Positions 1 through 64,000 of a stretch of DNA of 64,000 nucleotides are shown piece after piece (within the stretch, counting starts at the first letter, position 1; every line of letters starts with the position of its first letter). The notes beneath the pieces are model-generated. The model saw only the letters and a list, made by a program, of their open reading frames with translations, ran no database searches and was not told the origin of the DNA. The position numbers were made by a program, and so were the translations under genes. Origin of the DNA: Synechococcus sp. PROS-7-1 (GTDB taxonomy: Bacteria > Cyanobacteriota > Cyanobacteriia > PCC-6307 > Cyanobiaceae); contig NZ_CP047945.1 of the NCBI RefSeq assembly GCF_014279795.1, forward strand, positions 1,632,572 to 1,696,571. The letters run 5' to 3'.

Positions 1-2537
1 AGGGTCATCTGAACATTCACGATGATGACGGAGCCAGCGACGAGAAGTTCCGCGCCAGCAATAATATCCAGGGAACCTTCGGCTATCTAACACTCACCCA
101 GGATGGGCAGTGGACCTATGTTCTCCAAGAAAATGGCCAAGATACGGTGCAAGGCCTTGCCAAAAACGAGCACCTCACAGAAACCATTCATTTAGAAAGC
201 AAGGACGGCACCGGCTATGACCTGCAGATTCAAATCCTGGGGTCCAATGATCCAGCCAAGATCATCGGAGCTGCGAGCGCAACACTCGATACCCAAACCG
301 GATTACAAACGAGTGGAACCATTTCCGTTCAAGATCGCGACAAGAGCGAGGCAGGCCATACCCAAACGGAGACTGGATCTTCAGCCAATGGCTATGGCAT
401 GTTCAGCGTGGATGGTGACGGAAACTGGAGTTACCAGCTCATCCCAGGTGACTCGCGGATCGCTGCCTTACCAGCCGGCAGGACTGTAACCGACAGCTTC
501 GTGCTTCATTCCGTTGACGGCACTGCTGCCCGCACGATCACGGTGACGATTGTTGGCAAAAACGATGGGCCAGTGATTGACCAAGCACACATCAGCGGCT
601 TCCCAGTGCTGCCGGGCCATGAAGATCAAACTCGCATAATCACATCCCAGGAACTACTGGCTGGGATCACCGATCCTGATGGCGACAGCCTCTCCATCAC
701 CTCCATCAGTGTTGACCCTTCCCAGGCTGGATCCATAAGCGCCGATCCACAGCACCCTGGGCAGTATCTCTTCAAGCCAGCTGCAGATTTCAATGGCTCA
801 GTTCAGTTCCAATACAACGTGACGGATGGAAATGGCGGCAGTGTGAAACAAACCGCCTCAATGCTCGTCACTCCCGAGAATGATGCGCCGATCTTCAGCA
901 ATGGAAGCAACGCATTCGCGGGACGTGTCGATGAAGATGGCACAGCCAGCACCCTAATAACCCAAGGCCAGGTCAATGCAACTGATGTTGATCAAGATAA
1001 GCTCAGTTTTAATCTCGTCCACGGTCATGACATTGGAGGTGGTATCAGCGAACTCGTTCTCGCTGAAGGCATCTTTCAAATGAATCGCACTTCGGGAAAA
1101 TGGTCGTTCAAATTGAACAATGCCAATCCCCAGGTATCGGCCCTTAATGATGGAGATGTACTTCCAATTAGCACCATGATTGAAGTGAGTGATGGCCAGG
1201 TCAAGAGTCAACAGCATGCATTGAATGTGACCGTGCATGGCCACACCGATGGACCCAGCGTTGGTGCTCAACCCCCTGCCGTGATCGTCGGTGAACAAGG
1301 AAGCGGTTATCAGAGCAGCAGTGTTCAGAATCTGAATCTTCAAGCGGGAGATCTACCCATCACGGATCTGGCCCTTGCCCTGCCTGCTCAGTTTGGAAAC
1401 CAACCGATCGCGGGAATCCCCCACTGGCGGGTTGAGCAGGGAACGGGAGATCTCATTGGCAGTGTTAACGAGAATGGCACTTCGGTGGATACCGTTCGGC
1501 TCCATCTCATGCCCCACGGTGCCATTCAGGCCCACAGCAGCGGCGTGGTTCAAGTGCAGATCAACCTGCTGCATGATCTCAACCACCAGGGCAGTCTTGA
1601 TCTTCAAGGGTTTGAAGTTCAGGCCGGTGATGGACAAGGCCATCAGGTTGCCACGACATTCGGATTTAACGTTGCCGATGGAACGGCCAGCATTACAGGC
1701 GTTCCGCTCTTTGCCGGACAGGCCAGTCCGGCACCTGGAGTGCATCAAGGAGCCTTCCAAGTGGACGGCGCTGATGTGATGGGTGGTTCCTTGCTGCTCT
1801 CGATCGGCGGCCTCGCCCAACACAACGCCTTCATTGGAACCGACACCGATGGTGATGGACTCCTTGATCAATTCCAGGAATCAACCCCATGGGGCAACCT
1901 GGAAGTCTTGATGAATCCCCAGACAGGGAAGGGCACATGGAGCTTCCAGGAAGGACTTGCCTATGACCCACAACAACCGCCCCAGATCCAACTGGGTTTC
2001 GAAGATCAAGATGGCAGCCAAGGAGGATCCATTCCCCTGGATGTGGGAGGGGCCAATTTGACATCGAGTGCTGTATCAACATCAACTGGCAATCCAGCCC
2101 CCCCTCCGGCGCCACCAGTGCCAAGCAGCGTTGCGCATGACGAGCCTGTCAGTGGTGACGATCTTTACGCTGCTGTCATGGCATTTCAGAGTGAAGCTGT
2201 TAGCGACGCTCACCAAGTCAGCGGATCAAGCAACGACGTCAGCACCACTGATCGATCTCCTACCGGGGATCCACAAGAGGTGCCTGTGGTGAGCACCAAC
2301 GATGTCTTCCTCGATCCGCAGGAGAATGACAACAGCCATGCCAATGGCAACAGCCACGGGCCATCCACGGTGTCAGATAGCGATGACCCCCTCAGCATGG
2401 AAAGCAACGATCCCGATGCCCAAAGAGACGATTCACTTGTGCCCCAGAGCAACGACGAGGCCAGCTCTGGGGCTTCACTGGTGTCGCTTCCTGAGCATCA
2501 CGATCCAGTGATCGATCACAGCCTGCTTGGATCCTGA
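1..2537 (+). CDS. VCBS-repeat large surface/adhesin-like protein, C-terminal part (5' end outside window)
   Basis: The open frame runs in from before base 1 (codon phase starts at base 3) without a credible start, so only the last ~845 codons are here. At least two VCBS-type domains are visible, with strands such as GTFGYLTLTQDGQWTY and the recurring boundary motif NDGPVI/NDAP; cadherin-like repeats follow (DVDQDKLSF). A segment rich in Asp and Gly (DTDGDGLLDQF, possible Ca2+ loop) precedes a low-complexity Ser/Asp/Asn/Pro tail of about 170 residues. VCBS proteins are usually exported by type I secretion and act in adhesion or as cell-surface filaments; that role is family inference. No classical RTX nonapeptide array is visible, and no secretion genes follow. 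Confidence 0.85.
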   Translation, partial: GHLNIHDDDGASDEKFRASNNIQGTFGYLTLTQDGQWTYVLQENGQDTVQGLAKNEHLTETIHLESKDGTGYDLQIQILGSNDPAKIIGAASATLDTQTGLQTSGTISVQDRDKSEAGHTQTETGSSANGYGMFSVDGDGNWSYQLIPGDSRIAALPAGRTVTDSFVLHSVDGTAARTITVTIVGKNDGPVIDQAHISGFPVLPGHEDQTRIITSQELLAGITDPDGDSLSITSISVDPSQAGSISADPQHPGQYLFKPAADFNGSVQFQYNVTDGNGGSVKQTASMLVTPENDAPIFSNGSNAFAGRVDEDGTASTLITQGQVNATDVDQDKLSFNLVHGHDIGGGISELVLAEGIFQMNRTSGKWSFKLNNANPQVSALNDGDVLPISTMIEVSDGQVKSQQHALNVTVHGHTDGPSVGAQPPAVIVGEQGSGYQSSSVQNLNLQAGDLPITDLALALPAQFGNQPIAGIPHWRVEQGTGDLIGSVNENGTSVDTVRLHLMPHGAIQAHSSGVVQVQINLLHDLNHQGSLDLQGFEVQAGDGQGHQVATTFGFNVADGTASITGVPLFAGQASPAPGVHQGAFQVDGADVMGGSLLLSIGGLAQHNAFIGTDTDGDGLLDQFQESTPWGNLEVLMNPQTGKGTWSFQEGLAYDPQQPPQIQLGFEDQDGSQGGSIPLDVGGANLTSSAVSTSTGNPAPPPAPPVPSSVAHDEPVSGDDLYAAVMAFQSEAVSDAHQVSGSSNDVSTTDRSPTGDPQEVPVVSTNDVFLDPQENDNSHANGNSHGPSTVSDSDDPLSMESNDPDAQRDDSLVPQSNDEASSGASLVSLPEHHDPVIDHSLLGS

Positions 2538-2564
2538 TCGGATCACAGCACAGTCAGCTTCACA

Positions 2565-3167
2565 ATGACCAAAACCTTGCCCATCGCTGAACAGGACGGT
2601 GAGCGCTGCGCCGGTCCGGTGCTGATCTCGGGATTCGTGGTGGGCTTCGGGGTCATTGAACTTGCCACCGGTGCTCTGAACCAGACCAGTCGCTTCAGCC
2701 TGCAATTACTGGTTCTGCTGGTGTTGCAACTGATCGGCCCCATCCTGGTGAGCGTGTTGGCCATGGCCCTGCTGCTCCCCCGCTGGCTGGATCGCGTGGT
2801 GCAGCAGGGTTCGAAAGCCTGGCGGCAGTCCGTGCCAGCAGCAGCACTTGTGGGTTTGTTGTTGATGCTGATGTTTTTTGTGAGCGCAATCGTTGGCGGT
2901 GTTCTGGTGACACCACGGGCAGATCTGCTACGGGAAGCAACCGATCTGCTCTCGGGCATCAAACTCCGTGATCTTCTGCGCACTCTGGTGCGCAGTGGTG
3001 TGTTCCTTGGCTGCATCTGCGCCTGGTGTCAGTGGCGGGCACTGACAGCGCTCAGAAGCGGACGCAGCGAAACGCTGATTGTCAGCAATCTGTTGATTGA
3101 AGGCCTGACGCTGGCTCTTGCTCTCAAACTGGTCTGGGTGTTGGCGTTCAACGCTCTTGTCCGCTGA
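2565..3167 (+). CDS. polytopic membrane protein next to MCE gene, family not recognised
   Basis: 200 residues with about five hydrophobic stretches (roughly residues 17-37, 43-72, 90-113, 140-158, 175-196), so an integral inner-membrane protein is likely. The start ATG lies 27 bases after the VCBS stop. It sits 11 bases upstream of an MCE-domain (MlaD-like) gene, the position an MlaE-type permease would occupy, but the MlaE hallmark region around the EGPV/AGRxG motif is absent. A partner role in lipid trafficking is therefore only a guess from context. The Cys-containing segment CICAWCQW near residue 145 is unusual for a membrane helix. Confidence 0.6.
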   Translation: MTKTLPIAEQDGERCAGPVLISGFVVGFGVIELATGALNQTSRFSLQLLVLLVLQLIGPILVSVLAMALLLPRWLDRVVQQGSKAWRQSVPAAALVGLLLMLMFFVSAIVGGVLVTPRADLLREATDLLSGIKLRDLLRTLVRSGVFLGCICAWCQWRALTALRSGRSETLIVSNLLIEGLTLALALKLVWVLAFNALVR

Positions 3168-3178
3168 ATCGTTCTCTA

Positions 3179-4042
3179 ATGCCCGCGACCGCACCAGCAC
3201 ACCCCCGCGAACGGTTGGTGTTTCTGGTTTCAGGTGGTTTGCTGTTGGTTGCCGTGCTTGTCGGGCTCGCCCGTGAACAGCGCTGGGGCACCCGGTTCGT
3301 GAACGTTTACCTACTTGCCAGCGACATCAGTGGTCTGCACTCCGGTGAAGAGGTGCGCATCTCCGGGTTTCCCGTGGGCCAGGTGGGGACCTTGGAGCTC
3401 AAACCTGATGCACGCGTGCAGGTGCAATTACGGATTGAGCAGAGCAAAGCCCGGCTGATTGGCCCAGGCAGCAGCGCCCGGTTGGATCAAGAAGGATTCG
3501 TGGGCGATCGCTTCATCGCCATCAGTCCTGATCCCCAGAGCGGTGCCGATGCCCAGGCCCTCAATGGCAGCACCATCACCTACGAGGAGCCTTTGAACCT
3601 CAGCGATGCCCTCGAAGACCTCGCCACAACGCAACAGCAACTGCAAGCCACCTTGCAGAACACCACAAACCTCACTGCCAAGAACGGAGACATCAACACC
3701 ACCCTTACCGATCTGCGCAACACGCTTCAGAGCACCAACACGCTCACGGCCACGATCGAACGCGAGGCAGCTGCAACAGCACCGGTGGTGCGTGACTCTC
3801 TCCAAGGCGTGAGTCGCAACGTCAGTGAAGTCAGCGCAGACACGCGAGCCGCTGAGAGAGAAGCCCAGCAGCTCCTCAAAGACTCACGCCCACTGATCAC
3901 CAGCACCCTCCAGGAGGTTCGTGAGCTGGCTCAGACCAGCCGGACATTGCTCAATAGCCTGCTCGGGGTGATGGGCCCGCTTCTTGAGCCCGCCAACCAG
4001 AGCAGCAACGAACCGACTGCAGACAAGGGAGAAGACCCCTAA
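3179..4042 (+). CDS. MCE/MlaD-domain envelope protein
   Basis: 287 residues. An N-terminal hydrophobic anchor (about residues 12-30) is followed by one MCE domain (about 38-125) with the typical LHSGEEVRISGFPVGQV core. The rest is a long helical, Thr/Gln/Asn-rich region (about 140-270) of the kind that forms the coiled tunnel or needle in MlaD/PqiB-like proteins. The family binds lipids in the periplasm for ABC-type lipid traffic between membranes; cyanobacterial and plastid homologues (TGD2) move phospho- or galactolipids. It is downstream of an unrecognised membrane gene. No ATPase gene is adjacent, so any transporter partners would be encoded elsewhere. Confidence 0.85.
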   Translation: MPATAPAHPRERLVFLVSGGLLLVAVLVGLAREQRWGTRFVNVYLLASDISGLHSGEEVRISGFPVGQVGTLELKPDARVQVQLRIEQSKARLIGPGSSARLDQEGFVGDRFIAISPDPQSGADAQALNGSTITYEEPLNLSDALEDLATTQQQLQATLQNTTNLTAKNGDINTTLTDLRNTLQSTNTLTATIEREAAATAPVVRDSLQGVSRNVSEVSADTRAAEREAQQLLKDSRPLITSTLQEVRELAQTSRTLLNSLLGVMGPLLEPANQSSNEPTADKGEDP

Positions 4043-4064
4043 ATTTGGTTTTTAGAGATAGGCA

Positions 4065-4802
4065 ATGGGTCAGCTCAGTCGACTTGCCACAACGGGGTTG
4101 GCCTGTTCTTTGCTGACAGCTGTTCCTGCCTTCGCCCAAAACAAAGGAATTACCTATCCCAAAGCTGGCATCGTCTGCGATCAGGTCGGCCAGGTCTGCT
4201 ACGACAGCTACGGCCCGTCGATTGGGATCACCAAGATTTACTTCGGCGAGTTCGCCGCTGACCGGCTCAGCCAGAACCGCCGTGGGTCGACCAGCAACGA
4301 CTTCCGCCTCAGCTCCGGTCAGGCCTGCAGCATCCAGAAACGCAAGTGCTGGGACGACGGCTGGAGCCAGTCGAACGTGGCCAAGGGCCTCACAAAGCAG
4401 CTCTTCGGCAACAGCAACAACAACACCAGTGCCAGCGGCGGCACTCGCCAGGTCGCCACAGACACGGGCTACTGCAGCCTCAGCCAGAGAGGTCAGCGGG
4501 TGTTTGATGGCCCCTGCCAGCTCAAGCAGGTGTCGAAGGGTGATCGCAACCGCTACAAGATTCAGCTGGAGAACGGCAGCAAGTACGTGTTCAAAGACAA
4601 CGGCAGCGGCACATACACCATCACTGATTCCTTTGGTGGGAGCTGGCCGGTGACCTTCGTGGATCACGGCAATACCGGCGTGTTCCGCTTCGCTGATTAC
4701 AAGCTTGTGGCCACCCAGAACAGCGGCAGCACAAACCAGGAAGCCGCAGGAGCCGCTTTGGGTGCGGCCGTGGGCAGCATGCTGAACAACCTGTTCAAGT
4801 AA
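4065..4802 (+). CDS. secreted protein with Fels-1/YcgJ-like domain
   Basis: 245 residues with a clear signal peptide (about 1-25, ending AFAQ). Mature residues about 32-105 resemble the Fels-1 prophage/YcgJ family: GIVCDQVGQVCYDSYGPS, then ITKIYFGEFAADRL and paired cysteines ending in KRKCW. A linker rich in Asn, Ser and Gly follows, and then a second globular part (about 140-225) with strands such as YKIQLENGSKYVFKDN. The C-terminus ends in a small Ala/Gly helix. Function of the family is unknown; periplasmic location is inferred from the leader. The 3' end overlaps the convergent MscS-type gene by 8 bases. Confidence 0.7.
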   Translation: MGQLSRLATTGLACSLLTAVPAFAQNKGITYPKAGIVCDQVGQVCYDSYGPSIGITKIYFGEFAADRLSQNRRGSTSNDFRLSSGQACSIQKRKCWDDGWSQSNVAKGLTKQLFGNSNNNTSASGGTRQVATDTGYCSLSQRGQRVFDGPCQLKQVSKGDRNRYKIQLENGSKYVFKDNGSGTYTITDSFGGSWPVTFVDHGNTGVFRFADYKLVATQNSGSTNQEAAGAALGAAVGSMLNNLFK

Positions 4803-6546
4803 GCCGCGTCAACTCCAATCCATCGGCGAGCACCACGCCTTCCGCTTCAAAGCGGCGCAGAACGCGCAGCTGGAATTCGCGTTCGCTCACCCATTGGCCA
4901 CCCGATTTGGTGATCAGCAGCACCTCCAGATGGGTGCCGAGCGGAGTGATCCGGCGCACCCCCCGCAACACGGGTTCGCCAAGCAAGCGGTGATTCCAAT
5001 CGCTGTCATTCACGAACTGATCGATCTCCTCGCGAATGAGAGCAATGGCCTGGTCAATGGAGCTCTGGCGATGCGACACCACAAAGGTGACCAAACTGCC
5101 TGATCGCAACTTCGTGTGGTTCCGCAGCTGCCGGATCGTGCTGTTGTCGAGCGTGTCCACCCGCTGATCCAGGCAGCGGATCTGGGTGCTGAACAAGCCC
5201 ACATCCACCACCTCCCCTTCCACGCCATCGATCTCAATCCAGTCGCCGATGGCATAGCGATCCTCAATCAACACCAGCATGCCGGCGACAAAGTCGCGCA
5301 AGAGCCCCTGAAACACAAAGGCCAGGGCACCCAACAACGCACCACCGGCCAGCAGGATCGAAATCGACGCCGTGCGCACGCCGGGAACATCAAGCAACAC
5401 CCACAGGCCAACCACCATCAGGCAAGACACATCGATCAGTCGATGAATCACCCGCAGCAGGCTGCGGTAACGCTGGTCGCGTCGCGCCCGCTCCTGGGCC
5501 ATCACATCGACGTTGTCGGCCCATTGGTGCAGCAGAAACGTGCTCAGCGCCCGTCCCAGCAAGCCCACCATCGTCACCACCCCCACCTTGATCAAGGCAA
5601 ACGACGGTTGCAGCAACAGCTCGAGCGCCAGGGGGATCTGCCCGGGAACGGCCATCACGCCGAGGCCAACCATCATCACCAGCAGGAACAGCACCAGCAC
5701 CATCAGCACCCGGGTGATGGTGTGGGTGAGGTGCAGGCGAACCTCCATGGACCGCACGCGACGCCCCTCGTCGAAGCGCTGGCGCTGCAAACGCGACACC
5801 CTGCGCCGCAAAGCACTCCAGGCCAACAGCGACACCGCAATCATCCCGAGCAGGAGAAGCTCCACCACCAGGGTGATTCGCCAACGCTGGGCCAATTGTC
5901 TTGGCCGCAGAATTTCACGGGCATGGTTGATCCGGCTCTCCAGGATCGTGCGCCAACGCTGGGCCAACTGCTCGGTGGTGACGCCGTTGATCTCCGCATC
6001 GGCCTCCGTAACTGACAGCAGCGGGAAGGCGCGCTTGCGATCAGGCAGCCGCGCTTCAAGCACCTGATTGCCTTTGCCGTCGGAGACGATCTCAAGCTTG
6101 ACCGGTTGATCACTCAAGGCCATGCCAGGGCCGAGGCCGGCGGTGCAGACGTTGGTCTCACCACCCAACACACTGTCGAGCAGCCATTCGCTCAAGCGTT
6201 CGCCCTGGCCGCAGAGCTGGTTGGGGTCGTAGAGGAGGCGAAGGTTGCCTTCGATCACAGCAGCGCGTTGCCGAGCCGCTGGCGATCCGCCATCACTGTT
6301 AAGCACCGAACTGGATACGGTGATCGCCGGCACACCGAGAATGTTCACCTTCGCCAGTTCGTACTTGCCAACGGAAAGCCCACGTTCCGGCTGGGTGCGG
6401 TTCAGGAGATCGACATTGAGACCAGGAACCCCGAAGCCTGATGGTCCGCTGGAGGGTGCTGCCAGGGAGGGAATGGCCATGGACAACACCACAGCCAGCA
6501 ACGCCAGCAACGCTGCTCTGAGGGATCGGCGAAAGCAGCGCAACAA
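4795..6546 (-). CDS. MscS-family mechanosensitive ion channel with large N-terminal periplasmic domain
   Basis: 583 residues, about twice the size of E. coli MscS. A signal peptide (1-29) is followed by a periplasmic domain of about 180 residues. Four or more membrane helices then lead into the MscS pore/beta domain: AGGALLGALAFVFQGLLRDF, then DWIEIDGVEGEVVDVGLFSTQI. These channels open under membrane tension to release osmolytes on hypo-osmotic shock. Just before the first helix the string QLAQRWR occurs twice within about 25 residues, a small internal duplication. The gene follows a small secreted-protein gene by 10 bases on the same strand, so the two are probably co-transcribed. Confidence 0.9.
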   Translation of the reverse strand: MLRCFRRSLRAALLALLAVVLSMAIPSLAAPSSGPSGFGVPGLNVDLLNRTQPERGLSVGKYELAKVNILGVPAITVSSSVLNSDGGSPAARQRAAVIEGNLRLLYDPNQLCGQGERLSEWLLDSVLGGETNVCTAGLGPGMALSDQPVKLEIVSDGKGNQVLEARLPDRKRAFPLLSVTEADAEINGVTTEQLAQRWRTILESRINHAREILRPRQLAQRWRITLVVELLLLGMIAVSLLAWSALRRRVSRLQRQRFDEGRRVRSMEVRLHLTHTITRVLMVLVLFLLVMMVGLGVMAVPGQIPLALELLLQPSFALIKVGVVTMVGLLGRALSTFLLHQWADNVDVMAQERARRDQRYRSLLRVIHRLIDVSCLMVVGLWVLLDVPGVRTASISILLAGGALLGALAFVFQGLLRDFVAGMLVLIEDRYAIGDWIEIDGVEGEVVDVGLFSTQIRCLDQRVDTLDNSTIRQLRNHTKLRSGSLVTFVVSHRQSSIDQAIALIREEIDQFVNDSDWNHRLLGEPVLRGVRRITPLGTHLEVLLITKSGGQWVSEREFQLRVLRRFEAEGVVLADGLELTRLT

Positions 6547-6556
6547 GGGTGCGTAA

Positions 6557-6817
6557 TCAGAAACTCATGTCCAGCAGGGTATGGCCGCTCGGCGGTTGAT
6601 GCTTCTGGTCCCCACCGGCTGGCAGACGGAAGCCCTGCACGGAACGGCTCCAGTCGTCACTGGATTCAGCGAAGTAAGCCTGTTCAGCGCTGAGAACCAG
6701 AGACGTGTCGGCCTGATCTGTGGCGCTGATGGCGAGAGGCTCCATGGCGGAAGCACTCAGGGCAAGGGTTCCGGAAAGAAGCAAAGCGCCGAGTCCGGGA
6801 AGCAGAAAACGATGCAT
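6557..6817 (-). CDS. small secreted protein, unrecognised
   Basis: 86 residues when read from the ATG at 6817; a TTG two codons upstream is possible but weaker. A strong signal peptide (MHRFLLPGLGALLLSG to about residue 24, ASA-M) precedes a short polar mature region of about 60 residues with no recognised domain and no cysteine. It sits 10 bases upstream of the MscS-type channel gene on the same strand, suggesting one transcript starting in the gap 6818-6892. Function unknown. Confidence 0.6.
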   Translation of the reverse strand: MHRFLLPGLGALLLSGTLALSASAMEPLAISATDQADTSLVLSAEQAYFAESSDDWSRSVQGFRLPAGGDQKHQPPSGHTLLDMSF

Positions 6818-6892
6818 GGCCAAGGGTGTGAGAGGGGCCTGCTTTCGCTTTAGCTACGGCGAAAGAAAAATGGCAACGCAACCCATTGACGC

Positions 6893-7468
6893 TCAAGAGT
6901 TCTGCGGTAGCCATCGGCGCAGCAAGGGCAGACTGAGCCCGATCACGTTGGAATCACAGCCGTTGAGGCGCTCAACGACGCACCCGCCCCGCCCTTCCAA
7001 CGCAAATCCTCCGGCGCATTGCAACGGCTCACCACTGCTCACGTAGGCGTCGATCTCCGCATCACTCAGATCAGCAAACAACACACGCGTGGTGACGCAT
7101 TGGCATTGGCTCGAGATCGCGGTCGCTGGCGACGTCGCGATCAAACAGTGCCCGGTATGCAAGTCGCCCCAATGGCCACGCATCCGTTGCCACCGCGCTT
7201 TGGCTTCCTCGGCATCAGCGGGTTTGCCGAACACCTCGCCTTCAAACGCCAACACGGAGTCACACCCCAACACGGCATCGATGGTTGGATCGGTGAGCTG
7301 GGCATGCACCGCTTTGGCCTTGGCCTCAGCCAGCAGGCACACGAGGTGTGCTGGTTGGGGATGGTGAATGCCGTCTTCATCCACCCCACTCACCTGCACC
7401 CGATGGGGGATGCAGGCCTGCTCCAGCAGACGACGGCGAGCCGGGGATGCGGAAGCCAGCAGAAGCAT
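6893..7468 (-). CDS. maf: Maf-like nucleoside triphosphate pyrophosphatase
   Basis: 191 residues, the usual Maf length. The N-terminus [14 protein letters not shown] is the family signature (S/T-R-x-x-x-L-like nucleotide site); later come [16 protein letters not shown] and the C-terminal [13 protein letters not shown] and SNVIGLSLP segments. Maf enzymes hydrolyse non-canonical or modified nucleoside triphosphates to the monophosphate and pyrophosphate, acting in the cytoplasm as house-cleaning enzymes; some affect septum formation. It is transcribed away from the Npun_F0494-like gene that begins 48 bases beyond its start. Confidence 0.92.
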
Positions 7469-7516
7469 GGGGCCTCAAAGAACGCTGCAGACCCCGAGAA
7501 TGACAGCGTCAGCAGC

Positions 7517-7903
7517 ATGCGCGTGATCGCCCAGGACCCCAGCGAACTCACCCAACACGCCCTGCGGCGGGCCCGCCAGGCCGTGCGCTGCCTGCCGTTC
7601 CGCCGCAGCTTCTACCGGCTCCTGGACGAGAGCGCCCAAAGCAGCAAGGAGCTGGCCAACCGCCCCGACTGGCGTGTGAACACCACGCAGCGGCTGGGAT
7701 CAGGAGACACCGAAACGTTGCTCATCTGGCTAATCCAACTAGGCGTTCTGCGGCGTGAAGTGGATGGTCAGGGGCTCACCGAGCGGGTGCGAATCACGCC
7801 GCTGGGCCGGGATGTTCTGGCTGACTGGCCCGAGGAGATTCCTGCTGCCGGCCTCCTGAGTCGGGTGATGCACTGGTGCCGGCGTCGCCGCCCGCGCTGG
7901 TGA
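7517..7903 (+). CDS. Npun_F0494-like conserved cyanobacterial protein
   Basis: 128 residues from ATG 7517; the same frame stays open further upstream but there it only runs antisense to maf. The core [15 protein letters not shown] followed by [11 protein letters not shown] matches my memory of the small cyanobacterial Npun_F0494 family; the hydrophobic helix plus basic turn suggest a winged-helix-like fold, but DNA binding is not shown. The C-terminus is strikingly basic (CRRRRPRW). It is 28 bases upstream of the cobQ reading frame and may be the first gene of that operon. Confidence 0.7.
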
Positions 7904-7931
7904 ACGTCGCTCGATCCCCAGACGCGCTGCG

Positions 7932-9479
7932 ATGCTGCGCTGCAGCACCCTCCGCGAGGCAGCCGTGAGCCAGGCGCGAACCCACCCCCCGCTCATGGTG
8001 CTCGGCACCAGCAGTGGAGCGGGGAAATCGCTGATGACCGCAGCCCTGTGCCGGGTGCTGAAACGGCGGGGAGAGACCCCCCTCCCCTTCAAGGGCCAGA
8101 ACATGAGCAACAATGCCTGGGTGGACCCAGGTGGCGGGGAAATGGCCTACTCCCAGGCACTCCAGGCCTGGGCCGCAGGACGGGAACCCGAATGCGCCAT
8201 GAATCCGGTGTTGCTCAAACCCCAGGGCGACAGCACGAGCGAGGTGATCCACCTGGGCCGTTCGGTGGGCACCTGCCGCGCTGAGCACTACTACCGCGAC
8301 TGGTTCAGGCCCGGATGGGCCGCCATCCGTCAGGGCCTGCACACCTTGGAGGTCCAGCACCCCGAGGGGCGGCTCGTGCTCGAGGGAGCGGGCAGTCCCG
8401 TGGAGGTGAACCTTCAGGCGCGCGACCTCACCAACCTGCGTCTGGCCCAATACCTGCGGGCCCGTTGCCTTCTTGTGGCCGACATTGAACGCGGCGGTGT
8501 GTTTGCCCAGATCGTGGGCACCCTGGCTCTGCTCAGGCCAGTGGAGCGTCCCCTGATTGGCGGCTTACTGATCAACCGCTTCCGCGGTCGCCGCGAACTG
8601 TTCGATGAAGGTCGGCGCTGGCTCGAGCAACACACCGGCATCCCCGTGCTGGGAGTGATGCCTTGGCTGGATGAACTGTTTCCACCAGAAGACTCCCTCG
8701 ACCTGCTCGAGCGCCGCGGCCGTAAACGCGGCGCCGAACTGGAGATCGCTGTGCTGAAGCTGCCATCGCTCAGCAATTTCTCCGACCTCGATCCTCTGGA
8801 AGCAGAGCCAACGGTGCAGCTTCGCTGGGTGGAACCTGGCGAACCCCTAGGAACACCCGATGCGGTGGTGATTCCCGGCAGCAAACAGACCTTGCGCGAC
8901 CTGGGCCGCCTACACAGCAGCGGACTGGGCAGCGCCGTGCAGCGCTTTGCCCGTTCAGGCGGTGCCGTCTTCGGCGTCTGCGGCGGCATGCAGATGCTCG
9001 GCCAGGAACTGGAGGATCCAGACGGCCTGGAAGGCCAGGCTCCCGCCGGCAGCAACGGCGCCATGGCCGGCCTCGGACTCCTGCCCCTGCGCACACGCTT
9101 CGGTGGTGAGAAAGCCCTGCGCCACCGGCAGAGCAGCGTGCACTGGCCTGAACACCAACCCACACTCAGCGTGGAGGGATTCGAGCTTCATCGCGGCCAC
9201 ACGCATGCACTCGAACCCTGCAGCAACCTCTGCGAGGACCCATCGCTGGGTTGGGTGGCCCGCTGCGGAGACCAGGGAGGCATCGCCGCTGGCACGTATC
9301 TCCATGGCATTTTCGACAACGGACCCTGGCGGCGCTGCTGGCTGAATCAGCTGCGCGTTCGGCGAGGGCTGGAGCTGCTCAGTGAACAGCAGCCGCATCA
9401 CAGCCGCCAACGGGATGCCCTTCTCGATCGCCTTGCCGATGCCTTTGAAACCCATGTGAACCTAGAGCCGCTGCTGTGA
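7932..9479 (+). CDS. cobQ: cobyric acid synthase (glutamine-hydrolysing)
   Basis: 515 residues from ATG 7932; GTG 7965 would give a leader-free start more typical of the family. The ATP-binding N-terminus shows [12 protein letters not shown], then [12 protein letters not shown] and LKPQGD; the C-terminal glutamine amidotransferase domain carries the nucleophile Cys in [10 protein letters not shown] (about residue 350) and LHGIFDNG with the catalytic His. It amidates cobyrinate a,c-diamide at b, d, e and g to make cobyric acid in B12 synthesis. The stop overlaps the ferredoxin start in a GTGA, implying translational coupling. A second cobalamin gene, cobL, lies at 52 kb. Confidence 0.95.
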
Positions 9480-9739
9480 AACCCGGTATGCCCTCAGAGT
9501 CGGTGATGGTGTCCATCCAGTGGCCGGATGGCCGGCGAAGCCGCTGCCCCAAGGGGCAGGATTGGCTTGTCGCCAGTCGGGAGGCTGGGGTGCACATTCC
9601 CACCGGATGCTTAGGCGGAAGTTGCGGCGCTTGCGAAATCGAGGTGAACGGCACCGTGGTGAGAGCCTGCATCAGCACCGTGCCTGCGCCAGCATCCGGT
9701 CAATTGATGGTGGAACTGGCCACCGATCCCCACTGGTGA
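9476..9739 (+). CDS. plant-type [2Fe-2S] ferredoxin-like protein
   Basis: 87 residues from the GTG at 9476 that overlaps the cobQ stop by four bases; ATG 9488 is an alternative. The cluster ligands are Cys in [12 protein letters not shown] (C-x4-C-x2-C) plus a fourth Cys in VRACIS, the plant-type ferredoxin fold. It is a small soluble electron carrier. Coupling to cobQ raises the idea that it supplies electrons to a corrin-related reduction, but that is inference. Its stop in turn overlaps the GTG of the CLC-like gene. Confidence 0.85.
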
Positions 9740-10938
9740 CAGTCCCTCCAACCTCACCCCGCCACTCCCTTCTGAGGGGCAGCCTGCGGGCCCTGCTGGC
9801 AGGGGCGGCAGGCGGAGCCCTAGCGGCTGTGGTGGTGAAAATTGTCCTAACCCTGCAGGGTTGGGTGTGGGGTTCTGCGGTGCTTGAGGGTTTGCCGTCA
9901 CAGCGCCCCCTGCTCTGGTGTCTGCTCTGGTGCAGCGGAATCGGCCTGGCCATCAGCCTGCTGCAACGGCACCGCCCCGCCAGCGCCCTGCCTGAAATGG
10001 TGGAGACCCTCACCGAGCTGCGCCAGCCTGATGGCCTGCAGACCAACGAGGGGGCACGCCAGCTGCTCGGGGGAGGTTTGGCGTTGATCGGCGGCGGCAC
10101 CCTCGGCCCGGAAGCACTGATGACCCGGTTGATTGCGGTAGCCAGCCATCGCATCTGGCGGGGCGCGGACCGTGACCTGGTGGCAGCGGCGATGGCCGGG
10201 ACGCTGGGCTTGTTCCATTCCCCCCTCGTGGGCGGGGCAGCGCTGGCCGGCCGGCGTTGGCAGCTGCTCTGGCGCTGGCTTCCAGCCACCCTCGGCGGTG
10301 TGGCTGGCTTCGTGGCATTCACAGGATTGAGCGATCTAGGCGGCGGCCTGCGCGGGGTGCCCTACGACTGGCCAGTCGATCAGGAGCAGTGGCTCGGGGC
10401 CCTGGTCGCCGCTGTTCTGGCCGGACTCGTGGGTTGTTGCAGCGGTGTGCTGCTGGGTCGTTGGCGCCATTGGCTGCGGTCACTGTCTCTGCAGGAACGC
10501 GTTTGGTTCACCCCGGTGCTGACCGGTGTGATCCTCGGCTTCAGCCTCTGGGCCCTGCCACTGTCGGTGTTCTCCGGAGAGAACCAGCTCAAGCCTCTGG
10601 TGCTTGGCGTCTGGTCGCTGAGCACGGGCATGCTGCTGATGTCCGCGCTTTTCAAACTGCTGTTGGTGGGCCTTTGCCTGGAAACCGGCTGGAAAGGCGG
10701 GCAATTCTTCCCTGTGATCCTGGCCAGCAGCGCCCTGGGCATGGGGCTGCACGAATGCCTGCCCTTTCTCGGAGGCCTGCAGAGCTGGAGTTCCGGCGTT
10801 GTGGGCGGCAGCTTGTCTGTTCTGCTCAACTCGCCACTGCTGGGATTGGTGCTCGGCCTCACGCTTCTTCAAGGCCATGGAGCCGGAGCGCTCGTGATCG
10901 GCTTGCTCGTGGGCCAGCTGCTCCAGCGCAAACGCTGA
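9736..10938 (+). CDS. CLC-type chloride channel/antiporter-like protein
   Basis: 400 residues starting at GTG 9736, which overlaps the ferredoxin stop (GTGA). About ten hydrophobic helices are visible. CLC landmarks are GGGTLGPEALM (about 119-129, equivalent of the GxxxGPExP loop, whose Glu would be the gating glutamate) and GWKGGQFFPVI (about 319-329, the GGxFxP loop). The N-terminal Ser-rich GSGIP loop is not evident, so this is a divergent member. CLC proteins move chloride or other anions, often in exchange for protons, in the inner membrane. Confidence 0.78.
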   Translation: MTVPPTSPRHSLLRGSLRALLAGAAGGALAAVVVKIVLTLQGWVWGSAVLEGLPSQRPLLWCLLWCSGIGLAISLLQRHRPASALPEMVETLTELRQPDGLQTNEGARQLLGGGLALIGGGTLGPEALMTRLIAVASHRIWRGADRDLVAAAMAGTLGLFHSPLVGGAALAGRRWQLLWRWLPATLGGVAGFVAFTGLSDLGGGLRGVPYDWPVDQEQWLGALVAAVLAGLVGCCSGVLLGRWRHWLRSLSLQERVWFTPVLTGVILGFSLWALPLSVFSGENQLKPLVLGVWSLSTGMLLMSALFKLLLVGLCLETGWKGGQFFPVILASSALGMGLHECLPFLGGLQSWSSGVVGGSLSVLLNSPLLGLVLGLTLLQGHGAGALVIGLLVGQLLQRKR

Positions 10939-11811
10939 ATGGGTGTTGTTGCCGGGCTTATCGCAGCATTGGCCTGGACCCTGGCCAGCAGCCTCTGGCG
11001 GGGACTGGCCACGTCCCTAAGCGCCCTGCAGCTCAATGGCCTCAAGAACGCCATCGCTTGCTTGGCGCTGCTGCCCGTGCTGATGCGTCTCCCTTGGCAC
11101 CAGGAAGTCCCCGGCTTGTTGCTGCTGCTGATCAGTGGCGGTATCGGGATCTCGCTTGGGGACAGCTTTTACCTGGCTGCATTGCGGCGTCTGGGCACCC
11201 GCCGCACCCTCACCCTCGAATCACTGTCTCCTCTGGCAGCCGCCAGCGGTGGTCTGCTGGTGATGGGGGAACGGCTTTCAAGCCTGGCCTGGCTCGGCAC
11301 GTTGATGGTCACCGTGTCCGTCGTGCTGGTGGCCCGGCAACAACCCCCGGATGGCACCAGCCAAAACGACCGAAGCACGCGCGCACAGATCACCGGGCTG
11401 ACCATGGCCCTGGCGGCGGTGATCTGCGGTGTGACCGGAGCAGCGGTCTCCCGCAACGTTCTGCTGACCACGGATCTGAGCCCGATCCAGAGTGCCTCCG
11501 CCAGGCTGCTCGGTGGCTTGCTGCTGCTGCTTCCCTGGTTGCGATTCAATCGGGCGTTTCCGCAGCCACGCCCCAAGATTGCCCGTTGGCCACGGGTGCT
11601 CCTGGCCACAGGCCTGGGCACCATTCTGGGGATCCTTCTGCAGCAGGTGGTGTTGCAACGCCTGCCCTTGGGTGTGGGCATCACCGTGCTCAGCACCGCA
11701 CCAGTGATGGCGCTGTTGGTGGCCCGGGCGGAAGGCGATCATCCCCGCACCTCAGGATGGTTGGCTTCAGCGCTAGCGGTGGCGGGGGTGGCTCTCGCCG
11801 TGAGGGGTTAA
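10939..11811 (+). CDS. EamA/DMT-family transporter
   Basis: 290 residues with ten predicted helices in two EamA halves (about 1-135 and 150-290), the classic drug/metabolite-transporter pattern; the N-terminal half contains GDSFYLAALRRLGTRRTLTL and the second half ends in a basic-free VRG. Substrate cannot be told from sequence. The ATG begins immediately after the stop of the CLC-like gene, so it belongs to the cobQ-ferredoxin-CLC run. Confidence 0.85.
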   Translation: MGVVAGLIAALAWTLASSLWRGLATSLSALQLNGLKNAIACLALLPVLMRLPWHQEVPGLLLLLISGGIGISLGDSFYLAALRRLGTRRTLTLESLSPLAAASGGLLVMGERLSSLAWLGTLMVTVSVVLVARQQPPDGTSQNDRSTRAQITGLTMALAAVICGVTGAAVSRNVLLTTDLSPIQSASARLLGGLLLLLPWLRFNRAFPQPRPKIARWPRVLLATGLGTILGILLQQVVLQRLPLGVGITVLSTAPVMALLVARAEGDHPRTSGWLASALAVAGVALAVRG

Positions 11812-11844
11812 GCCCCTACGGTTTTCGCAGAAGACGAACCACCC

Positions 11845-12588
11845 ATGACCGCAACAGCCACCTACCTCGGCGCCAATGGCTGGTGTCTCGATGTTGCAGG
11901 GTTTCGCGTGCTGGTGGACCCCTGGCTGTTTGGCCCTCTGGTGTTCCCCCCTGGCCCCTGGCTGCTGAAAGGTGAAATGCCCACGATGCAGCCTGTGCCT
12001 GAGTGCATTGATCTGCTGCTGCTCACGCAGGGCCTTCAGGATCACGCCCATCCGGAAACGCTCTCGATGCTGAGCAAAGACCTGCCCGTGGTCGGGTCGG
12101 CGGCTGCGGCCAAAGTGGCGAAGCGGCTGGGCTTCATTGCCGTGGAAGCGCTCAACCCTGGTGAAAGCACAGAACGGGGGCCCTTGCAGATTCGCGCCAC
12201 CGCCGGCGCTGCCGTTCCGGCCGTAGAGAACGGATACTTGCTCGACTGGCCTGGTGGGTCGCTCTACCTCGAACCCCATGGAGTGCTGGATTCCTCCGTG
12301 GACGAGCGCCCCGTGCAGACGGTGATCACGCCAGTGGTCGATTTAGGCCTGCCCTTGGTGGGCAACTTCATCACCGGCGCCAGCGTGATGCCGGATCTGA
12401 TCAGCCGCTTCCAGCCGCAACAGGTGCTGGCAAGCACCACAGGCGGAGACGTGCGCTTCACCGGCCTGATCAGCAAAGCGCTGGAAGCCGGCGGAGTATC
12501 AGAAGCCAGCCCCGAGGTCACTGAAGGCTGCGCGCTGATCACCCCCACTGTGGGTGAAGCCATTCCCCTCGCCCCGAGCCCTGGCTAG
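11845..12588 (+). CDS. metallo-beta-lactamase-fold protein with degenerate metal motif
   Basis: 247 residues resembling the UlaG/L-ascorbate lactonase-like branch: TYLGANGWCLDVAGFRVLVDPWLFG at the start (about 6-30), then the position of the HxHxDH motif. Here the motif reads TQGLQDHAH, so the first two His are replaced by Gln and Leu while Asp-His is kept. Either the protein binds one metal or it is non-catalytic; I recall similar QGL-DHAH forms in plant and cyanobacterial homologues. Its start lies 33 bases after the EamA stop and it precedes the YjbQ gene by 27 bases. Confidence 0.75.
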   Translation: MTATATYLGANGWCLDVAGFRVLVDPWLFGPLVFPPGPWLLKGEMPTMQPVPECIDLLLLTQGLQDHAHPETLSMLSKDLPVVGSAAAAKVAKRLGFIAVEALNPGESTERGPLQIRATAGAAVPAVENGYLLDWPGGSLYLEPHGVLDSSVDERPVQTVITPVVDLGLPLVGNFITGASVMPDLISRFQPQQVLASTTGGDVRFTGLISKALEAGGVSEASPEVTEGCALITPTVGEAIPLAPSPG

Positions 12589-12615
12589 AGCGAGAAGAAC
12601 CGGAACAGAACGTCA

Positions 12616-13254
12616 ATGGCGCTGGATCAAGCGCTCAGCCGACTGGAGATCCAAACCCAAGGTTCGGGCTTCACTCGCATCGATGGGTCGCTAAGCGAAT
12701 GGATCCGCAGCACCCGGATGCAATGCGGCGTTGTGCATCTCAGTTGTCTGCACACCAGTTGCAGCCTCACCATCAATGAAAACGCCGACCCGCGGGTGCT
12801 GCTGGATCTCGCGGCCTGGATGGAGGCGATCGTTCCTCAAGATGGCGCCGGACCGCTAGGAGCCAACGGGCAGCGTCGACGTTACCTGCATGACGACGAA
12901 GGCAACGACGACATGCCGGCCCACATCCGCACCGCGCTCACCCAGCAAACCCTGAGCCTGAGTGTGGAGAACGGCCAACTGCTGCTCGGAACCTGGCAAG
13001 CCGTGTATCTCTGGGAACACCGCTCGGCACCGCACCGGCGCACGATCACCTGCCACCTGATCGGTGAAACCCAAACAAACGCGAGAACCGTTGCCGACAC
13101 CAGCACCAACCTGCAGCGCCGCAACGGCGAAAAGCTGAATGAACTGGTGCAGTCCAAACACGTCCCGGAAGCCTGGGCCGAAGACAACGGCGTGGACACC
13201 GAGGTGGATCTGCTGATCGATCGCTTGCACGACATCGCCGACGACCCGCAATGA
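12616..13254 (+). CDS. YjbQ/UPF0047 family protein with C-terminal extension
   Basis: 212 residues. Residues about 1-150 are a YjbQ domain: HTSCSLTINENADP, the histidine in DMPAHIRTAL, and GTWQAVYLWEHR near the end. YjbQ proteins have weak thiamine-phosphate synthase activity and complement E. coli thiE in vivo, but their true role is unsettled. About 60 extra residues follow, charged and Asn/Asp-rich, which the usual ~140-residue family members lack. The stop overlaps the MHS transporter start (ATGA). Confidence 0.85.
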   Translation: MALDQALSRLEIQTQGSGFTRIDGSLSEWIRSTRMQCGVVHLSCLHTSCSLTINENADPRVLLDLAAWMEAIVPQDGAGPLGANGQRRRYLHDDEGNDDMPAHIRTALTQQTLSLSVENGQLLLGTWQAVYLWEHRSAPHRRTITCHLIGETQTNARTVADTSTNLQRRNGEKLNELVQSKHVPEAWAEDNGVDTEVDLLIDRLHDIADDPQ

Positions 13255-14522
13255 CCACAACGAAACCGACAGCCAGCACCAGCCGCGTTCTTCTGGCCGG
13301 CCTGATCGGCAACGTGATGGAGTGGTACGACTTCGCGGTGTACGGCTACTTCGCCACGGTGATCGGCCGTGAGTTCTTTCCATCCAGCGACCCTGCCAGC
13401 TCCTTAATCGGAGCCTTCGGTGCCTTTGCCGCAGGCTTTCTGGTGCGGCCCCTGGGGGGTGTGGTGTTCGGCCGCATCGGCGACCTGTTCGGTCGTCGCC
13501 GTGCCCTCAGCCTCTCGGTGATGGCGATGGCGATCCCAACGGTGCTGATGGGCTTGCTGCCAACCCATCAACAGATTGGTGTGGCGGCACCGATCGCCGT
13601 GGTGGTGCTGCGGTTAATCCAAGGGCTGTCCGTTGGCGGCGAGTACACCAGCTCGATCATCTTTTTGACCGAACAGGCGCCCCAACGCCAGCGGGGGTTC
13701 TACGCGATCTGGGGCCTGTGGGGCTCCGTGCTGGGCATGCTGCTGGGTTCGGGCTTCGGAGATTTACTCGCCCACACCCTGACCCCTGATCAGTTGGGCA
13801 GTTGGGGTTGGAGATTGCCCTTTCTGCTGGGGGCCCTCGTAGCCCTCACAGGCATTGTGATTCGTCAGGGGATCGGTGCTGAGGTGATCGAACCTCAGGT
13901 GAAGGCACCGGTGCGGGAGACGTTCGGGCGATACCGATTGCAGGTGTTGCAGGTGATGGCTCTGAACATCGCCAGCAGCGTGGGCTACTACGCCGCCTTC
14001 GTGTATGCCGTGAGCTATCTGGAAGACATCGACAAGCTCAGCGATGCCACGGCACTGAGCCTCAACACCGGCGTTCTTGGCGTGTTGCTTCTGCTGTACC
14101 CGATCGCAGCCTGGCTATCGGATCGCATCGGACGCAAGCCGATGCTGATCAGCGGGTCTGCCTTGATGTGTTTCGGTGCCCTGTCGTTTTTTGATCTGAT
14201 GCACAGCGGTGACCCTCAGCTGGTGCTGCGCGGAGAACTCGGCCTCACCGTGGCGGTTGCCCTGCTCGCTGGCGGCAAGAATCCGGCCAATGTGGAACTG
14301 ATGCCCGCCGCCGTGCGCTGCACGGGTCTGGCGGTGGCCTTCAACCTTGCCGAGGGTTATTTCGGAGGCACCACGCCCTTGATCTCCACTTGGTTGATCA
14401 GCCGCACCGGCAATCCCCTGCTGCCAGGCGCCTGGGTTGCGCTGGCAGGGCTGATCACCTTGATCACAGCAGTGTTCTTCACCCGCGAAACAGCATTCCG
14501 GCCCCTGGAGGGGACACGTTGA
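13251..14522 (+). CDS. MHS-family (ProP/KgtP-like) metabolite:H+ symporter
   Basis: 423 residues, twelve helices, MFS. The N-terminus GNVMEWYDFAVYGYFA and the loop RIGDLFGRRRAL are typical of the metabolite:H+ symporter branch that includes ProP and KgtP, as is the late segment PAAVRCTGLAVAFNLAEG. Candidate substrates are betaine, proline or dicarboxylates, but these cannot be distinguished by eye. It lacks the long ProP C-terminal coiled coil used for osmosensing. The start codon overlaps the YjbQ stop. Confidence 0.85.
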   Translation: MTTTKPTASTSRVLLAGLIGNVMEWYDFAVYGYFATVIGREFFPSSDPASSLIGAFGAFAAGFLVRPLGGVVFGRIGDLFGRRRALSLSVMAMAIPTVLMGLLPTHQQIGVAAPIAVVVLRLIQGLSVGGEYTSSIIFLTEQAPQRQRGFYAIWGLWGSVLGMLLGSGFGDLLAHTLTPDQLGSWGWRLPFLLGALVALTGIVIRQGIGAEVIEPQVKAPVRETFGRYRLQVLQVMALNIASSVGYYAAFVYAVSYLEDIDKLSDATALSLNTGVLGVLLLLYPIAAWLSDRIGRKPMLISGSALMCFGALSFFDLMHSGDPQLVLRGELGLTVAVALLAGGKNPANVELMPAAVRCTGLAVAFNLAEGYFGGTTPLISTWLISRTGNPLLPGAWVALAGLITLITAVFFTRETAFRPLEGTR

Positions 14523-14562
14523 AAAGGGCCTGCTAGAAGAAAGCTATCCGTGGTTAGTGGCC

Positions 14563-14679
14563 ATGAACCCCGATGGTGAGATCTGGCCGGTGGTGTTGGT
14601 GGCGGCGAGCGTGGTGGTGCTCTGGGTGATTCTCTCGGTCACCAGCAGCGGCACGTTTGAAGTGGTGGGTGCCGGCTGA
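14563..14679 (+). CDS. 38-residue single-helix membrane protein
   Basis: ATG 14563 reads a short acidic N-terminus, one membrane helix (about residues 8-26, Val/Leu-rich with two Trp) and a short polar tail. The stop codon TGA shares its last base with the ATG of the next gene (TGATG), a strong sign of translational coupling and so of real coding. Function unknown. Confidence 0.6.
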   Translation: MNPDGEIWPVVLVAASVVVLWVILSVTSSGTFEVVGAG

Positions 14680-14966
14680 TGTGCCTTCTAGCTGCACTGG
14701 GATTGCTTGCGCCAAGGCTGATCCTGATTCTGCTGTGGGTATTCAGTCCGCTGTTTGTGCTCGCACCGTTCGCAGATCTGCCGATCCCCAACCCGATTCT
14801 TCCCCTACTGGGTGTGTTGTTTCTCCCCACCACAACCCTGGGTGTGTGCTTTGCGCAGGCCTCATTCGGAGGACTGGGCAGCTTCAGTGGCCTGCTGGTG
14901 GTGGCCATCGGCTTGGTGATCGATGCCGGCTTGATCGGCAACGGTCGGGGATTGGCCAAACGCTGA
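14679..14966 (+). CDS. small multi-helix membrane protein
   Basis: 95 residues with three hydrophobic stretches (about 1-28, 38-62, 66-90) and a Pro-rich loop (DLPIPNP). It is coupled to the 38-residue membrane protein by a one-base stop/start overlap. Probably an inner- or thylakoid-membrane protein conserved among picocyanobacteria; no named family is recognised. Confidence 0.65.
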   Translation: MCLLAALGLLAPRLILILLWVFSPLFVLAPFADLPIPNPILPLLGVLFLPTTTLGVCFAQASFGGLGSFSGLLVVAIGLVIDAGLIGNGRGLAKR

Positions 14967-14972
14967 GCGAGC

Positions 14973-15071
14973 TCAGTTAGACCCCTGCCCGTCATCCATT
15001 GACCGTCGCACCAGAAACTGCGTCAGCGACAACATGGCGATTAAGGCACCGGCAGCAATCAGAAGGGTCAA
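14973..15071 (-). CDS. 32-residue single-helix protein
   Basis: TTG 15071 starts a peptide with one N-terminal helix (LLIAAGALIAMLSLTQFLV) followed by a charged tail RRSMDDGQGSN, matching the positive-inside rule. It starts three bases after the stop of the upstream small minus-strand gene and ends 7 bases before the convergent 95-residue gene. The non-ATG start and short length keep confidence low. Confidence 0.4.
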   Translation of the reverse strand: MTLLIAAGALIAMLSLTQFLVRRSMDDGQGSN

Positions 15072-15074
15072 GGC

Positions 15075-15245
15075 TCAGGAACGCTCACGCATGAGCTGAT
15101 TCAAGCGTGAGCGCATGCGCATGAACTGGGACCGTTCCCGTTCCCTTAAGTCCACCCGACGCGAGGACACCCAAAGCACCGTGCCTGTTGATGCCAGGCC
15201 CACGGCAAACAGAGCGAGGGAAACGGCATCGGGATGATCGAGCAC
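15075..15245 (-). CDS. small membrane-anchored basic protein
   Basis: 56 residues if read from GTG 15245; the frame is open further upstream but that part looks non-coding. One helix (about 9-25, LALFAVGLASTGTVLWV) is followed by a very basic amphipathic tail with repeated Arg/Glu (LRERERSQFMRMRSRL). It could be a peripheral membrane anchor. It is followed after three bases by the 32-residue peptide on the same strand. Confidence 0.45.
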   Translation of the reverse strand: MLDHPDAVSLALFAVGLASTGTVLWVSSRRVDLRERERSQFMRMRSRLNQLMRERS

Positions 15246-15361
15246 CGATCGTTCAGATATCAGACCATCAGCCTTGCATGAACATCTGGCGAATGGCGGT
15301 GAATACTCATTGACGAAAACGCCTTGGATTTGAAGGGTGTGCACAGTGATCGTGATCACCC

Positions 15362-15514
15362 ATGGCGACAACGAACACGGGGCCGCGCAATGCCGGCTTG
15401 AAACCAAGTAGCAAGCCAGATCGAAGAGCACAACAGGAGTACATCGAAGCCTGGATGCGCGACGACGACATCCAGCGACGCGAGCGCCTCCATCACATCG
15501 AGTACGACTGCTGA
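15362..15514 (+). CDS. 50-residue charged hypothetical protein
   Basis: ATG 15362 to TGA 15514. The peptide has a polar N-terminus and a strongly charged helical C-terminal half (EAWMRDDDIQRRERLHH). No hydrophobic segment. The coding bias (GAC, CGC, GAG) fits the rest of the genome. No family recognised; it could be chance, given the length. Confidence 0.4.
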   Translation: MATTNTGPRNAGLKPSSKPDRRAQQEYIEAWMRDDDIQRRERLHHIEYDC

Positions 15515-15559
15515 TCAACAGCTACCCAAAGTCGCCAATCGCATAAAGGTTCATCTCCC

Positions 15560-15799
15560 ATGCTCAAGCTCCAACGAATCCTTCCCTTTTTTTCAGTCTT
15601 TTTTCTGGCTAGCACAACAGCACTCACTGCCCACGCGGGATCAGCCACAGTCCAATCGGTGGATCAGGATGTGGCCATCAATCGCGCCATGGGCAAGGTT
15701 CCGGAGGGGAAAACAGTGACGGACACCTCCTGCCAAGACACTCAGGCCGGAGGGATCGGTGGAGAAACGCTGTACCGATGCACGGTGACCTGGGATTGA
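15560..15799 (+). CDS. small secreted Cys-containing protein
   Basis: 79 residues with a signal peptide (about 1-26, ending AHAG) and a mature part of about 53 residues holding two Cys (TSCQD and YRCTV) that could form a disulfide in the periplasm. The C-terminus reads as a beta strand (GGETLYRCTVTWD). Conserved-hypothetical in character; function unknown. Confidence 0.65.
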   Translation: MLKLQRILPFFSVFFLASTTALTAHAGSATVQSVDQDVAINRAMGKVPEGKTVTDTSCQDTQAGGIGGETLYRCTVTWD

Positions 15800-15802
15800 A
15801 GA

Positions 15803-16321
15803 TCACGCGGAAGGGTCGCTGATCCAGTGGAGTTGGTGCGATTCACAACTGCCTGTGCGCGCCAAAACAAGCATGGGAACGGTCATCACACCGCGCACAA
15901 ACCGCTCCCGATACGCCCCCACAAGCTCTCGGTATCGGCTGGCAGTCCAGCCATGGTGATGACACTCCTGGCTTTGCCAGTAGTCGTGCAGAGCTCGCTG
16001 GCAGTCCTCCATGCCGAAGTCATGCCAGCAGGCTTGCTGCGCAACCAGCGGATCCACACCATCGGCCAAAAGACGGCGGTAGTGCATCAGCTCTGGAGCC
16101 TCGTCACGAGCATCAGGAGGGAGGAACGTCTGGAGCTGCCGAAGGGCGATGCGATCAAGACGCATCCAGCAGCGATCTCTCAAAAGCACAGGAAAGTCCC
16201 ACGACCACACCCCCGCGGCTCGTATGTCAGCCAGCACACGTTGAAGACCAAGAGCCTGCGCTTCCGTGAGTCCGGCCAGGGGATTCTCTGGAATTGTGCG
16301 TCGCCTCAAGCGTGAAGGCAT
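15803..16321 (-). CDS. conserved hypothetical protein (172 aa)
   Basis: 172 residues, soluble, Arg-rich and mostly helical, with clusters of aromatic, Cys and His residues (QQACWHDFGMEDCQ, SQECHHHGW) that suggest a metal- or nucleotide-binding fold, but no motif I can name. It begins with a basic patch (PSRLRRRT). It converges on the 79-residue secreted protein, four bases away. Not recognised. Confidence 0.6.
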   Translation of the reverse strand: MPSRLRRRTIPENPLAGLTEAQALGLQRVLADIRAAGVWSWDFPVLLRDRCWMRLDRIALRQLQTFLPPDARDEAPELMHYRRLLADGVDPLVAQQACWHDFGMEDCQRALHDYWQSQECHHHGWTASRYRELVGAYRERFVRGVMTVPMLVLARTGSCESHQLHWISDPSA

Positions 16322-16490
16322 GGTTTGAATTCAGTCGCCCTTGCGCTGTGAACCTCAGCCCAGTCTGCTCCCAGTCCTCCGCATCCGTTAGCGCCCTCCT
16401 GTCGTGAGCACGGAACAGGCGCGCACATCACGAGCGCAAACCACAAGCGACTGACTTTTCTCCCAGACTTGTGCACCTTGCATCGAAGCA

Positions 16491-16694
16491 ATGAGAGCTC
16501 TGATTGCTGTTGCTCTCTCCCTTACAGCCCTCGTACTAACCCTGGGCACAGGCGTGAGGGGTTCAAATGCATACACGACACACATCGGCATGCGAGTCCC
16601 CCCGATCGAAGCCAAGTGCATCAAAACAGGCGAGATTCAAACCGATGAGGGCAAGCAGCTAAACGTTTATCAATGTCCTCCTCGTGCAGCCTAG
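16491..16694 (+). CDS. small secreted protein
   Basis: 67 residues. A signal peptide (about 1-27) precedes a ~40-residue mature region with two Cys (AKCIKTG and YQCPP) spaced for a disulfide. Similar in layout to the other tiny exported proteins at 15560 and 16699, suggesting a local cluster of exported peptides. No homologue recognised. Confidence 0.55.
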   Translation: MRALIAVALSLTALVLTLGTGVRGSNAYTTHIGMRVPPIEAKCIKTGEIQTDEGKQLNVYQCPPRAA

Positions 16695-16698
16695 ATTG

Positions 16699-16911
16699 AT
16701 GAGGAATCATTCCTTTGCCAAGGCCAGTTCTGCAAGACATTTAATCGCCCCATTATTGGCAGTCGCAATGTCACTTGTTGGCATTGACACTCATTCAAAG
16801 ACTGGCAAACAATGCGATGAAAGAGCAGACATGACTGATTGCATTAACTCCTACTCACCTGCAATGGAGACCGAGGAAATAGACGACGAGCCATGCAGAA
16901 TCTCAGAATAA
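16699..16911 (+). CDS. small secreted acidic Cys-containing protein
   Basis: 70 residues from ATG 16699. A basic N-terminus and hydrophobic helix (about 17-33, LIAPLLAVAMSLVG) act as signal or anchor; the mature part is acidic and has three Cys (KQCDERADMTDC, EPCRI). The local DNA is AT-richer than the surrounding housekeeping genes. It starts five bases after the stop of the preceding secreted-peptide gene, so the two probably share a transcript. Confidence 0.5.
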   Translation: MRNHSFAKASSARHLIAPLLAVAMSLVGIDTHSKTGKQCDERADMTDCINSYSPAMETEEIDDEPCRISE

Positions 16912-16931
16912 CGATGCTGGCATCAATCGCT

Positions 16932-17363
16932 TCAGCCTCCCTTCTGTGACATCAACCGCTGCACTTGACCGGCTCTCAACTCAACGTGATTGGCGGATGT
17001 CGCCCAGTTGGCAGCTCGGCGGGTGATATGTGCTTCAGCGCCAAAGGAATTCATGCCAATGATTCCAACCATTAATGCGAGAGGGGCAACTGCCATCGCA
17101 ACCAAACAGGCCGCTTGCTTGAGCTCTTTAGCTTCGGGGGCAATAGGTGTATTGCGGTTCTCAGCAGTGAAGGCAGGCTCAAACGTCATCGGTGTAAAGC
17201 TTGAATCATTGAGTGGATTGAGCGCCGTTACAGCACCATCCATTGGCAGTTGAACGTTTTGAAGCAAAAAGGGCTTTAGTGCATGACCTGTTTGAGAAAG
17301 AGCTTGAGTGTTCTCGACAGCTTCCAGGATGTCGGCAGAAGGGTTGAAAGTGTTGGTGATCAT
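16932..17363 (-). CDS. hypothetical single-pass membrane protein
   Basis: 143 residues from ATG 17363, chosen because the upstream extension looks non-coding. Residues 1-85 are polar and Asn/Pro/Thr-rich, a helix lies at about 90-112 (LVAMAVAPLALMVGIIGM), and the tail is basic/polar. Composition is less GC-rich than neighbours. No family recognised; expression and start are uncertain. Confidence 0.4.
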   Translation of the reverse strand: MITNTFNPSADILEAVENTQALSQTGHALKPFLLQNVQLPMDGAVTALNPLNDSSFTPMTFEPAFTAENRNTPIAPEAKELKQAACLVAMAVAPLALMVGIIGMNSFGAEAHITRRAANWATSANHVELRAGQVQRLMSQKGG

Positions 17364-17541
17364 TTGAGTAAGGAGCGAAGGTTTGGGGTGTTGCCCCCTC
17401 GACTCCTTCAAGATCACAGGCCTACTGGTGAACCCCAGTGCAGAGCACTGGTGCAGCCCTGGAACAGGTCTGGTGAAATCCTGGTGAACAGCTCAGAACC
17501 CAGTCACCACTTGTGCTGAAAGCATTCCCAGCTGAAATCGT

Positions 17542-17838
17542 CTACTTTCGTCGACTCTTTTCTTGACGACCAATAGCAAAACCAACGAGCAGCCCTGCAG
17601 CCCCGCCGAAACTCCCCGCCGTGAGCCGTGTCACGGCCTGCCTCCCAAGCATTTGCGCGTAAGTGAAACTTAAGCCCAGCACGACGAGCCCTCCCGCCAA
17701 GGTCAGCACAATCCCTGAAGACGATGTTTTAGACGCAAGGTTTGAAGTGGTTGATTTCCTCACAGCCCCCTCAACAGCCGCGCGCTCGTGGTCGATCTCC
17801 TGCTGGAGCTTGTCAATGGCTTTCTGTGGGTTTTCCAT
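17542..17838 (-). CDS. small two-helix membrane protein with N-terminal coiled region
   Basis: 98 residues from ATG 17838. The N-terminus (KAIDKLQQEIDHERAAVEG) is a likely coiled coil, then two hydrophobic helices (about 41-62 and 74-92, the second Gly-rich: GGAAGLLVGFAIG) and a basic end (RQEKSRRK). The pattern recalls small stress or phage-shock-type accessory membrane proteins but no family is certain. Confidence 0.55.
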   Translation of the reverse strand: MENPQKAIDKLQQEIDHERAAVEGAVRKSTTSNLASKTSSSGIVLTLAGGLVVLGLSFTYAQMLGRQAVTRLTAGSFGGAAGLLVGFAIGRQEKSRRK

Positions 17839-18205
17839 CGCTCTATTTTGGCTTTTGAAGGTGAGCTGCAATCCTCAACTCTCAGATGCTCACTCCACCT
17901 CCTTTTACCAAGTCGGTGCAGCAAAAGCAGAAGCAACTGCTGGAAGCAATCCCCACTGAAGGAACGTCAGGTCGTCCCATTCGAACGAGACAGCAGAGTC
18001 AGCGGCGACATTGGCTGATGAGATGAAGCAGCTACAGCATTACTAGGAGACGGCTGCTTGCTGATGGCTTTCGTGCGCTAGAAGCGTACGCCGATGCCTC
18101 GTCTGGGCACATGGTGATGATTGTGGACGCGCAATCGCACTACCTCTAGGCGGTTTTACTACCGCTTTTGTCATCGGTGGGGTGTCCCACTAGCTGAAAA
18201 CCTAG
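17839..18205 (+). other. gene-poor stretch before tRNA-Ala
   Basis: About 370 bases without a convincing gene. It holds one weak small reading frame (17886-18026), an open but start-less frame around 18027-18135 that may be a decayed coding remnant, and three short inverted repeats between 18150 and 18208 next to the tRNA 3' end. No promoter is clear. Confidence 0.4.
17886..18026 (+). CDS. possible 46-residue basic peptide
   Basis: ATG 17886 to TGA 18026. The peptide is Gln/Arg/Lys-rich (KSVQQKQKQLLEA, later RTRQQSQRRHW) with no hydrophobic segment. It lies divergently from the two-helix membrane protein, 47 bases from its start. Nothing beyond an open frame and a start codon supports it. 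Confidence 0.25.
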   Translation: MLTPPPFTKSVQQKQKQLLEAIPTEGTSGRPIRTRQQSQRRHWLMR

Positions 18206-18208
18206 TGG
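18187..18208 (-). terminator. inverted repeat at the 3' end of tRNA-Ala
   Basis: A perfect 7-base inverted repeat (CCACTAG ... CTAGTGG, 8-base loop) begins inside the last bases of the tRNA and runs downstream of it on the minus strand. A second overlapping hairpin (18177-18190, GTGGG/CCCAC) would compete with it. There is no long T-run, so it may guide 3' processing rather than classical rho-independent termination. Confidence 0.35.
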
Positions 18209-18278
18209 AGCCAAGGAGACTCGAACTCCTGACCCCCTGCATGCCATGCAGGTGCTCTACCAGCTGAGCTATGGCCCC
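18206..18278 (-). tRNA. trnA-GGC: tRNA-Ala (anticodon GGC)
   Basis: Read on the minus strand the 73 bases fold as a complete cloverleaf. The 7-bp acceptor stem starts GGGGCCA, the D-arm has AGCTCAGCTGGTAGAGC, and the anticodon stem CCTGC/GCAGG closes the loop ATGGCAT with anticodon GGC. The T-arm contains GTTCGAGTC. G3-U70, the alanine identity pair, is present. The 3' CCA is not encoded. Confidence 0.97.
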
Positions 18279-18353
18279 AATCCGCAAAGAAAGCCTTAGC
18301 CGTCCCTACGTCGTGTCGAAGCTTACAACGCCACGAGGGCGAAGGGTTCGGCG

Positions 18354-18977
18354 CTACACCTGCCGCCACACGGCAGCCAGCTTTCCTTGCACCTGCACTT
18401 GATCAGCAGGCAGCTCGATCGGCTCATAGGCAGGATTGGCCGCCTCCAGCCGAACCACCGCACCATCACGGTGGAAATGCTTGAGGGTGGTTCCGCTGCC
18501 CGGCACCAATGCGCTCACGATCGTTCCTTCACGCAAGCGGGATGGCTCCGTGACGGGCTCCATCAGCACCACATCACCATCGGCGATGTGCGCATCCACC
18601 ATCGAGTCACCGTTCACCGTGAGAGCAAACAACCCGCGGGTTTCCAGAACAGGAGCCAGGTCTAGCCGCTCCTGCACGTCATCAAAGGTTTCCACCAATC
18701 CGCCAGCCGCGACAGCGCCCAGCACGGGAATGCCTGACGCCACACCCCCTAGCAACTGCAGCGTGCGCGCCTGCCCCTCCTGCCAGGTAATCCACCCTTT
18801 CTGCTGAAGGTGACGCAGCCGGCTCTGAACCGGCGCAGGGGAGCGCAGACCCATGGCCTGCATCATCTGACGAATCGAGGGGCTGTGGTGATGGCTGCCG
18901 ATGTAGTCAGCAAGCCATTCGTACAACTCCTGCTGAGCAGACGTGAGCGGCTCGGGGGATCCAGCGGGCACCGGCAA
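18354..18977 (-). CDS. lexA: LexA-family repressor
   Basis: 207 residues from TTG 18977 (GTG 18971 also possible). The N-terminal winged helix (about 10-70) is followed by the self-cleavage domain: scissile Ala91-Gly92 in GAVAAGGL, nucleophile Ser125 in NGDSMVD and general base Lys166 in TTLKHF, so autoproteolysis looks intact. LexA represses SOS genes in many bacteria; in some cyanobacteria it controls carbon or redox genes instead. A sequence close to the cyanobacterial LexA box lies just upstream, suggesting autoregulation. Confidence 0.93.
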   Translation of the reverse strand: MPVPAGSPEPLTSAQQELYEWLADYIGSHHHSPSIRQMMQAMGLRSPAPVQSRLRHLQQKGWITWQEGQARTLQLLGGVASGIPVLGAVAAGGLVETFDDVQERLDLAPVLETRGLFALTVNGDSMVDAHIADGDVVLMEPVTEPSRLREGTIVSALVPGSGTTLKHFHRDGAVVRLEAANPAYEPIELPADQVQVQGKLAAVWRQV

Positions 18978-18991
18978 TGCAAATGTTCGTC

Positions 18992-19005
18992 AATACATGT
19001 GTACC
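18992..19005 (-). promoter_or_regulatory. probable LexA box upstream of lexA
   Basis: On the minus strand the site reads GGTACACATGTATT, 15 bases before the TTG start. It fits the cyanobacterial LexA consensus RGTACNNNDGTWCB at all but one fixed position (T in place of the last C). Position and orientation fit autorepression of lexA; binding is not demonstrated. Confidence 0.5.
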
Positions 19006-19030
19006 GGTGAGAAGCGAATCGCGCAAGGGC

Positions 19031-19471
19031 TCAACCAGGCCGCTGCAATCCGCAGATCCACTGAACCTTGGCAGAAGTGCCATCACGGCCTACGTAATCC
19101 ACCCACGTCCCCTGGGCAGACAAACGCTGCAAGCGTTGCTGGTTGCAGAGCGCACGCATGCGCACCAAACGAACCGCCCAGTTGTCAGCGTCTTTTTTCT
19201 GAATCAGCAGCGCGCCATCAAACTCCACCCCCATGCGAGTGCGCGTCGGATCAGCGAGATACTCCCCAGCACGAAGCGCAGGAGTATGCAGTCCCTCCAT
19301 GAACAGCCAGGGGCGTGCCGGCAGGTCGCCGGACTGCGTGAGCTGTTCGCGCGTTTTCGCCCACATCGGCGATTCCGTCTGAGGCTGCCAGGTTTCAGCT
19401 GGAGCTGGTGCCCCGAGGGCCAGCGCGGCCAGCAGGGACGCACCACCAAGACGCAACATCCGCATCATCAC
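19031..19471 (-). CDS. secreted conserved hypothetical protein
   Basis: 146 residues with a signal peptide (about 1-26, ending APAE). The mature part is mixed alpha/beta with two Cys near the C-terminal half (ALCNQQ, WICGLQ) that could pair. Last gene of a three-gene unit: its ATG overlaps the stop of the 85-residue gene by four bases. Family not recognised beyond a picocyanobacterial feel. Confidence 0.65.
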   Translation of the reverse strand: MMMRMLRLGGASLLAALALGAPAPAETWQPQTESPMWAKTREQLTQSGDLPARPWLFMEGLHTPALRAGEYLADPTRTRMGVEFDGALLIQKKDADNWAVRLVRMRALCNQQRLQRLSAQGTWVDYVGRDGTSAKVQWICGLQRPG

Positions 19472-19725
19472 GACACCTCTTGGTCTGGGGCGGACTCGGT
19501 CCGTTGACGGATCAGCTCTGCCAGCATTTTGAGCTTGGCGTTTTCCGATTCCGACGCCCGCGACGCCATCCAGGAACTGGCTGCTTTGAGCTGGGCGAGC
19601 TGCTGAAGCAGCGAAAGGGCAGTTTCGCGGAGGGTTTCAAGGTCGTCGCACTCCCGAATGAAGCGGCCCCATTTCTCCGTTTCAAACGACTGCTCAAGTC
19701 CGCGCTCGAGGGGATCAATGCTCAT
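19468..19725 (-). CDS. small helical protein, picocyanobacterial type
   Basis: 85 residues, soluble, almost entirely helical and acidic: PLERGLEQSFETEKWGRF then LETLRETALSLLQQLAQL. The amphipathic heptads suggest a coiled-coil or helical-hairpin adaptor. Coupled by ATGA overlaps to genes on both sides, so it is translated with them. I recall similar short proteins in marine Synechococcus and Prochlorococcus but no assigned function. Confidence 0.65.
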   Translation of the reverse strand: MSIDPLERGLEQSFETEKWGRFIRECDDLETLRETALSLLQQLAQLKAASSWMASRASESENAKLKMLAELIRQRTESAPDQEVS

Positions 19726-19868
19726 GACGGCATCTCCATCTCCGCCATCGGATCAGGCTCTCCCTCACTGATGGCTTTCGCCCGTCGGTAAAAAGCGCTC
19801 TCCGTGTCACCGGAGGCCTCCAACGCTTCCATGATTTGCTTCCAGTTGTCCCGTTCCTGCTGGTCCAT
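19722..19868 (-). CDS. 48-residue acidic peptide, first gene of a coupled trio
   Basis: Read from ATG 19868 (the frame extends 25 codons upstream but with poor coding character). Acidic and helical, ending in a Met/Glu/Pro-rich tail (GEPDPMAEMEMPS). The stop overlaps the start of the 85-residue gene by four bases, which supports it as a real gene. Function unknown. Confidence 0.55.
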   Translation of the reverse strand: MDQQERDNWKQIMEALEASGDTESAFYRRAKAISEGEPDPMAEMEMPS

Positions 19869-19987
19869 CACGAGCGCAGAGAGTTTCCAGACCCTAAGCC
19901 GATTAAGGGAGCGCGCTTGAAGCATCTTCAAGCCAACCGCCACATCCTCCGTTGGATGGCTAACACGACAAAAAGAGCAATGCCCTC

Positions 19988-20329
19988 ATGCTGATCACCA
20001 CGACCCCCACCATTGAAGGGCGGAAGATCCTTCACTACCGGGGGCTCGTTACTGGTGAAACCATCATTGGGGCAAATATTTTCCGAGACATCCTGGCAAG
20101 CATCACGGATGTGATCGGAGGGCGATCGAAAGCTTACGAAGACGCCTTAATGACAGCTCGTGATAACGCGATCGAAGAAATGAAAAATCGAGCAACGCTG
20201 ATGCAAGCCAACGCGATCGTTGGCGTTGATTTGGATTACGAAGTGTTTGGTGAAGGGGGAATGATGATGGTCTCCGTCAGCGGCACCGCCGTGTTACTCG
20301 AAGGTGGCACAGGCGTACCCCTGGCTTGA
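19988..20329 (+). CDS. YbjQ family (UPF0145) protein
   Basis: 113 residues spanning the whole family domain: the N-terminal strand [21 protein letters not shown], a helix with the conserved [16 protein letters not shown], and the C-terminal strands [14 protein letters not shown]. These proteins assemble into pentameric or higher rings and were named as putative heavy-metal-binding; the true ligand is not established. Stands alone, transcribed away from the three-gene unit at 19.0-19.9 kb. Confidence 0.88.
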
Positions 20330-20396
20330 GTAGACCTTGTGAATCTGACGATGACTTGACCAGGCCATCGTCAGCTGGTGGTGGCAAGTTGTGGGC

Positions 20397-22409
20397 ATGA
20401 ATGAAGCCAAGATCCCCGTGCAACTCCTGGTCAAGGGACTCTCAACCGCTGTGGCAGCGACCGTGCTCAGCACAGTGGCAACGCAGGCCGAAGTGAACCA
20501 ACCCGTTCCGATCAGGGGGCGGGTTCTGGCTGCAGGGAAGGCGCTCCCTAACGCTGAGGTGATCCTGATGGCCGCCAACGGCCGTCAAAAAGCAATCTCG
20601 CTGGGAAGCACCCGCACGGATGGTCAGGGACGCTTCAAGTTGGGACTCCCCAGTGATGCCAACCAGCAGCTTTACCTGCTCGCCCATTCCGGTCCGATCA
20701 GCCAGCTGCTGCTTCTGGGGAAGCGGCGACCGCAACGGGTCGTACTCAACGAGCTGGGAACCATCGCCTCAAGCGTGACGGCAGCCCAGTTCCTGCAGGG
20801 CAAGGACCTCTCAGGGTCTCCCATGGCGCTCTCGATTGCAGCCAACAACGTTGAGCACTTCGTGGACAAGAGCAGCGGCACCTGGGGGCGAACGGTGATT
20901 GACGCCAACAATGGCCCCCAATCCACAACCTTGGCACGCCTTGGAACGCTCGGAAATCTGCTGGCCCTCTGCGGTCTGCCGAGTCGACAGGATGCCTGCA
21001 GCCAACTGCTGACGTTTGATCGCAGCGGCATGGGGAGCACCCTGGGCGTGGCCCAGAGCCTGGCCCGCCGCCCCTGGCAGGGAGCAGGGGCATTGTTCGA
21101 TCTATTCGACAAGGCCTACCCGGCCCCGGTAACGGCCAATCCAGAGGAGCGACGGAGTGAGGTGACCTACCTGCCGTATCTCTCGTGGCGTCCTGAGGAT
21201 TTCGCCCTTTCTTTGAAATTCAGTGGTGGCGGTGTTTACAGCGCCGGGCGGATCAGCTTCGCCGCTGATGGAACCATGTGGAGCGGTCAAAACTGGATGC
21301 CGGGATCCCAGTCTGGGTCGATCCGCGGCATCGGCGGAGGACTGGCGGCACTCAGGCCCGATGGATCCCCACTTTCACCTGCCATCACTGGCTTTACCGG
21401 TATGGGAATCGACGGCGTTGGCTGGGGTACGGCAGTGGGTGAAGAGAAGGTATGGCTGTCGTCGTTCAGCAGCACCATTGGAGTCTTCGATTTACAAGGT
21501 CGCCCCCTCGGCCCAGCCCAGGGCATCACGTTGGATGGCCGCATCGGACAGGGTCAGGGCATTGGCATTGCCCGCAACGGTGATGTTTGGGTCGCAGATT
21601 CCACCCGGGATCAGCTTGTGCACTTTCCTGGCGGTGATCACAACCGCGGGCGGATTGTTCAGGTCGACGGCTTAAAGGCTCCGTTCGGCATCGCGATTGA
21701 TCGATCCAACAGAGTTTGGATCAGTAATTCCCGGGGTAACAATGTCACTGTCTTTGCCGCAGATGAGCCGGCCCAAGCGCAGCAGATCACAGTGGGCTTA
21801 GGGGTGCGCGGAATCGCCCATGACAGCCGAGGGAATACTTGGGTTGCCAGCAACATGACACCTGGTTTTCCTGCACCGACATTCCCGTCCGGCGAGATTC
21901 CGATCATGAAGGAATTTGAGGTGGCCTACCGCAACCTCGCGGCCCATTCCAAGCAACTTCCAACAGGAACGATTCACTTGATCCCCGCCAGCGATGGTGC
22001 CTCACCCCGCCGTGCCGTTCTCAAACAGAAAGCCAAGCAGGGCAGCAGCCTGAATGTGCCTTGGGGGTTGTCAATTGACGGGAAGGACAACGTCTGGGTG
22101 GGTAATTTCCTCGGCACCGGGCTGCTACAGCTATGCGGTGCTGATCCTCGCCAATGCCCCGAAGGACGCAGCAGCGGAGATCTGATCCACACCTACGTGA
22201 ATGGCAACACCCAGTCGGTGACCGACGTAGCGATCGACCCGGCAGGAAATGTCTGGTACGCCAACAACTGGAATGTTCTGGATGCGGTGGCCATGAGCGA
22301 TCCACCCCGCAGAAACTCCACCAAGGCGGGCGGCGATGGAGTGGTTGTGTTCTATGGCCTTGCGGCACCTGTCCGCACTCCCCTAATTGGGCCAGTCCGA
22401 AGACCCTGA
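20397..22409 (+). CDS. secreted NHL/SMP-30-type beta-propeller protein
   Basis: 670 residues from ATG 20397. A signal peptide (about 1-30) is followed by a carboxypeptidase-regulatory-like beta sandwich (about 33-110, IRGRVLAAGKALPNAEV ... TRTDGQGRFKLGLP), a helical insert (about 125-240) and a long propeller (about 270-655). Blade motifs recur as GIAIDRSNRVWISNSRGNN, GIARNGDVWVADSTRDQ and LSIDGKDNVWVGNF. The fold resembles SMP-30/Vgb-like lyases and lactonases, but catalytic residues were not identified. Periplasmic or outer-surface location is likely. Confidence 0.8.
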   Translation: MNEAKIPVQLLVKGLSTAVAATVLSTVATQAEVNQPVPIRGRVLAAGKALPNAEVILMAANGRQKAISLGSTRTDGQGRFKLGLPSDANQQLYLLAHSGPISQLLLLGKRRPQRVVLNELGTIASSVTAAQFLQGKDLSGSPMALSIAANNVEHFVDKSSGTWGRTVIDANNGPQSTTLARLGTLGNLLALCGLPSRQDACSQLLTFDRSGMGSTLGVAQSLARRPWQGAGALFDLFDKAYPAPVTANPEERRSEVTYLPYLSWRPEDFALSLKFSGGGVYSAGRISFAADGTMWSGQNWMPGSQSGSIRGIGGGLAALRPDGSPLSPAITGFTGMGIDGVGWGTAVGEEKVWLSSFSSTIGVFDLQGRPLGPAQGITLDGRIGQGQGIGIARNGDVWVADSTRDQLVHFPGGDHNRGRIVQVDGLKAPFGIAIDRSNRVWISNSRGNNVTVFAADEPAQAQQITVGLGVRGIAHDSRGNTWVASNMTPGFPAPTFPSGEIPIMKEFEVAYRNLAAHSKQLPTGTIHLIPASDGASPRRAVLKQKAKQGSSLNVPWGLSIDGKDNVWVGNFLGTGLLQLCGADPRQCPEGRSSGDLIHTYVNGNTQSVTDVAIDPAGNVWYANNWNVLDAVAMSDPPRRNSTKAGGDGVVVFYGLAAPVRTPLIGPVRRP

Positions 22410-22416
22410 GATGGGT

Positions 22417-23187
22417 TCAACCCTTGGTATTGATGGCTGCGTGAGTCGTGCTGAGGCGCTTGATGAACGCGGCGGTCACAGACGCCACGGTGCGCCATTC
22501 CGCGTCTGTGGTGATCAGGTGTCCGCTGTTCTCTAACCACTGAAGCTCCACAGCAGAAGAGCTGACCCGCTGACGCAGACGATTCACACCGCGCACCGTG
22601 ATCACCCGATCAAGACGACTGGCCATCACCAGCAAGGGTTGCCTCACCTCCGCCAGATGGCGGCGCGTGTCGGCAATCAGCTCCAGAACCTTCACGCTGC
22701 AGCGAGATGGCCAGCGGTTGTAGGTCCAGATGCGCTCAGCGGTGGTGGGATCAACGAAGTCATCAGGGGGCCGCGGAACCGAAGCCAGAACCTTGGCCAG
22801 CAACGGTGCGATCAGAGCACGCGGATCACCGCTGATGATCGGTGGTGAATAGGTGATCACACCTTGGATGGACGGTCGCCGCCGCGCCACTTGCAACGCC
22901 AGGATCGATCCCAACGACAAACCACCCACCACCACGCTCTGACCTTGCTGCTGCAAGCGATCGACCACGGCCTCGATCTGATTGAGCCATTGATCAGGAT
23001 CCACCGGCATCAGATCCTCGAGGCAGGTGCCATGCCCAGCGAGCAAGGGGCACTCCACCCCATAGCCCTCGCGCTGCAAAGAGTCGGCCAGCAGACCCAT
23101 CTCAGCAGGTGATCCGGTGTAGCCATGAATCAACACCACGGTGGTGGAACCACCCGGTAGAACAATCGGATCGGGTGAGGCGCCCAC
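22417..23187 (-). CDS. alpha/beta-hydrolase (carboxylesterase/monoacylglycerol lipase-like)
   Basis: 256 residues from GTG 23187, four bases after the argF stop; a longer frame would overlap argF by 44 bases. The oxyanion loop VVLIHGYTGSPAEMG, nucleophile elbow GGLSLGS, acid Asp in ASRLDRVI and catalytic His in NSGHLI form a complete triad, resembling the Est30 thermostable carboxylesterase group. It should cleave short-chain esters in the cytoplasm. Probably co-transcribed with argF. Confidence 0.85.
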   Translation of the reverse strand: MGASPDPIVLPGGSTTVVLIHGYTGSPAEMGLLADSLQREGYGVECPLLAGHGTCLEDLMPVDPDQWLNQIEAVVDRLQQQGQSVVVGGLSLGSILALQVARRRPSIQGVITYSPPIISGDPRALIAPLLAKVLASVPRPPDDFVDPTTAERIWTYNRWPSRCSVKVLELIADTRRHLAEVRQPLLVMASRLDRVITVRGVNRLRQRVSSSAVELQWLENSGHLITTDAEWRTVASVTAAFIKRLSTTHAAINTKG

Positions 23188-23191
23188 GCCT

Positions 23192-24148
23192 TCAGAGTCC
23201 GCCCAGAACGGCCGCCAACAACGCCTGCTGGGCATGCAAACGGTTTTCGGCCTGATCGAAGATCCGACTTGAGGGGCCCTCCATCACACCGGCACTGATC
23301 TCCTCGCCGCGGTGTGCCGGCAAGCAGTGCAACACGATGGCGCGGGAATCAGCCTCCGCCAACAGATCCTCGTTGAGGCAGAAGCCCTGAAAAGCCCGCT
23401 CACGTTCGGCTTGTTCCTGCTCCTGGCCCATGGACGCCCACACATCGGTGTAAAGCGCTTGCGCCCCTCGCACGGCCTCCACTGGATCCGTGATCACGCT
23501 GATCTGCGCACCGCCAACAGACAACGCACGCGCCTGATCCACCACCCCAGGGAGTGGCTCAAATCCCTCAGGGCAACCGATGCGCACATTCACGCCAAGC
23601 AAGGCGCCACAGAGCATCAATGAGTGAGCCACATTGTTGCCATCTCCCACATACGCCAGGGTCTGACCCTGCAGATCGCCGAACACCTCCTGCATCGTGA
23701 GGAAATCAGCGAGGGCTTGGCAGGGGTGCTCCAGATCGGTAAGCGCATTGATCACCGGGATGGAGGCCCAGTGGGCGTAATCCGCCAACTCCTGCTGGGC
23801 GAAGGTGCGAATCGCCAGCACATCGCAGAAGCGGCTGAGCACACGTGCGGTGTCTTCCAGAGGCTCGCCGCGACCGAGTTGGGTGACCTGGGGATTGAGG
23901 TCAACGGTTTGACCACCGAGGCGGGCCATGGCCACCTGAAAGCTCACCCGGGTGCGCGTTGACGCTTTGGTGAAGATCAACCCCAGCACCCGATTGCCCA
24001 GATCAATCCGACGCTCGCCGTTTTTGAGCTGAATGGCCAGCTGTAGCAATGCCGCAGTCTGTTCTGCAGAAACATCGGCTGACGAAAGGAAGTCGCTGCC
24101 GCTCAACGCAGTGAGAGCGGCGGCGACACTGGTGGAGGCGGACGCCAT
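23192..24148 (-). CDS. argF: ornithine carbamoyltransferase
   Basis: 318 residues, standard length. Carbamoyl-phosphate site STRTR at 63-67, HPCQALADF at 141-149, the ornithine loop DVWASMGQE and HCLPAHRGEE near the C-terminus, all intact. It condenses ornithine with carbamoyl phosphate to citrulline in arginine synthesis (cytoplasm). Lies 52 bases downstream of ftsH on the same strand and just upstream of the esterase. Confidence 0.96.
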   Translation of the reverse strand: MASASTSVAAALTALSGSDFLSSADVSAEQTAALLQLAIQLKNGERRIDLGNRVLGLIFTKASTRTRVSFQVAMARLGGQTVDLNPQVTQLGRGEPLEDTARVLSRFCDVLAIRTFAQQELADYAHWASIPVINALTDLEHPCQALADFLTMQEVFGDLQGQTLAYVGDGNNVAHSLMLCGALLGVNVRIGCPEGFEPLPGVVDQARALSVGGAQISVITDPVEAVRGAQALYTDVWASMGQEQEQAERERAFQGFCLNEDLLAEADSRAIVLHCLPAHRGEEISAGVMEGPSSRIFDQAENRLHAQQALLAAVLGGL

Positions 24149-24200
24149 GGCTGGGCTTCAAACAGCTGTTATCAGGGACAAGTGGTGCATCCGTCAAGCC

Positions 24201-26078
24201 TCAGGCCGCAACGGCCTCAGGCATCACGCTGGCAGCCAGCATTTCCTTGAGGTCGTCGCCTTCGATCACTTCTTTCTCAAGGATCTTCTGAGCGATGGTT
24301 TCGAGAAGAGCCATGTTCTGGCGAAGGATCGCCAGGGCCTGCTCATGGGCGTTATCCACCAGGGCCCGCACTTCCCGATCAATGGCCTGCGCAGTGGCAT
24401 CACTCACCGTGCGGCGAGGGTTGTTGCCACCGCCGAGGAAGCGACCGCCACCCTGCTTGTCGTAAGCCAGTGGTCCGAGGGTGTCACTCATGCCGTAGGT
24501 GCCCACCATCTGCTCAGCGATGTCGGTCGCCCGCTGAAGGTCGTTGGCGGCTCCAGTGGTGATTTTGCCAAACACAATTTCCTCAGCTGATCGGCCGCCC
24601 AAGAGGGTGGCGATCTGTCCTTCCAGGTCTTCGCGGGAATTGAGGAAACGCTCCTCGGTGGGGAGTTGCAGGGTGTACCCCAAGGCACTCATGCCGCGAG
24701 GAACGATGGAGATCTTCGCCACCTTGCTGCCCCCGGGCATCAGGTGACCCACGATCGCGTGACCGACTTCGTGGTACGCCACAACCTTCTTTTCGTCGTC
24801 CTGCATCACCCGGCTCTTCTTCTCAAGACCGGCGACGACACGCTCGATCGCCTCATTGAGATCCCCTTGCTGCACCGAGGTCTGCTTATTGCGAGCTGCC
24901 AACAAGGCCGCTTCATTCACCAGGTTGGCCAGATCAGCACCGGCGAAGCCACTGGTGGCCTGAGCGATGCGATCAAGATCCACACCCTCAGCCAGCTTCA
25001 CCTTTTTGGCGTAGATCTCGAGAATCGTTTTGCGACCGGACAGATCCGGGCGATCCACGAGCACCTGGCGATCAAAACGTCCGGGACGCAGCAGCGCCGC
25101 ATCAAGAACCTCGGGCTGGTTGGTGGCAGCCAGCACAATCACGGGCTTGTCTTTGGAGGCAAAGCCATCCATTTCGGTGAGCAGCTGGTTGAGGGTCTGC
25201 TCCCGCTCATCGTTGCCGCCGACAACGCCCATCGAGCCTGAACGACTCTTACCAATCGCATCCAGTTCGTCGATGAAAATGATGCAAGGAGCGTTCTTTT
25301 TGGCCTGCTCAAACAGATCGCGCACCCTGGCCGCGCCGGCGCCCACAAAGAGCTCAACGAATTCCGAGCCGCTGATGATGAAAAACGGCACACCGGCTTC
25401 GCCGGCGACGGCTTTGGAGAGAAGAGTCTTGCCCGTTCCAGGAGGGCCAACCAACAACACACCCTTGGGAATCCGAGCCCCGATCTCGGTGTAACGCTCA
25501 GGGGTTTTGAGGAAATCGACGATTTCGGTGAGTTCGTCCTTGGCCTCATCCACACCCGCCACATCGTTAAAGGTCACCCGGGATTGCTCATCGGGCACGT
25601 AGACCTTGGCCTTGCTCTTGGTGAAGTTGAGCGCTCCCTGGGCCCCGCCGGCGCCCATGGAACGGCGGGCGAAGAACTGCAGCACAAGGATGAAGATCAG
25701 CGGGGGAACCACCCAACTGAGGATCGTGGTGAAGATGTTGGGTTTCTTCGGCGGTGCCGCTGCGAATTCCACGCCCTTGCTCTCCAGGCGCTGGGGGAGA
25801 TCCATGTCGAAAATCGGCGTGGTTGCCAGCACCGAAGGAGCACCTTCTTCGGCTTCGGCCAACTCGTAGCGAATCTGGTCCTGGGTGATGTAAGCGCGCT
25901 TCACGGCGCCATCATTCACCTGATCAATGAAAAGGGAATAGGGAACCCGAGGCACCTGCTGCATGCCCTGGTTGGGCAGAAAACTACTGACCAGCAGAAG
26001 TACTCCGAAACCGATCAACACGAGGTTGATAATTCCAAAGCGACGGTTGGGGCGGTTGTCGTCCTCGCGGATCGGCAT
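24201..26078 (-). CDS. ftsH: ATP-dependent zinc metalloprotease FtsH
   Basis: 625 residues. Two membrane helices (about 15-34 and 115-136) bracket a lumenal/periplasmic domain; then Walker A GPPGTGKT at 211-218, Walker B IIFIDE at 266-271, the SRH region (RPGRFDRQ) and the zinc site HEVGH at 436-440. FtsH degrades damaged membrane proteins; cyanobacteria have several, one set repairing photosystem II. Which paralogue this is cannot be settled here. The upstream gap (26079-26169) holds its promoter. Confidence 0.97.
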
Positions 26079-26169
26079 GTTGCGGGTCCCGATGATGCAC
26101 CCAAACTAAAGCTGTGATTTCGTTCTCGGCCGAATGAGTTGGGTGGAGAACCGAACGGGATCAAAGGCA

Positions 26170-27498
26170 TCACCCGAAATCCACTCCAAATCGAGGGGTT
26201 ACGCCGAATGAGACACCTGGCGGGAGGATCCAAACCCCATGGCCGATAGCCAATGGATCGCGTGGGCTCATCCCTGAGCTGGCAAGGGTGACCACCTGAT
26301 CCACATGATTGGGGTGGTGCGAGAACGGAGCATTCCAGTCGCCATTGACAGGGCGTTTGTGGAAGAGCAGCCAACAGCGTTGGCGGAATGGTTCGAAGGT
26401 CCCGAGCCACCGGCTTGGATCGTCGGGATTGAGATTTCCACAGAGCAAAACAACCGGGAGCCGACCCTCTTGATCGAGAAAAAGCTGATAAGCCGCAGAG
26501 CCGATCGCCATCACAACCACGTGGATCCCTTCGCGGCGGAGTGCTTCGCGCAGCCCCAGCACCCCGAGCTGTTCTGGGACCACACGTTGATAGGTGTGCT
26601 GGCACTCCATGGAGAGAAGTTCAGCCTCATTCATCCAACGCTGATGCTTGGGGAGATGGGAGCGACTCAACACGGCCACCTTTGCGGATGCCCCCGACAT
26701 GAGCGGGCGCTCCGAAGGTCCACAATGCGCGATCTCCTGCAGCAGTGATGCGGCAAAACCTGGCTGGAGCCTGAGCAACTGCCCACGCACCACGTGCGCG
26801 GACAGATCCCCGCGCCCCAGGCAGACCGACGATCCCTGACGGCATGGCAGGGGAAGAACCCAGCTCTCGAGATCCCTGAGGTCAGCAAGCTGCAGCAGCT
26901 CAGTCGCCCAAACCGGCAAGGGGCGGCTGAGCAACAGTTTCTGCTGGAGACGTCGAGCAAGCAGCAGCAGCGGCAACAGCTCAATCACGAAATGCCCGAA
27001 GTGGGTAACGCTGTACTCGTTGAAGGGCCTCATGGCCACAAGCAACGGTTGCCGATCCAGAGCCGATGCATCTTGAACTGGAAAGTCGCGCCTGTCGCAA
27101 GAGAGCCTGAGCGTGCCGTCATCCAAGCGTTGAAATAACGGCTGATTCCGGTGGCGGCCATAAAAGTGATGCAGCTCGCGGCGATCGCGCTCGCAGAGCC
27201 AGAGCGAGCGAGAGCCGGGATGCATGAACCACTGCTTATCTTCCTGGCCTGCAAACCAGACCCAATGAAACAGCAGCAGCTCAAGCGGATCACTCAGCGC
27301 GATCCAACCCATCGGCATCCGCTGATCACCACCGAGCCGGAGGCGTCTAACAACACTGAATCCTGTGCAATCCGGTGATGGCGTCCAGATCGAAGGCAGA
27401 TCAGCGAGGGTCAACATTGGAAGGTGCATCAGCCGCCAATTGCCGCCATCCTCGGCCTGAGCAACCACAAACACGATGCGATCGGAATGGCGGCGCAA
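26170..27498 (-). CDS. GT61 (DUF563)-like glycosyltransferase
   Basis: 442 residues, soluble. The motif HFGHFVIELLPLL (about 166-178) matches the GHW-x-x-E signature of glycosyltransferase family 61 enzymes for polysaccharide synthesis, and VVVMAIGSAAYQLFL near residue 355 sits where the family GAxLxN motif falls, but degraded. Rich in Trp and His. The first 23 bases overlap the start of the divergent ion-channel gene; ATG 27429 would remove the overlap and give a slightly shorter protein. Confidence 0.6.
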   Translation of the reverse strand: MRRHSDRIVFVVAQAEDGGNWRLMHLPMLTLADLPSIWTPSPDCTGFSVVRRLRLGGDQRMPMGWIALSDPLELLLFHWVWFAGQEDKQWFMHPGSRSLWLCERDRRELHHFYGRHRNQPLFQRLDDGTLRLSCDRRDFPVQDASALDRQPLLVAMRPFNEYSVTHFGHFVIELLPLLLLARRLQQKLLLSRPLPVWATELLQLADLRDLESWVLPLPCRQGSSVCLGRGDLSAHVVRGQLLRLQPGFAASLLQEIAHCGPSERPLMSGASAKVAVLSRSHLPKHQRWMNEAELLSMECQHTYQRVVPEQLGVLGLREALRREGIHVVVMAIGSAAYQLFLDQEGRLPVVLLCGNLNPDDPSRWLGTFEPFRQRCWLLFHKRPVNGDWNAPFSHHPNHVDQVVTLASSGMSPRDPLAIGHGVWILPPGVSFGVTPRFGVDFG

Positions 27499-28222
27499 GC
27501 AAAGGAGGGAACGGATTTATGAACTGCTGCTAGGCCTCTGCCTGCTGGTGCTGGTCAGCTTCGCCTTTCCAAGAATCACCTGGCTGGGAAGCCTCGGCTA
27601 TGCCCTGATCGCCCTGCTGCTCACCCAGTTGGTGATGATCCGCAAGCCAGTGCTCACCCTGCAGGATCGTCTTTACCAAGCACTGGGACTCGTGGCGCTG
27701 TCGGCTTTGCTGCTGTGGCTGCTCACCCCGGTGCGCTGGGAGACCAGCGGCATGCCGCTGGTGTTGAGCTGGGGGGTCCTAGTGGGGTGGAGCGTGATCC
27801 GCCTGGTGGAACGCTTGGCCAGCGAACGGCGGGTCACCGCCGCCATGCTAATGGGGGCTGCTGCGGGCTATCTGCTGCTGGGGCTCACGGCCGGGCTGGT
27901 GATGAGCGCAGTGGAAACCATTCAGCCAGGCAGCTTCGAACCCCTCGACATCTCAATCACAGATGCTGCTGGCCAGAACAACACGGTGATCGAGTCAGGG
28001 CCGGTGTTCGCTCAGATCAATTACTTCGCCTTCATCTGCCTCACCACCGTTGGCTTTGGAGATATCAACCCCGAGCTTCCCCTGGCCAGGATGCTGGCCG
28101 TAGCGACTGGCATTGCCGGACCGCTTTACCTGGCGGTGGTGATGGGGGTGCTGATCGGGCGTTACGCCGGTGACCGTGAGATCGAAGACCGCCTGGAACA
28201 ACACAATCCCGATCGACGTTGA
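27476..28222 (+). CDS. potassium-channel family protein, filter GFGD
   Basis: 248 residues: basic N-terminus, about four helices, a re-entrant pore and a final helix. The selectivity filter is TTVGFGD (about 190-196), the K+-channel signature with Phe in place of the usual Tyr. The C-terminal tail is short and charged without an RCK domain. It is followed by a close paralogue 49 bases on, a tandem duplication. It starts divergently from, and overlaps, the GT61-like gene. Confidence 0.82.
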   Translation: MRSEWRRKQRRERIYELLLGLCLLVLVSFAFPRITWLGSLGYALIALLLTQLVMIRKPVLTLQDRLYQALGLVALSALLLWLLTPVRWETSGMPLVLSWGVLVGWSVIRLVERLASERRVTAAMLMGAAAGYLLLGLTAGLVMSAVETIQPGSFEPLDISITDAAGQNNTVIESGPVFAQINYFAFICLTTVGFGDINPELPLARMLAVATGIAGPLYLAVVMGVLIGRYAGDREIEDRLEQHNPDRR

Positions 28223-28271
28223 AGACAAACAGCCGCGCTGTGGTGAGACTTCCAGAAGACCGACGCCGACC

Positions 28272-28997
28272 GTGCCGAGCTTTCCGTCTTTTCTGCTGCA
28301 GCAACGCAATGGCCCCGGCCAGCGGGATTACCGGGTGCTGCTGGCTCTCACTCTGGTCGTGCTGATCAGCTTCGCCTTTCCGCCCCTGAACTGGCTCGGC
28401 GCTCCCTGCTACTCCCTGATCGCTCTCTGGTTCACGCGGGTGCTGGGCAGCAGCGGCAACGCCCACCCCTGGAGCGACCGGCTTTATCAAGCTCTGGGGC
28501 TGTTCGCGGTGGTGTCGCAGTGGATATGGCTGATCACACCGGTGAAGCTGGAGAGCAGCGGCATCCCCCTGGTCACCAGCTGGTGCTTGCTGGTGGGCTG
28601 GAGTGTGATCCGGCTGGTGCGTGCCCTGGCCAGCGAAACCAAGGTGAATGAACGGGTGCTGATGGGGGCCGCTGCGGGATATCTGCACCTGGGCCTCACC
28701 GCCGGTCTGGTGATGGGGGCTGTGGAAACGATTCAGCACGGGAGCTTCAGGCCGCTGACCATGGCCTCAATGATGGAACTCAGCTCCGACAGCGTGCTGA
28801 TGGTGAGCAGCTCGTTTGCAGAGATCAACTACTACGCCTTTGTGTGTCTCACCACCGTGGGCTACGGGGACATCAATCCCGTTCTGCCACTGGCCCGAAT
28901 GTTGAGCATCGCCACGAGCATCATCGGCCCCCTCTATCTGGCGGTGGTGATGGGCGTGCTGATCGGCCGCTTCAGCACGGATCTGAAAGGGGACTGA
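28272..28997 (+). CDS. potassium-channel family protein, filter GYGD
   Basis: 241 residues from GTG 28272; a longer frame would overlap the upstream gene. Clearly a paralogue of the gene before it: both share SFAFP near the start, DRLYQALGL, LVGWSVIRLV, MGAAAGYLxLGLTAGLVM and IGPLYLAVVMGVLIGR. The filter is the canonical TTVGYGD (about 193-199). The pore-preceding loop (NYYAFVCL) is conserved. The 3' end overlaps the convergent ribD by 26 bases. Confidence 0.82.
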   Translation: MPSFPSFLLQQRNGPGQRDYRVLLALTLVVLISFAFPPLNWLGAPCYSLIALWFTRVLGSSGNAHPWSDRLYQALGLFAVVSQWIWLITPVKLESSGIPLVTSWCLLVGWSVIRLVRALASETKVNERVLMGAAAGYLHLGLTAGLVMGAVETIQHGSFRPLTMASMMELSSDSVLMVSSSFAEINYYAFVCLTTVGYGDINPVLPLARMLSIATSIIGPLYLAVVMGVLIGRFSTDLKGD

Positions 28998-30090
28998 GGG
29001 TCGCCTGCAGCAACAGATCGTGGGCGAGGCGCTGCTGATGCAGGCCCTGCAGCTCCACCACCTCGTTCATGGCCTGGAAGCCCAGAGTTCCCAGAGGGGT
29101 GCGCGCCGGCTCACCGCCCAGCAGCTTGGGTGCAATCACCGCCGCGATGTCCTGCACACAACCCTGCTGGATGGCGGCAGAGGCCAGCCCCGGGCCGCAC
29201 TCCCAGAGCACCCGATTGCAGCCCTGCTGGGCCAACACCTCCATCAGAGCGCCGGGCTCGCAGGCCTGCAGCTCCTGCCGCTGCACACCGACAGCGTCCA
29301 AGCGGCTCCTTGCGTCCGCCGGCGCGTCCAGGCCGTGCACCACGAGGGTGGGAGCGACGGATTGATCCCAAAGCTGGGCCTGATCGGGCAAATCAAGACT
29401 GCGGCTCAGCACCACCCGCAGCGGTTCGGGGCTGCGCAAGCCCCGGCTGGTGAGCAGGGGGTCGTCAGCGCGCACGGTGCCGCCCCCCACAATCACCGCA
29501 TCACACTGGGCCCGCAAACGGTGCACCCAGCTGCGGGCGCTGGGACCGCTGATCCACTGGCTGGCGCCATTGGGCAAGGCGGTGCGGCCGTCGAGGCTCA
29601 TGGCCCACTTGAGAAGCCCCCAGGGCCGGCCGGTGCGCACGCGGTGCACGAAGGCGCGGTTCTGGTGGGCTGCTTCAGCCTCAAGCACCCCGGAGATCAC
29701 CTCCACTCCGGCATCCCGCAGTCGCTGCAAACCACCGCCGGCAACACGAGGGTCGGGATCGGTGAGTGCCACCACCACCCGAGCGATTCCTGCCTGAATC
29801 ACGGCGTCGGTGCAGGGCGGGGTGCGGCCGTGATGGCAGCAGGGCTCCAAGGTGACGATGATCGTGCCGCCGCGGGCGGCATCACCGGCCTGGGCCAAGG
29901 CCCCCACTTCGGCATGGGGTTCACCAGCCCGAGCATGAAACCCCTCCCCCACCAATGCGCCGGAGGGATCGAGCACTACGGCGCCTACCAAGGGATTGGG
30001 ACTGGTGTAGCCATCGGCCAAGGCCGCCAGCGCCAGGGCCCGGCGCATCCAGGGAATCCAGCGCTGATCAGGGTCAGCGACCGCCCTCAT
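28972..30090 (-). CDS. ribD: bifunctional riboflavin deaminase/reductase RibD
   Basis: 372 residues. The deaminase domain (1-145) has the zinc ligands His59 in EPHAEVGAL, Cys84 and Cys93 in PCCHHGRTPPCTDAVI. The reductase domain (150-372) has GRPWGLLKWAMSLDGRTALP and VRADDPLLTSRG typical of the NADPH-dependent half. It performs two successive steps of riboflavin synthesis. Coupled by ATGA to the upstream DUF3122 gene. RibF, the FAD-forming enzyme, is at 60 kb. Confidence 0.95.
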   Translation of the reverse strand: MRAVADPDQRWIPWMRRALALAALADGYTSPNPLVGAVVLDPSGALVGEGFHARAGEPHAEVGALAQAGDAARGGTIIVTLEPCCHHGRTPPCTDAVIQAGIARVVVALTDPDPRVAGGGLQRLRDAGVEVISGVLEAEAAHQNRAFVHRVRTGRPWGLLKWAMSLDGRTALPNGASQWISGPSARSWVHRLRAQCDAVIVGGGTVRADDPLLTSRGLRSPEPLRVVLSRSLDLPDQAQLWDQSVAPTLVVHGLDAPADARSRLDAVGVQRQELQACEPGALMEVLAQQGCNRVLWECGPGLASAAIQQGCVQDIAAVIAPKLLGGEPARTPLGTLGFQAMNEVVELQGLHQQRLAHDLLLQATLSPLSDPC

Positions 30091-30587
30091 GATCCAAGAG
30101 GCTCCGTCTGCACCTCACGCCACTCGCCCACCACATAGGGGGGGACGGGCATTTCGTTGAACACACCGGGAAGGAACAAACGCAGCGGGCGGTTGTTGCT
30201 GAGATCGTTGAGCAGGGGGTCGAGGGCAAATTCAGCGGCTGCTTCCCGGCCATCACTGGCCAGAACTGGATTCTCAAGAGTGATGTCGTCGAGCTGCCAC
30301 TCCTTCACGCCGGCCTGCACAAGCAGGGGGGAGGGGTGTTCGAGGCGCAGTTTTCCGGGGTAGCCCACGATACGCAGCACCACAGGGTTGCCCGGCTGGC
30401 CGGTGCGATAGGCCACCGCCTGCCAACTCTGGTAATCGAGATCGCGCAGGCTTTCGAGGCTGCGCAACATCGGTGCCCCGTTCTCATCCTGGTGTTCATG
30501 CACCTGCGCGCTCACGGCCATCGGGGTGAGCAGCAACAGCGTTACGGCAACCAGCAGTGTGCAAAGCAGACGACGCAACGCGAGCAT
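30087..30587 (-). CDS. DUF3122 secreted protein
   Basis: 166 residues with a signal peptide (about 1-27, ending VSAQ). The mature part reads DYQSWQAVAYRTG ... LRIVGYPGKLRLEHPSPL and PPYVVGEWREV at the end, matching the small cyanobacterial family DUF3122, for which no function is known. Its stop overlaps the ribD start by four bases, so ribD is probably translated behind it. Periplasmic or lumenal location is predicted. Confidence 0.82.
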   Translation of the reverse strand: MLALRRLLCTLLVAVTLLLLTPMAVSAQVHEHQDENGAPMLRSLESLRDLDYQSWQAVAYRTGQPGNPVVLRIVGYPGKLRLEHPSPLLVQAGVKEWQLDDITLENPVLASDGREAAAEFALDPLLNDLSNNRPLRLFLPGVFNEMPVPPYVVGEWREVQTEPLGS

Positions 30588-30611
30588 GAATCAAGCGCGA
30601 ACAGTGCTCCC

Positions 30612-31091
30612 ATGATCGAGCATCAACCCCTGAAAGCGGGATCCCTGCTGGACCCACGCCTGCCCGCCTGCGGCACGGCCTTGCGCGAGGTGGACGACAT
30701 GACCCTGCCCGGGGAGCAGGACGCGCAGCTCAGCTTCGGGCCCGGGACGCTGCGTTATTACGTGATGCGCATCCCCCGCAGACCCCTGCGGATTACGGCG
30801 ATGACCCGCCACGTGAACGCCACCCAATGCCTGAGTTCGGCCGAAGCACGCCCGTTCTGGCTGCTGCTGGCTCCGCCAGACACCGAAGGACCGTTGCTCG
30901 ATGCCTCCAAGGCCTGGCTGCTGCGCATCGAGGCCGGCGAAGGCATCAAATTGCATCTAGGCACCTGGCATGCGGGGCCGTTGTTTGATGCTGACTCCGC
31001 GTCTTTTTTCAATCTGGAGCTGAGCGACACCAACCAGAACGATCACGAAACCCTGAAGCTCGATCGCCCTTTGCAGGTGTCGTTGAACTGA
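30612..31091 (+). CDS. ureidoglycolate lyase-like cupin protein
   Basis: 159 residues from ATG 30612; the frame is open upstream but there runs antisense to DUF3122. The cupin strands contain LGTWHAGPLFDADSASFFNLEL, the pattern of ureidoglycolate lyase (AllA) family proteins, and FWLLLAPPD earlier. AllA releases urea and glyoxylate from ureidoglycolate in purine catabolism. No other allantoin genes are near, so the substrate may differ. It ends one base before the convergent GH116 gene. Confidence 0.72.
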   Translation: MIEHQPLKAGSLLDPRLPACGTALREVDDMTLPGEQDAQLSFGPGTLRYYVMRIPRRPLRITAMTRHVNATQCLSSAEARPFWLLLAPPDTEGPLLDASKAWLLRIEAGEGIKLHLGTWHAGPLFDADSASFFNLELSDTNQNDHETLKLDRPLQVSLN

Positions 31092-33638
31092 CTAACCCCG
31101 CTCCGCCCCCGGAATCCGTTGCCAATCCGTGTGCGTTGCCCACAGTCCCCAGATCGCCATCGCCCGTAGGTAGTGGCAAGCCCGGAAGGTGTTCACCGCT
31201 GTGATCGCCTCCGGCGTGCGGAACTGCAGACCACCGCTGTACACCTGCTCCACAACCGCTGAGCAGATCGCTTCCGCGGTTTGGCCTTCGCCCATCAGGC
31301 GGTAGTAGCTGGCAATGCCGAAGTTGATGCCCGTCCACACCTCCAAGGGATGGGTGCCATTGGGATCCAGGGGTGTGCCATCGCGGCGCAGACCATTGGC
31401 CACCCCGAGGCTGCCGCCTTGGAACTTCTCAAAGCAGCTCTCCTTCACGGCCTTGAGCGTGCTGCGGCTGTTGGCCTCACTCACCACCGGCTCCAGCCCC
31501 AGCAGACGCGCATAGAAATCACCACAGAGCTGATCGGCCATCACCACCGGCGTACCGCTTTCGGCATCGATGTCGTAGTACTCGCCATTCCAGAGCAGAC
31601 GATCAAAGTTGCTGCGCGATTGCTCAAGCCAGGCGCTGAAGGTGTGCTGATCGCTGCCCGTGTCCAGCCCCAGCTCCTGCTGCAATCGTTGGGCCATGGC
31701 CAGAGCGGCTTCCAGCGCAGCGATCCACAACGCCCCGCAGTAGGCACTCACCCCCTTCAGCGGCCAGTCGTCGAAGGTCTGGTCAGGAGCACCTCCGTTG
31801 TCGGGCAAGCCGTCGTTGTTCACATCAAAACGCTTCAGGTAGTGCAAGGCCTGCACCGCCGCAGGCCAGCAATCGGCCAGAAATGTGAGATCTTCGCCGG
31901 TGGGTGCCAGCTTGAAGGTGCGCCACACCTGCAGCACAAAGTCACTGGCGAGGTCTTTCCAGAGATTGCAATCCTGATACGCCGTGTAATTGGTGGCATC
32001 AAAGGGCACTTCGTTGGGAGCCCCCAGGTCGTGCGGCGTGGCCCCCTCCACCTTGCGATCGGCTTCCACACGGCCGCGCCCTTGGGTGAAATACCAACCG
32101 ATCGGCCGCTGGGTGGCATCCGCCGCCGGGATCGCTCTGGCGAAACTGCGCAGCACGGCCTTGTCGAGCTCCGGCCAGAGCTGCAGCAGGGCAAAGGAGC
32201 CATAGAGCCGCACATCCAAACTTTCGTACCAGGCGTAGTCGAGGCACTCGAGCACGCCGAAGCGGCCGTGGGGATCCTTACTCGATGCCGCGGTCCAGAG
32301 GCTTCCGCCACTGGCCAGGTCGTAGAGCTCATTAAACAGAGCCATACGCAAGGCTTCCGGCAGCTCCTTGCGCGCCAGCACCGGTGCCTGCCAGGCATCA
32401 ATCAGCTCACGCCACTGGCGCCAGTCGCGCAGCGCTTCCGCTGCCAACGCCGCAGCATTGCGACCATCGGCTCCGAAGAAATCGGTGTAGCGGCGCAGAT
32501 CACGCACACCGGTCGCGAAGGCGGTAACCGGCAGATCCCAGCTGATCGCAATTGGAATCTCTCGCGATTCCCCGGGAGCCAGGGTGAACGTGAGGGCGAT
32601 CGCTGCACTGGCTTGCTCGCCCGCACGGCTGGAGCGATCGTTGTTGCTGTTGGGAATGCGGCCCTCCGCAGCGAACGATTGCCAGATCTCCTGGCCATCG
32701 CCCGTAGGGTCCCAACGGCTGCAGCGCAGCACTTCCACGCCCTTCAGGGCGTCCGGCACCGCCAGACACCACTGACCCTGGCCCTCTCCGATCGGCTCAC
32801 TGCGCTGGCCCTCCAACACAATGCCGCGCACACCCTCTTGATCCAACCAACGGTTGCGTTGTCCTTCGCCCTGGCCGATCGCCGGCGCGTAGTTGTGCTC
32901 CGGGCTGCCGTCGTCGCGGAAGTGCACCTCTGCCGAGGGGTCGGTGTTGAAGAACCAACCCACGGTGTTGCGCCAACTCAGCAGCAACGACAGATCCAAC
33001 GGTTGATCGCTGGGATTGCACAGGGTCCAGCGGAACACGGCCACCGGGTAACTGGTGCGTTGGTAGTCGCCTGGAAGAATCGGGCTGAACGCCTCGCAAC
33101 TCACCTCGGCGTCGTACACACCCTCGTAACGGGTCCAGCTCAGGGGATAGCGGGCGGCGTAGGTGCCGGTGCTGCGCTCCGGCGTGCTGGCGGGATACCA
33201 ATCCCAGGCAGCCAGGGGCTCACCGCTGTTGGGGCGTGAGGCATCCGCCTCGGGCTTCACGGCTAAAGCGTGGGCCCGTTTGCTGCTGCCGTTGCTTTCG
33301 AACAGGGCGAACTGGCAGTCGGGGATCGTTCCATACCAGTGCTCTCCACCATCGAGGTGCCAGAGGTTGAAGTCACCGCGGGAGCTGCGGCCGATGCAGC
33401 CAGCACCAAAGCCCCCCAGGGGCATGCCGTGCCAGGGGCCGTCATCGAGATTGCTGGCGTAACGCACCGTGTAGGGCTGATCCCAGCCCAAACCGAACGG
33501 CCGGCTCCAACTGGCCTCAGGAGGCGTCCAGGCCTGCGGCCGGGAACTGCGCCGCATGAGCGAGCGCAGGGCAGACAGACCGAAGGGAGCCATGAAACGG
33601 CGGAAGGTCGCCCCAGATTGCCAGACCTTGTCAGACAA
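31092..33638 (-). CDS. GH116 family beta-glucosidase/glucosylceramidase-like
   Basis: 848 residues with no signal peptide. The N-terminal beta domain carries GMPLGGFGAGCIGRS (about 72-86). The (alpha/alpha)6 barrel has the family nucleophile Glu in FNELYDLASGGSLW (about 437) and the acid/base Asp in APDQTFDDWPLKG (about 620). Animal GBA2 and bacterial TxGH116 are the characterised relatives, cleaving beta-glucosides. In a cyanobacterium the target might be a glucolipid or a compatible-solute glycoside; this is inference. Divergent from the amidohydrolase gene. Confidence 0.88.
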   Translation of the reverse strand: MSDKVWQSGATFRRFMAPFGLSALRSLMRRSSRPQAWTPPEASWSRPFGLGWDQPYTVRYASNLDDGPWHGMPLGGFGAGCIGRSSRGDFNLWHLDGGEHWYGTIPDCQFALFESNGSSKRAHALAVKPEADASRPNSGEPLAAWDWYPASTPERSTGTYAARYPLSWTRYEGVYDAEVSCEAFSPILPGDYQRTSYPVAVFRWTLCNPSDQPLDLSLLLSWRNTVGWFFNTDPSAEVHFRDDGSPEHNYAPAIGQGEGQRNRWLDQEGVRGIVLEGQRSEPIGEGQGQWCLAVPDALKGVEVLRCSRWDPTGDGQEIWQSFAAEGRIPNSNNDRSSRAGEQASAAIALTFTLAPGESREIPIAISWDLPVTAFATGVRDLRRYTDFFGADGRNAAALAAEALRDWRQWRELIDAWQAPVLARKELPEALRMALFNELYDLASGGSLWTAASSKDPHGRFGVLECLDYAWYESLDVRLYGSFALLQLWPELDKAVLRSFARAIPAADATQRPIGWYFTQGRGRVEADRKVEGATPHDLGAPNEVPFDATNYTAYQDCNLWKDLASDFVLQVWRTFKLAPTGEDLTFLADCWPAAVQALHYLKRFDVNNDGLPDNGGAPDQTFDDWPLKGVSAYCGALWIAALEAALAMAQRLQQELGLDTGSDQHTFSAWLEQSRSNFDRLLWNGEYYDIDAESGTPVVMADQLCGDFYARLLGLEPVVSEANSRSTLKAVKESCFEKFQGGSLGVANGLRRDGTPLDPNGTHPLEVWTGINFGIASYYRLMGEGQTAEAICSAVVEQVYSGGLQFRTPEAITAVNTFRACHYLRAMAIWGLWATHTDWQRIPGAERG

Positions 33639-33684
33639 GCCAGGGGATGGCTACCAGCAGAGCAGCAGGCTTCAGCACGTTTTC

Positions 33685-35367
33685 ATGAGCGCGCACACCT
33701 CCGCCGACCTGATCCTGCAGGGGGGCACGCTGATCACCATGAATCCAGCCCAGCCCAGAGCTGAAGCGATGGCCATCCGCGATGGGCTGATTCAAGCCGT
33801 GGGATCGCAGGAGCAGGTGATGGCCTGCCAAGGGCCGACAACCCAGGTGGTGGACCTGGCTGGGCACACGCTGCTGCCCGGCTTCATCGATGCCCACGGG
33901 CATTTCAGCAATGCCCTGATGGTGGTGGACTGGGCCAACATCCAGCGGCCGCCAGCCGGTCCGGTCACGGACATCGCCAGCCTGCAGCAGGTGCTGCGCG
34001 ATCACCTCACGGCCCATCCACTGGCACCAGGACAGTGGATGGTGGGCTACGGCTATGACCCCGATGGACTTGCCGACGGCCGTGGGCTCGACCGGGCCGA
34101 CATCGACCCCATCACGCCCGATAACCCCGTGATGCTCATTCACAACTCCAACCACGGTGCCGTGCTCAACAGCAAAGCCCTGGAGCTGGTGGGCTACGAC
34201 GCAGCCACACCGGATCCGGCCGGCGGGGTGATCGTGAGGCGGGCGGGAAGCCAGGAACCTGCAGGCCTGGTGATGGAAACCGCGTTCATCCCCCTGTTCG
34301 TGCAAATGCCGAAACCCTCTCAAGAGGCGTTGCTCGAGCGGTTTGCCGCGGCTCAGGCCCTTTACACCTGCAAAGGCATCACCACCATTCAGGAGGGAGC
34401 CACCACCGCAGCCGATCTGACAATGTTGCAGCGGGGAGCCTCAGAGGGGCGACTGCTGGTGGATGTCGTGTCCCTCCCCCTGGTGCTGGAGGTGCCGAAG
34501 ATCCTCAGTGAGCGCTTTCCCGATGGGCATCACCACAGCCTCGAGCTGCCCGAAGCCGCGCGGGATGCCTTCGGCACTTATCACAACCGGTTCAAGCTGC
34601 AGGGCATCAAGTTGCTCCTGGATGGTTCTCCTCAGGGGAAGACTGCGTTCTGGAGCGAACCCCTGCTCACCGGGGGACCGAACGGTGAAGCCAACTGGCG
34701 GGGGCAACCGATCGTGCCGCCGGAAGAATTGAACAAAGCCGTGGCCACTCTGAGCCGCCAGGGCATTCAACTTTTCGCGCACTGCAACGGCGATGCCGCG
34801 ATCGCGATGATGATCGAAGCAGTGCGCAAGGCCGGTCTTCAGGCAGACCAGGACCACCGCACGGTGATCATCCACTCCCAGTTCATGGCCCCCGGTCAGC
34901 TGGAGGAGTACGTGGAACTCGGGCTGCATCCCAGTTTTTTCACGGTGCACGCCTTTTTCTATGGCGATGTACACCTCGCCAATCTGGGAGCCGATCGCTG
35001 CAGCCGCCTCAGCCCCATGGCCTCCGCCATGCGCCTGGGCCTGCATTGCTCCAACCACAACGACTTCTCGGTGACACCAATTGAGCCGATGCGGATGGTG
35101 CAAACCGCGATGCAGCGGCGCAGTCGCAGCGGAACCGTGCTGGGTGAGGGGGAGCGTGTGAGCGCTGAACAGGCGTTGATGGCTCTCACCCTCGAGGCCG
35201 CCTGGCAGCTGCGTGAGGAAACAAGCAAAGGCAGCCTTGAGGTGGGCAAACGCGCTGATCTGGTGGTGCTCGATCAAGACCCCACGACCGTCAATCCAGA
35301 CGACCTCAATGGCATTGAGGTGATCGCCACCATCAAAGACGGAGCCTGCGTGCATGGCTCCCTCTGA
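33685..35367 (+). CDS. YtcJ-like metal-dependent amidohydrolase
   Basis: 560 residues from ATG 33685, chosen since earlier codons overlap the divergent GH116 gene. The amidohydrolase metal site GFIDAHGHFSN (about 68-78) precedes a TIM barrel with FAHCNGDAAI and HSQFMAPGQ and a C-terminal strand KGSLEVGKRADLVVLDQDP. Related enzymes hydrolyse N-substituted formamides, hydantoins or similar; substrate unknown. The last 14 bases overlap the CobW-type gene. Confidence 0.85.
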   Translation: MSAHTSADLILQGGTLITMNPAQPRAEAMAIRDGLIQAVGSQEQVMACQGPTTQVVDLAGHTLLPGFIDAHGHFSNALMVVDWANIQRPPAGPVTDIASLQQVLRDHLTAHPLAPGQWMVGYGYDPDGLADGRGLDRADIDPITPDNPVMLIHNSNHGAVLNSKALELVGYDAATPDPAGGVIVRRAGSQEPAGLVMETAFIPLFVQMPKPSQEALLERFAAAQALYTCKGITTIQEGATTAADLTMLQRGASEGRLLVDVVSLPLVLEVPKILSERFPDGHHHSLELPEAARDAFGTYHNRFKLQGIKLLLDGSPQGKTAFWSEPLLTGGPNGEANWRGQPIVPPEELNKAVATLSRQGIQLFAHCNGDAAIAMMIEAVRKAGLQADQDHRTVIIHSQFMAPGQLEEYVELGLHPSFFTVHAFFYGDVHLANLGADRCSRLSPMASAMRLGLHCSNHNDFSVTPIEPMRMVQTAMQRRSRSGTVLGEGERVSAEQALMALTLEAAWQLREETSKGSLEVGKRADLVVLDQDPTTVNPDDLNGIEVIATIKDGACVHGSL

Positions 35368-36259
35368 ACTGCAATCCCTTCTGGGGTTACCGACCACCCT
35401 GGTGGGGGGCTATCTCGGCGCCGGAAAAACCAGTCGCATTAACCGCTGGCTGGAGAATCCAGCCCATGCCAACACAGCCGTGCTGGTGAATGATCTGGGC
35501 TCGATCAACATCGACGCCCAACGCCTGCGCGCAACCCATGGCCAGGTGATCGAACTCACCCAGGGGTGCCTCTGCTGCAGCCTGCGCGATGGCCTGGGCG
35601 AGGCCCTGCTGCAACTGGCCGCCGTACCCAGGCGGCCGCGCCGATTGCTGATCGAAACCAGCGGCATGGCCCTGCCCCTGCGGGTGGGGGAACAGGTGAG
35701 GCTCTACGGCCTGCACCTGGAGAACATCCTTCTACTCGTGGACCTGGAGCGGATCGAGTCCCTCTGGCATGACCGCTGGGTCGGCGACCTGGTGCAGCGC
35801 CAGTTCGAAGGAGTGGATCTCATCGTGCCCACAAAAGTGGATCGCCTGGATCCCGCGCAGGTTGAGCGGCGTCAGCGCTGGCTCCAGGAGCACCTGAAAA
35901 GCTTGCGCAGTTGCAAGGAGCCAGCACCGTTCCATCCCGGCGCCGAAGCCTTGGTGGAAAGCGAATGCTGGCAGCGGCAACATCCCATCCCACGGCAGGT
36001 GCTGCTGCAATGGTTGGCCTCCCTCGATCCGGCACTGCTGCGGCTGAAAGGAGAGGTGTGGCTGGAAGAGCAACCCGGCGGCCCCCTGCGCTTGGATCGG
36101 GTCGGCGAGCGGGTGCAGCTGGATCAATCGCCACAGCGGCCCTGGCGTGACGGGGAGTCGCGCTGCAGCCGACTGGTGGCGATCCGTCGCAGCGGTTCCC
36201 AGCAACAGCACTGGCCATCCGAGGAGATCACGGCCAATCCCATGCCTGTCTGTCCATGA
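35354..36259 (+). CDS. COG0523 (CobW/YciC-like) GTPase metallochaperone
   Basis: 301 residues. Walker A GGYLGAGKT at about 18-26, the metal-binding GCLCC motif at about 71-75, LLIETSGMALP (switch/Walker B) and the guanine motif TKVD near 158. The C-terminal domain is short. COG0523 proteins pass zinc or other metals to client enzymes using GTP. It overlaps the amidohydrolase gene by 14 bases and the MFS gene by 4, so the neighbouring metalloenzyme is a natural client candidate. Confidence 0.85.
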   Translation: MAPSELQSLLGLPTTLVGGYLGAGKTSRINRWLENPAHANTAVLVNDLGSINIDAQRLRATHGQVIELTQGCLCCSLRDGLGEALLQLAAVPRRPRRLLIETSGMALPLRVGEQVRLYGLHLENILLLVDLERIESLWHDRWVGDLVQRQFEGVDLIVPTKVDRLDPAQVERRQRWLQEHLKSLRSCKEPAPFHPGAEALVESECWQRQHPIPRQVLLQWLASLDPALLRLKGEVWLEEQPGGPLRLDRVGERVQLDQSPQRPWRDGESRCSRLVAIRRSGSQQQHWPSEEITANPMPVCP

Positions 36260-37815
36260 GCACGTCATCGCCAACGACCCTGAGCGTGTCCGCGCTCACC
36301 GTTCCCTATCTGGGCATCCTGGCCAGCCTGCAGTTGATCGATCCCAGCGTGGCCAACATCGCGCTGGTCAAGGCCAGCCAAGCGATGGACATGCATGGAG
36401 CGACCCTGGCGCTGGCAGCCAGCACCTCAACCCTGGCGCAAGCCGCCACCGTTCTGGTGATGGGGTTTCTCGGAGATCGCCTCGGACGGCGGCGCATCCT
36501 GGCGGCCTCCCTACTCCTGACGATCGCGGGCAACAGCATCACCGTGCTGGCCCCGGACACGGGCCTGTTTCTGGTGGGGCGGGCGTTCACAGGCATCGCC
36601 CTGGGCTCCGTGCTCGCTGCAACATTTGCGGCCGTTCGCTTCGTCAGCACCCCGCAAACCCTGGGCCGTGCCCTTGGGTTATGGAATCTGCTGATCATCA
36701 TCGGCTTCATCCTTGGCTCCTTGGCGGGAGGCACCCTGGCCAACCTCAGCTGGCGACTGGCGATGGCGCTGGTCCCTCTGATCAGCGCTCTCTGCCTGCT
36801 GGCCCTTCCCGCACTGGTGCCGCCAATGCCTGCCAACCGGGAACTGCGCGCCGATGGCCCCGGCCTGGTGAGCATTGCCGCTGCCATGGTGCTGTTTCTC
36901 TACGGCGTGAGCCAAGCCGTGTCTGGGCTCACGCGCGTGGAATTCTGGCTGCCGACCGTGGCGGGCCTGGTGCTCTTCGCTGTGCACTACCAGCTGGAAC
37001 GACGCAGCAGCCAGCCGATGTTTCCGCCCGGGCTCTATGAACGGGGACTGTTTGCCGCCGCCGTGGTGAGCGGGATCGGCTGGAACTTCGCCCAGTCGGT
37101 CGTTCAACTGCAGACCAGCAATTTCTGGCAGGTGGTGCAGCGCTTCAGCACCACCCAGGTTGCCCTTGGCCAATTGCCACTCTTGATCTGCTTCGGTGGC
37201 GGCGGCATCGTGGCCGGACGGCTCATGCGACCGGGACGCCGCATGCTCCAGCTGATGGGCTGGGGAAGCCTGGTGTTGGTGGCTGGGGTGGCGCTGCTGG
37301 GAGGCATTCGGGCCGATACCCCCTATCCCATGCTGCTGCCGGCACTGGTGCTGGTGGGCCTGGGGCTGGCCTTCGTGGCCGTCCCCCAATCAGCCCTGTT
37401 TGTGCAGGAAGCTCCATCCGACAGTTTCGGAGCTGTCACGGCCTTCCGCACAACCACAGGCCAACTCGGATTCGCCCTTGGCCTGGCAGCCAGTGGCGCG
37501 ATGGTGAGTGGATTCGGATTCACCGATCTCCGCCTGAAACTGCTCGAAAACGGTGTTCCTGAAGGGGATGTGGCTGCTGCCATGCAGCAGGTGAAGCAAC
37601 TGCTGCGAAGCGGAACCAGCTCAGGCGCAGACAGCGCAGGATCAGCGTTAACGGAGGCGATCGGCAGGTCCTATGCCCAGGGCTTGGCTGGAACCCTTTG
37701 GGTGGTGGCCGCCATCACCGCCCTACTGCTGATCATCAGCCTGTTGCTGCTGATCATCGGCAGAGAGCAGCAGCTCCTTGATCAAGCTGGCGTCGACTCA
37801 GCATCCAGGCCCTAG
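36256..37815 (+). CDS. MFS transporter, DHA2-like (14-helix)
   Basis: 519 residues with about fourteen hydrophobic helices. MFS signature FLGDRLGRRRILAASLLL (about 74-91) and the DHA2-type LGLWNLLIIIGFILGSLAGG. Such proteins export drugs or metabolites with proton antiport. The start ATG overlaps the COG0523 stop, placing it third in the amidohydrolase operon, so it may move the substrate or product of that enzyme. A 10-base direct repeat sits at its stop codon. Confidence 0.85.
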   Translation: MSTSSPTTLSVSALTVPYLGILASLQLIDPSVANIALVKASQAMDMHGATLALAASTSTLAQAATVLVMGFLGDRLGRRRILAASLLLTIAGNSITVLAPDTGLFLVGRAFTGIALGSVLAATFAAVRFVSTPQTLGRALGLWNLLIIIGFILGSLAGGTLANLSWRLAMALVPLISALCLLALPALVPPMPANRELRADGPGLVSIAAAMVLFLYGVSQAVSGLTRVEFWLPTVAGLVLFAVHYQLERRSSQPMFPPGLYERGLFAAAVVSGIGWNFAQSVVQLQTSNFWQVVQRFSTTQVALGQLPLLICFGGGGIVAGRLMRPGRRMLQLMGWGSLVLVAGVALLGGIRADTPYPMLLPALVLVGLGLAFVAVPQSALFVQEAPSDSFGAVTAFRTTTGQLGFALGLAASGAMVSGFGFTDLRLKLLENGVPEGDVAAAMQQVKQLLRSGTSSGADSAGSALTEAIGRSYAQGLAGTLWVVAAITALLLIISLLLLIIGREQQLLDQAGVDSASRP

Positions 37816-37833
37816 GGATCGGGCCTAGGGATC
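37811..37833. repeat. paired 10-base direct repeat at convergent stops
   Basis: CCTAGGGATC occurs at 37811-37820 and again at 37824-37833. Each copy contains CCTAGG, a palindrome, so each supplies a TAG in one direction: the first ends the MFS gene (37813-37815), the second ends the convergent 88-residue gene (complement 37825-37827). A curious shared stop context, of no proven function. Confidence 0.6.
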
Positions 37834-38091
37834 CGAACGCTGCTCATCATCGAGCAACGCGTCGAGGGTGACCGCCGTACGCACCAGAGCCTGATACTTC
37901 TGAAACACCCGCTGGTTGCGCTCCAACCAGCGGGCCGCCACAACAGCCCCTTCACCTGTTGCCGAGCCCGCCAGTCCTGCAGGCCCCTCGCCATCCATCA
38001 GCTCGAGGTCGTCCTCCCGGGCGATCAGGGCCAGCAGCAATTCATGCAGACGCTGACGACGCGAAAGCTGCCGTGAATCAATCCCAGTCAT
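37825..38091 (-). CDS. small conserved soluble protein
   Basis: 88 residues from ATG 38091. Helical, with QRLHELLLALIAREDDLEL and a Gly/Ala loop (GPAGLAGSATGEG), ending in an acidic tail. No motif recognised. Its start overlaps the end of the secreted-protein gene upstream by 14 bases, implying one transcript. Confidence 0.6.
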   Translation of the reverse strand: MTGIDSRQLSRRQRLHELLLALIAREDDLELMDGEGPAGLAGSATGEGAVVAARWLERNQRVFQKYQALVRTAVTLDALLDDEQRSDP

Positions 38092-38395
38092 CACCGCATT
38101 GATTGCGCACGTAATCCTCCCGCAACTCGCGAAAATCCTTGGTTTGGCGCGCCAGGAGCGCACTGGCCTCCTCCGCCTGCTGCGGATTGTCCCCTGAAGC
38201 CTGCGACGCGGCGATCAGCATGCGGTTGCGCGCCATCGACGCACCAAGCGTGTTCATCAAACGCTTGATCAAGCCGCAATCATCCACCGCTCGCGCTGGC
38301 GTCGGCACCAATAACACCACCAGCACTGCAAGGACGAAGGACTGGACCACAACCGTGTTGACGTCTGGGCGCCAACGTACCGCCGCCTGGCGCAT
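38078..38395 (-). CDS. small secreted Cys-containing protein
   Basis: 105 residues from ATG 38395 (two further in-frame ATGs lie upstream). A signal peptide with a basic N-region and the helix VVQSFVLAVLVVLLVPTPARA precedes a helical mature part with two Cys at its ends (VDDCGL, RNQCGD). It may be a periplasmic helical protein stabilised by a disulfide. Divergent from the secreted gene at 38489 across about 93 bases. Confidence 0.6.
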   Translation of the reverse strand: MRQAAVRWRPDVNTVVVQSFVLAVLVVLLVPTPARAVDDCGLIKRLMNTLGASMARNRMLIAASQASGDNPQQAEEASALLARQTKDFRELREDYVRNQCGDDWD

Positions 38396-38488
38396 TGATC
38401 CCACCTGTGCAGATCTACTGCCACCAGCACGATCGATTGTCATGGTGACGACATGGAGGCGTTGACACCTCCGCCACCCCAAAAACCC

Positions 38489-38986
38489 ATGCCCAATCAG
38501 CGTCGCGCTGCGGTGCTGGCAGGCCTGTCAGTCCTGCTTGGCAGTTTCAGCGCACCCGTGGTGATGGCCGAAGAGCTGTACAGCCTGGACACCACCTGCA
38601 GAACCGGCGATCGATCCTTTGCCTGTCGCGTGCAGGCGGTCAACGTCGACGACACCACCGAATACCGCCATCAGTTCGGCTCCCGCACCGTGAGCTATCG
38701 CGTGATCGAAGATCCCTTCGTGCGCATTGAGGGCCGAGGCAGCAACGCCAAGCCCTGGATCTCGGTGAAGAACGCGTTGATCAACTTCAAAACAGAAGAG
38801 TTGTGCTTCAACGATGAGGCCTTCTGCGTGAAGAACCCCTCATTCCTGGCCGACGTTCTGATCAACAGCGGTGATGCCATGCAGGGCCGAACCCGGGTGG
38901 GCATGGCCTTCGCTCCCAATGGTCGCGTGGATGTGGCCTGTTTTGACAACGGTTGTGACCGCCTCAAGGAGGCCATCAAGCAATGA
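38489..38986 (+). CDS. secreted conserved hypothetical protein
   Basis: 165 residues from ATG 38489; an in-frame ATG at 38453 would add 12 residues of weak coding. Signal peptide (about 1-27, VVMAEE) and a mature beta-rich domain with six Cys, probably in pairs (TTCRTGDRSFACR, ELCFNDEAFCV, ACFDNGC). Its stop overlaps the start of the repeat-rich gene by four bases (ATGA), so the two are made together. No family recognised. Confidence 0.65.
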   Translation: MPNQRRAAVLAGLSVLLGSFSAPVVMAEELYSLDTTCRTGDRSFACRVQAVNVDDTTEYRHQFGSRTVSYRVIEDPFVRIEGRGSNAKPWISVKNALINFKTEELCFNDEAFCVKNPSFLADVLINSGDAMQGRTRVGMAFAPNGRVDVACFDNGCDRLKEAIKQ

Positions 38987-39912
38987 CAAAAACCATCAGA
39001 AACCGCTGCACACGACCGATCGCAGGATGCCTCGGCCTGCTCCTCTCCCTGCAACCCGCGGCCGGCCTGGCCGCCCTCTCCAGCGACGACGCCATCCATC
39101 AGGAGTCCGCGCAAGAACAGCTCCTGAGCCAACGCCGCGGTGGTGGGTCTAGAGGTGGTGGGTCCAGAGGTGGTGGCTCGCGCAGCAGTGGATCAAGGAG
39201 CAGCGGTCGAACCGGCTTCAGCTCCTACAGCGGCAGTCGTCAGACCACCCGTCAAACAACCCGTGGCAACCGCCAAAGCACCCGCCAGGGCAATCGCAGC
39301 ACGCGTCAGGGCCAAGTGCGCAGCAACAGCGGCACACGCCAAAGCACCCGTCAGGGCAACCGCGATACCCGCCAGACCACGCGCGGCAGCAACATCGATG
39401 CCCGCCAGCAGGGACGGACGGACCGCACCAACAGCCGCCAGAACAACCGCACGGATCGCGTCGATACAAGGGCCGATACACGCCGTGATGTGGTCAACAA
39501 CTGGGATCGCTATGGCAATGGTTGGTACAGCAACAACAACTGGACCAACAACCGACCCTGGACCTATGGATGGTACGGAAGCTCCTACTACAACAACTGG
39601 GGGTGGTATCCCGGTCAGGCTGCGGCCTGGGGCCTGGCTGGTCTGGCCACTTTTGGCGTGATCAACAGCCTCGTGACATCAGCGCAAAGCAATGAGGTGA
39701 GCTACATCGAGGTTCCCGACTCCGATTACTACCTCTATTACCCAAGCGTGACCGCCACGGGCGATGTGGTGACGTTTGAGGTGAATGACGGGGGAAGCAC
39801 GGTGCGCTTCAGTGCCGACTGCCGCCAGGGGACACTCAACGGCGCCACACCGCGCAATGCCGATGAGGCACAACTGCTGAACGCCGCATGCCAAGTGGCC
39901 TTTGGTCAATAA
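38983..39912 (+). CDS. secreted protein with Arg/Thr/Gln-rich repeat tract
   Basis: 309 residues. A signal peptide (about 1-31) is followed by Gly/Arg/Ser triplets (three GGGSR units), then about 90 residues of near-tandem repeats on the theme NRxTRQ (TTRQTTRGNRQSTRQGNR and variants), then a Tyr/Trp/Asn-rich segment (about 165-205: NGWYSNNNWTNNRPW), a short hydrophobic helix, and a small beta domain. The repeat tract is very basic and almost free of hydrophobic residues. Nucleic-acid or polysaccharide binding outside the cell is possible but unproven. Confidence 0.7.
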   Translation: MTKTIRNRCTRPIAGCLGLLLSLQPAAGLAALSSDDAIHQESAQEQLLSQRRGGGSRGGGSRGGGSRSSGSRSSGRTGFSSYSGSRQTTRQTTRGNRQSTRQGNRSTRQGQVRSNSGTRQSTRQGNRDTRQTTRGSNIDARQQGRTDRTNSRQNNRTDRVDTRADTRRDVVNNWDRYGNGWYSNNNWTNNRPWTYGWYGSSYYNNWGWYPGQAAAWGLAGLATFGVINSLVTSAQSNEVSYIEVPDSDYYLYYPSVTATGDVVTFEVNDGGSTVRFSADCRQGTLNGATPRNADEAQLLNAACQVAFGQ

Positions 39913-39916
39913 CGGT

Positions 39917-41002
39917 TCAGGAATGCGGCGGTTGCTGGGCGATCAGCTCCTGCAACCGCTGCTCCGCCGCCGCTTCCAACTGCACAGGAGAGGGGCGATA
40001 GGTCCTCGCCTGGGACGCTCTCGCCTGAATCGCCGCTCGGGCCTGCTGCCAGCCAGCGATTCCGAGGTTTCGATAAATCCTCTCCACCGTTGTGATGGGT
40101 GATGCCACCAGATCGGTATAGGCCACCTCCACCAACCGCCCAGGTGGGATCTGGGCACGGGACGCCGCAAAGGCGCCCATCAGCTCAGCGTGGGCCGCCA
40201 CGGTTTCCTCAACCTGTTGCAGTTGATCGGGCACAGCCTGAAATCCCATCAGCCCCCCCAAGCGCTGCTTCACCTGCACCAGGGAGCGAATCGACGCGAT
40301 TGGATCGCGCTTGAGCAACACAAAACGAGCCTTGGGATACAAGTGCAAGAGCAGGGGAATACGTGCTGTGTGGGCTGAATTTTTGATCACGAGATGGGTC
40401 TTCCCTTCCCCGTCGTGCAACCAGGTGAGCTTGGTGAACCTCGCAAGCTCACGCCGGAAGGCTGCCGTGGAGGCCAGCACATAACGGCGAAAACATCGGG
40501 GATAACAACGCGGGAATGCCACTCCGGCCATGTTGGTGTCCAAGGTGAGCCGCACCAAACCGAGTTCGTCCTCCTGAGGATCCAGTGCAGACCAAGGCAC
40601 CGCATCGATCGGGCGATGCGCGCTGATGATCCGATTCAAGAAGCCCACGATCCAAGGCTTCAAAAGGAGGCCCACCTGCGGAGCCACCGTTAAGGCATTC
40701 CTCGCCGTAGCCGCAGCTGGATCCGACGCCAGCAGTTGATGCAGGTAAGTGGTGCCGCTGCGCCAATGCCCGATCACCACAACAGGATCATCCGGTGGCT
40801 GAATCGTCGCCAAACGCCTGGAGTACAGAGCAGTCTGGAGCCAGGCCAAAGGTTCGAGCAGCAACCCAGAGAGAACAGGGATCACAGCGTTCAACCCAGA
40901 ACGCCAGTGCGGTTTGTAGAAGCGAAGCGCCTGGGCCAAGACTGAAGGCCTGATGCATCCCCCGGCGACAAACTGATCGGAACAACGCTGGAGGGGGTGC
41001 AT
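39917..41002 (-). CDS. sulfotransferase family protein
   Basis: 361 residues. The PAPS-binding P-loop GHWRSGTTYLHQLL (about 78-91) and the second motif RFVLLKRDPIASIRSLV are typical of cytosolic sulfotransferases. The N-terminal region has a hydrophobic stretch (about 38-60) that may anchor it at a membrane. It transfers sulfate from PAPS to a hydroxyl or amine, probably on a lipid, polysaccharide or small metabolite. It converges on the repeat-protein gene 5 bases away. Confidence 0.88.
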   Translation of the reverse strand: MHPLQRCSDQFVAGGCIRPSVLAQALRFYKPHWRSGLNAVIPVLSGLLLEPLAWLQTALYSRRLATIQPPDDPVVVIGHWRSGTTYLHQLLASDPAAATARNALTVAPQVGLLLKPWIVGFLNRIISAHRPIDAVPWSALDPQEDELGLVRLTLDTNMAGVAFPRCYPRCFRRYVLASTAAFRRELARFTKLTWLHDGEGKTHLVIKNSAHTARIPLLLHLYPKARFVLLKRDPIASIRSLVQVKQRLGGLMGFQAVPDQLQQVEETVAAHAELMGAFAASRAQIPPGRLVEVAYTDLVASPITTVERIYRNLGIAGWQQARAAIQARASQARTYRPSPVQLEAAAEQRLQELIAQQPPHS

Positions 41003-41064
41003 TCAAACAATTGACACTCAGCAGGCCAGCAAAGGCCTTAGAGAAATTAATATAGGGTTATGCA

Positions 41065-42093
41065 ATGAGTTCGATGCGCAGCAAGGACTACCGCCAAGAG
41101 CATCTCGAGAAAGTCATAAGACTTTCTTTACATCAACCTTGTCGCTGGTCTGCTCCGTTCAAATCCGCTACCGAACTGGCTTCCCACCTGAAGCGCCTCG
41201 GCAAAACGTTTGAGGCCATTCAACTTAGCCAAGGGCGATTATCAGGCCGATTCAGTTACGCCAATTTCGACTCAATCACCATTCTTGAAATCAGCAGCAA
41301 TCAATGCTTGCTCTTGAATGGAGATCGCGGGCCCGACTGCATGAGCTTTTGCCTAGAATCATCGGGAGTGGCCGATGAACACAAAACGCATACGCTGCCT
41401 GTACCCAAATATTCAATCAACGGATTCAAATCAAACCTCAGAGAATCACACTTTCAACTCACAGCAAACACCACAACCTATTTTGCAATCACGTCAGCCA
41501 ATAAAATCAACACCATCCTGGACCTACACAACGCAGAGGCTTTAAAAGAACAATTCCTAAATTGCAACAGCGCTCAGATCACCCCGAGCAAACACAATAA
41601 GCTCAAAATTTTACTTGAGGAGGCAATCAGCGATTCAACCACTGACCATTTTACTCGACAACAAACAGGAAACACAATAATCAAGCATTTTCTAGACTTT
41701 TTTGCGAGTACGAAAGAAATCGATTGCTATCCATTTGAATTAACGCAACGCCAGTTATTGGTCAAAGACTTTATCCAACTTGGCTTCAATCGCGGAAGCG
41801 AAAAGCTAAATCTAGACTCTATCAGCAAACAACTCTATTGCTCCAGACGAACCCTCATCCAAGGCACAAAAGATGCCTTCGAAATGGGTCCAATGGAGTT
41901 GATGAAAATCATTCGTCTTGAACAGGTGAATTGGATGCTGCGTAGCGAAGAAGCGAGAAGCAAAGCCACGCTTCGCAACGTTACAGATATCGCCCAACAC
42001 TTTAATTTTTACAGCAGAGGTCATTTTGCCAGGGCCTATCAAAACCTGTTCGAGGAAAGTCCTAGCCAAACATTGCAAGAGAATGGAACCTGA
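41065..42093 (+). CDS. AraC-family transcriptional regulator
   Basis: 342 residues. The C-terminal third (about 250-335) is an AraC/XylS double helix-turn-helix: LDSISKQLYCSRRTLIQG, then RNVTDIAQHFNFYSRGHFARAYQNLFEESPSQ. The N-terminal part is a soluble effector domain without recognised ligand motif, rich in Asn, Ser and Thr. Codon and base use are visibly AT-richer than neighbouring genes, which fits horizontal gain. Its stop abuts the barrel gene at 42094. Divergent from the sulfotransferase gene across about 60 bases. Confidence 0.85.
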   Translation: MSSMRSKDYRQEHLEKVIRLSLHQPCRWSAPFKSATELASHLKRLGKTFEAIQLSQGRLSGRFSYANFDSITILEISSNQCLLLNGDRGPDCMSFCLESSGVADEHKTHTLPVPKYSINGFKSNLRESHFQLTANTTTYFAITSANKINTILDLHNAEALKEQFLNCNSAQITPSKHNKLKILLEEAISDSTTDHFTRQQTGNTIIKHFLDFFASTKEIDCYPFELTQRQLLVKDFIQLGFNRGSEKLNLDSISKQLYCSRRTLIQGTKDAFEMGPMELMKIIRLEQVNWMLRSEEARSKATLRNVTDIAQHFNFYSRGHFARAYQNLFEESPSQTLQENGT

Positions 42094-43140
42094 CTACCCT
42101 CCCGTTGGGAAAAGGAACTGAACCTGAGCGCGGAACGTCCAATCTCCAATCAGAGTTTGACCGGCCACCTCTGGCTTAACTGCATTGTAATAGGCACTCA
42201 GCGATGCATTCACAGGTTGCGTCCCTAAAACGAAAACACGACCAACACCAGCCCCGACCGGAACAGTCCAACCTTTGTTTTCAGCTTGATTCCAGTTAGC
42301 AGTAATGATGGGGGAGCTGGTGAGGTACCAACCCTTCGGCAGGTTGTAATTCAGAAAAGGTTGAATCAACATCTTGTTCACATCGCGACCAGCTTCTCCT
42401 GAAAACGACCAGATATTATTGATCAAACCACCGGCAACAATTGGCCCCTTTGTATAAACAAGAACACCTGTCGGCCCCGCACTCCAACGCTTCGAGCTAA
42501 GGCGATTGTCAGTTGCCGATGGAATCACCATCGTTGGCCCAACGCCAACGGTGAAATTACCCTTCAGTGTTGGCACGAAGAAGACAGAGGGATTGATATC
42601 CCCCAATGACTGAATGGATGTACCCCGAGCCCATGGCTGAGAGATGAAGGGAACAATCGTGCGTGTCACCAGCGTCAACCCCTCACTCACCTTGAAGGGA
42701 ATGACAGGCTGCACATTGACAACATTTTGCGTTTGATTCGCCTTGAAGTTGGTGCGATAGGGGGGAAGAGAAGGATCAGGAGATGGGATTGTGACATTTG
42801 GAGCCCACTGGGTTGAAGGCGTGGAATTCCATTGAATCGGAAGACTGATCAAGCTCGCAATTGGATTCTGCGCTGCCTTGGCGAGAGACCCTTCTTCCTT
42901 CGCCTTCGATTCTCCAGGGGTCACAGAAACAGGCTCATTTCCTGTACCAGACTGAGACTGATCCGCACCATTCTGAGCAATGGTTGCTTCGGTCAGAAGC
43001 AGGGGAGTGAAATCAAAATCCGCCGGATCTGCGACGAGAGGCTGGTCAGTGACCTGTGCGCTGACAGAAGGACCCAGCAACGCTCCTGCCACGAGCCAGC
43101 AGAGAGGCGAGAACGCCAAAACCTTCAATGCCGCCATCAC
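42094..43140 (-). CDS. outer-membrane beta-barrel protein, neuromedin U/phenol-pathway type
   Basis: 348 residues with a signal peptide (about 1-28, SVSAQ). After an acidic/polar linker (about 30-95), amphipathic strands resemble the MetA/phenol-degradation barrel family often labelled neuromedin U: VGVGPTMVIPSATDNRLSS, IWSFSG, MLIQPFLNYNLPKGWYL and FRAQVQFLFP at the C-terminus. Phe/Pro-terminated final strand is suited to BAM insertion. Likely an outer-membrane channel or structural protein. Confidence 0.75.
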   Translation of the reverse strand: MMAALKVLAFSPLCWLVAGALLGPSVSAQVTDQPLVADPADFDFTPLLLTEATIAQNGADQSQSGTGNEPVSVTPGESKAKEEGSLAKAAQNPIASLISLPIQWNSTPSTQWAPNVTIPSPDPSLPPYRTNFKANQTQNVVNVQPVIPFKVSEGLTLVTRTIVPFISQPWARGTSIQSLGDINPSVFFVPTLKGNFTVGVGPTMVIPSATDNRLSSKRWSAGPTGVLVYTKGPIVAGGLINNIWSFSGEAGRDVNKMLIQPFLNYNLPKGWYLTSSPIITANWNQAENKGWTVPVGAGVGRVFVLGTQPVNASLSAYYNAVKPEVAGQTLIGDWTFRAQVQFLFPTGG

Positions 43141-43282
43141 GATCGTTTTGTAAGTACGGCGAGTTCTAGATCAATGGCCTCAGGGAATGGGTCTTACAGC
43201 ACCATAGTCTGCACAAACGGGATCACCGGAGCAGGCCGCTCTTGCCAGGAATCCCTAAGTTGAGTCCTGTAATTTTGAGTTG

Positions 43283-44320
43283 ATGCGCAGATTCATACTT
43301 CCTCTAATTGCATTGATTGCAATCCCTGAATTGCGCGCTGCTGCTGAGCCCATGCCAGCGCCAATGCCCTCACGAACGCAAGAGTCGGAGATCGGCTCGA
43401 TGCCCATGGCGCCATTGGTCCTGAGCCAGAGCATCGACGAGGAGAGCGGTGAAGAGCGCGATGAAGAGCAGAATCTTGAAGATGCTTGGCGGGTGTATCT
43501 CGATCTCTACGCCTTCTTGGTGCCCACCACCTACACAACCACAGAGGTGAATGGCAACAGAACGAACTCAGCGCTTCCACTGTCGGATGTCATCAACACA
43601 CTGGATGAGGCACTCACCTTTAAAGCCCAGGTGGAGTACGGCCGCATCGGATTCATGGCCGGTGTGTACCACGGCAGCCTGTCAGACAGCCAATCTGCTT
43701 CCTTCTACAACGAAACCAGCAACCCCTTACGCAACCGACTGGATCTTCCGAGTCGCCTTCGAAAACGCACTCTGCGCGTCGAAGGCGATCTGGATCTGGA
43801 GGTTGATGCCAATCAAACAGTCGTCGATCTGGCCTTCCGGTACCGGGGAGGAGCGATTCAAAAACCACGAATGGAGAAAGGCAGCAGCAGTTTCATTGGC
43901 CTGGTGGGAGCCCGAATCATCGATGCCAACATTCGCACCAACTTCACGCTGAACAACGAATCAACCCTCTCCGTAGAGGGACGACGCGTCAACAGAGAGC
44001 TAACCCGTGAGCTGAAGAAATCCTCAAGTGAGAGTTACGGCAACACCTGGGCGCAACCGCTGATTGGTGTCTTTGGCACCTATGCCATCAGTGAAGACTG
44101 GCAAGCCTTTGCCTACCTCGATGCAGGCGGATTCGGTCTGAGCGGAGAGCAGGATCTGAGTGGAACCGCGCAGGCAGGCATTGCCTATGCCCTGGGGAAC
44201 TCAGCTCAGATCTCCCTTTCCTACAAGTATTTCGGCCTTGATTACGCCGGAGGCGGTGGCAACTCCTACAGCGTTGATCAAAGCGGCGTGAACCTAGGCC
44301 TGCGCTGGCTATTTGATTGA
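43283..44320 (+). CDS. outer-membrane beta-barrel protein
   Basis: 345 residues from ATG 43283. A signal peptide (about 1-22) leads to an acidic linker (DEESGEERDEEQNLED), then alternating amphipathic strands: WRVYLDLYAFLVPTTY, FKAQVEYGRIGFMAGVYHG, QISLSYKYFGLDYAG, ending VNLGLRWLFD. Beta-barrel outer-membrane architecture is inferred from pattern; no named family is clear. Shares a 142-base intergenic region with the divergent barrel gene at 42094-43140. Overlaps the amine oxidase by 12 bases. Confidence 0.7.
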   Translation: MRRFILPLIALIAIPELRAAAEPMPAPMPSRTQESEIGSMPMAPLVLSQSIDEESGEERDEEQNLEDAWRVYLDLYAFLVPTTYTTTEVNGNRTNSALPLSDVINTLDEALTFKAQVEYGRIGFMAGVYHGSLSDSQSASFYNETSNPLRNRLDLPSRLRKRTLRVEGDLDLEVDANQTVVDLAFRYRGGAIQKPRMEKGSSSFIGLVGARIIDANIRTNFTLNNESTLSVEGRRVNRELTRELKKSSSESYGNTWAQPLIGVFGTYAISEDWQAFAYLDAGGFGLSGEQDLSGTAQAGIAYALGNSAQISLSYKYFGLDYAGGGGNSYSVDQSGVNLGLRWLFD

Positions 44321-45607
44321 TTCAGCCACCGTCACAGCCGTGCGGGAGCCACTGGCAATGGCTCCTTCAATGAATCCGCGCCATCCCTGGGCATGGTCGC
44401 CAGAGGCAAAGAAGACATGGCCTTCCTGACGAGGCAATTCATCATTGAAACGAGCCACAGTTCCAGGCCGGTAGGTCGCCCAACTCCCTTGGGACAGATT
44501 ATCTGCACCCCAGTCGTGCCCGAACGTGGACAGTAACTTCACGCCGGGGATGAATTCCTCCAGCACCACTTGCCACTCCTGAACCGACTTGTCCAGAGCT
44601 CCAGATTCCAGACTGAACCCAGCCAGCACGGAGTGCTGTTCTCCTCGTTTGTAGGTGAAGCTGCCGATGAGCGGTGAATCAGTGGAACGCGACAAGGTCA
44701 TCACCGCACCAGGATCACCCTCCACTTCAAAAAACACTTTGTATCCACCGCCAACGTGCTTAAGCCGGGAGGCTTCCAACTTCACATCAGAAAGAGGTGG
44801 TTCAAACTCCACGCTGTGCAGCACATTCAACGGAATGGTCACCACGGCGCGTTTGGCCATCACCTGTTCCCCCGACTCTGTGGTGACACAAACGCCCTCA
44901 CTGGATTGCTGAACGGATCTGACAGGCGTATTCAACGCCACATCAAACCCACCGTCAGCAACCATCGCCTCCACCAGAGCACCCGTGCCATGCGTGAACT
45001 TGTAACGGGCAGCGGTGTCGTTGAACAGCTCGTAATTCCAACCGGTGAGCGACCAGCAGCGCATCATCTCCACATAGGAGCCATTCTGCGGTTGATTCAT
45101 GCAGAGGATCTCCAGAAATCCACCAATGCTGGTGCGCTGCAGGGGCGTGAGATCAAGTGCGTTCAGACGATCAGCAACGGTCAGGCCATCACGTTCACAC
45201 ACCGCATCCCAGCAGTGGTGAACGTCGTAGGGACGCTCCCAAACGCCCTTCGCTTCAGCGAAAAAGCGTTGAAAACCCTCCACGAATTCACCCAGCTGCG
45301 CCTCCTGCAGCTCCTGAACCTGGCCGTCAATCTTGATCGCCACCCGCTCGGCAACACAGCCTGGAGTCTCCTGCACCTCGAGGCCATAACGCTCCTTCTC
45401 GGCCCATACGAAGGGTTGGGTCCAATGCACCCAGGTGCCGCCAAGCTCGACATGAAAGCCATTGCGATCGGCACTCCAGGTGCGCCCACCCAAGCGGTCA
45501 CGCGCTTCCAAGACGAGCACATTGAAACCCCGTTTTTGCAGATCACGGGCTGCTGTGATTCCGGCGAAACCACCGCCAATCACAACCACATCAACAGATC
45601 GAGCCAT
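44309..45607 (-). CDS. flavin amine oxidase family protein
   Basis: 432 residues. The FAD Rossmann motif VVVIGGGFAGITAARDL (about 6-22), LEARDRLGGRTW (about 33-44) and a C-terminal FAD strand FASGDHAQGWRGFIEGAI fit the amine oxidase/NAD(P)-linked flavoprotein class (monoamine, polyamine or L-amino acid oxidases). No signal peptide. It is the most downstream gene of the DUF1254 minus-strand run, 77 bases after its neighbour. Substrate unknown. Confidence 0.88.
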   Translation of the reverse strand: MARSVDVVVIGGGFAGITAARDLQKRGFNVLVLEARDRLGGRTWSADRNGFHVELGGTWVHWTQPFVWAEKERYGLEVQETPGCVAERVAIKIDGQVQELQEAQLGEFVEGFQRFFAEAKGVWERPYDVHHCWDAVCERDGLTVADRLNALDLTPLQRTSIGGFLEILCMNQPQNGSYVEMMRCWSLTGWNYELFNDTAARYKFTHGTGALVEAMVADGGFDVALNTPVRSVQQSSEGVCVTTESGEQVMAKRAVVTIPLNVLHSVEFEPPLSDVKLEASRLKHVGGGYKVFFEVEGDPGAVMTLSRSTDSPLIGSFTYKRGEQHSVLAGFSLESGALDKSVQEWQVVLEEFIPGVKLLSTFGHDWGADNLSQGSWATYRPGTVARFNDELPRQEGHVFFASGDHAQGWRGFIEGAIASGSRTAVTVAESIK

Positions 45608-45684
45608 AGGACATTGCGTTGGATAAGTGTGCGAAACAGTCAGAGCGTGAGCATGACGTCAGTGGAGAGCCATGCCTGCCATGG

Positions 45685-47238
45685 TCAGGTTTTTTCAATC
45701 GCTCCCAGCTTCCAGGAGCGGTCAAACCACTCCTGACCTGGCCCGTAAAGACGGAAGATGCCGAACCAACCCTTTCCTGGAACCGTCTTCACCCAGTTGG
45801 CCTCTTTCCCAGCAGGGGCTTCAGGGCCGAAATACAGATCAATGCTGCCGTCGGCATTCTTGGCCATCTCGGGATTGCGCTTGTTGTTTTTGCTGGGGTA
45901 GGGCATCTCCTTGCTCTGCAACATGGAGCGGGTTTGCGGGTCGTAAACAACAAACGACCAGAACCTCTTCGCAGGGGGATTGGCAGGGATGTTGAGTTTG
46001 TAGGTTTTGGAGCCATCCAGATAGGCACCACTACTGTCCCGAGAACTGAAGGCGTACTGCGAACCCACACCAGGAAGTTCCAGCACCATCGCCGGAGTAT
46101 TCACTGTGGCGAGATAGAAGAACAGGGTGCGTCCATCCATGTCACGCCCACCTTTGCCGCCATTGACGACATAGTCATGGTTTCCGCCTGGGAAGCCGGT
46201 TTGCCAGTAGCCGGCTTTACCGGGATAGATATAGGCCTTGGGATCCTGCGGAGCAAACAGAATCGAACGTGCCGTGGCATTACCGATGGCAACTGCTTCA
46301 GTCAGCAGTGCTTTTTGTTCCTTCGATGGCTTAAACGGCTTCCCTTTTTGAATACCGATTGCTGAAGCCATCCCCAGGAGTTCAGGAGAGAACACCTCCG
46401 AGGGCTCACGCTGGATCACATCATTGAGTTCTTCGTAGAACTTGAAGTCATTGGCATGGATCGTGTTCACGTCTGAACCGGTAAGGTTCGTGAACGTGTT
46501 GGCAGGCGGGTTGTTCCTTTCAGCGAAGGGATACACCTTGAGGCCATTCATGAATGCCGCTTTTGCTGTATCGGGCTTGCCTTGCTGATCGAGGAAGCCC
46601 CGAAGGATCAGCCAGTTGATCTTGCTCGGGGTTCTGGCCACGAAATAGCCCTCCGTGCTAGCCGGAGCTTCCTGACCAGGACCAAGGATCAAATACTTGC
46701 CGCCCTTGCCTTTATCTGGACCAGGGCCGCCCATATCTACAACAAAACGGAAGAAGGCATCATTGACAGTTCCAGGCCCTGTACCCGGGGGAACTTCCAC
46801 CACAACAGGACCTTCACTGAGATCCAAAAAGGCTGAGGCGTACACCGTGTCGGTGTTCCCAGTGAGCCAGAGGGATGTGGAGCTCATCAGCTCTTCGAAC
46901 AACCCGATGTCTCGATTCGGCTTCAAGCCATAGCCATCACGGTGACCGACATAGAGCATCTCGAGGGATGCTGCAGGAATGAAGTTCAGGAATGTCTGAA
47001 CACCACGACCAAGGTCGACCTGACGGCGTGCCTTGCGCATGGTTTCATCATCGGGGAAACCATCGAAATAATTGAATGTGCCGATTCGGGTTTGAACCGA
47101 ATCCGGCGTCAACACATCCCCAGGGATTGGCGTGTTGTAGCCCTTGGGAATGAGGCTGTTGGCTTTGAGAACAACCCCACTTCCGGCTACGAGCAGAGCG
47201 GAAGCGAGAACAAGCTGAAGGCGGGTGAAGCGTTTCAT
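45685..47238 (-). CDS. DUF1254/DUF1214 envelope protein (paralogue A)
   Basis: 517 residues from ATG 47238; the frame reads on upstream into the next gene. A signal peptide or anchor (about 1-27) is followed by DUF1254 (about 50-200: IGTFNYFDGFPDDETMRKA, LTGNTDTVYASAFLDL) and DUF1214 (about 370-510: PAMVLELPGVGSQYAF, LYFGPEAPAGKEANWVKT). Function of these families is unknown. Very similar to the upstream paralogue B; gap 41 bases. Confidence 0.85.
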   Translation of the reverse strand: MKRFTRLQLVLASALLVAGSGVVLKANSLIPKGYNTPIPGDVLTPDSVQTRIGTFNYFDGFPDDETMRKARRQVDLGRGVQTFLNFIPAASLEMLYVGHRDGYGLKPNRDIGLFEELMSSTSLWLTGNTDTVYASAFLDLSEGPVVVEVPPGTGPGTVNDAFFRFVVDMGGPGPDKGKGGKYLILGPGQEAPASTEGYFVARTPSKINWLILRGFLDQQGKPDTAKAAFMNGLKVYPFAERNNPPANTFTNLTGSDVNTIHANDFKFYEELNDVIQREPSEVFSPELLGMASAIGIQKGKPFKPSKEQKALLTEAVAIGNATARSILFAPQDPKAYIYPGKAGYWQTGFPGGNHDYVVNGGKGGRDMDGRTLFFYLATVNTPAMVLELPGVGSQYAFSSRDSSGAYLDGSKTYKLNIPANPPAKRFWSFVVYDPQTRSMLQSKEMPYPSKNNKRNPEMAKNADGSIDLYFGPEAPAGKEANWVKTVPGKGWFGIFRLYGPGQEWFDRSWKLGAIEKT

Positions 47239-47279
47239 GGGAGAGCGAAAGGTGGGAGAAATTTCAGGAATGACAGGGC

Positions 47280-48869
47280 TCACTTGACCTGCTCGATGTC
47301 GTTGAGCTGCCAGGTTTTGTCGAACCAAGGTTGAAGCGGGCCATAGAGACGGAAGACAGCGAACCAGCCCTTACCAGGAACCGTTTGAATCCAATTCGCT
47401 TCCATACCTTTCGGCGCTGAGGGGCCGAAATAGAGATCAGTGGTTCCGTCAGCATTCACAACCATGTCTTGATTGCGCTTGCTGTTCTTGCTGGGAAGAA
47501 GCTGATCGGTCTGCAGCTCAGACCGGGTCTGAGGGTCATAAACAACCATCGACCAGAAATCCTTCGCCGGAACATCGGCCTCAACAGTTAATTTGTAGGT
47601 CTTGCTGCCATCGAGATAGGCGCCAGTGGAATCTGTAGCCACCACCCCGTACTGGGAGCCAACACCCACCATCTTCAGCACCATCGCTGGCGTGTTGACG
47701 GTGTATCCCCAGAAGAAATTATTGCGAGCGTCGAGATTCCGACCTCCTTTACCGCCATCAATCAACCATTCGTAGCTCCCACCACCAAACGGTGTGAACC
47801 ACTGCTTACCTTCGTAGAAATAAACCTCGGGGTTGCGGGGTTTGCCCATGTCAGCGCGCACATAAGCCACTCCCACCTGTACCGCCTCCTCCAGGAGTTC
47901 TCGATCCTGTGCGCTGGGTGCAAAAGGCTTGCCTTTTTCCAGACCAATCGATGACGCCAAACCTCTTAATTCAGGATCAAGCAGATTGATCGGCTCCCGC
48001 TGAATCACAGTGTCAAGCTCTTCAAAGAAGTGGAAATTATTCGCATGAACCGTATTAAATACACCTTCACCTCCTTGAATAAAGGTCATTGCTGGAGGGT
48101 CATCTTTCTGCGAAAGCGGGTAGAGCCTTAGGCCTTTCTTATAGTTCGCAACAGCCTGATCTGGCTTACCCTCATCATCGAGGAAGGCTCTTAAAATCAA
48201 CCAGTTGGAGTAACTGGGAGAGCGGAAAACAAAATAACCATCGGTATTCTCAGGCTCCTTATCGTCAGGGCCGAGGATCAGATATTTACCACCTTTGCCC
48301 TTGTCCGGCCCGGGAGCCCCGGTATCAGCCACGAAGCGGAAGAATGCATCATTGATGGTGCCAGGACCAAGACCTGCCGGAATCTCGATCACCAACGGCC
48401 CTGTATTCTTCAAATTGAAGAAGGTGGACCCATACACCGTATCGGTGTTACCCGTGAGAAAGAGGGGGTTGGAATTCAGTGGGGCCATCAACATGACCTT
48501 GGTGTGATCCGTCACTCCCTGAGAAGCATGCCCAGCCCGCAACATCTCGATGCTGGCCGCGGGCATCAAGGTAAGGAACGTCTCATAAGCCCTGATGAAC
48601 TTGAGGTTGTCGAAGCTGGCCTTGGCAGTGGCCGCATCGGGCATGCCATCAAAGAAGTTGAACGTACCGGCACTGGTTTTCACCGTATCCGGCGTCATCA
48701 GCGCCTTCGGAATAGGCGATGTATACCCCTTAGGGACATCACCGCTGCCTTTGTTCAAAGACTGATTGCCTCCACCAGCCTTACTGGAACAGCCCACAGC
48801 GAGCAAAGCAGCAAGGGTGACAGTGGAGAGTCCTTTGAAAACCGGACTCAGCCGACGCGTCATGGTCAT
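47280..48869 (-). CDS. DUF1254/DUF1214 lipoprotein (paralogue B)
   Basis: 529 residues. The N-terminal lipobox LLAVGCSS (Cys27) predicts a lipoprotein. DUF1254 (about 65-210; LTGNTDTVYGSTFFNL) and DUF1214 (about 390-515; MVVYDPQTRSELQ, LYFGPSAPKGMEANW) follow, with the shared block GPGTINDAFFRFVADTG. Same domain order and about the same length as paralogue A, with extensive similarity; the two look like a tandem duplication. Upstream, 235 bases separate it from the divergent membrane gene. Confidence 0.88.
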   Translation of the reverse strand: MTMTRRLSPVFKGLSTVTLAALLAVGCSSKAGGGNQSLNKGSGDVPKGYTSPIPKALMTPDTVKTSAGTFNFFDGMPDAATAKASFDNLKFIRAYETFLTLMPAASIEMLRAGHASQGVTDHTKVMLMAPLNSNPLFLTGNTDTVYGSTFFNLKNTGPLVIEIPAGLGPGTINDAFFRFVADTGAPGPDKGKGGKYLILGPDDKEPENTDGYFVFRSPSYSNWLILRAFLDDEGKPDQAVANYKKGLRLYPLSQKDDPPAMTFIQGGEGVFNTVHANNFHFFEELDTVIQREPINLLDPELRGLASSIGLEKGKPFAPSAQDRELLEEAVQVGVAYVRADMGKPRNPEVYFYEGKQWFTPFGGGSYEWLIDGGKGGRNLDARNNFFWGYTVNTPAMVLKMVGVGSQYGVVATDSTGAYLDGSKTYKLTVEADVPAKDFWSMVVYDPQTRSELQTDQLLPSKNSKRNQDMVVNADGTTDLYFGPSAPKGMEANWIQTVPGKGWFAVFRLYGPLQPWFDKTWQLNDIEQVK

Positions 48870-49104
48870 CCGAAGACAGAATTCACTATTTGGAAGCTAG
48901 GGACAACTTCCAGAGGCGTCAGTCAAGGAAGGTTTAATCATGATCCCATTCGTGCAATGGTTTAAAAAGCAAAGCTCTGTTGTTCCATCTGTTCAATCTG
49001 TGCAGCTCAACCAGTGCAGACAAAAATCGCAAGTTTTCCCAAACAAGACCAGCGCAAACTATTCAGCGCGAGCAAACTGAGCCTAAGAAGTACTTCTCTT
49101 CAAT

Positions 49105-49497
49105 ATGAAAGGAACCCAAGCCATGGCCTATGCCATGGGAGCTATCTTCATCCTTGGCGAGACTGCACGTCGCGGCCTCGACTATTTCGCCATCAACGCC
49201 ACAACGATGCTTGAGGACTATGGCTCAGGCATTTTGTTACTTCTGGCTGCCGCGGCCTGCACGGCCAAACGAAGCCAATCCTCCATGTATCTCGCTGGGG
49301 CATGGGGATACAGCGCAGGCGGAATGTTTGTGCCCTTCTTTGCTCATCTCGAGGCCTACTTGAGAGGCGCTACCTTTAGGCCTGATCACCCGATTGACGA
49401 TGTTAGTGGGATCATCGTGAAAGGAGTGATCTGGGGCATCTGTGTTGTCGCCTTCACTGCAAGCCTGCGCGACCGATCAGCAACATTCAAGTCCTGA
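49105..49497 (+). CDS. small membrane protein between the DUF1254 pairs
   Basis: 130 residues with about four hydrophobic stretches (8-24, 41-58, 69-85, 103-120). The N-terminus MKGTQAMAYAMGAIFILGE and the loop HLEAYLRGATFRPDHP are distinctive but unrecognised. Plus strand, opposite to the four DUF1254/DUF1214 genes on either side. Followed by a strong GC hairpin. Confidence 0.65.
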   Translation: MKGTQAMAYAMGAIFILGETARRGLDYFAINATTMLEDYGSGILLLLAAAACTAKRSQSSMYLAGAWGYSAGGMFVPFFAHLEAYLRGATFRPDHPIDDVSGIIVKGVIWGICVVAFTASLRDRSATFKS

Positions 49498-49501
49498 TGC
49501 T

Positions 49502-49526
49502 GAGGGCCCTATCAAGAGGGGCCCTC
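49502..49526. terminator. GC-rich hairpin after the membrane gene
   Basis: GAGGGCCC (49502-49509) pairs with GGGCCCTC (49519-49526) around a 9-base loop, a perfect 8-bp stem just past the stop at 49497. No T-tract follows in either direction, so it could be a bidirectional pause or RNA-stability element for this gene and the convergent gene ending at 49548. Confidence 0.45.
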
Positions 49527-49547
49527 AACCAAAACGAAACCAGCCCG

Positions 49548-50699
49548 CTACTGAGCTAACTTCAATTCAGGCCGCTCCCAACTGCCGTCGAAATAGGCAG
49601 GCTTGGGTTTGTAGATGCGCAAGGTGGCATTCCATCCTGGATAGATTGCAAGATAGTTGTCTTGGTTTTTATCACCACCAAAGTGAACAACAACCTCACC
49701 TTGGTCATTCATTTTCGCAAAGGCACTGTTCAAATTGAACGGCTCACCGGTGGGGAAGCCCTCCTTGTCGTACACAGTCAACGACCAGAAGGCATTATCA
49801 CCATTGGGAACATCTTTAAGGGTGAGTGTCTGTGGGTCCGTTGATGTGGGTGTGTAGAAGAGGTAAACCGCTCCCTCTTTGGGAAGTCCACCAATGCCAA
49901 CGGCGACTCCCATATTGTTCTGCTCAGGAGAAACGACTCCCTTCCGCCCATACAAGGCCTCCGACTGGATCCCCTTCTCGTTGCGCTCCTTGTTGTAGTC
50001 GGCGCGCAGGGCAAGCATTTGCTCCTTATTCCATTGGTTGGGCTGAATGAAGGTCCCTTTTTGTGCCTGCTTCACCGCAAGCTTGGCCTGCAAGGCCTGC
50101 GCCTTCGCAACATCAGCTGGGTCCTGAATGTTCACACCGGTACGGAAGGCCACCGTTGCATAGCGACTGCCAACGGCCTCCTTGGTGAGCTTGTATTCAC
50201 CGGGATCTTGATGCACATAGGTATATCCTTCATCATTCACAACCATGGCGCTCTGATAACGACCACCCGTTTCAGGCAATGTGATCGTGGCTGGGCTGTT
50301 GAGATCAAGAACCAACCAGGAATAGAGGGTATCGAAATTAATCCGGATCACCGTTCGATCCTTGGGATCAGCAGCCTTGCTGTCGTTCCACAACACCCCA
50401 ACACCTCCACTGCAGGTGGCCTTGGCAATTTTGCCCACATAAGCGGCCATCACGGTTTGGGTTTCTGCTGCGGCGTAGTTGGCCTTGGTAACGGGCACAA
50501 CCTCTTCACTTTGGATCTCAACGGCAGGCTTCGGGCAATCCCCCGGCTTGGGAACTTGCGATGGAGATGATGCTTTTGCTGTTGCATCAGATTGTGCATC
50601 AGAGGATGCATCGGGAGCTTTGGTCTGAGCGCATCCACCAGCGATCAGAGCGACACCAAGTAGGGCCGCAGCAGCGGAATTGGGGAAATTTTTAATCAT
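49548..50699 (-). CDS. DUF1254/DUF1214 lipoprotein (paralogue C)
   Basis: 383 residues, shorter than A and B. Lipobox LIAGGCAQ (Cys23), then a low-complexity Ser/Ala/Asp linker (about 25-55). DUF1254 (about 75-200: FDTLYSWLVLDLNSPATITLP, DEGYTYVHQDPGEY) and DUF1214 (about 255-375: VPNGDNAFWSLTVYDKEGF, GGDKNQDNYLAIYPGWN) follow. Most similar to paralogue D, 47 bases upstream; the pair probably arose by duplication. Confidence 0.88.
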   Translation of the reverse strand: MIKNFPNSAAAALLGVALIAGGCAQTKAPDASSDAQSDATAKASSPSQVPKPGDCPKPAVEIQSEEVVPVTKANYAAAETQTVMAAYVGKIAKATCSGGVGVLWNDSKAADPKDRTVIRINFDTLYSWLVLDLNSPATITLPETGGRYQSAMVVNDEGYTYVHQDPGEYKLTKEAVGSRYATVAFRTGVNIQDPADVAKAQALQAKLAVKQAQKGTFIQPNQWNKEQMLALRADYNKERNEKGIQSEALYGRKGVVSPEQNNMGVAVGIGGLPKEGAVYLFYTPTSTDPQTLTLKDVPNGDNAFWSLTVYDKEGFPTGEPFNLNSAFAKMNDQGEVVVHFGGDKNQDNYLAIYPGWNATLRIYKPKPAYFDGSWERPELKLAQ

Positions 50700-50746
50700 G
50701 AATTCAAGGCTACGAAAAACTTAAAGATGCATATCAAAGCAATGAA

Positions 50747-51865
50747 TTACTTTGCAGGCTCAAACTGAGGTGGTGTCCAACTTCCATCGAAATAGGCCTC
50801 GGTCGGCGAGTAAACCCGCAGAGCAACATTCCAACCTGGATAGATATCAAGGTAATTGTCCTGGCTCTTATCTCCACCCAAGTGAATCACATATTCTCCA
50901 TTCTCATTCTTTTTGGCAAACGCACTGTTAATATTATAACTTTCACCGGTTGCAAACCCCTTCTGGTCATAGACAGTCACTGACCAGAAGGCACGGGGAT
51001 CACTGGGAACATCTTTCAAAGTGAGCGTGTGAGGCTCAGTGGAATCGACCACTTTGGGGAAGGGATAAACGGCTCCCTCTTTAGGAAGGCCGCCCCAGCC
51101 AACAGCAACACCAAAGTTACGCAATTCCTCTGTCAATTCACCCTTCTTTCCGAACGCCATCTCTGACGTCACACCTTCAGGTTCCCGACGCTTGTTGTAA
51201 TCCTCACGCAAAGCAAGGATCTCCTTCATGTCGTATTTCTTCTTCGAGACAAATTCTCCTTTCTTGGCTTGCTCAAGCTTGATCCCATCCTGCGCAGCAG
51301 CTGCTTTCTTGAGATCCTCTGGATCCTGCACATTCACCTGCGTACGCACGAAAGCAAAGGCATAGCGACTACCAACTGACTCCTTGGTCAACTCATAACG
51401 GCCTGGTTTGTCACTGATCAGGGGAATCCAATGCTCTTCATCGATCACTTCGAGAATCTGGTAGCGATCCGTTTCAGGAAGGACCACGGTGGCGGGACTC
51501 TCGAGATCAAGCACCGCAAAGGAATACAACGTGTCGAAATTGGGGCGCAGGATGGTGCGCTCCTTTGGATCCATGGCTGCACGCTGGTGGAGGAGCACAC
51601 CCACGCCAGCGCTGCAGGTGCCCTTGGCGATCTTGCGAACGTAATCCGCCAGAATCACTTCAGTTTCGGCAACGGCGTAATTGGCTTTGGTCACCGGTGT
51701 CACGGTTGTGCCCTCCTGAACCACCGCTGCTTTCGGACAATCGCTGCCAGTCGAAGACGTCTTGCTCTCCTCCGACTTGCCGCAGGAGGTCACCAACACC
51801 CCTGCTGTGATGGCTGAGGCCAAAAGCGCGAGGGAGCTGCGACGGACGAAAGGACGCACTGACAT
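50747..51865 (-). CDS. DUF1254/DUF1214 lipoprotein (paralogue D)
   Basis: 372 residues from ATG 51865; an upstream TTG would add two residues. Lipobox LVTSCGK (Cys28 or so). Same domain layout as paralogue C: FDTLYSFAVLDLESPATVVLP, then DPRAFWSVTVYDQKGF and GGDKSQDNYLDIYPGWNVALR. Both C and D carry a Lys/Glu-rich helix mid-protein (EILALREDYNKRREP). Shares an intergenic region of about 130 bases with divergent cobL. Confidence 0.88.
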   Translation of the reverse strand: MSVRPFVRRSSLALLASAITAGVLVTSCGKSEESKTSSTGSDCPKAAVVQEGTTVTPVTKANYAVAETEVILADYVRKIAKGTCSAGVGVLLHQRAAMDPKERTILRPNFDTLYSFAVLDLESPATVVLPETDRYQILEVIDEEHWIPLISDKPGRYELTKESVGSRYAFAFVRTQVNVQDPEDLKKAAAAQDGIKLEQAKKGEFVSKKKYDMKEILALREDYNKRREPEGVTSEMAFGKKGELTEELRNFGVAVGWGGLPKEGAVYPFPKVVDSTEPHTLTLKDVPSDPRAFWSVTVYDQKGFATGESYNINSAFAKKNENGEYVIHLGGDKSQDNYLDIYPGWNVALRVYSPTEAYFDGSWTPPQFEPAK

Positions 51866-51995
51866 TGCCAAGGTTCAACACGAACCCTCTCTAGCCAGTG
51901 TTTGAAAACGAGTCCGCTAAGTGCAGGGCCTCCCACCAGAGATTTGCCTGATTGGGACCAGCGCCACCAAGGGCACCCATCAGCACAATGAAGTG

Positions 51996-53249
51996 ATGAT
52001 CGATGTGATCGGGACCGACGCCGGCGCCCCTGCGTCCCTACCTCCGATGCACCAAAGCCTGGTGCAGAACGCTGACCTGGTGGCAGCGCCAAAACGCTTG
52101 CTGCCCCAGCTTGTGGATTGGCTCGGCAGTCGCGCCGACGACCAGCAGCGCTTGGTCAGCGATGACCCGATTGCCCTCAGTGACGCCCTCGGCCCCCTGG
52201 CGCCAACCCTGCGGATTGTGGTGCTGGCCAGTGGCGATCCTCTCTGGTTCGGGATTGGTCGTGTATTGATTGAGCGGCTGGGCAGCGAACGGCTGCGTTT
52301 CCACCCAGCCCCCTCCTCCATGCAGCTGGCCTTCGCCCGCCTGGGCAGACCCTGGCAGGGAGCCGAATGGATCAGCCTGCACGGCCGTGATCCCAGCTCT
52401 CTGGCCCAGCGGTTGCAGAAACGGCCAGCCTCCCTGGCGGTGCTCACCGATCCAGGCCGAGGAGGCGTCGAAGAGGTCCGCGCGACTCTGCGCGGCAGCG
52501 GACTCGAATCGAGCTACAGCCTCTGGCTGTGTGAAGCCCTCGGTCACCACGACGAACGCGTGCAGTGCCTCGAAGCAAACCAGCCTTGCCCGGATGACCT
52601 TCATCCTCTGCACCTGGTTGTGCTGCTGGCCCAACCTCCCGCCGCATCCGCGCCAGGGGCTCTTCCTTTGTTTGGGATTGCCGATGGCGACTACCTGCAG
52701 CACGACGACCGCCCTGGGCTGATGACCAAACGGGAGGTGCGCATTCAGCTACTCGCGGATCTCGACCTGCCGGAGCAAGGCGTGCTCTGGGATCTGGGGG
52801 CTGGCACAGGGAGTGTGGGCCTGGAGGCCCTGCGCCTGCGCCCGCAGCTGCAGCTGATGGCAATCGAACGCCGAAGCGGCGGCGGGGCGTTGATCCAGGC
52901 CAATGCCCAACGCCTCGGCGTTGCGCCGGCCTCCGTGCTGGAAGGGGATGCTCTGACGCTGCTGCCTCAGCTTCCAGATCCTGATCGCGTGCTGGTGGGA
53001 GGAGGCGGACGCCAACGCGCAACCCTGCTCAAGGGAGTGATCGATCGCCTCAGGCCTGGCGGTGTGGTGGTGATCCCCCTGGCCACCCTGGAGGCACTGG
53101 CCGAACTGCGGCCAGTGCTCGAGCAGGCTGGGCTGCAGCTGCAGATCAGCCAGCAACAGGCCTGGCGCGGTCAGCCTCTGGCCGAGGGCACCCGCCTGGC
53201 GCCGATGAATCCCGTTCTGATCCTCAAAGGCACGAATGCACGGCCTTGA
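51996..53249 (+). CDS. cobL: precorrin-6B C5,15-methyltransferase / decarboxylase fusion
   Basis: 417 residues from ATG 51996; earlier in-frame codons (from 51921) lie in the promoter side and look non-coding. The N-terminal CbiE half (about 1-200) has VLASGDPLWFGIGRVL, a tetrapyrrole methyltransferase motif; the C-terminal CbiT half (about 225-415) has the SAM motif WDLGAGTGSVGLEAL and DRVLVGGGGR. It methylates precorrin-6B at C5 and C15 and decarboxylates it in B12 synthesis. Complements cobQ at 8 kb. Confidence 0.92.
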   Translation: MIDVIGTDAGAPASLPPMHQSLVQNADLVAAPKRLLPQLVDWLGSRADDQQRLVSDDPIALSDALGPLAPTLRIVVLASGDPLWFGIGRVLIERLGSERLRFHPAPSSMQLAFARLGRPWQGAEWISLHGRDPSSLAQRLQKRPASLAVLTDPGRGGVEEVRATLRGSGLESSYSLWLCEALGHHDERVQCLEANQPCPDDLHPLHLVVLLAQPPAASAPGALPLFGIADGDYLQHDDRPGLMTKREVRIQLLADLDLPEQGVLWDLGAGTGSVGLEALRLRPQLQLMAIERRSGGGALIQANAQRLGVAPASVLEGDALTLLPQLPDPDRVLVGGGGRQRATLLKGVIDRLRPGGVVVIPLATLEALAELRPVLEQAGLQLQISQQQAWRGQPLAEGTRLAPMNPVLILKGTNARP

Positions 53250-53284
53250 GCCTCAGAATCAGGCCGAGAACAGCGTCAGCCGTC

Positions 53285-53407
53285 ATGTCGATTCAGAAGA
53301 ACAAACAGGTGTCCCCGATCCGCATGAAGATCACCGTGCTGATCGCCGGCTTCGGGCCGTTGCTGGCCATCGGCCTGTTCCTGCAATCCAAAGGCTTCTT
53401 TGGTTGA
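53285..53407 (+). CDS. 40-residue single-helix membrane protein
   Basis: ATG 53285 to TGA 53407. A basic N-terminus (SIQKNKQVSPIRMK) precedes one helix (about 16-34, ITVLIAGFGPLLAIGLFL) and a short tail. Positive-inside layout fits a small inner- or thylakoid-membrane protein. It follows cobL by 35 bases and could be in its transcript. Family not recognised. Confidence 0.55.
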   Translation: MSIQKNKQVSPIRMKITVLIAGFGPLLAIGLFLQSKGFFG

Positions 53408-53449
53408 GGCCAAAACGAACGCCAACGCTACGCAAGCGTTACGAAAAAG

Positions 53450-53902
53450 CTACGGCAATGACACGTTCTCGTGATCAACGTCTTCGATGGCCACAGGATC
53501 GCCGAGCTTGATTCCCAGGCGCGCCGCCTCGCCCGCGCCGATCTCCACCACACCATCAGCAAAGTCCGCCCGCCCGTTGCCATCGGCATCCGCCCAGTAG
53601 GACGGGCAGGGAAGTGATCGGCAGACCGGCACAGCAGCAACGATGTCGAGCACCTGTCCGTCGCGCACGAACACCAGATCGAGCGGGGCGAGGGTGTTCA
53701 GCATCCAGAAGCGCAGGGGGCGGGGCGGACTAGCCGGAAACCACATGCCTCGCAGCGGCGGCAACGCCGGACGTTGCATCAGGCCGAGCTGCTGCTCCCT
53801 TGGTGTATCGGCCACCTCAAGGGCAATACAGGCCTCTGCGCGTGGCTGCAGGCACCAACGCGCCTCAATGGGCAGGATTTGCGGTGGTGGCGGCAGCTCC
53901 AT
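53450..53902 (-). CDS. DUF192 family protein
   Basis: 150 residues. The DUF192 core is plain: EVADTPREQQLGLMQRPALPPL then FWMLNTLAPLDLVFVRDGQV and ADGVVEIGAGEAARLGIKLGD. These small proteins have unknown function; many are secreted, but this one lacks a clear leader. Its ATG shares one base with the stop of the response regulator (TGATG), so it is coupled to it. Confidence 0.85.
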   Translation of the reverse strand: MELPPPPQILPIEARWCLQPRAEACIALEVADTPREQQLGLMQRPALPPLRGMWFPASPPRPLRFWMLNTLAPLDLVFVRDGQVLDIVAAVPVCRSLPCPSYWADADGNGRADFADGVVEIGAGEAARLGIKLGDPVAIEDVDHENVSLP

Positions 53903-54600
53903 CAGCTGGGGTCGAGTCTTGGCGCACCATCATTGAGGCAGTAGCCGCGGCCGCGGATCGTATGGATCAGCCGCGACTCCCCCCCCTCCTCCAGCTTCTG
54001 ACGCAGGTAACGCACATACACCTCGATCACATTGCTGGAGGATCCCTGCTCGTCGTTCCAGACCTCGCGCAAGATCCGGTCGCGGCCCACAACAGTGCCC
54101 CGCTCCTCCATCAGCAACATCAGCAGGGCATATTCACGGGCCGTGAGGGCGACGGGCCTCTGGCCACGCCGAACCTGCCGGCAGCTGATGTCCACACTCA
54201 GATCGCCCACCTTCAACAAGGGACGTCGCAACTGGCTGCGCTCCTGAATCGCCAGGTGCAAGCGCAGCCTCTGCAACAGATCGCTCGCACCAGCGTTGGT
54301 GAACCAGAAGTCATCGGCACCGCAGCTGAAACAAGCTTCACGGGCCTCAATCGTGTCTTCGCTGACGCCGATCAGGATTGGCATCGACCCAAAGCGATCT
54401 CTGAGCGAGCCCACCTGATCAATCGCATCCGATCCCACCAGGGCCGCCGCCGGCACACCACTGGGACCAGCAGCAGCACCCACTTGGGATTGATAGCCGG
54501 AAGCCAAAAGCCGGTCCGCGAGAGCCAGAGCCTCCTGGCCCAGCAACAACACCAATGGGCGTTCATCGCTCGCGCGCGTCAGCGGGTCATGCACAGTCAT
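53902..54600 (-). CDS. OmpR-type response regulator with degenerate receiver
   Basis: 232 residues. The C-terminal winged helix (about 128-225) is intact: [26 protein letters not shown], then [14 protein letters not shown] and [11 protein letters not shown]. The N-terminal receiver (about 14-115) lacks the acidic pair (LLLGQEAL), has Gly where the phospho-Asp should be (AAALVGSDA), and lacks the conserved Lys near FWFTNAG. Phosphotransfer therefore seems lost and it may act without a kinase. Coupled to nadK upstream and DUF192 downstream. Confidence 0.82.
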
Positions 54601-55514
54601 GCGCGATCAGGCTTGGCCACATGGGGAAGACCCCAGCCCAGTTTGTTGCGCAGCACCTGGAAAAACTCATGGTCTGTCAGGCGCACAAAACGAACGGGAT
54701 GGTCGCTGCGCCGGATCAGCACCCGATCTTCAGGCCACACGTAACAGCCGGCACTGCCATCCACCACCATCATCAGTCGTTCCGGCGTGGCGGGAAACAC
54801 GGTCACGGGCTCCTGATCGCTGAACACCAGAGCCCGTGAGGCCAGCGAGTGAGGAGCGATCGGCGTCAGCTGCAGCACCGGACAATCCGGCGTGATCACC
54901 GGTCCTCCGGCGCTGAGCGCATAAGCCGTGGATCCGGTGGGGGTCGAGAGAATGACGCCATCCGCCGAGATATCCACCGGTGCATGGCGGCCGATGGCGA
55001 TCTCGAAGTGACACATGCTCGTGAGTGGTTCACGGTGCAGAGCCATCTCGTTGAGCGACAAAGCCTCCCAGCGGCGCTGATCGCCACGCATCACGCTCAC
55101 CACCAGATTGGCGCGCTCCTCAATCGTCCACTGCTCTGTGAGCACTTGATCCAGGGCCCGATCGAGATCATCGAGGTAAGCCTCAGCCAAGAAGCCGAGA
55201 TGCCCCGTGTTGATCGTGAGAATCGGCACGCCCACCGGCGCGGTCTGACGCGCCGCCGAGAGCACCGTGCCATCACCCCCCAGCACGATCGCCAGCGCCA
55301 TCGATGGATCAAAGCCTTCGGGAACACAGGCGTTGTATCCGAGCATGCGCAGGTGCTGGTCGGGATTGGCAAAGCCCACCATCCCGCCGGAGCTACTCAC
55401 CCGCACCACCTCATGACCGCCGCGTTCCAGGCGCGCCTGAATGGTGGCGGCAGTTTCGACCGCCAAAGGCTTGCCATCATTGACGATCAGTCCGACCCGG
55501 GGCACCGATCGCAT
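54597..55514 (-). CDS. nadK: NAD kinase
   Basis: 305 residues from ATG 55514 (a TTG one codon upstream is possible). [11 protein letters not shown] at about 79-89 is the ATP-grasping loop with catalytic Asp, followed by [16 protein letters not shown], and [15 protein letters not shown]. It phosphorylates NAD to NADP, which feeds photosynthetic redox reactions. Its stop overlaps the response-regulator start (ATGA). Confidence 0.95.
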
Positions 55515-55591
55515 CAAGCAACAGCGCGCTCACTTTATGAGAAAGCCCAGCTTGATGGCCCCAGATGGGATCTTTGTTGATCAGCTCTGAA

Positions 55592-57235
55592 TCAGCGTCG
55601 GTTGGAGCGAAGCAGGGACACGATCAACCAGAGCCCGAAGAGCGTGGCGCCGATGAACAGGCCTTCGCTCACATTGCGCAGCAATTCCTGCTGGGCGAGC
55701 GTCGCCATCAGCGTGGCGCTAAGCAGGAGTGCAGCCACCAGAATCGCCAGCGACACCCGCTGCGACAGTCGCTCCAGCGTGGCGCGCAACGACTCCAGCC
55801 CCTCAAGCTGCAGAGCAAACACCAGCTCATCACTGCTGAACCGCCGCAGCAGCTGACTGAGTTGACGCGGCGCTTCAAGGGAGAAATTGCGCAGATCCAG
55901 GCCGAACTGCATCAAACGCTCCTGCGGCAGCATCACCGAGCGCGCCAGCAATTGAGCCACCAGGGGCTGCATTTCTCCGGTGAAACTGAACGCAGGGTTG
56001 AGCGAGCAGCCCACACCTTCCAAATTGGTGACCGACTTCACAAACAGCCCAAGCGTTCCGGGCACGCGCAAACCCGTGCGGTTCGCCAACTGCAGAAGGT
56101 CGGCCAAAAACAGGGCGAAATTGAGCTCTTCCAGGGGTTTGGAGAAGCTGCTGGCAATCAACGCATCCAGCTGGCGCTGGAGTTGTTGCCGGTCCACCTT
56201 CACCCCGCGGGCTGCCGGAGCGATCTGTTCCAGCAGATCGGTGGCCCTGGCACCATCCTGATTGATCAGTGCCAGCACCAGATCCAACAGATTGCTGCGA
56301 GTGCGCGGGTCGAACACGCCGACCATGCCGGCATCGAGCAGCACCACGCTGCCATCGCTCAACACCTTCAGATTCCCAGGGTGGGGATCGGCATGGAAAA
56401 ACCCCTCCACGAAGTACTGCTCTACAAAGGCTCCCAGAAGCGCCGTGGTGGTAGGACCAACCCCCGGCCCCTGGCTGAGGGAGAGGCGCGCTTGGTCCGT
56501 GAGGATGGCGTCACCATCAATCCACTCCAGCACCAACACCCGCTGACCGGACAGGTTCTGCACCACCTGGGGCAAGCGCAGCTGCCCCTCGGGAACAAAT
56601 GAAGAGGCCTCCAGGCAGCGCTCCAATCGCAGGGTGTTCTGGGCTTCGATGCGGAAATCCAGCTCTCGGCCCAAGGCGTCCAGCACCTGGTCAGCCAGCC
56701 CGACGAAGTCGTACTGACTCCCCAACGCGGTGGCTGAAGCCAGGGCCGCAATCTTGCGCAGCAGACGGCCGTCCTCAGCCACCTGGGCCTCGATGCCTGG
56801 CCGCAGCACCTTCACGGCCACCGGCACTCCATCCTGCAGAGACGCCCGATACACCTGCCCCACACTGCCAGCTGCAATCGGATCGTGGTCGAACGTTCTG
56901 AAGGCCTGCGTGACCTCGCTGTTCAGCTGCTCTTCCAGTTGGGGACGCACCCTCTCCCAGGGCACTGGCGGCACGTTGGCCTGCAGATCACTAAGGGCCT
57001 CGATGTAGGCCTCACCGAGCAGATCCGGACGGGTGCTGAGCAACTGACCCAGCTTCACGTACACCGGTCCCAGCTCCGTGAGGATGTTGCACAGCACCGA
57101 TGGCAAGGGAAGCCTGGTCTCTTCGGCATCACCACGACGCAGAAGCTGGGAGAGAAACGCCCATTCATGCTTCGAGAGAACCTGAACGATCTCCAGGGCT
57201 CGCGCGGAACCATCGAACACCGAAAGCACAGACAC
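55592..57235 (-). CDS. ABC1/UbiB-family atypical kinase
   Basis: 547 residues, GTG start. N-terminal LGPVYVKLGQLLSTRPDLLG contains the KxGQ motif of the family; the Ala-rich loop AAGSVGQVYRA replaces the P-loop; HADPHPGNLKV and LDAGMVGVF are the catalytic and metal loops. Two C-terminal hydrophobic helices (about 495-545) anchor it. ABC1K proteins regulate quinone and prenyl-lipid metabolism in plastids and cyanobacteria. Lies between pheS and nadK on the same strand. Confidence 0.92.
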   Translation of the reverse strand: MSVLSVFDGSARALEIVQVLSKHEWAFLSQLLRRGDAEETRLPLPSVLCNILTELGPVYVKLGQLLSTRPDLLGEAYIEALSDLQANVPPVPWERVRPQLEEQLNSEVTQAFRTFDHDPIAAGSVGQVYRASLQDGVPVAVKVLRPGIEAQVAEDGRLLRKIAALASATALGSQYDFVGLADQVLDALGRELDFRIEAQNTLRLERCLEASSFVPEGQLRLPQVVQNLSGQRVLVLEWIDGDAILTDQARLSLSQGPGVGPTTTALLGAFVEQYFVEGFFHADPHPGNLKVLSDGSVVLLDAGMVGVFDPRTRSNLLDLVLALINQDGARATDLLEQIAPAARGVKVDRQQLQRQLDALIASSFSKPLEELNFALFLADLLQLANRTGLRVPGTLGLFVKSVTNLEGVGCSLNPAFSFTGEMQPLVAQLLARSVMLPQERLMQFGLDLRNFSLEAPRQLSQLLRRFSSDELVFALQLEGLESLRATLERLSQRVSLAILVAALLLSATLMATLAQQELLRNVSEGLFIGATLFGLWLIVSLLRSNRR

Positions 57236-57333
57236 CGCTCAAGCCGAATCACGTCTCCCCGGATCATGGAGAGAACGCAGAGATCGGGCATCACTCTTCA
57301 GCGAAATGCGCCTATTAAGGATCAGCCCTTGCC

Positions 57334-58341
57334 TCAGAACTGCTCGAGGAAGCGCAGATCGCTGGTGTAGAGCCGGCGGATGTCGTCAATGCCATGGCGG
57401 ACCATGCAGAAACGTTCCACGCCAAGACCAGCGGCAAAACCACTCCAGCGCTCAGGATCAAGCCCCAGGCCTTCGAGCACCGCAGGGTCCACCATCCCGC
57501 AACCCATCACTTCAAGCCAGCGACCCCGCCACTGCACATCCACCTCAGCGGAAGGCTCTGTGAACGGGAAGTAGCTGGCGCGGAAACGCACCGGCAGATC
57601 TCCGAAAAAGGCCTTGAGAAAGGCCATCACCGTGCCGCGCAGGTGACTGAAATCCAAGCCTTCATCAATGGCCAGCACCTCCACCTGGTGGAACACCGGA
57701 GAATGGGTGGCGTCCACGGCATCCCGGCGATAAACGCGCCCGGGGGCCACGATGCGCACCGGCGGTGGGTTGTTTTCCAGATGCCTGATCTGCACCGGTG
57801 AGGTGTGCGTGCGCAGCAGCAGGTTGTCCTTCAAATAGAACGTGTCCTGCATGTCCCTGGCCGGGTGCTCCGGGGGAATGTTGAGGGCGGTGAAATTGTG
57901 ATGGTCGGTCTCCACCTCGGGCCCCTCCTCCACCTGATAACCAAGACCGCAAAACAGATCAACGATCTCCTCAGTGGTGCTGATCAAGGGGTGGCGATGC
58001 CCCATGGGAACGCCTACCGGAGGAGCAGTGACATCCAGAGTCTCCTCTGCAATACGAGCCTCCATCGCGGCCTGTTTCACGGCCAGGAGGCGCTTTCCCA
58101 GGAGCGTCTGCACCTGGGTTTTCAACACATTGGCGCGCTGACCCACCAGCGGCCGCTCGTTGCCAGGCAACTTGCCCATGGCTCCGAGCACACCGGAGAG
58201 ACGGCCTTTCTTGCCGAGCAAGCCCACCCGCAACTGCTCGAGGGCCTCGGCATCGGCAGCGGCGGCGATGGCCTCAGCCGCTTCGGCCTCAAGGGCCTCC
58301 AGCTGATCGGTGAGCTGCTGCAGGGTGACGGTGGCGCTCAC
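57334..58341 (-). CDS. pheS: phenylalanine-tRNA ligase alpha subunit
   Basis: 335 residues. The N-terminal coiled coil (about 1-85) binds tRNA; the class II core has [57 protein letters not shown] and the terminal motif 3 [21 protein letters not shown]. Charges tRNA-Phe together with PheT, encoded elsewhere. Divergent from surE across about 70 bases. Confidence 0.96.
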
Positions 58342-58412
58342 GGCTTTGACAAGACGGCAGCTGACTGTAAGCAGTGATCACGACTAGGTTCGCCCCATCG
58401 GCTTTTGATTCC

Positions 58413-59222
58413 ATGGCCCCCTTGCGGATCCTGATCAGCAATGACGACGGGGTATTCGCCGACGGCATCCGTGCTCTGGCGGCTGCAGCGGCCGCAGCAG
58501 GGCACCAGGTGACGGTGGTTTGCCCCGATCGCGAGCGATCCGCCACCGGCCATGGACTCACCCTCCAGACCCCGATCCGAGCCGAAAAAGCCGACAGCCT
58601 CTTCGAAGCGGGAATCAGCGCCTGGGCTTGCAGCGGCACGCCTGCCGACTGCATGAAGCTGGCCTTGTTCGAACTGATGCAGGAGGCGCCGGACCTGGTG
58701 TTGACCGGCATCAATCACGGCCCGAATCTGGGCACCGATGTGTTCTGCTCCGGCACCGTTGCCGCGGCCATGGAAGGGACCCTCGAGGGGCTGCCGTCGA
58801 TGGCCATCAGCAGTGCCTGTTTCCAGTGGCGCGACTTCCAGGGTGCCGCCGCCCTGGCCGTGGACGTGGCCACAGCCGCGCTGCGTGATCAATGGCCTGA
58901 GAATCTGCTTCTCAACTTGAACATCCCCCCTTGCCGCCCTGAGGTGATGGGTCCTCTGCGCTGGACGCGCCTCTCAATCCGCCGCTACGACGAGCAATTC
59001 AGCCCTCGCAAGGATCCGCGCGGCCGCACCTATTACTGGCTGGCAGGGGAAGTGGTGGAAGACCTGGAATCCGGCGGGGATGGCCCGCGGGACTGGCCCA
59101 CGGATGTGGCCCAGATTGAAGCCAACAGCCCGTCGCTCACACCAATCCAACCGGAGCTGTTCTGGCGTGGCCCCCTCGGAGGCCTTCCTCGCCTGGAGCT
59201 CAACGGTCAGCGGGTTCGGTAA
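58413..59222 (+). CDS. surE: 5'/3'-nucleotidase SurE
   Basis: 269 residues from ATG 58413. The N-terminus [18 protein letters not shown] holds the metal-binding Asp pair; [12 protein letters not shown] and [26 protein letters not shown] complete the active site. SurE dephosphorylates nucleoside monophosphates with broad specificity and helps stationary-phase survival. Its last 16 bases overlap the convergent DUF3611 gene. Confidence 0.95.
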
Positions 59223-59767
59223 ATCCGCTGCAGCAGCCAGAGCGAAAACAGCAATCCGATCAGGTGGGCGAACAACACCTGCGTGTTGCTCAAAACAGAG
59301 AGCATCTCCAGCGATGTAATCGCCAGATTCTCAGCAGCACCCTGGCTACCGATCGCAATTCCTGGAGTCTGAGAAGACGCCTGCACAAACAGGGCCCCTG
59401 CCAGCGACTGATAGCCAACCGCCGCCAGCACCAGCCCGAGGAGATCCGCAAAGATTCCACGCTTGATCAATCGGCTGGCTTCTGCGCGACTCGGGCGCAC
59501 GCCACTGGCGAGTGCACGCCCTAAGCGCACGATCAGCCAGCCTTGCCAGAGGCTGAACAGCAACACAAAGAACGACAGGGTGGTGAGGGACAGTCCTGGA
59601 CTCAATCCCACCGCGCGATCTGCGTTCCTGGAGAGGCTGCCGCCGATGTTGTTGAAGAGCAGCACCCCGACCACCACCACACCGAGGGCGGTCTGGATCC
59701 AGAAGCGAATCCAGGCTGTCCGCTTCAGGCCAAGGGCCAGCATCTGGAAATCGAGCCGGTCGGCCAT
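59207..59767 (-). CDS. DUF3611 membrane protein
   Basis: 186 residues from ATG 59767. Four hydrophobic helices: residues about 18-40, 65-85, 107-130 and 155-178. The segments [20 protein letters not shown] and [28 protein letters not shown] match the cyanobacterial/plastid family DUF3611. Function unknown; thylakoid or inner envelope location is likely by homology. Divergent from ribF across 47 bases. Confidence 0.8.
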
Positions 59768-59814
59768 GCGGGCTTGGTCGTCTGTCGTCCAAACTTGCCA
59801 CCAACCACCGCACT

Positions 59815-60753
59815 GTGCACGGCCCGTTGATCCCTCTCTGCTCACCTCAGCAGGCCCGCACCCCCACTGCGCTCGCCCTGGGCAGTTTTGATGGTCTCCA
59901 TGCCGGCCACCGGCGTGTGATCAAGGCCATCACCACAGCCCCCTTCGGCGGCCATCCCACCGTTGTGAGTTTCTGGCCCCATCCGCGGGAGGTTCTGCAC
60001 GGAGAGCCGCGGCTGCGCCTGGATCTCCCGGATGAAAAGCTGCATCTGCTCGAGCCCCTGGGAATCGAACAGCTGGTGCTGGTGCCCTTCACGAAGCAGC
60101 TGGCCCAACTGAGCGCCGCCGACTTCGTGGAGCAAGTGCTGTTGGCCACTCTGCAGGCGCGTCACATTGCCGTTGGGGCCAACTTCCGTTTCGGTCGCGG
60201 CCGCGAGGGCGACACCAACACCCTGGCTCACCTGGCCTCAGCCGCTGGCGTGAAAGTGAGCGTCGTCCCGATCCTGGAGGACGAAGAAGGGCGGATGAGC
60301 AGCAGCCGCATCCGCGCGGCGCTCAGCGCGGGAGAGTTGCACAGAGCCGCCAACCTGCTCGGCCGTGCCTATCGCTTCCAAGGGGAGGTGGTACGCGGCC
60401 GGGGGCTGGGTCGCGGTCTGGGATGGCCGACAGCCAATCTGCAAGTGGATGGCCGCAAATTCCTACCCGGGCTCGGGGTGTACGCGGCCTGGGCTTGGGT
60501 GGATGGTGATGGCACGCGACTGCCGGCGGTGATGAATCTCGGCCCTCAACCCACCGTTGATCCGGGATCCCCCTCCGCTGTGGAGGTGCATCTCCTCGAT
60601 TTTGAAATGGAACTCGAGGGTCGCTGGATCAAGGTGGAGCCCGTGCAGCGTCTCCGCGGCCAGCAGCGTTTTTCAGGCTTGAAGGAGCTCAGTGCCCAGA
60701 TCGGACGGGATGCCGTCGCAGCCAAAGAGGCGCTCAGGGCTCAAGCCGGATAG
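59815..60753 (+). CDS. ribF: bifunctional riboflavin kinase/FAD synthetase
   Basis: 312 residues from GTG 59815. The N-terminal adenylyltransferase has LGSFDGLHAGHRRVI (HxGH-type motif), HIAVGANFRFGRGREG and MSSSRIRAALSAGEL. The kinase half starts near residue 185 with YRFQGEVVRGRGLGRGLGWPTANL and the NLGPQPTV loop. It converts riboflavin to FMN and FAD. Its 3' end overlaps the small minus-strand gene by 13 bases. Confidence 0.95.
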   Translation: MHGPLIPLCSPQQARTPTALALGSFDGLHAGHRRVIKAITTAPFGGHPTVVSFWPHPREVLHGEPRLRLDLPDEKLHLLEPLGIEQLVLVPFTKQLAQLSAADFVEQVLLATLQARHIAVGANFRFGRGREGDTNTLAHLASAAGVKVSVVPILEDEEGRMSSSRIRAALSAGELHRAANLLGRAYRFQGEVVRGRGLGRGLGWPTANLQVDGRKFLPGLGVYAAWAWVDGDGTRLPAVMNLGPQPTVDPGSPSAVEVHLLDFEMELEGRWIKVEPVQRLRGQQRFSGLKELSAQIGRDAVAAKEALRAQAG

Positions 60754-60869
60754 GCGTTCGCCAAGCCCCAGACGATGAAGACGCTGATCCCTCCGAGCAA
60801 AATGATTCCCCACACCAGCACGTGCATGGTGCTGTCAGATCCTCCGTTCTCCATCGCCGCGTTAGGCAT
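60741..60869 (-). CDS. 42-residue membrane protein, possibly NdhP-like
   Basis: ATG 60869 gives a polar start, one helix (about 16-37, HVLVWGIILLGGISVFIVWG) and the end LANAYPA. Small single-helix subunits of the cyanobacterial NDH-1 complex (NdhP) have this size and a WGL-xxAYP-like end in my memory, but I cannot verify it. Transcribed divergently from thiE 20 bases away. Confidence 0.5.
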   Translation of the reverse strand: MPNAAMENGGSDSTMHVLVWGIILLGGISVFIVWGLANAYPA

Positions 60870-60889
60870 GAGATCCTGCCCAGAGTGCC

Positions 60890-61951
60890 ATGGAATCGAT
60901 GCCTGTCGCCCCCAGCACTGATCCGCGTGTGGCAAGGCTGATCGATGCCAACCTCGATCGGGCCCGAGAGGGGCTGCGCGTAATCGAAGACTGGTGTCGG
61001 TTTGGCCTCGATCGTCAGGACCTTGTGGTGCCACTCAAGGACTGGCGTCAACAGCTTGGTCAGCTGCATGACGACGCTTACCGACAGGCCCGCTCCACCG
61101 CCACCGACGCTGCGGCTGGGTTGGGCCATCCGGCGCAGGACAACCGCAGCGACAGCGTCGCCATCGTGAAGGCCAACGCCAGCCGCGTGCAGGAAGCCCT
61201 GCGGGTGATCGAGGAATTCGCCCGCACGGGTGATGCCGTTCTCGCCCGCACGGCGGCCGCCGTGCGCTACGCGCTTTACGACCATGAGGTGCGCATCCTT
61301 GAGGCCTGCGGGCACAACCGTCGCCAGCAACAGCTGGCTGACGCCAAGCTTTGCCTGATCACGGATCCCGGCGCCGACGACAACCCTGACCGGCTCATGC
61401 ACAACGTGAAGGCGGCCCTGGAGTCAGGCGTCACCCTGGTGCAGTACCGGCGCAAACACGGCTCCGATGGCCTGCGGCTTCAGGAGGCACAGCAACTGGC
61501 GCAGCTCTGCCGAGCGCACAACGCCCTGTTCATCGTGAATGACCGCATCGACCTCGCCCTGCTCGTGAATGCCGACGGTGTTCATCTCGGCCAGGAGGAT
61601 CTGCCGCAGCACGAGGCCCGTCGTCTTCTCGGCAACGAGAAGCTGATCGGACGCAGCACCCATGCGCTGGCACAGCTTGAGGCAGCGCAACAGGAAGGGG
61701 CGGATTATGCGGGCGTAGGGCCGGTGTTCGCCACCGCCACCAAAGCCGATCGCCAACCCGCCGGACTGAACTGGGTGAAGGAGGCCTGCGCAGCAGCCCG
61801 CATTCCTTGGTTTGCCATCGGCGGCATCACCGCCACAACGTTGCCCCAGGTGCTTGAGGCTGGCGCCAACCGGGTGGCTGTGGTGAGCGCGATCATGGCG
61901 TCCGACGATCCAGCGCTTGCCAGCCGGCAGCTGCTGGATCTGCTCATCTGA
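60890..61951 (+). CDS. thiE: thiamine-phosphate synthase (cyanobacterial long form)
   Basis: 353 residues. A helical N-terminal domain (about 1-145: DPRVARLIDANLDRAREGLRV, QEALRVIEEFARTGD) typical of cyanobacterial ThiE precedes the TIM-barrel synthase (about 155-353) with SGVTLVQYRRKH, LFIVNDRIDLALLVNADGVHLGQEDLP and the phosphate loop FAIGGITATTLPQV. It joins the thiazole and pyrimidine moieties to form thiamine phosphate. ATG 60899 is an alternative start. thiS follows after 14 bases. Confidence 0.95.
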   Translation: MESMPVAPSTDPRVARLIDANLDRAREGLRVIEDWCRFGLDRQDLVVPLKDWRQQLGQLHDDAYRQARSTATDAAAGLGHPAQDNRSDSVAIVKANASRVQEALRVIEEFARTGDAVLARTAAAVRYALYDHEVRILEACGHNRRQQQLADAKLCLITDPGADDNPDRLMHNVKAALESGVTLVQYRRKHGSDGLRLQEAQQLAQLCRAHNALFIVNDRIDLALLVNADGVHLGQEDLPQHEARRLLGNEKLIGRSTHALAQLEAAQQEGADYAGVGPVFATATKADRQPAGLNWVKEACAAARIPWFAIGGITATTLPQVLEAGANRVAVVSAIMASDDPALASRQLLDLLI

Positions 61952-61965
61952 ACCGTCGATCTGCC

Positions 61966-62172
61966 ATGCAACTCACCGTGAACGGAGAGGCACGTGAGCT
62001 CAATGGAGCCCTCACCCATCTCGATCAGGTCATCGACGCCCTCGGCCATCACCCAAGGTTGGTGGTCGTGGAATTCAATGGCCTGATCCTTACTCCTGAA
62101 CGCTGGGGGGGCCAACCCGTTCAGGACGGTGACAGCCTGGAGATCGTCACCATTGTGGGTGGTGGTTCCTAG
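61966..62172 (+). CDS. thiS: sulfur carrier protein ThiS
   Basis: 68 residues, ubiquitin-like fold: MQLTVNGEARELNGALTHL at the start and DGDSLEIVTIVGGGS at the end. ThiS normally ends in Gly-Gly, whose carboxylate is adenylated and thiocarboxylated; here one Ser follows the three Gly, so the thiocarboxylate would need its removal or another chemistry. It directly follows thiE, and supplies sulfur for the thiazole ring. Confidence 0.88.
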   Translation: MQLTVNGEARELNGALTHLDQVIDALGHHPRLVVVEFNGLILTPERWGGQPVQDGDSLEIVTIVGGGS

Positions 62173-62197
62173 GATCAGCTCAGTTTTTAACGTCGTT

Positions 62198-63172
62198 TTG
62201 GCCCATTCGCCGAATCGCCTCTCCAACCGCGCAATCCACCGCTTGCTCTCGGGCTTGATGGTGCCAGTGCTGCTGGTGGGTCTTCTCTTAATCCATCCGC
62301 TTCCCAGCGATGCGGCCCGTGGTGGCCGAATTGGAGGCGGCAGCTTCAGGGCCCCAAGCATGCCCCGGAGCGGTGGCTATGGCGGTGGCGTCAGAGGGGG
62401 ATACAACGGCGGCTACAACAGGGGCTACGGCGGCGGTTTCGGCTTCCCCTTCATCATTCCAATTTTCGGCTTCGGCGGTGGCGGACTGCTGGGATTCCTG
62501 GTGTTGATGGCCATCGTCGGGGTGGTGGTGAATGCAGTCCGTGGAGGTGGCGGACGTCCTGCAATCGGCGGTGGCGTCGGTGGTTACGACGGCCCTCGGG
62601 AAATCCCGATGGGTCCGGTGTCGCTGCTTCAACTGCAGATCGGCCTTCTGGCCAGCGCCAAGGATCTTCAGACGGATCTCCGTGCGCTTGCCTCATCGGC
62701 CGACACCAGTTCCGCCAGTGGCCTTCAGCGGGTGCTGCAGGACACCACCTTGGCCCTCTTGCGCCAACCGGATCTTTGGGTTTACGCCAATGCCGAATCC
62801 GGCAGCGTTCCCTTCAACGCGGCTGAATCCACCTTCAATCGCCTCTCCATGACCGAGCGCAGCAAACTGCGCGAAGAACTCACCACCAACGTGGGGGGTG
62901 TCCGGTCGAACGTTGACACCATCGCGAGTCGCGGTGATGCCGATGCCACCAATGAATTCATCGTGGTGACGCTCCTGGTGGCCAGCCGCCGCCCCGTGAC
63001 CCTCAAGAAAGCCGACAACGGTGAAGATCTGCGAGAATCCCTGCGAATTCTGGGTTCGACAGCCTCCAGCGATCTCATTGCTCTCGAGGTGATCTGGCAA
63101 CCCGATGGTGCTGGCGACGTTCTCAGCGCCGATGAACTGGTGACGGCCTACCCCAACCTCCAACACCTCTGA
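62198..63172 (+). CDS. DUF1517 secreted/membrane protein
   Basis: 324 residues from TTG 62198, which gives a basic N-region before a signal helix (MVPVLLVGLLLIHP); ATG 62258 and upstream codons are alternatives. A Gly/Arg/Ser/Tyr-rich segment (about 45-85: GGGVRGGYNGGYNRGYGG) and a helix (about 87-115) precede the DUF1517 domain (about 140-320: GPVSLLQLQIGLLASAKDL, EFIVVTLLVASRRPVTL). Function unknown; cyanobacterial and plastid homologues are membrane-bound. Confidence 0.78.
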   Translation: MAHSPNRLSNRAIHRLLSGLMVPVLLVGLLLIHPLPSDAARGGRIGGGSFRAPSMPRSGGYGGGVRGGYNGGYNRGYGGGFGFPFIIPIFGFGGGGLLGFLVLMAIVGVVVNAVRGGGGRPAIGGGVGGYDGPREIPMGPVSLLQLQIGLLASAKDLQTDLRALASSADTSSASGLQRVLQDTTLALLRQPDLWVYANAESGSVPFNAAESTFNRLSMTERSKLREELTTNVGGVRSNVDTIASRGDADATNEFIVVTLLVASRRPVTLKKADNGEDLRESLRILGSTASSDLIALEVIWQPDGAGDVLSADELVTAYPNLQHL

Positions 63173-63302
63173 GCAGGTTTAAGAAAATCTTCCGCAGATT
63201 TGATGTCATGAAACGCGTAAAAAGCGCACGAGATCGATAGGTTGAAATCACTAGTAACGCATCAGTTCATTGGCCCCTGCATCCCGACCAGATCCAAGAT
63301 CA

Positions 63303-63437
63303 ATGCAGTGGCAGACGAACGGGGAGCTTGATCGCAACGATCTCTTTGAACTGGTGCGCACGCTCAGGGACGTCGAATCACCCAACCACAGCAATGAGCT
63401 TTGGCGATTGGGGACGAAATACGACCAAGCCTCCTAA
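63303..63437 (+). CDS. 44-residue acidic peptide
   Basis: ATG 63303 to TAA 63437. Polar and helical (ELDRNDLFELVRTLRDVE), with no hydrophobic segment. It follows DUF1517 after 130 bases holding a 6-bp inverted repeat. No family recognised; conserved coding of a peptide this size is not proven. Confidence 0.4.
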   Translation: MQWQTNGELDRNDLFELVRTLRDVESPNHSNELWRLGTKYDQAS

Positions 63438-63514
63438 ACCGATTCCGGATCTCCAACCGTCCCTCTTGCCCGCTTGGGTGAGTCACTGCACCGTGCGGAT
63501 GCTGCTTTGGTTCG

Positions 63515-63685
63515 ATGTCGGCCCGAACCCCGTCTTGGGTGAATTCCAGCGTGCTGATGGAAGCCATTCAGCGCTATCAACAAGATCGTCTACCCCGTTC
63601 CCTGCGTCTCTGGGTGGAGGCCACGCTGGAACTGGATCCCGAGGAGCCCGTTGCCAACCTCCTGCCCCACCCGTTGACGGATTAA
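63515..63685 (+). CDS. 56-residue small protein
   Basis: ATG 63515 to TAA 63685. Contains [20 protein letters not shown], an amphipathic basic helix, then an acidic Pro-rich tail ([15 protein letters not shown]). Genome-like codon use. It converges on larB with four bases shared at the stops (TTAA). Function unknown. Confidence 0.45.
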
Positions 63686-64000
63686 CCCTTCAGACCTGAC
63701 CGTTCAGGATTGAACGCACGGCCCTGGAGAATGCGCAAAGCGGCCATCGCTGCGCCGTAGCCGTTGTCGATATTCACCACGGTGAGGCCGGGTGCGCAGC
63801 TCGCCAGCATGCCCTCGAGGGCGGCACGCCCACCTGCACTGACCCCATACCCCACGGACACAGGCACTCCGATCACCGGTTGGGGCACTAACCCAGCCAG
63901 CACCGTGGGCAGGGCCCCTTCCATCCCGGCGCAGGCAATCAACACATCCAAGGGCTGGAGCGATGGCAGCACCGCCAGGAGGCGATGCAGGCCTGCCACG
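63682..64000 (-). CDS. larB: LarB, nickel-pincer cofactor synthesis (C-terminal part)
   Basis: Only the last ~105 residues are present; the start is beyond base 64000. The PurE-like domain shows [35 protein letters not shown] and the ending [19 protein letters not shown], diagnostic of LarB, which carboxylates nicotinic acid adenine dinucleotide and breaks its phosphoanhydride in the synthesis of the nickel pincer cofactor of lactate racemase. Whether larC and larE exist is outside the window. Confidence 0.85.

Follow-up and report, generated by a model that had tools for sequence, protein, structure and literature searches.

Locus and gene calls

Does the COG0523-type GTPase encoded in this locus of Synechococcus sp. 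PROS-7-1 deliver metal to the amidohydrolase whose gene lies directly before its own? Gene-cluster analysis has been proposed for predicting the clients of COG0523 proteins, many of which are unknown (PMC9164220, partial text). Judged from the sequence, the GTPase may be a metal insertase or chaperone of the G3E type with the co-translated amidohydrolase as its client, a reading to which we give a probability of about 0.5. The window, meaning the whole 64-kb stretch of DNA that was analysed, contained the following features:

33594..33684, no strand: short intergenic gap separating the operon from the divergent GH116 gene, assuming that GH116 starts at ATG 33593
33685..35367, + strand: Amidohydro_3 (YtcJ-like) metal-dependent hydrolase, ATG to stop, 560 aa, PF07969
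35354..35367, + strand: 14-nt overlap in which the hydrolase ORF ends and the GTPase ORF begins
35354..36259, + strand: COG0523/CobW-type G3E GTPase, ATG to stop, 301 aa, PF02492 and PF07683
36256..36259, + strand: 4-nt overlap (ATGA) in which the GTPase ORF ends and the MFS ORF begins
36256..37815, + strand: MFS transporter, ATG to stop, 519 aa, PF07690

The first-pass annotation had named these three genes, and the ORF calls and Pfam searches bore out their coordinates, families and both overlaps. An alternative in-frame ATG for the hydrolase ORF was located at 33556 (603 aa). The start at 33685 was likelier, because the orthologues aligned from about residue 1–7 of that version. The base composition of the operon was unremarkable.

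The amidohydrolase

The hydrolase scored 337.9 bits against PF07969 Amidohydro_3 (gathering cut-off 29.7), which placed it in the amidohydrolase superfamily; among the NCBIfam matches listed, no model exceeded its cut-off. The HxH, K, H, H, D pattern was present, and its residues aligned to those of 3icj and 3igh. H71, H73, K309, H366, H397 and D460 were identical in all 28 aligned relatives and are candidate metal residues, a role that we take from knowledge of the superfamily; K309 is possibly a carboxylated lysine. The predicted fold had a pLDDT of 92.5, and the closest solved chains were 3igh (Z 45.0) and 3icj (Z 44.7), with an identity of 21–23%. The barrel fold and the metal residue pattern were common to the window hydrolase and the PF07969/YtcJ-like proteins 3icj, 3igh, NfdA and metallo bile salt hydrolase (PMC13081902, partial text). 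According to the same partial text, a PF07969 enzyme was metal-dependent, with Zn enhancing it most, and urease is also a member of the superfamily. In addition, the enzymes of loci L064, L065 and L066 carried a Tat-like signal with twin arginines.

The COG0523 GTPase

The GTPase scored 112.6 bits against PF02492 cobW and 50.2 bits against PF07683 CobW_C, both above the cut-offs. It had the COG0523 motif set of CxCC (C72, C74 and C75), P-loop and Walker B glutamate, and its [NST]KxD motif was TKVD at 160–163. No histidine-rich stretch was seen in the protein on inspection by eye. The CxCC and most P-loop residues were invariant across ten aligned GTPases linked to such an enzyme, the invariant positions being C72, C74, C75, G24-K25-T26, E101, K161 and D163. 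The sole solved relative found by sequence was YjiA (1nij, 4ixm; E 2.3e-14), which was also the top Foldseek match. The identity with YjiA of E. coli was 20% and the TM-score was 0.45, obtained with a GTPase model of middling quality (pLDDT 76.9, pTM 0.65) that was used for fold look-up only. The COG0523 proteins YeiR and YjiA favour Zn(II) (PMC7895991, partial text).

Instead of delivering metal, the GTPase might assist the assembly or protection of the amidohydrolase, as MeaB does for its mutase. MeaB, another G3E protein, has been described as inserting a cofactor and, in addition, protecting intermediates (PMC2770081, partial text). However, the CxCC was invariant in the ten linked GTPases, as metal handling predicts, and this alternative was considered very improbable.

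Another possibility was a general function in zinc economy, like that of ZigA or ZagA, with the GTPase gene placed by chance in a catabolic operon and the amidohydrolase as no specific client. A role of COG0523 proteins in zinc homeostasis is known (PMC2770081 and PMC9164220, partial texts), and the zinc chaperones ZigA, ZagA and YciC have the COG0523 architecture in common with the window GTPase. However, the latter scored only 93.6 bits against the ZigA equivalog NF038288, whose cut-off is 600, and the source genome encoded two further COG0523-type proteins, L001 and L002. The operon also differed in having no Zur box: with up to 3 mismatches allowed, the consensus TGATAATNATTATCA was not matched anywhere in the 64-kb window. 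The genome as a whole does have such a site, since a znuA-like ORF was preceded by the one match with a single mismatch; three more matches had 2 mismatches. The backwards control of the pattern gave one site in the whole genome. The idea of a Zur or other metalloregulator box before 33685 was thus not borne out, and a Zur box was rejected. In M. smegmatis, a CobW-like gene and an amidohydrolase gene were separate predicted Zur sites (PMC7174638, partial text).

Conservation in cyanobacteria

Close orthologues of the hydrolase were present in 7 of 201 family genomes, and those of the GTPase in exactly these seven; the two genes adjoined each other and were followed by the MFS gene. The order enzyme–GTPase–MFS was kept in all six carriers other than the window. 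Among the 201 family genomes, none of the seven carriers had a GTPase orthologue without an amidohydrolase gene, one enzyme gene (carrier G062) being interrupted. The MFS protein scored 125.3 bits against PF07690 MFS_1, above the cut-off. Its best curated model was TIGR00711 (EmrB-type exporter), with 71.3 bits against a cut-off of 230.2. Beyond the family, the MFS protein was rejected as a conserved third member, since a homologue (E ≤ 1e-8) was present in 1 of 80 named loci, L060 (Cyanobium). The synteny envisaged in the first-pass annotation held in the family for all three genes, and the tightly coupled enzyme–GTPase pair recurred in other phyla.

The patchy distribution in the family and the presence of enzyme relatives in other phyla might also reflect a small catabolic or detoxification cassette, held together by shared regulation and horizontal transfer, in which the GTPase serves something else, for instance another enzyme of the pathway. 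Furthermore, a second homologue of the hydrolase was encoded upstream in four of the six other carriers, and a second Amidohydro_3 gene lay downstream at the Pegethrix locus, so that the client could be a partner enzyme. However, in the linked loci the gene immediately 5' of the GTPase gene was always an amidohydrolase gene, while the transporters and other neighbours varied. A cassette of this kind was considered unlikely.

Across 378 genomes of the class, profile A1 at E ≤ 1e-45 found four carriers, all within the family; proteins of the Pegethrix type were probably missed at so strict a threshold. No relatives were found when genome contigs were scanned with the GTPase as a single protein, and the wider contig scan used the enzyme alignment A2 in its place. 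With the profile of linked GTPases, 3 of the 25 cyanobacterial loci examined were linked, and all three were previously known carriers. Unlinked cyanobacterial COG0523s scored 219–264 bits with this profile, which favours the zinc-economy function and means that the linked profile alone marks no separate function.

The enzyme–GTPase pair across phyla

The nearest 80 named enzyme loci included nine with at least 55% identity. Directly downstream of the enzyme gene, a COG0523 ORF was found in six of these nine, in four phyla, and in none of the remaining 71. In mycobacteria, four of five same-clade close relatives of the enzyme had no COG0523 gene in the stretches examined. L061, L062 and L068 were also without a COG0523 neighbour, and L061 and L062 sit in two of the four mycobacterial genomes lacking it. 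The mycobacterial enzymes speak against the earlier description of a dedicated pair.

The profile of ten linked GTPases had 13 non-self matches of at least 198 bits in Pseudomonadota, and 12 of them followed a same-strand PF07969-type enzyme gene; these 12 included near-copies and represented about seven lineages. In the next 18 loci examined, the proportion was 1/18. The control with the generic Pfam model found linkage in 0 of 24 COG0523-type loci. This control was imperfect, since 6 of the 30 loci examined had no COG0523-type ORF, and two genes of the same genomes already known to be linked, G531:C57 and G1006:C1:2369019, were in the match list but outside the loci examined. For Actinomycetota, 29 non-self loci were examined, with one directly coupled to Amidohydro_3 and one convergent, and none of the eight loci examined in Acidobacteriota was linked. 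The linked-profile score predicted linkage in the Pseudomonadota sample, but poorly in Actinomycetota and not in cyanobacteria.

The coupling was close in most linked loci. Of 26 that were read, excluding L036 (interrupted enzyme gene) and L063, 19 had an available GTPase start giving a 4-nt overlap, and 25 had one between a 14-nt overlap and a 3-nt gap. At L063, which has a second COG0523 gene, enzyme and GTPase genes were separated by about 63 nt. Because the pair recurs in distant bacteria, the hydrolase is a good candidate for a protein metallated by the GTPase. This recurrence in separate lineages also argues against a general zinc-economy COG0523, which was considered quite unlikely here.

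Trees of COG0523 proteins

Two trees, of 45 and 87 rows, were built, both with long-branch warnings. The input left out rows that were nearly identical, as well as 13 PF02492 loci that had no CxCC ORF. The L065 GTPase, which is truncated by the end of its contig, was omitted from both trees, and the fragment L155 from the 45-row tree. In the 45-row tree, L144 was placed among the linked GTPases although supposedly unlinked; on inspection it proved to be linked, following a divergent Amidohydro_3 gene with a possible 4-nt overlap. The linked GTPases clustered among the COG0523 proteins: in the 87-row tree, the linkage label required 5 changes, compared with a mean of 20.4 for shuffled labels, and 0 of 500 shuffles were as low. 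This test was not blind, because many rows had been gathered with the profile built from linked proteins.

All 23 linked GTPases as a single clade were rejected (p-AU 0.009). A single clade of the eight GTPases linked to the closest enzyme clade was not rejected (p-AU 0.27), yet it was not demonstrated. COG0523s near the linked ones in the 87-row tree also occurred without the enzyme, which likewise speaks against a dedicated pair. Three GTPases from the same tree region followed a gene for an MBL-fold hydrolase.

It is possible, though on balance doubtful, that this region comprises operon-encoded, GTP-driven insertases dedicated to metallohydrolases, mostly amidohydrolases, with MBL-fold enzymes in a neighbouring clade and with some members loading Tat-exported enzymes. 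Given the Tat-like signals in some lineages, the GTPase would there supply the metal while the enzyme is still cytoplasmic, and export in the folded state would follow.

Proposed role and comparison with known systems

In the scheme of metal insertion into the amidohydrolase, the GTPase loaded with Mg-GTP would take up a divalent metal, Zn(II) or a different one, at the CxCC. Its variable C-terminal domain would dock on the apo-amidohydrolase, and GTP hydrolysis would hand the metal to the barrel site, with the six conserved residues as candidates. The MFS protein would carry what the enzyme consumes or produces rather than the metal. The interaction, the metal, the direction of transfer and the substrate are parts of the scheme that we infer.

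Similar systems have been described. Nha3, the activator of Fe-type nitrile hydratase, is a CxCC-containing COG0523 GTPase; it acts in the maturation of a hydrolytic metalloenzyme and so works in the way that we propose for the window GTPase. However, its client has no amidohydrolase barrel, and the 2009 analysis assigned Nha3 to subgroup 2 (PMC2770081 and PMC9164220, partial texts). UreG is a G3E GTPase acting as an insertase for the amidohydrolase-superfamily enzyme urease (PMC2770081 and PMC13081902, partial texts), but it is smaller, falls in a different G3E subfamily, has UreD and UreF as partners, and its metal is nickel (PMC2770081, partial text). CobW of cobalamin synthesis has the same two Pfam domains and CxCC as the window GTPase. 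In contrast, the latter scored 110.8 bits against the CobW equivalog TIGR02475, below the cut-off of 332.1, and the tree set it apart from the L002 group, several members of which had a CobU-like ORF upstream (by eye).

In the literature searched, which did not include Edmonds 2021 or Additional File 3 of Haas 2009, no paper stated that a COG0523 GTPase metallates an amidohydrolase. The word "amidohydrolase" was absent from the main texts of PMC2770081, PMC9164220 and PMC7895991, and the words "COG0523", "CobW" and "chaperone" were absent from that of PMC13081902. A search for COG0523 with amidohydrolase returned PMC8469502, where the word match was confined to a reference in the partial text. 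A recurrent and closely coupled neighbour enzyme is a concrete, cheaply testable client candidate for a COG0523 protein. If the scheme is true, amidohydrolase-superfamily enzymes beyond urease would receive their metal with the help of a G3E GTPase and depend on it, with consequences for the production, metallation and assay of such enzymes.

Sequence elements around the operon

The stretch at 33594–33684 contained neither a Zur-like box nor a sigma-70 consensus. The search gave 0 sigma-70 consensus sites, compared with 0.3 expected, and two terminator-like sites, compared with 2.0 expected. Moreover, a perfect 6-1-6 palindrome, possibly due to chance, was located at 33627–33639.

Gene Organization and Conservation in Cyanobiaceae

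As a genomic prediction, a role of the COG0523 GTPase as metal chaperone with the amidohydrolase as its client is well supported. The three ORFs, which overlap by 14 nt (enzyme/GTPase) and 4 nt (GTPase/MFS), were confirmed as the first-pass annotation had described them, with Pfam assignments as follows:

33685-35367, + strand: Amidohydro_3 enzyme (ORF, Pfam)
35354-36259, + strand: COG0523 GTPase with both CobW domains (ORF, Pfam)
36256-37815, + strand: MFS transporter (ORF, Pfam)

None of the NCBIfam matches listed for the three products reached the cut-off of its model; the GTPase, a COG0523 protein, falls outside the CobW and ZigA equivalogs. A GH116 glycosidase gene precedes the enzyme gene on the opposite strand, and a perfect 6-1-6 palindrome, CTTGTC-A-GACAAG (33627-33639), which may be due to chance, lies between this divergent gene and the operon.

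Among the 201 family genomes searched, close GTPase orthologues were present in six others (285.5-325.7 bits, 49-55% identity), below which the next match dropped to 107.8 bits. Enzyme orthologues occurred in the same six genomes, five at 72-75% and that of G062 in two pieces (65 and 75%), and four further genomes had distant homologues only (35-44%; E <= 1e-60). The order enzyme, GTPase, MFS was kept in all six other carriers, with whole-alignment identities to the window of 72-75% (five intact enzymes), 48-55% (GTPases), and 65-66% (MFS). In addition, a second enzyme homologue (~30%) lay upstream in four of the six, and a thiamine-diphosphate enzyme was close by at loci L037, L038, and L039 and, by eye, L035 and L040. 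In G062 (L036), the enzyme gene was split by about 1.2 kb (about 5996-7212) containing a DDE transposase-like ORF; the GTPase and MFS frames were open and aligned at full length or nearly so. Further upstream in L036 lay a DDE_3 transposase.

Enzyme Relatives Beyond the Family

With six aligned enzymes as the query, the best 80 of 530 loci were taken as the named set. Nine of these had best-segment identities of 55-74% (53-74% across the whole alignment): one Cyanobium, four Mycobacterium/Mycolicibacterium, the cyanobacterium Pegethrix, a Hyphomicrobiaceae bacterium, an Acidobacteria bin, and an actinobacterium; the nearest within the set was that of Cyanobium (L060, 74%), a genus that the family probably includes on this ground. 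A COG0523 ORF lay directly downstream in six of the nine (L060, L063, L064, L066, L067, and L065, the last truncated where its contig stops), and none was found at the remaining 71 loci, read up to 8 kb per side (less at contig ends), whose identity was at most 44%. The synteny expected from the proposed chaperone-client pair with a transporter held for the three genes within the family; among the best 80 of 530 loci, an MFS homologue was found at L060 only. Several source assemblies are metagenome bins, so contigs may be misassigned.

In Pegethrix (L063, 173-5071), the amidohydrolase and COG0523 genes were followed by a second Amidohydro_3 gene, and this GTPase has a possible client on either side. 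In the genus of the mycobacterial locus L066, the enzyme clade was found in 5 of 148 genomes (1000-1081 bits; next group 642-682). Only one of the five had a COG0523 gene beside the enzyme within the 1.5 kb read per side; therefore, the enzyme can occur without a neighbouring GTPase. In the carriers searched for PF02492 genes (G528, G529), such genes were present at other places in the genome.

Survey and Phylogeny of the Linked GTPases

Profile A5, built from 10 linked GTPases (those whose genes adjoin an amidohydrolase gene), was used for a wider survey. In 299 Pseudomonadota genomes, a PF07969-type enzyme lay directly upstream on the same strand in 12 of the 13 non-self matches of at least 198 bits (G1110, G1167 twice, G1260, G1117, G1033, G1029, G1173, G1171, G1082, G1006, and G1130), the exception being a second copy in G1110. 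These cases represent about seven lineages, because near-copies make up L224-L226 and L228-L231. Our Amidohydro_3 profile barely detected the subgroup that contains five of the 12 enzymes (L227-L231); L228 scored 780 bits against NCBIfam PRK09061 (cut-off 340). Among the next 18 Pseudomonadota loci read, one was linked (L244). In a control with the generic Pfam model on 40 Pseudomonadota genomes, 30 loci were read, and none of the 24 of COG0523 type was linked; the known linked genes G531:C57 and G1006:C1:2369019 of the same genomes were among the hits but outside the 30.

In 296 Actinomycetota genomes, one of 29 non-self loci read was directly coupled (L192) and one convergent (L195); an Amidohydro_1 gene lay ~200 nt upstream in L201, of which L202 is a near-copy, and another lay nearby but divergent in L196. 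None of eight loci from 119 Acidobacteriota genomes was linked. In 262 genomes of the cyanobacterial class, the linked loci were the three top scorers of 25 read (408-449 bits), namely the window's own, G062, and G315, whose coordinates are those of the Pegethrix genome again; the other 22 (219-264 bits) were unlinked. With putative starts, a 4-nt overlap was available in 19 of 26 linked loci read, and a start between a 14-nt overlap and a 3-nt gap in 25.

In a 45-row COG0523 tree, the 10 enzyme-linked rows formed one group (90/89) with one other row on a long branch, L144, a second COG0523 of the actinobacterium listed above. Its neighbourhood, read only after the tree had placed it there, showed that the gene immediately follows that of a divergent Amidohydro_3, which it may overlap by 4 nt (GTGA). 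In an 87-row tree, the 23 linked rows needed five label changes (shuffled mean 20.4; 0 of 500 as low), the 54 unlinked rows stood apart (89/93), and 10 rows not counted as linked sat among the linked ones. Because the labels cluster yet a single clade of all 23 linked GTPases was rejected by a tree test, the pairing is, as read from these trees, a repeated habit of one COG0523 region, with gains or losses, and not a uniform subfamily.

Three of the 10 rows had an MBL-fold hydrolase upstream, closely in L193 and L252 and ~375-415 nt away in L012 (L041):

L041, 8980-10386: MBL-fold hydrolase, then COG0523
L193, 2429-3847: MBL-fold hydrolase, then COG0523
L252, 3322-4824: MBL-fold hydrolase, then COG0523

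L041 (530 bits) and L193 (511 bits) exceeded the NCBIfam GntH cut-off of 333, and L252 matched Pfam MBL models. This MBL-associated clade lies near the linked GTPases.

Candidate Metal Site, Precedent, and Zur-like Sites

The candidate metal residues H71, H73, K309, H366, H397, and D460 were identical in 28 of 28 relatives and align with 3icj/3igh. The predicted enzyme model (pLDDT 92.5) matched 3igh (Z 45.0, 3.7 A over 477 residues) and 3icj (Z 44.7, 4.1 A over 465). In the GTPase, the CxCC and KxD residues and most of the P-loop were invariant across the linked set. No histidine stretch was seen in it by eye, which suits an insertase, since Haas 2009 (PMC2770081) reads such a stretch as pointing to a protein that stores and delivers metal.

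Urease belongs to the amidohydrolase superfamily (PMC13081902), and nickel is inserted into it with the G3E GTPase UreG (PMC2770081); thus, there is an example of a superfamily barrel that depends on a G3E GTPase for service of this kind. The window GTPase would work like UreG and Nha3, both G3E GTPases loading a metalloenzyme, and a COG0523 GTPase serving such a barrel would be without example.

The 2.57-Mb single-contig genome encodes four PF02492 proteins: the window GTPase, L001 and L002 (both COG0523-type), and the short L003 (216-residue frame), for which a search for a CxCC ORF found none. The genome probably has a separate cobalamin CobW of its own, because L002 clusters in the tree with COG0523s including L235, L245, and L246, these three with an upstream CobU-like ORF (by eye).

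A Zur box before the operon, for which the first-pass annotation advised a search, was not found, with no Zur-like box within three mismatches in the whole 64-kb window. Genome-wide, there were one site with one mismatch and three with two (backwards control pattern: 1). The sole one-mismatch site (G000:C1:987707-987721, L268) immediately precedes a znuA-like ORF adjoining znuC- and znuB-like ORFs (names by eye).

Location and Transport

No signal sequence was seen by eye in the window's enzyme. The enzymes of L064, L065, and L066 have twin-arginine N-termini, and that of L063 a signal-like one. Tat substrates fold in the cytoplasm, so a cytoplasmic insertase would get its chance. The transporters beside linked pairs vary from locus to locus: the window has an MFS protein, in L263 the pair is followed by a solute-binding protein and two oligopeptide-type permeases, L262 has an OppC-type permease upstream, and MFS and TctC proteins lie near L261. 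Transport of substrate or product fits this picture better than transport of metal.

Elsewhere in the window, 27476-28222 and 28170-28997 are two tandem paralogues that overlap and in which TVGFGD/TVGYGD signatures resembling those of potassium channels were seen by eye, and 38983-39912 is an ORF of 309 residues with a RGGGSRGGGSRGGGS-type low-complexity stretch.
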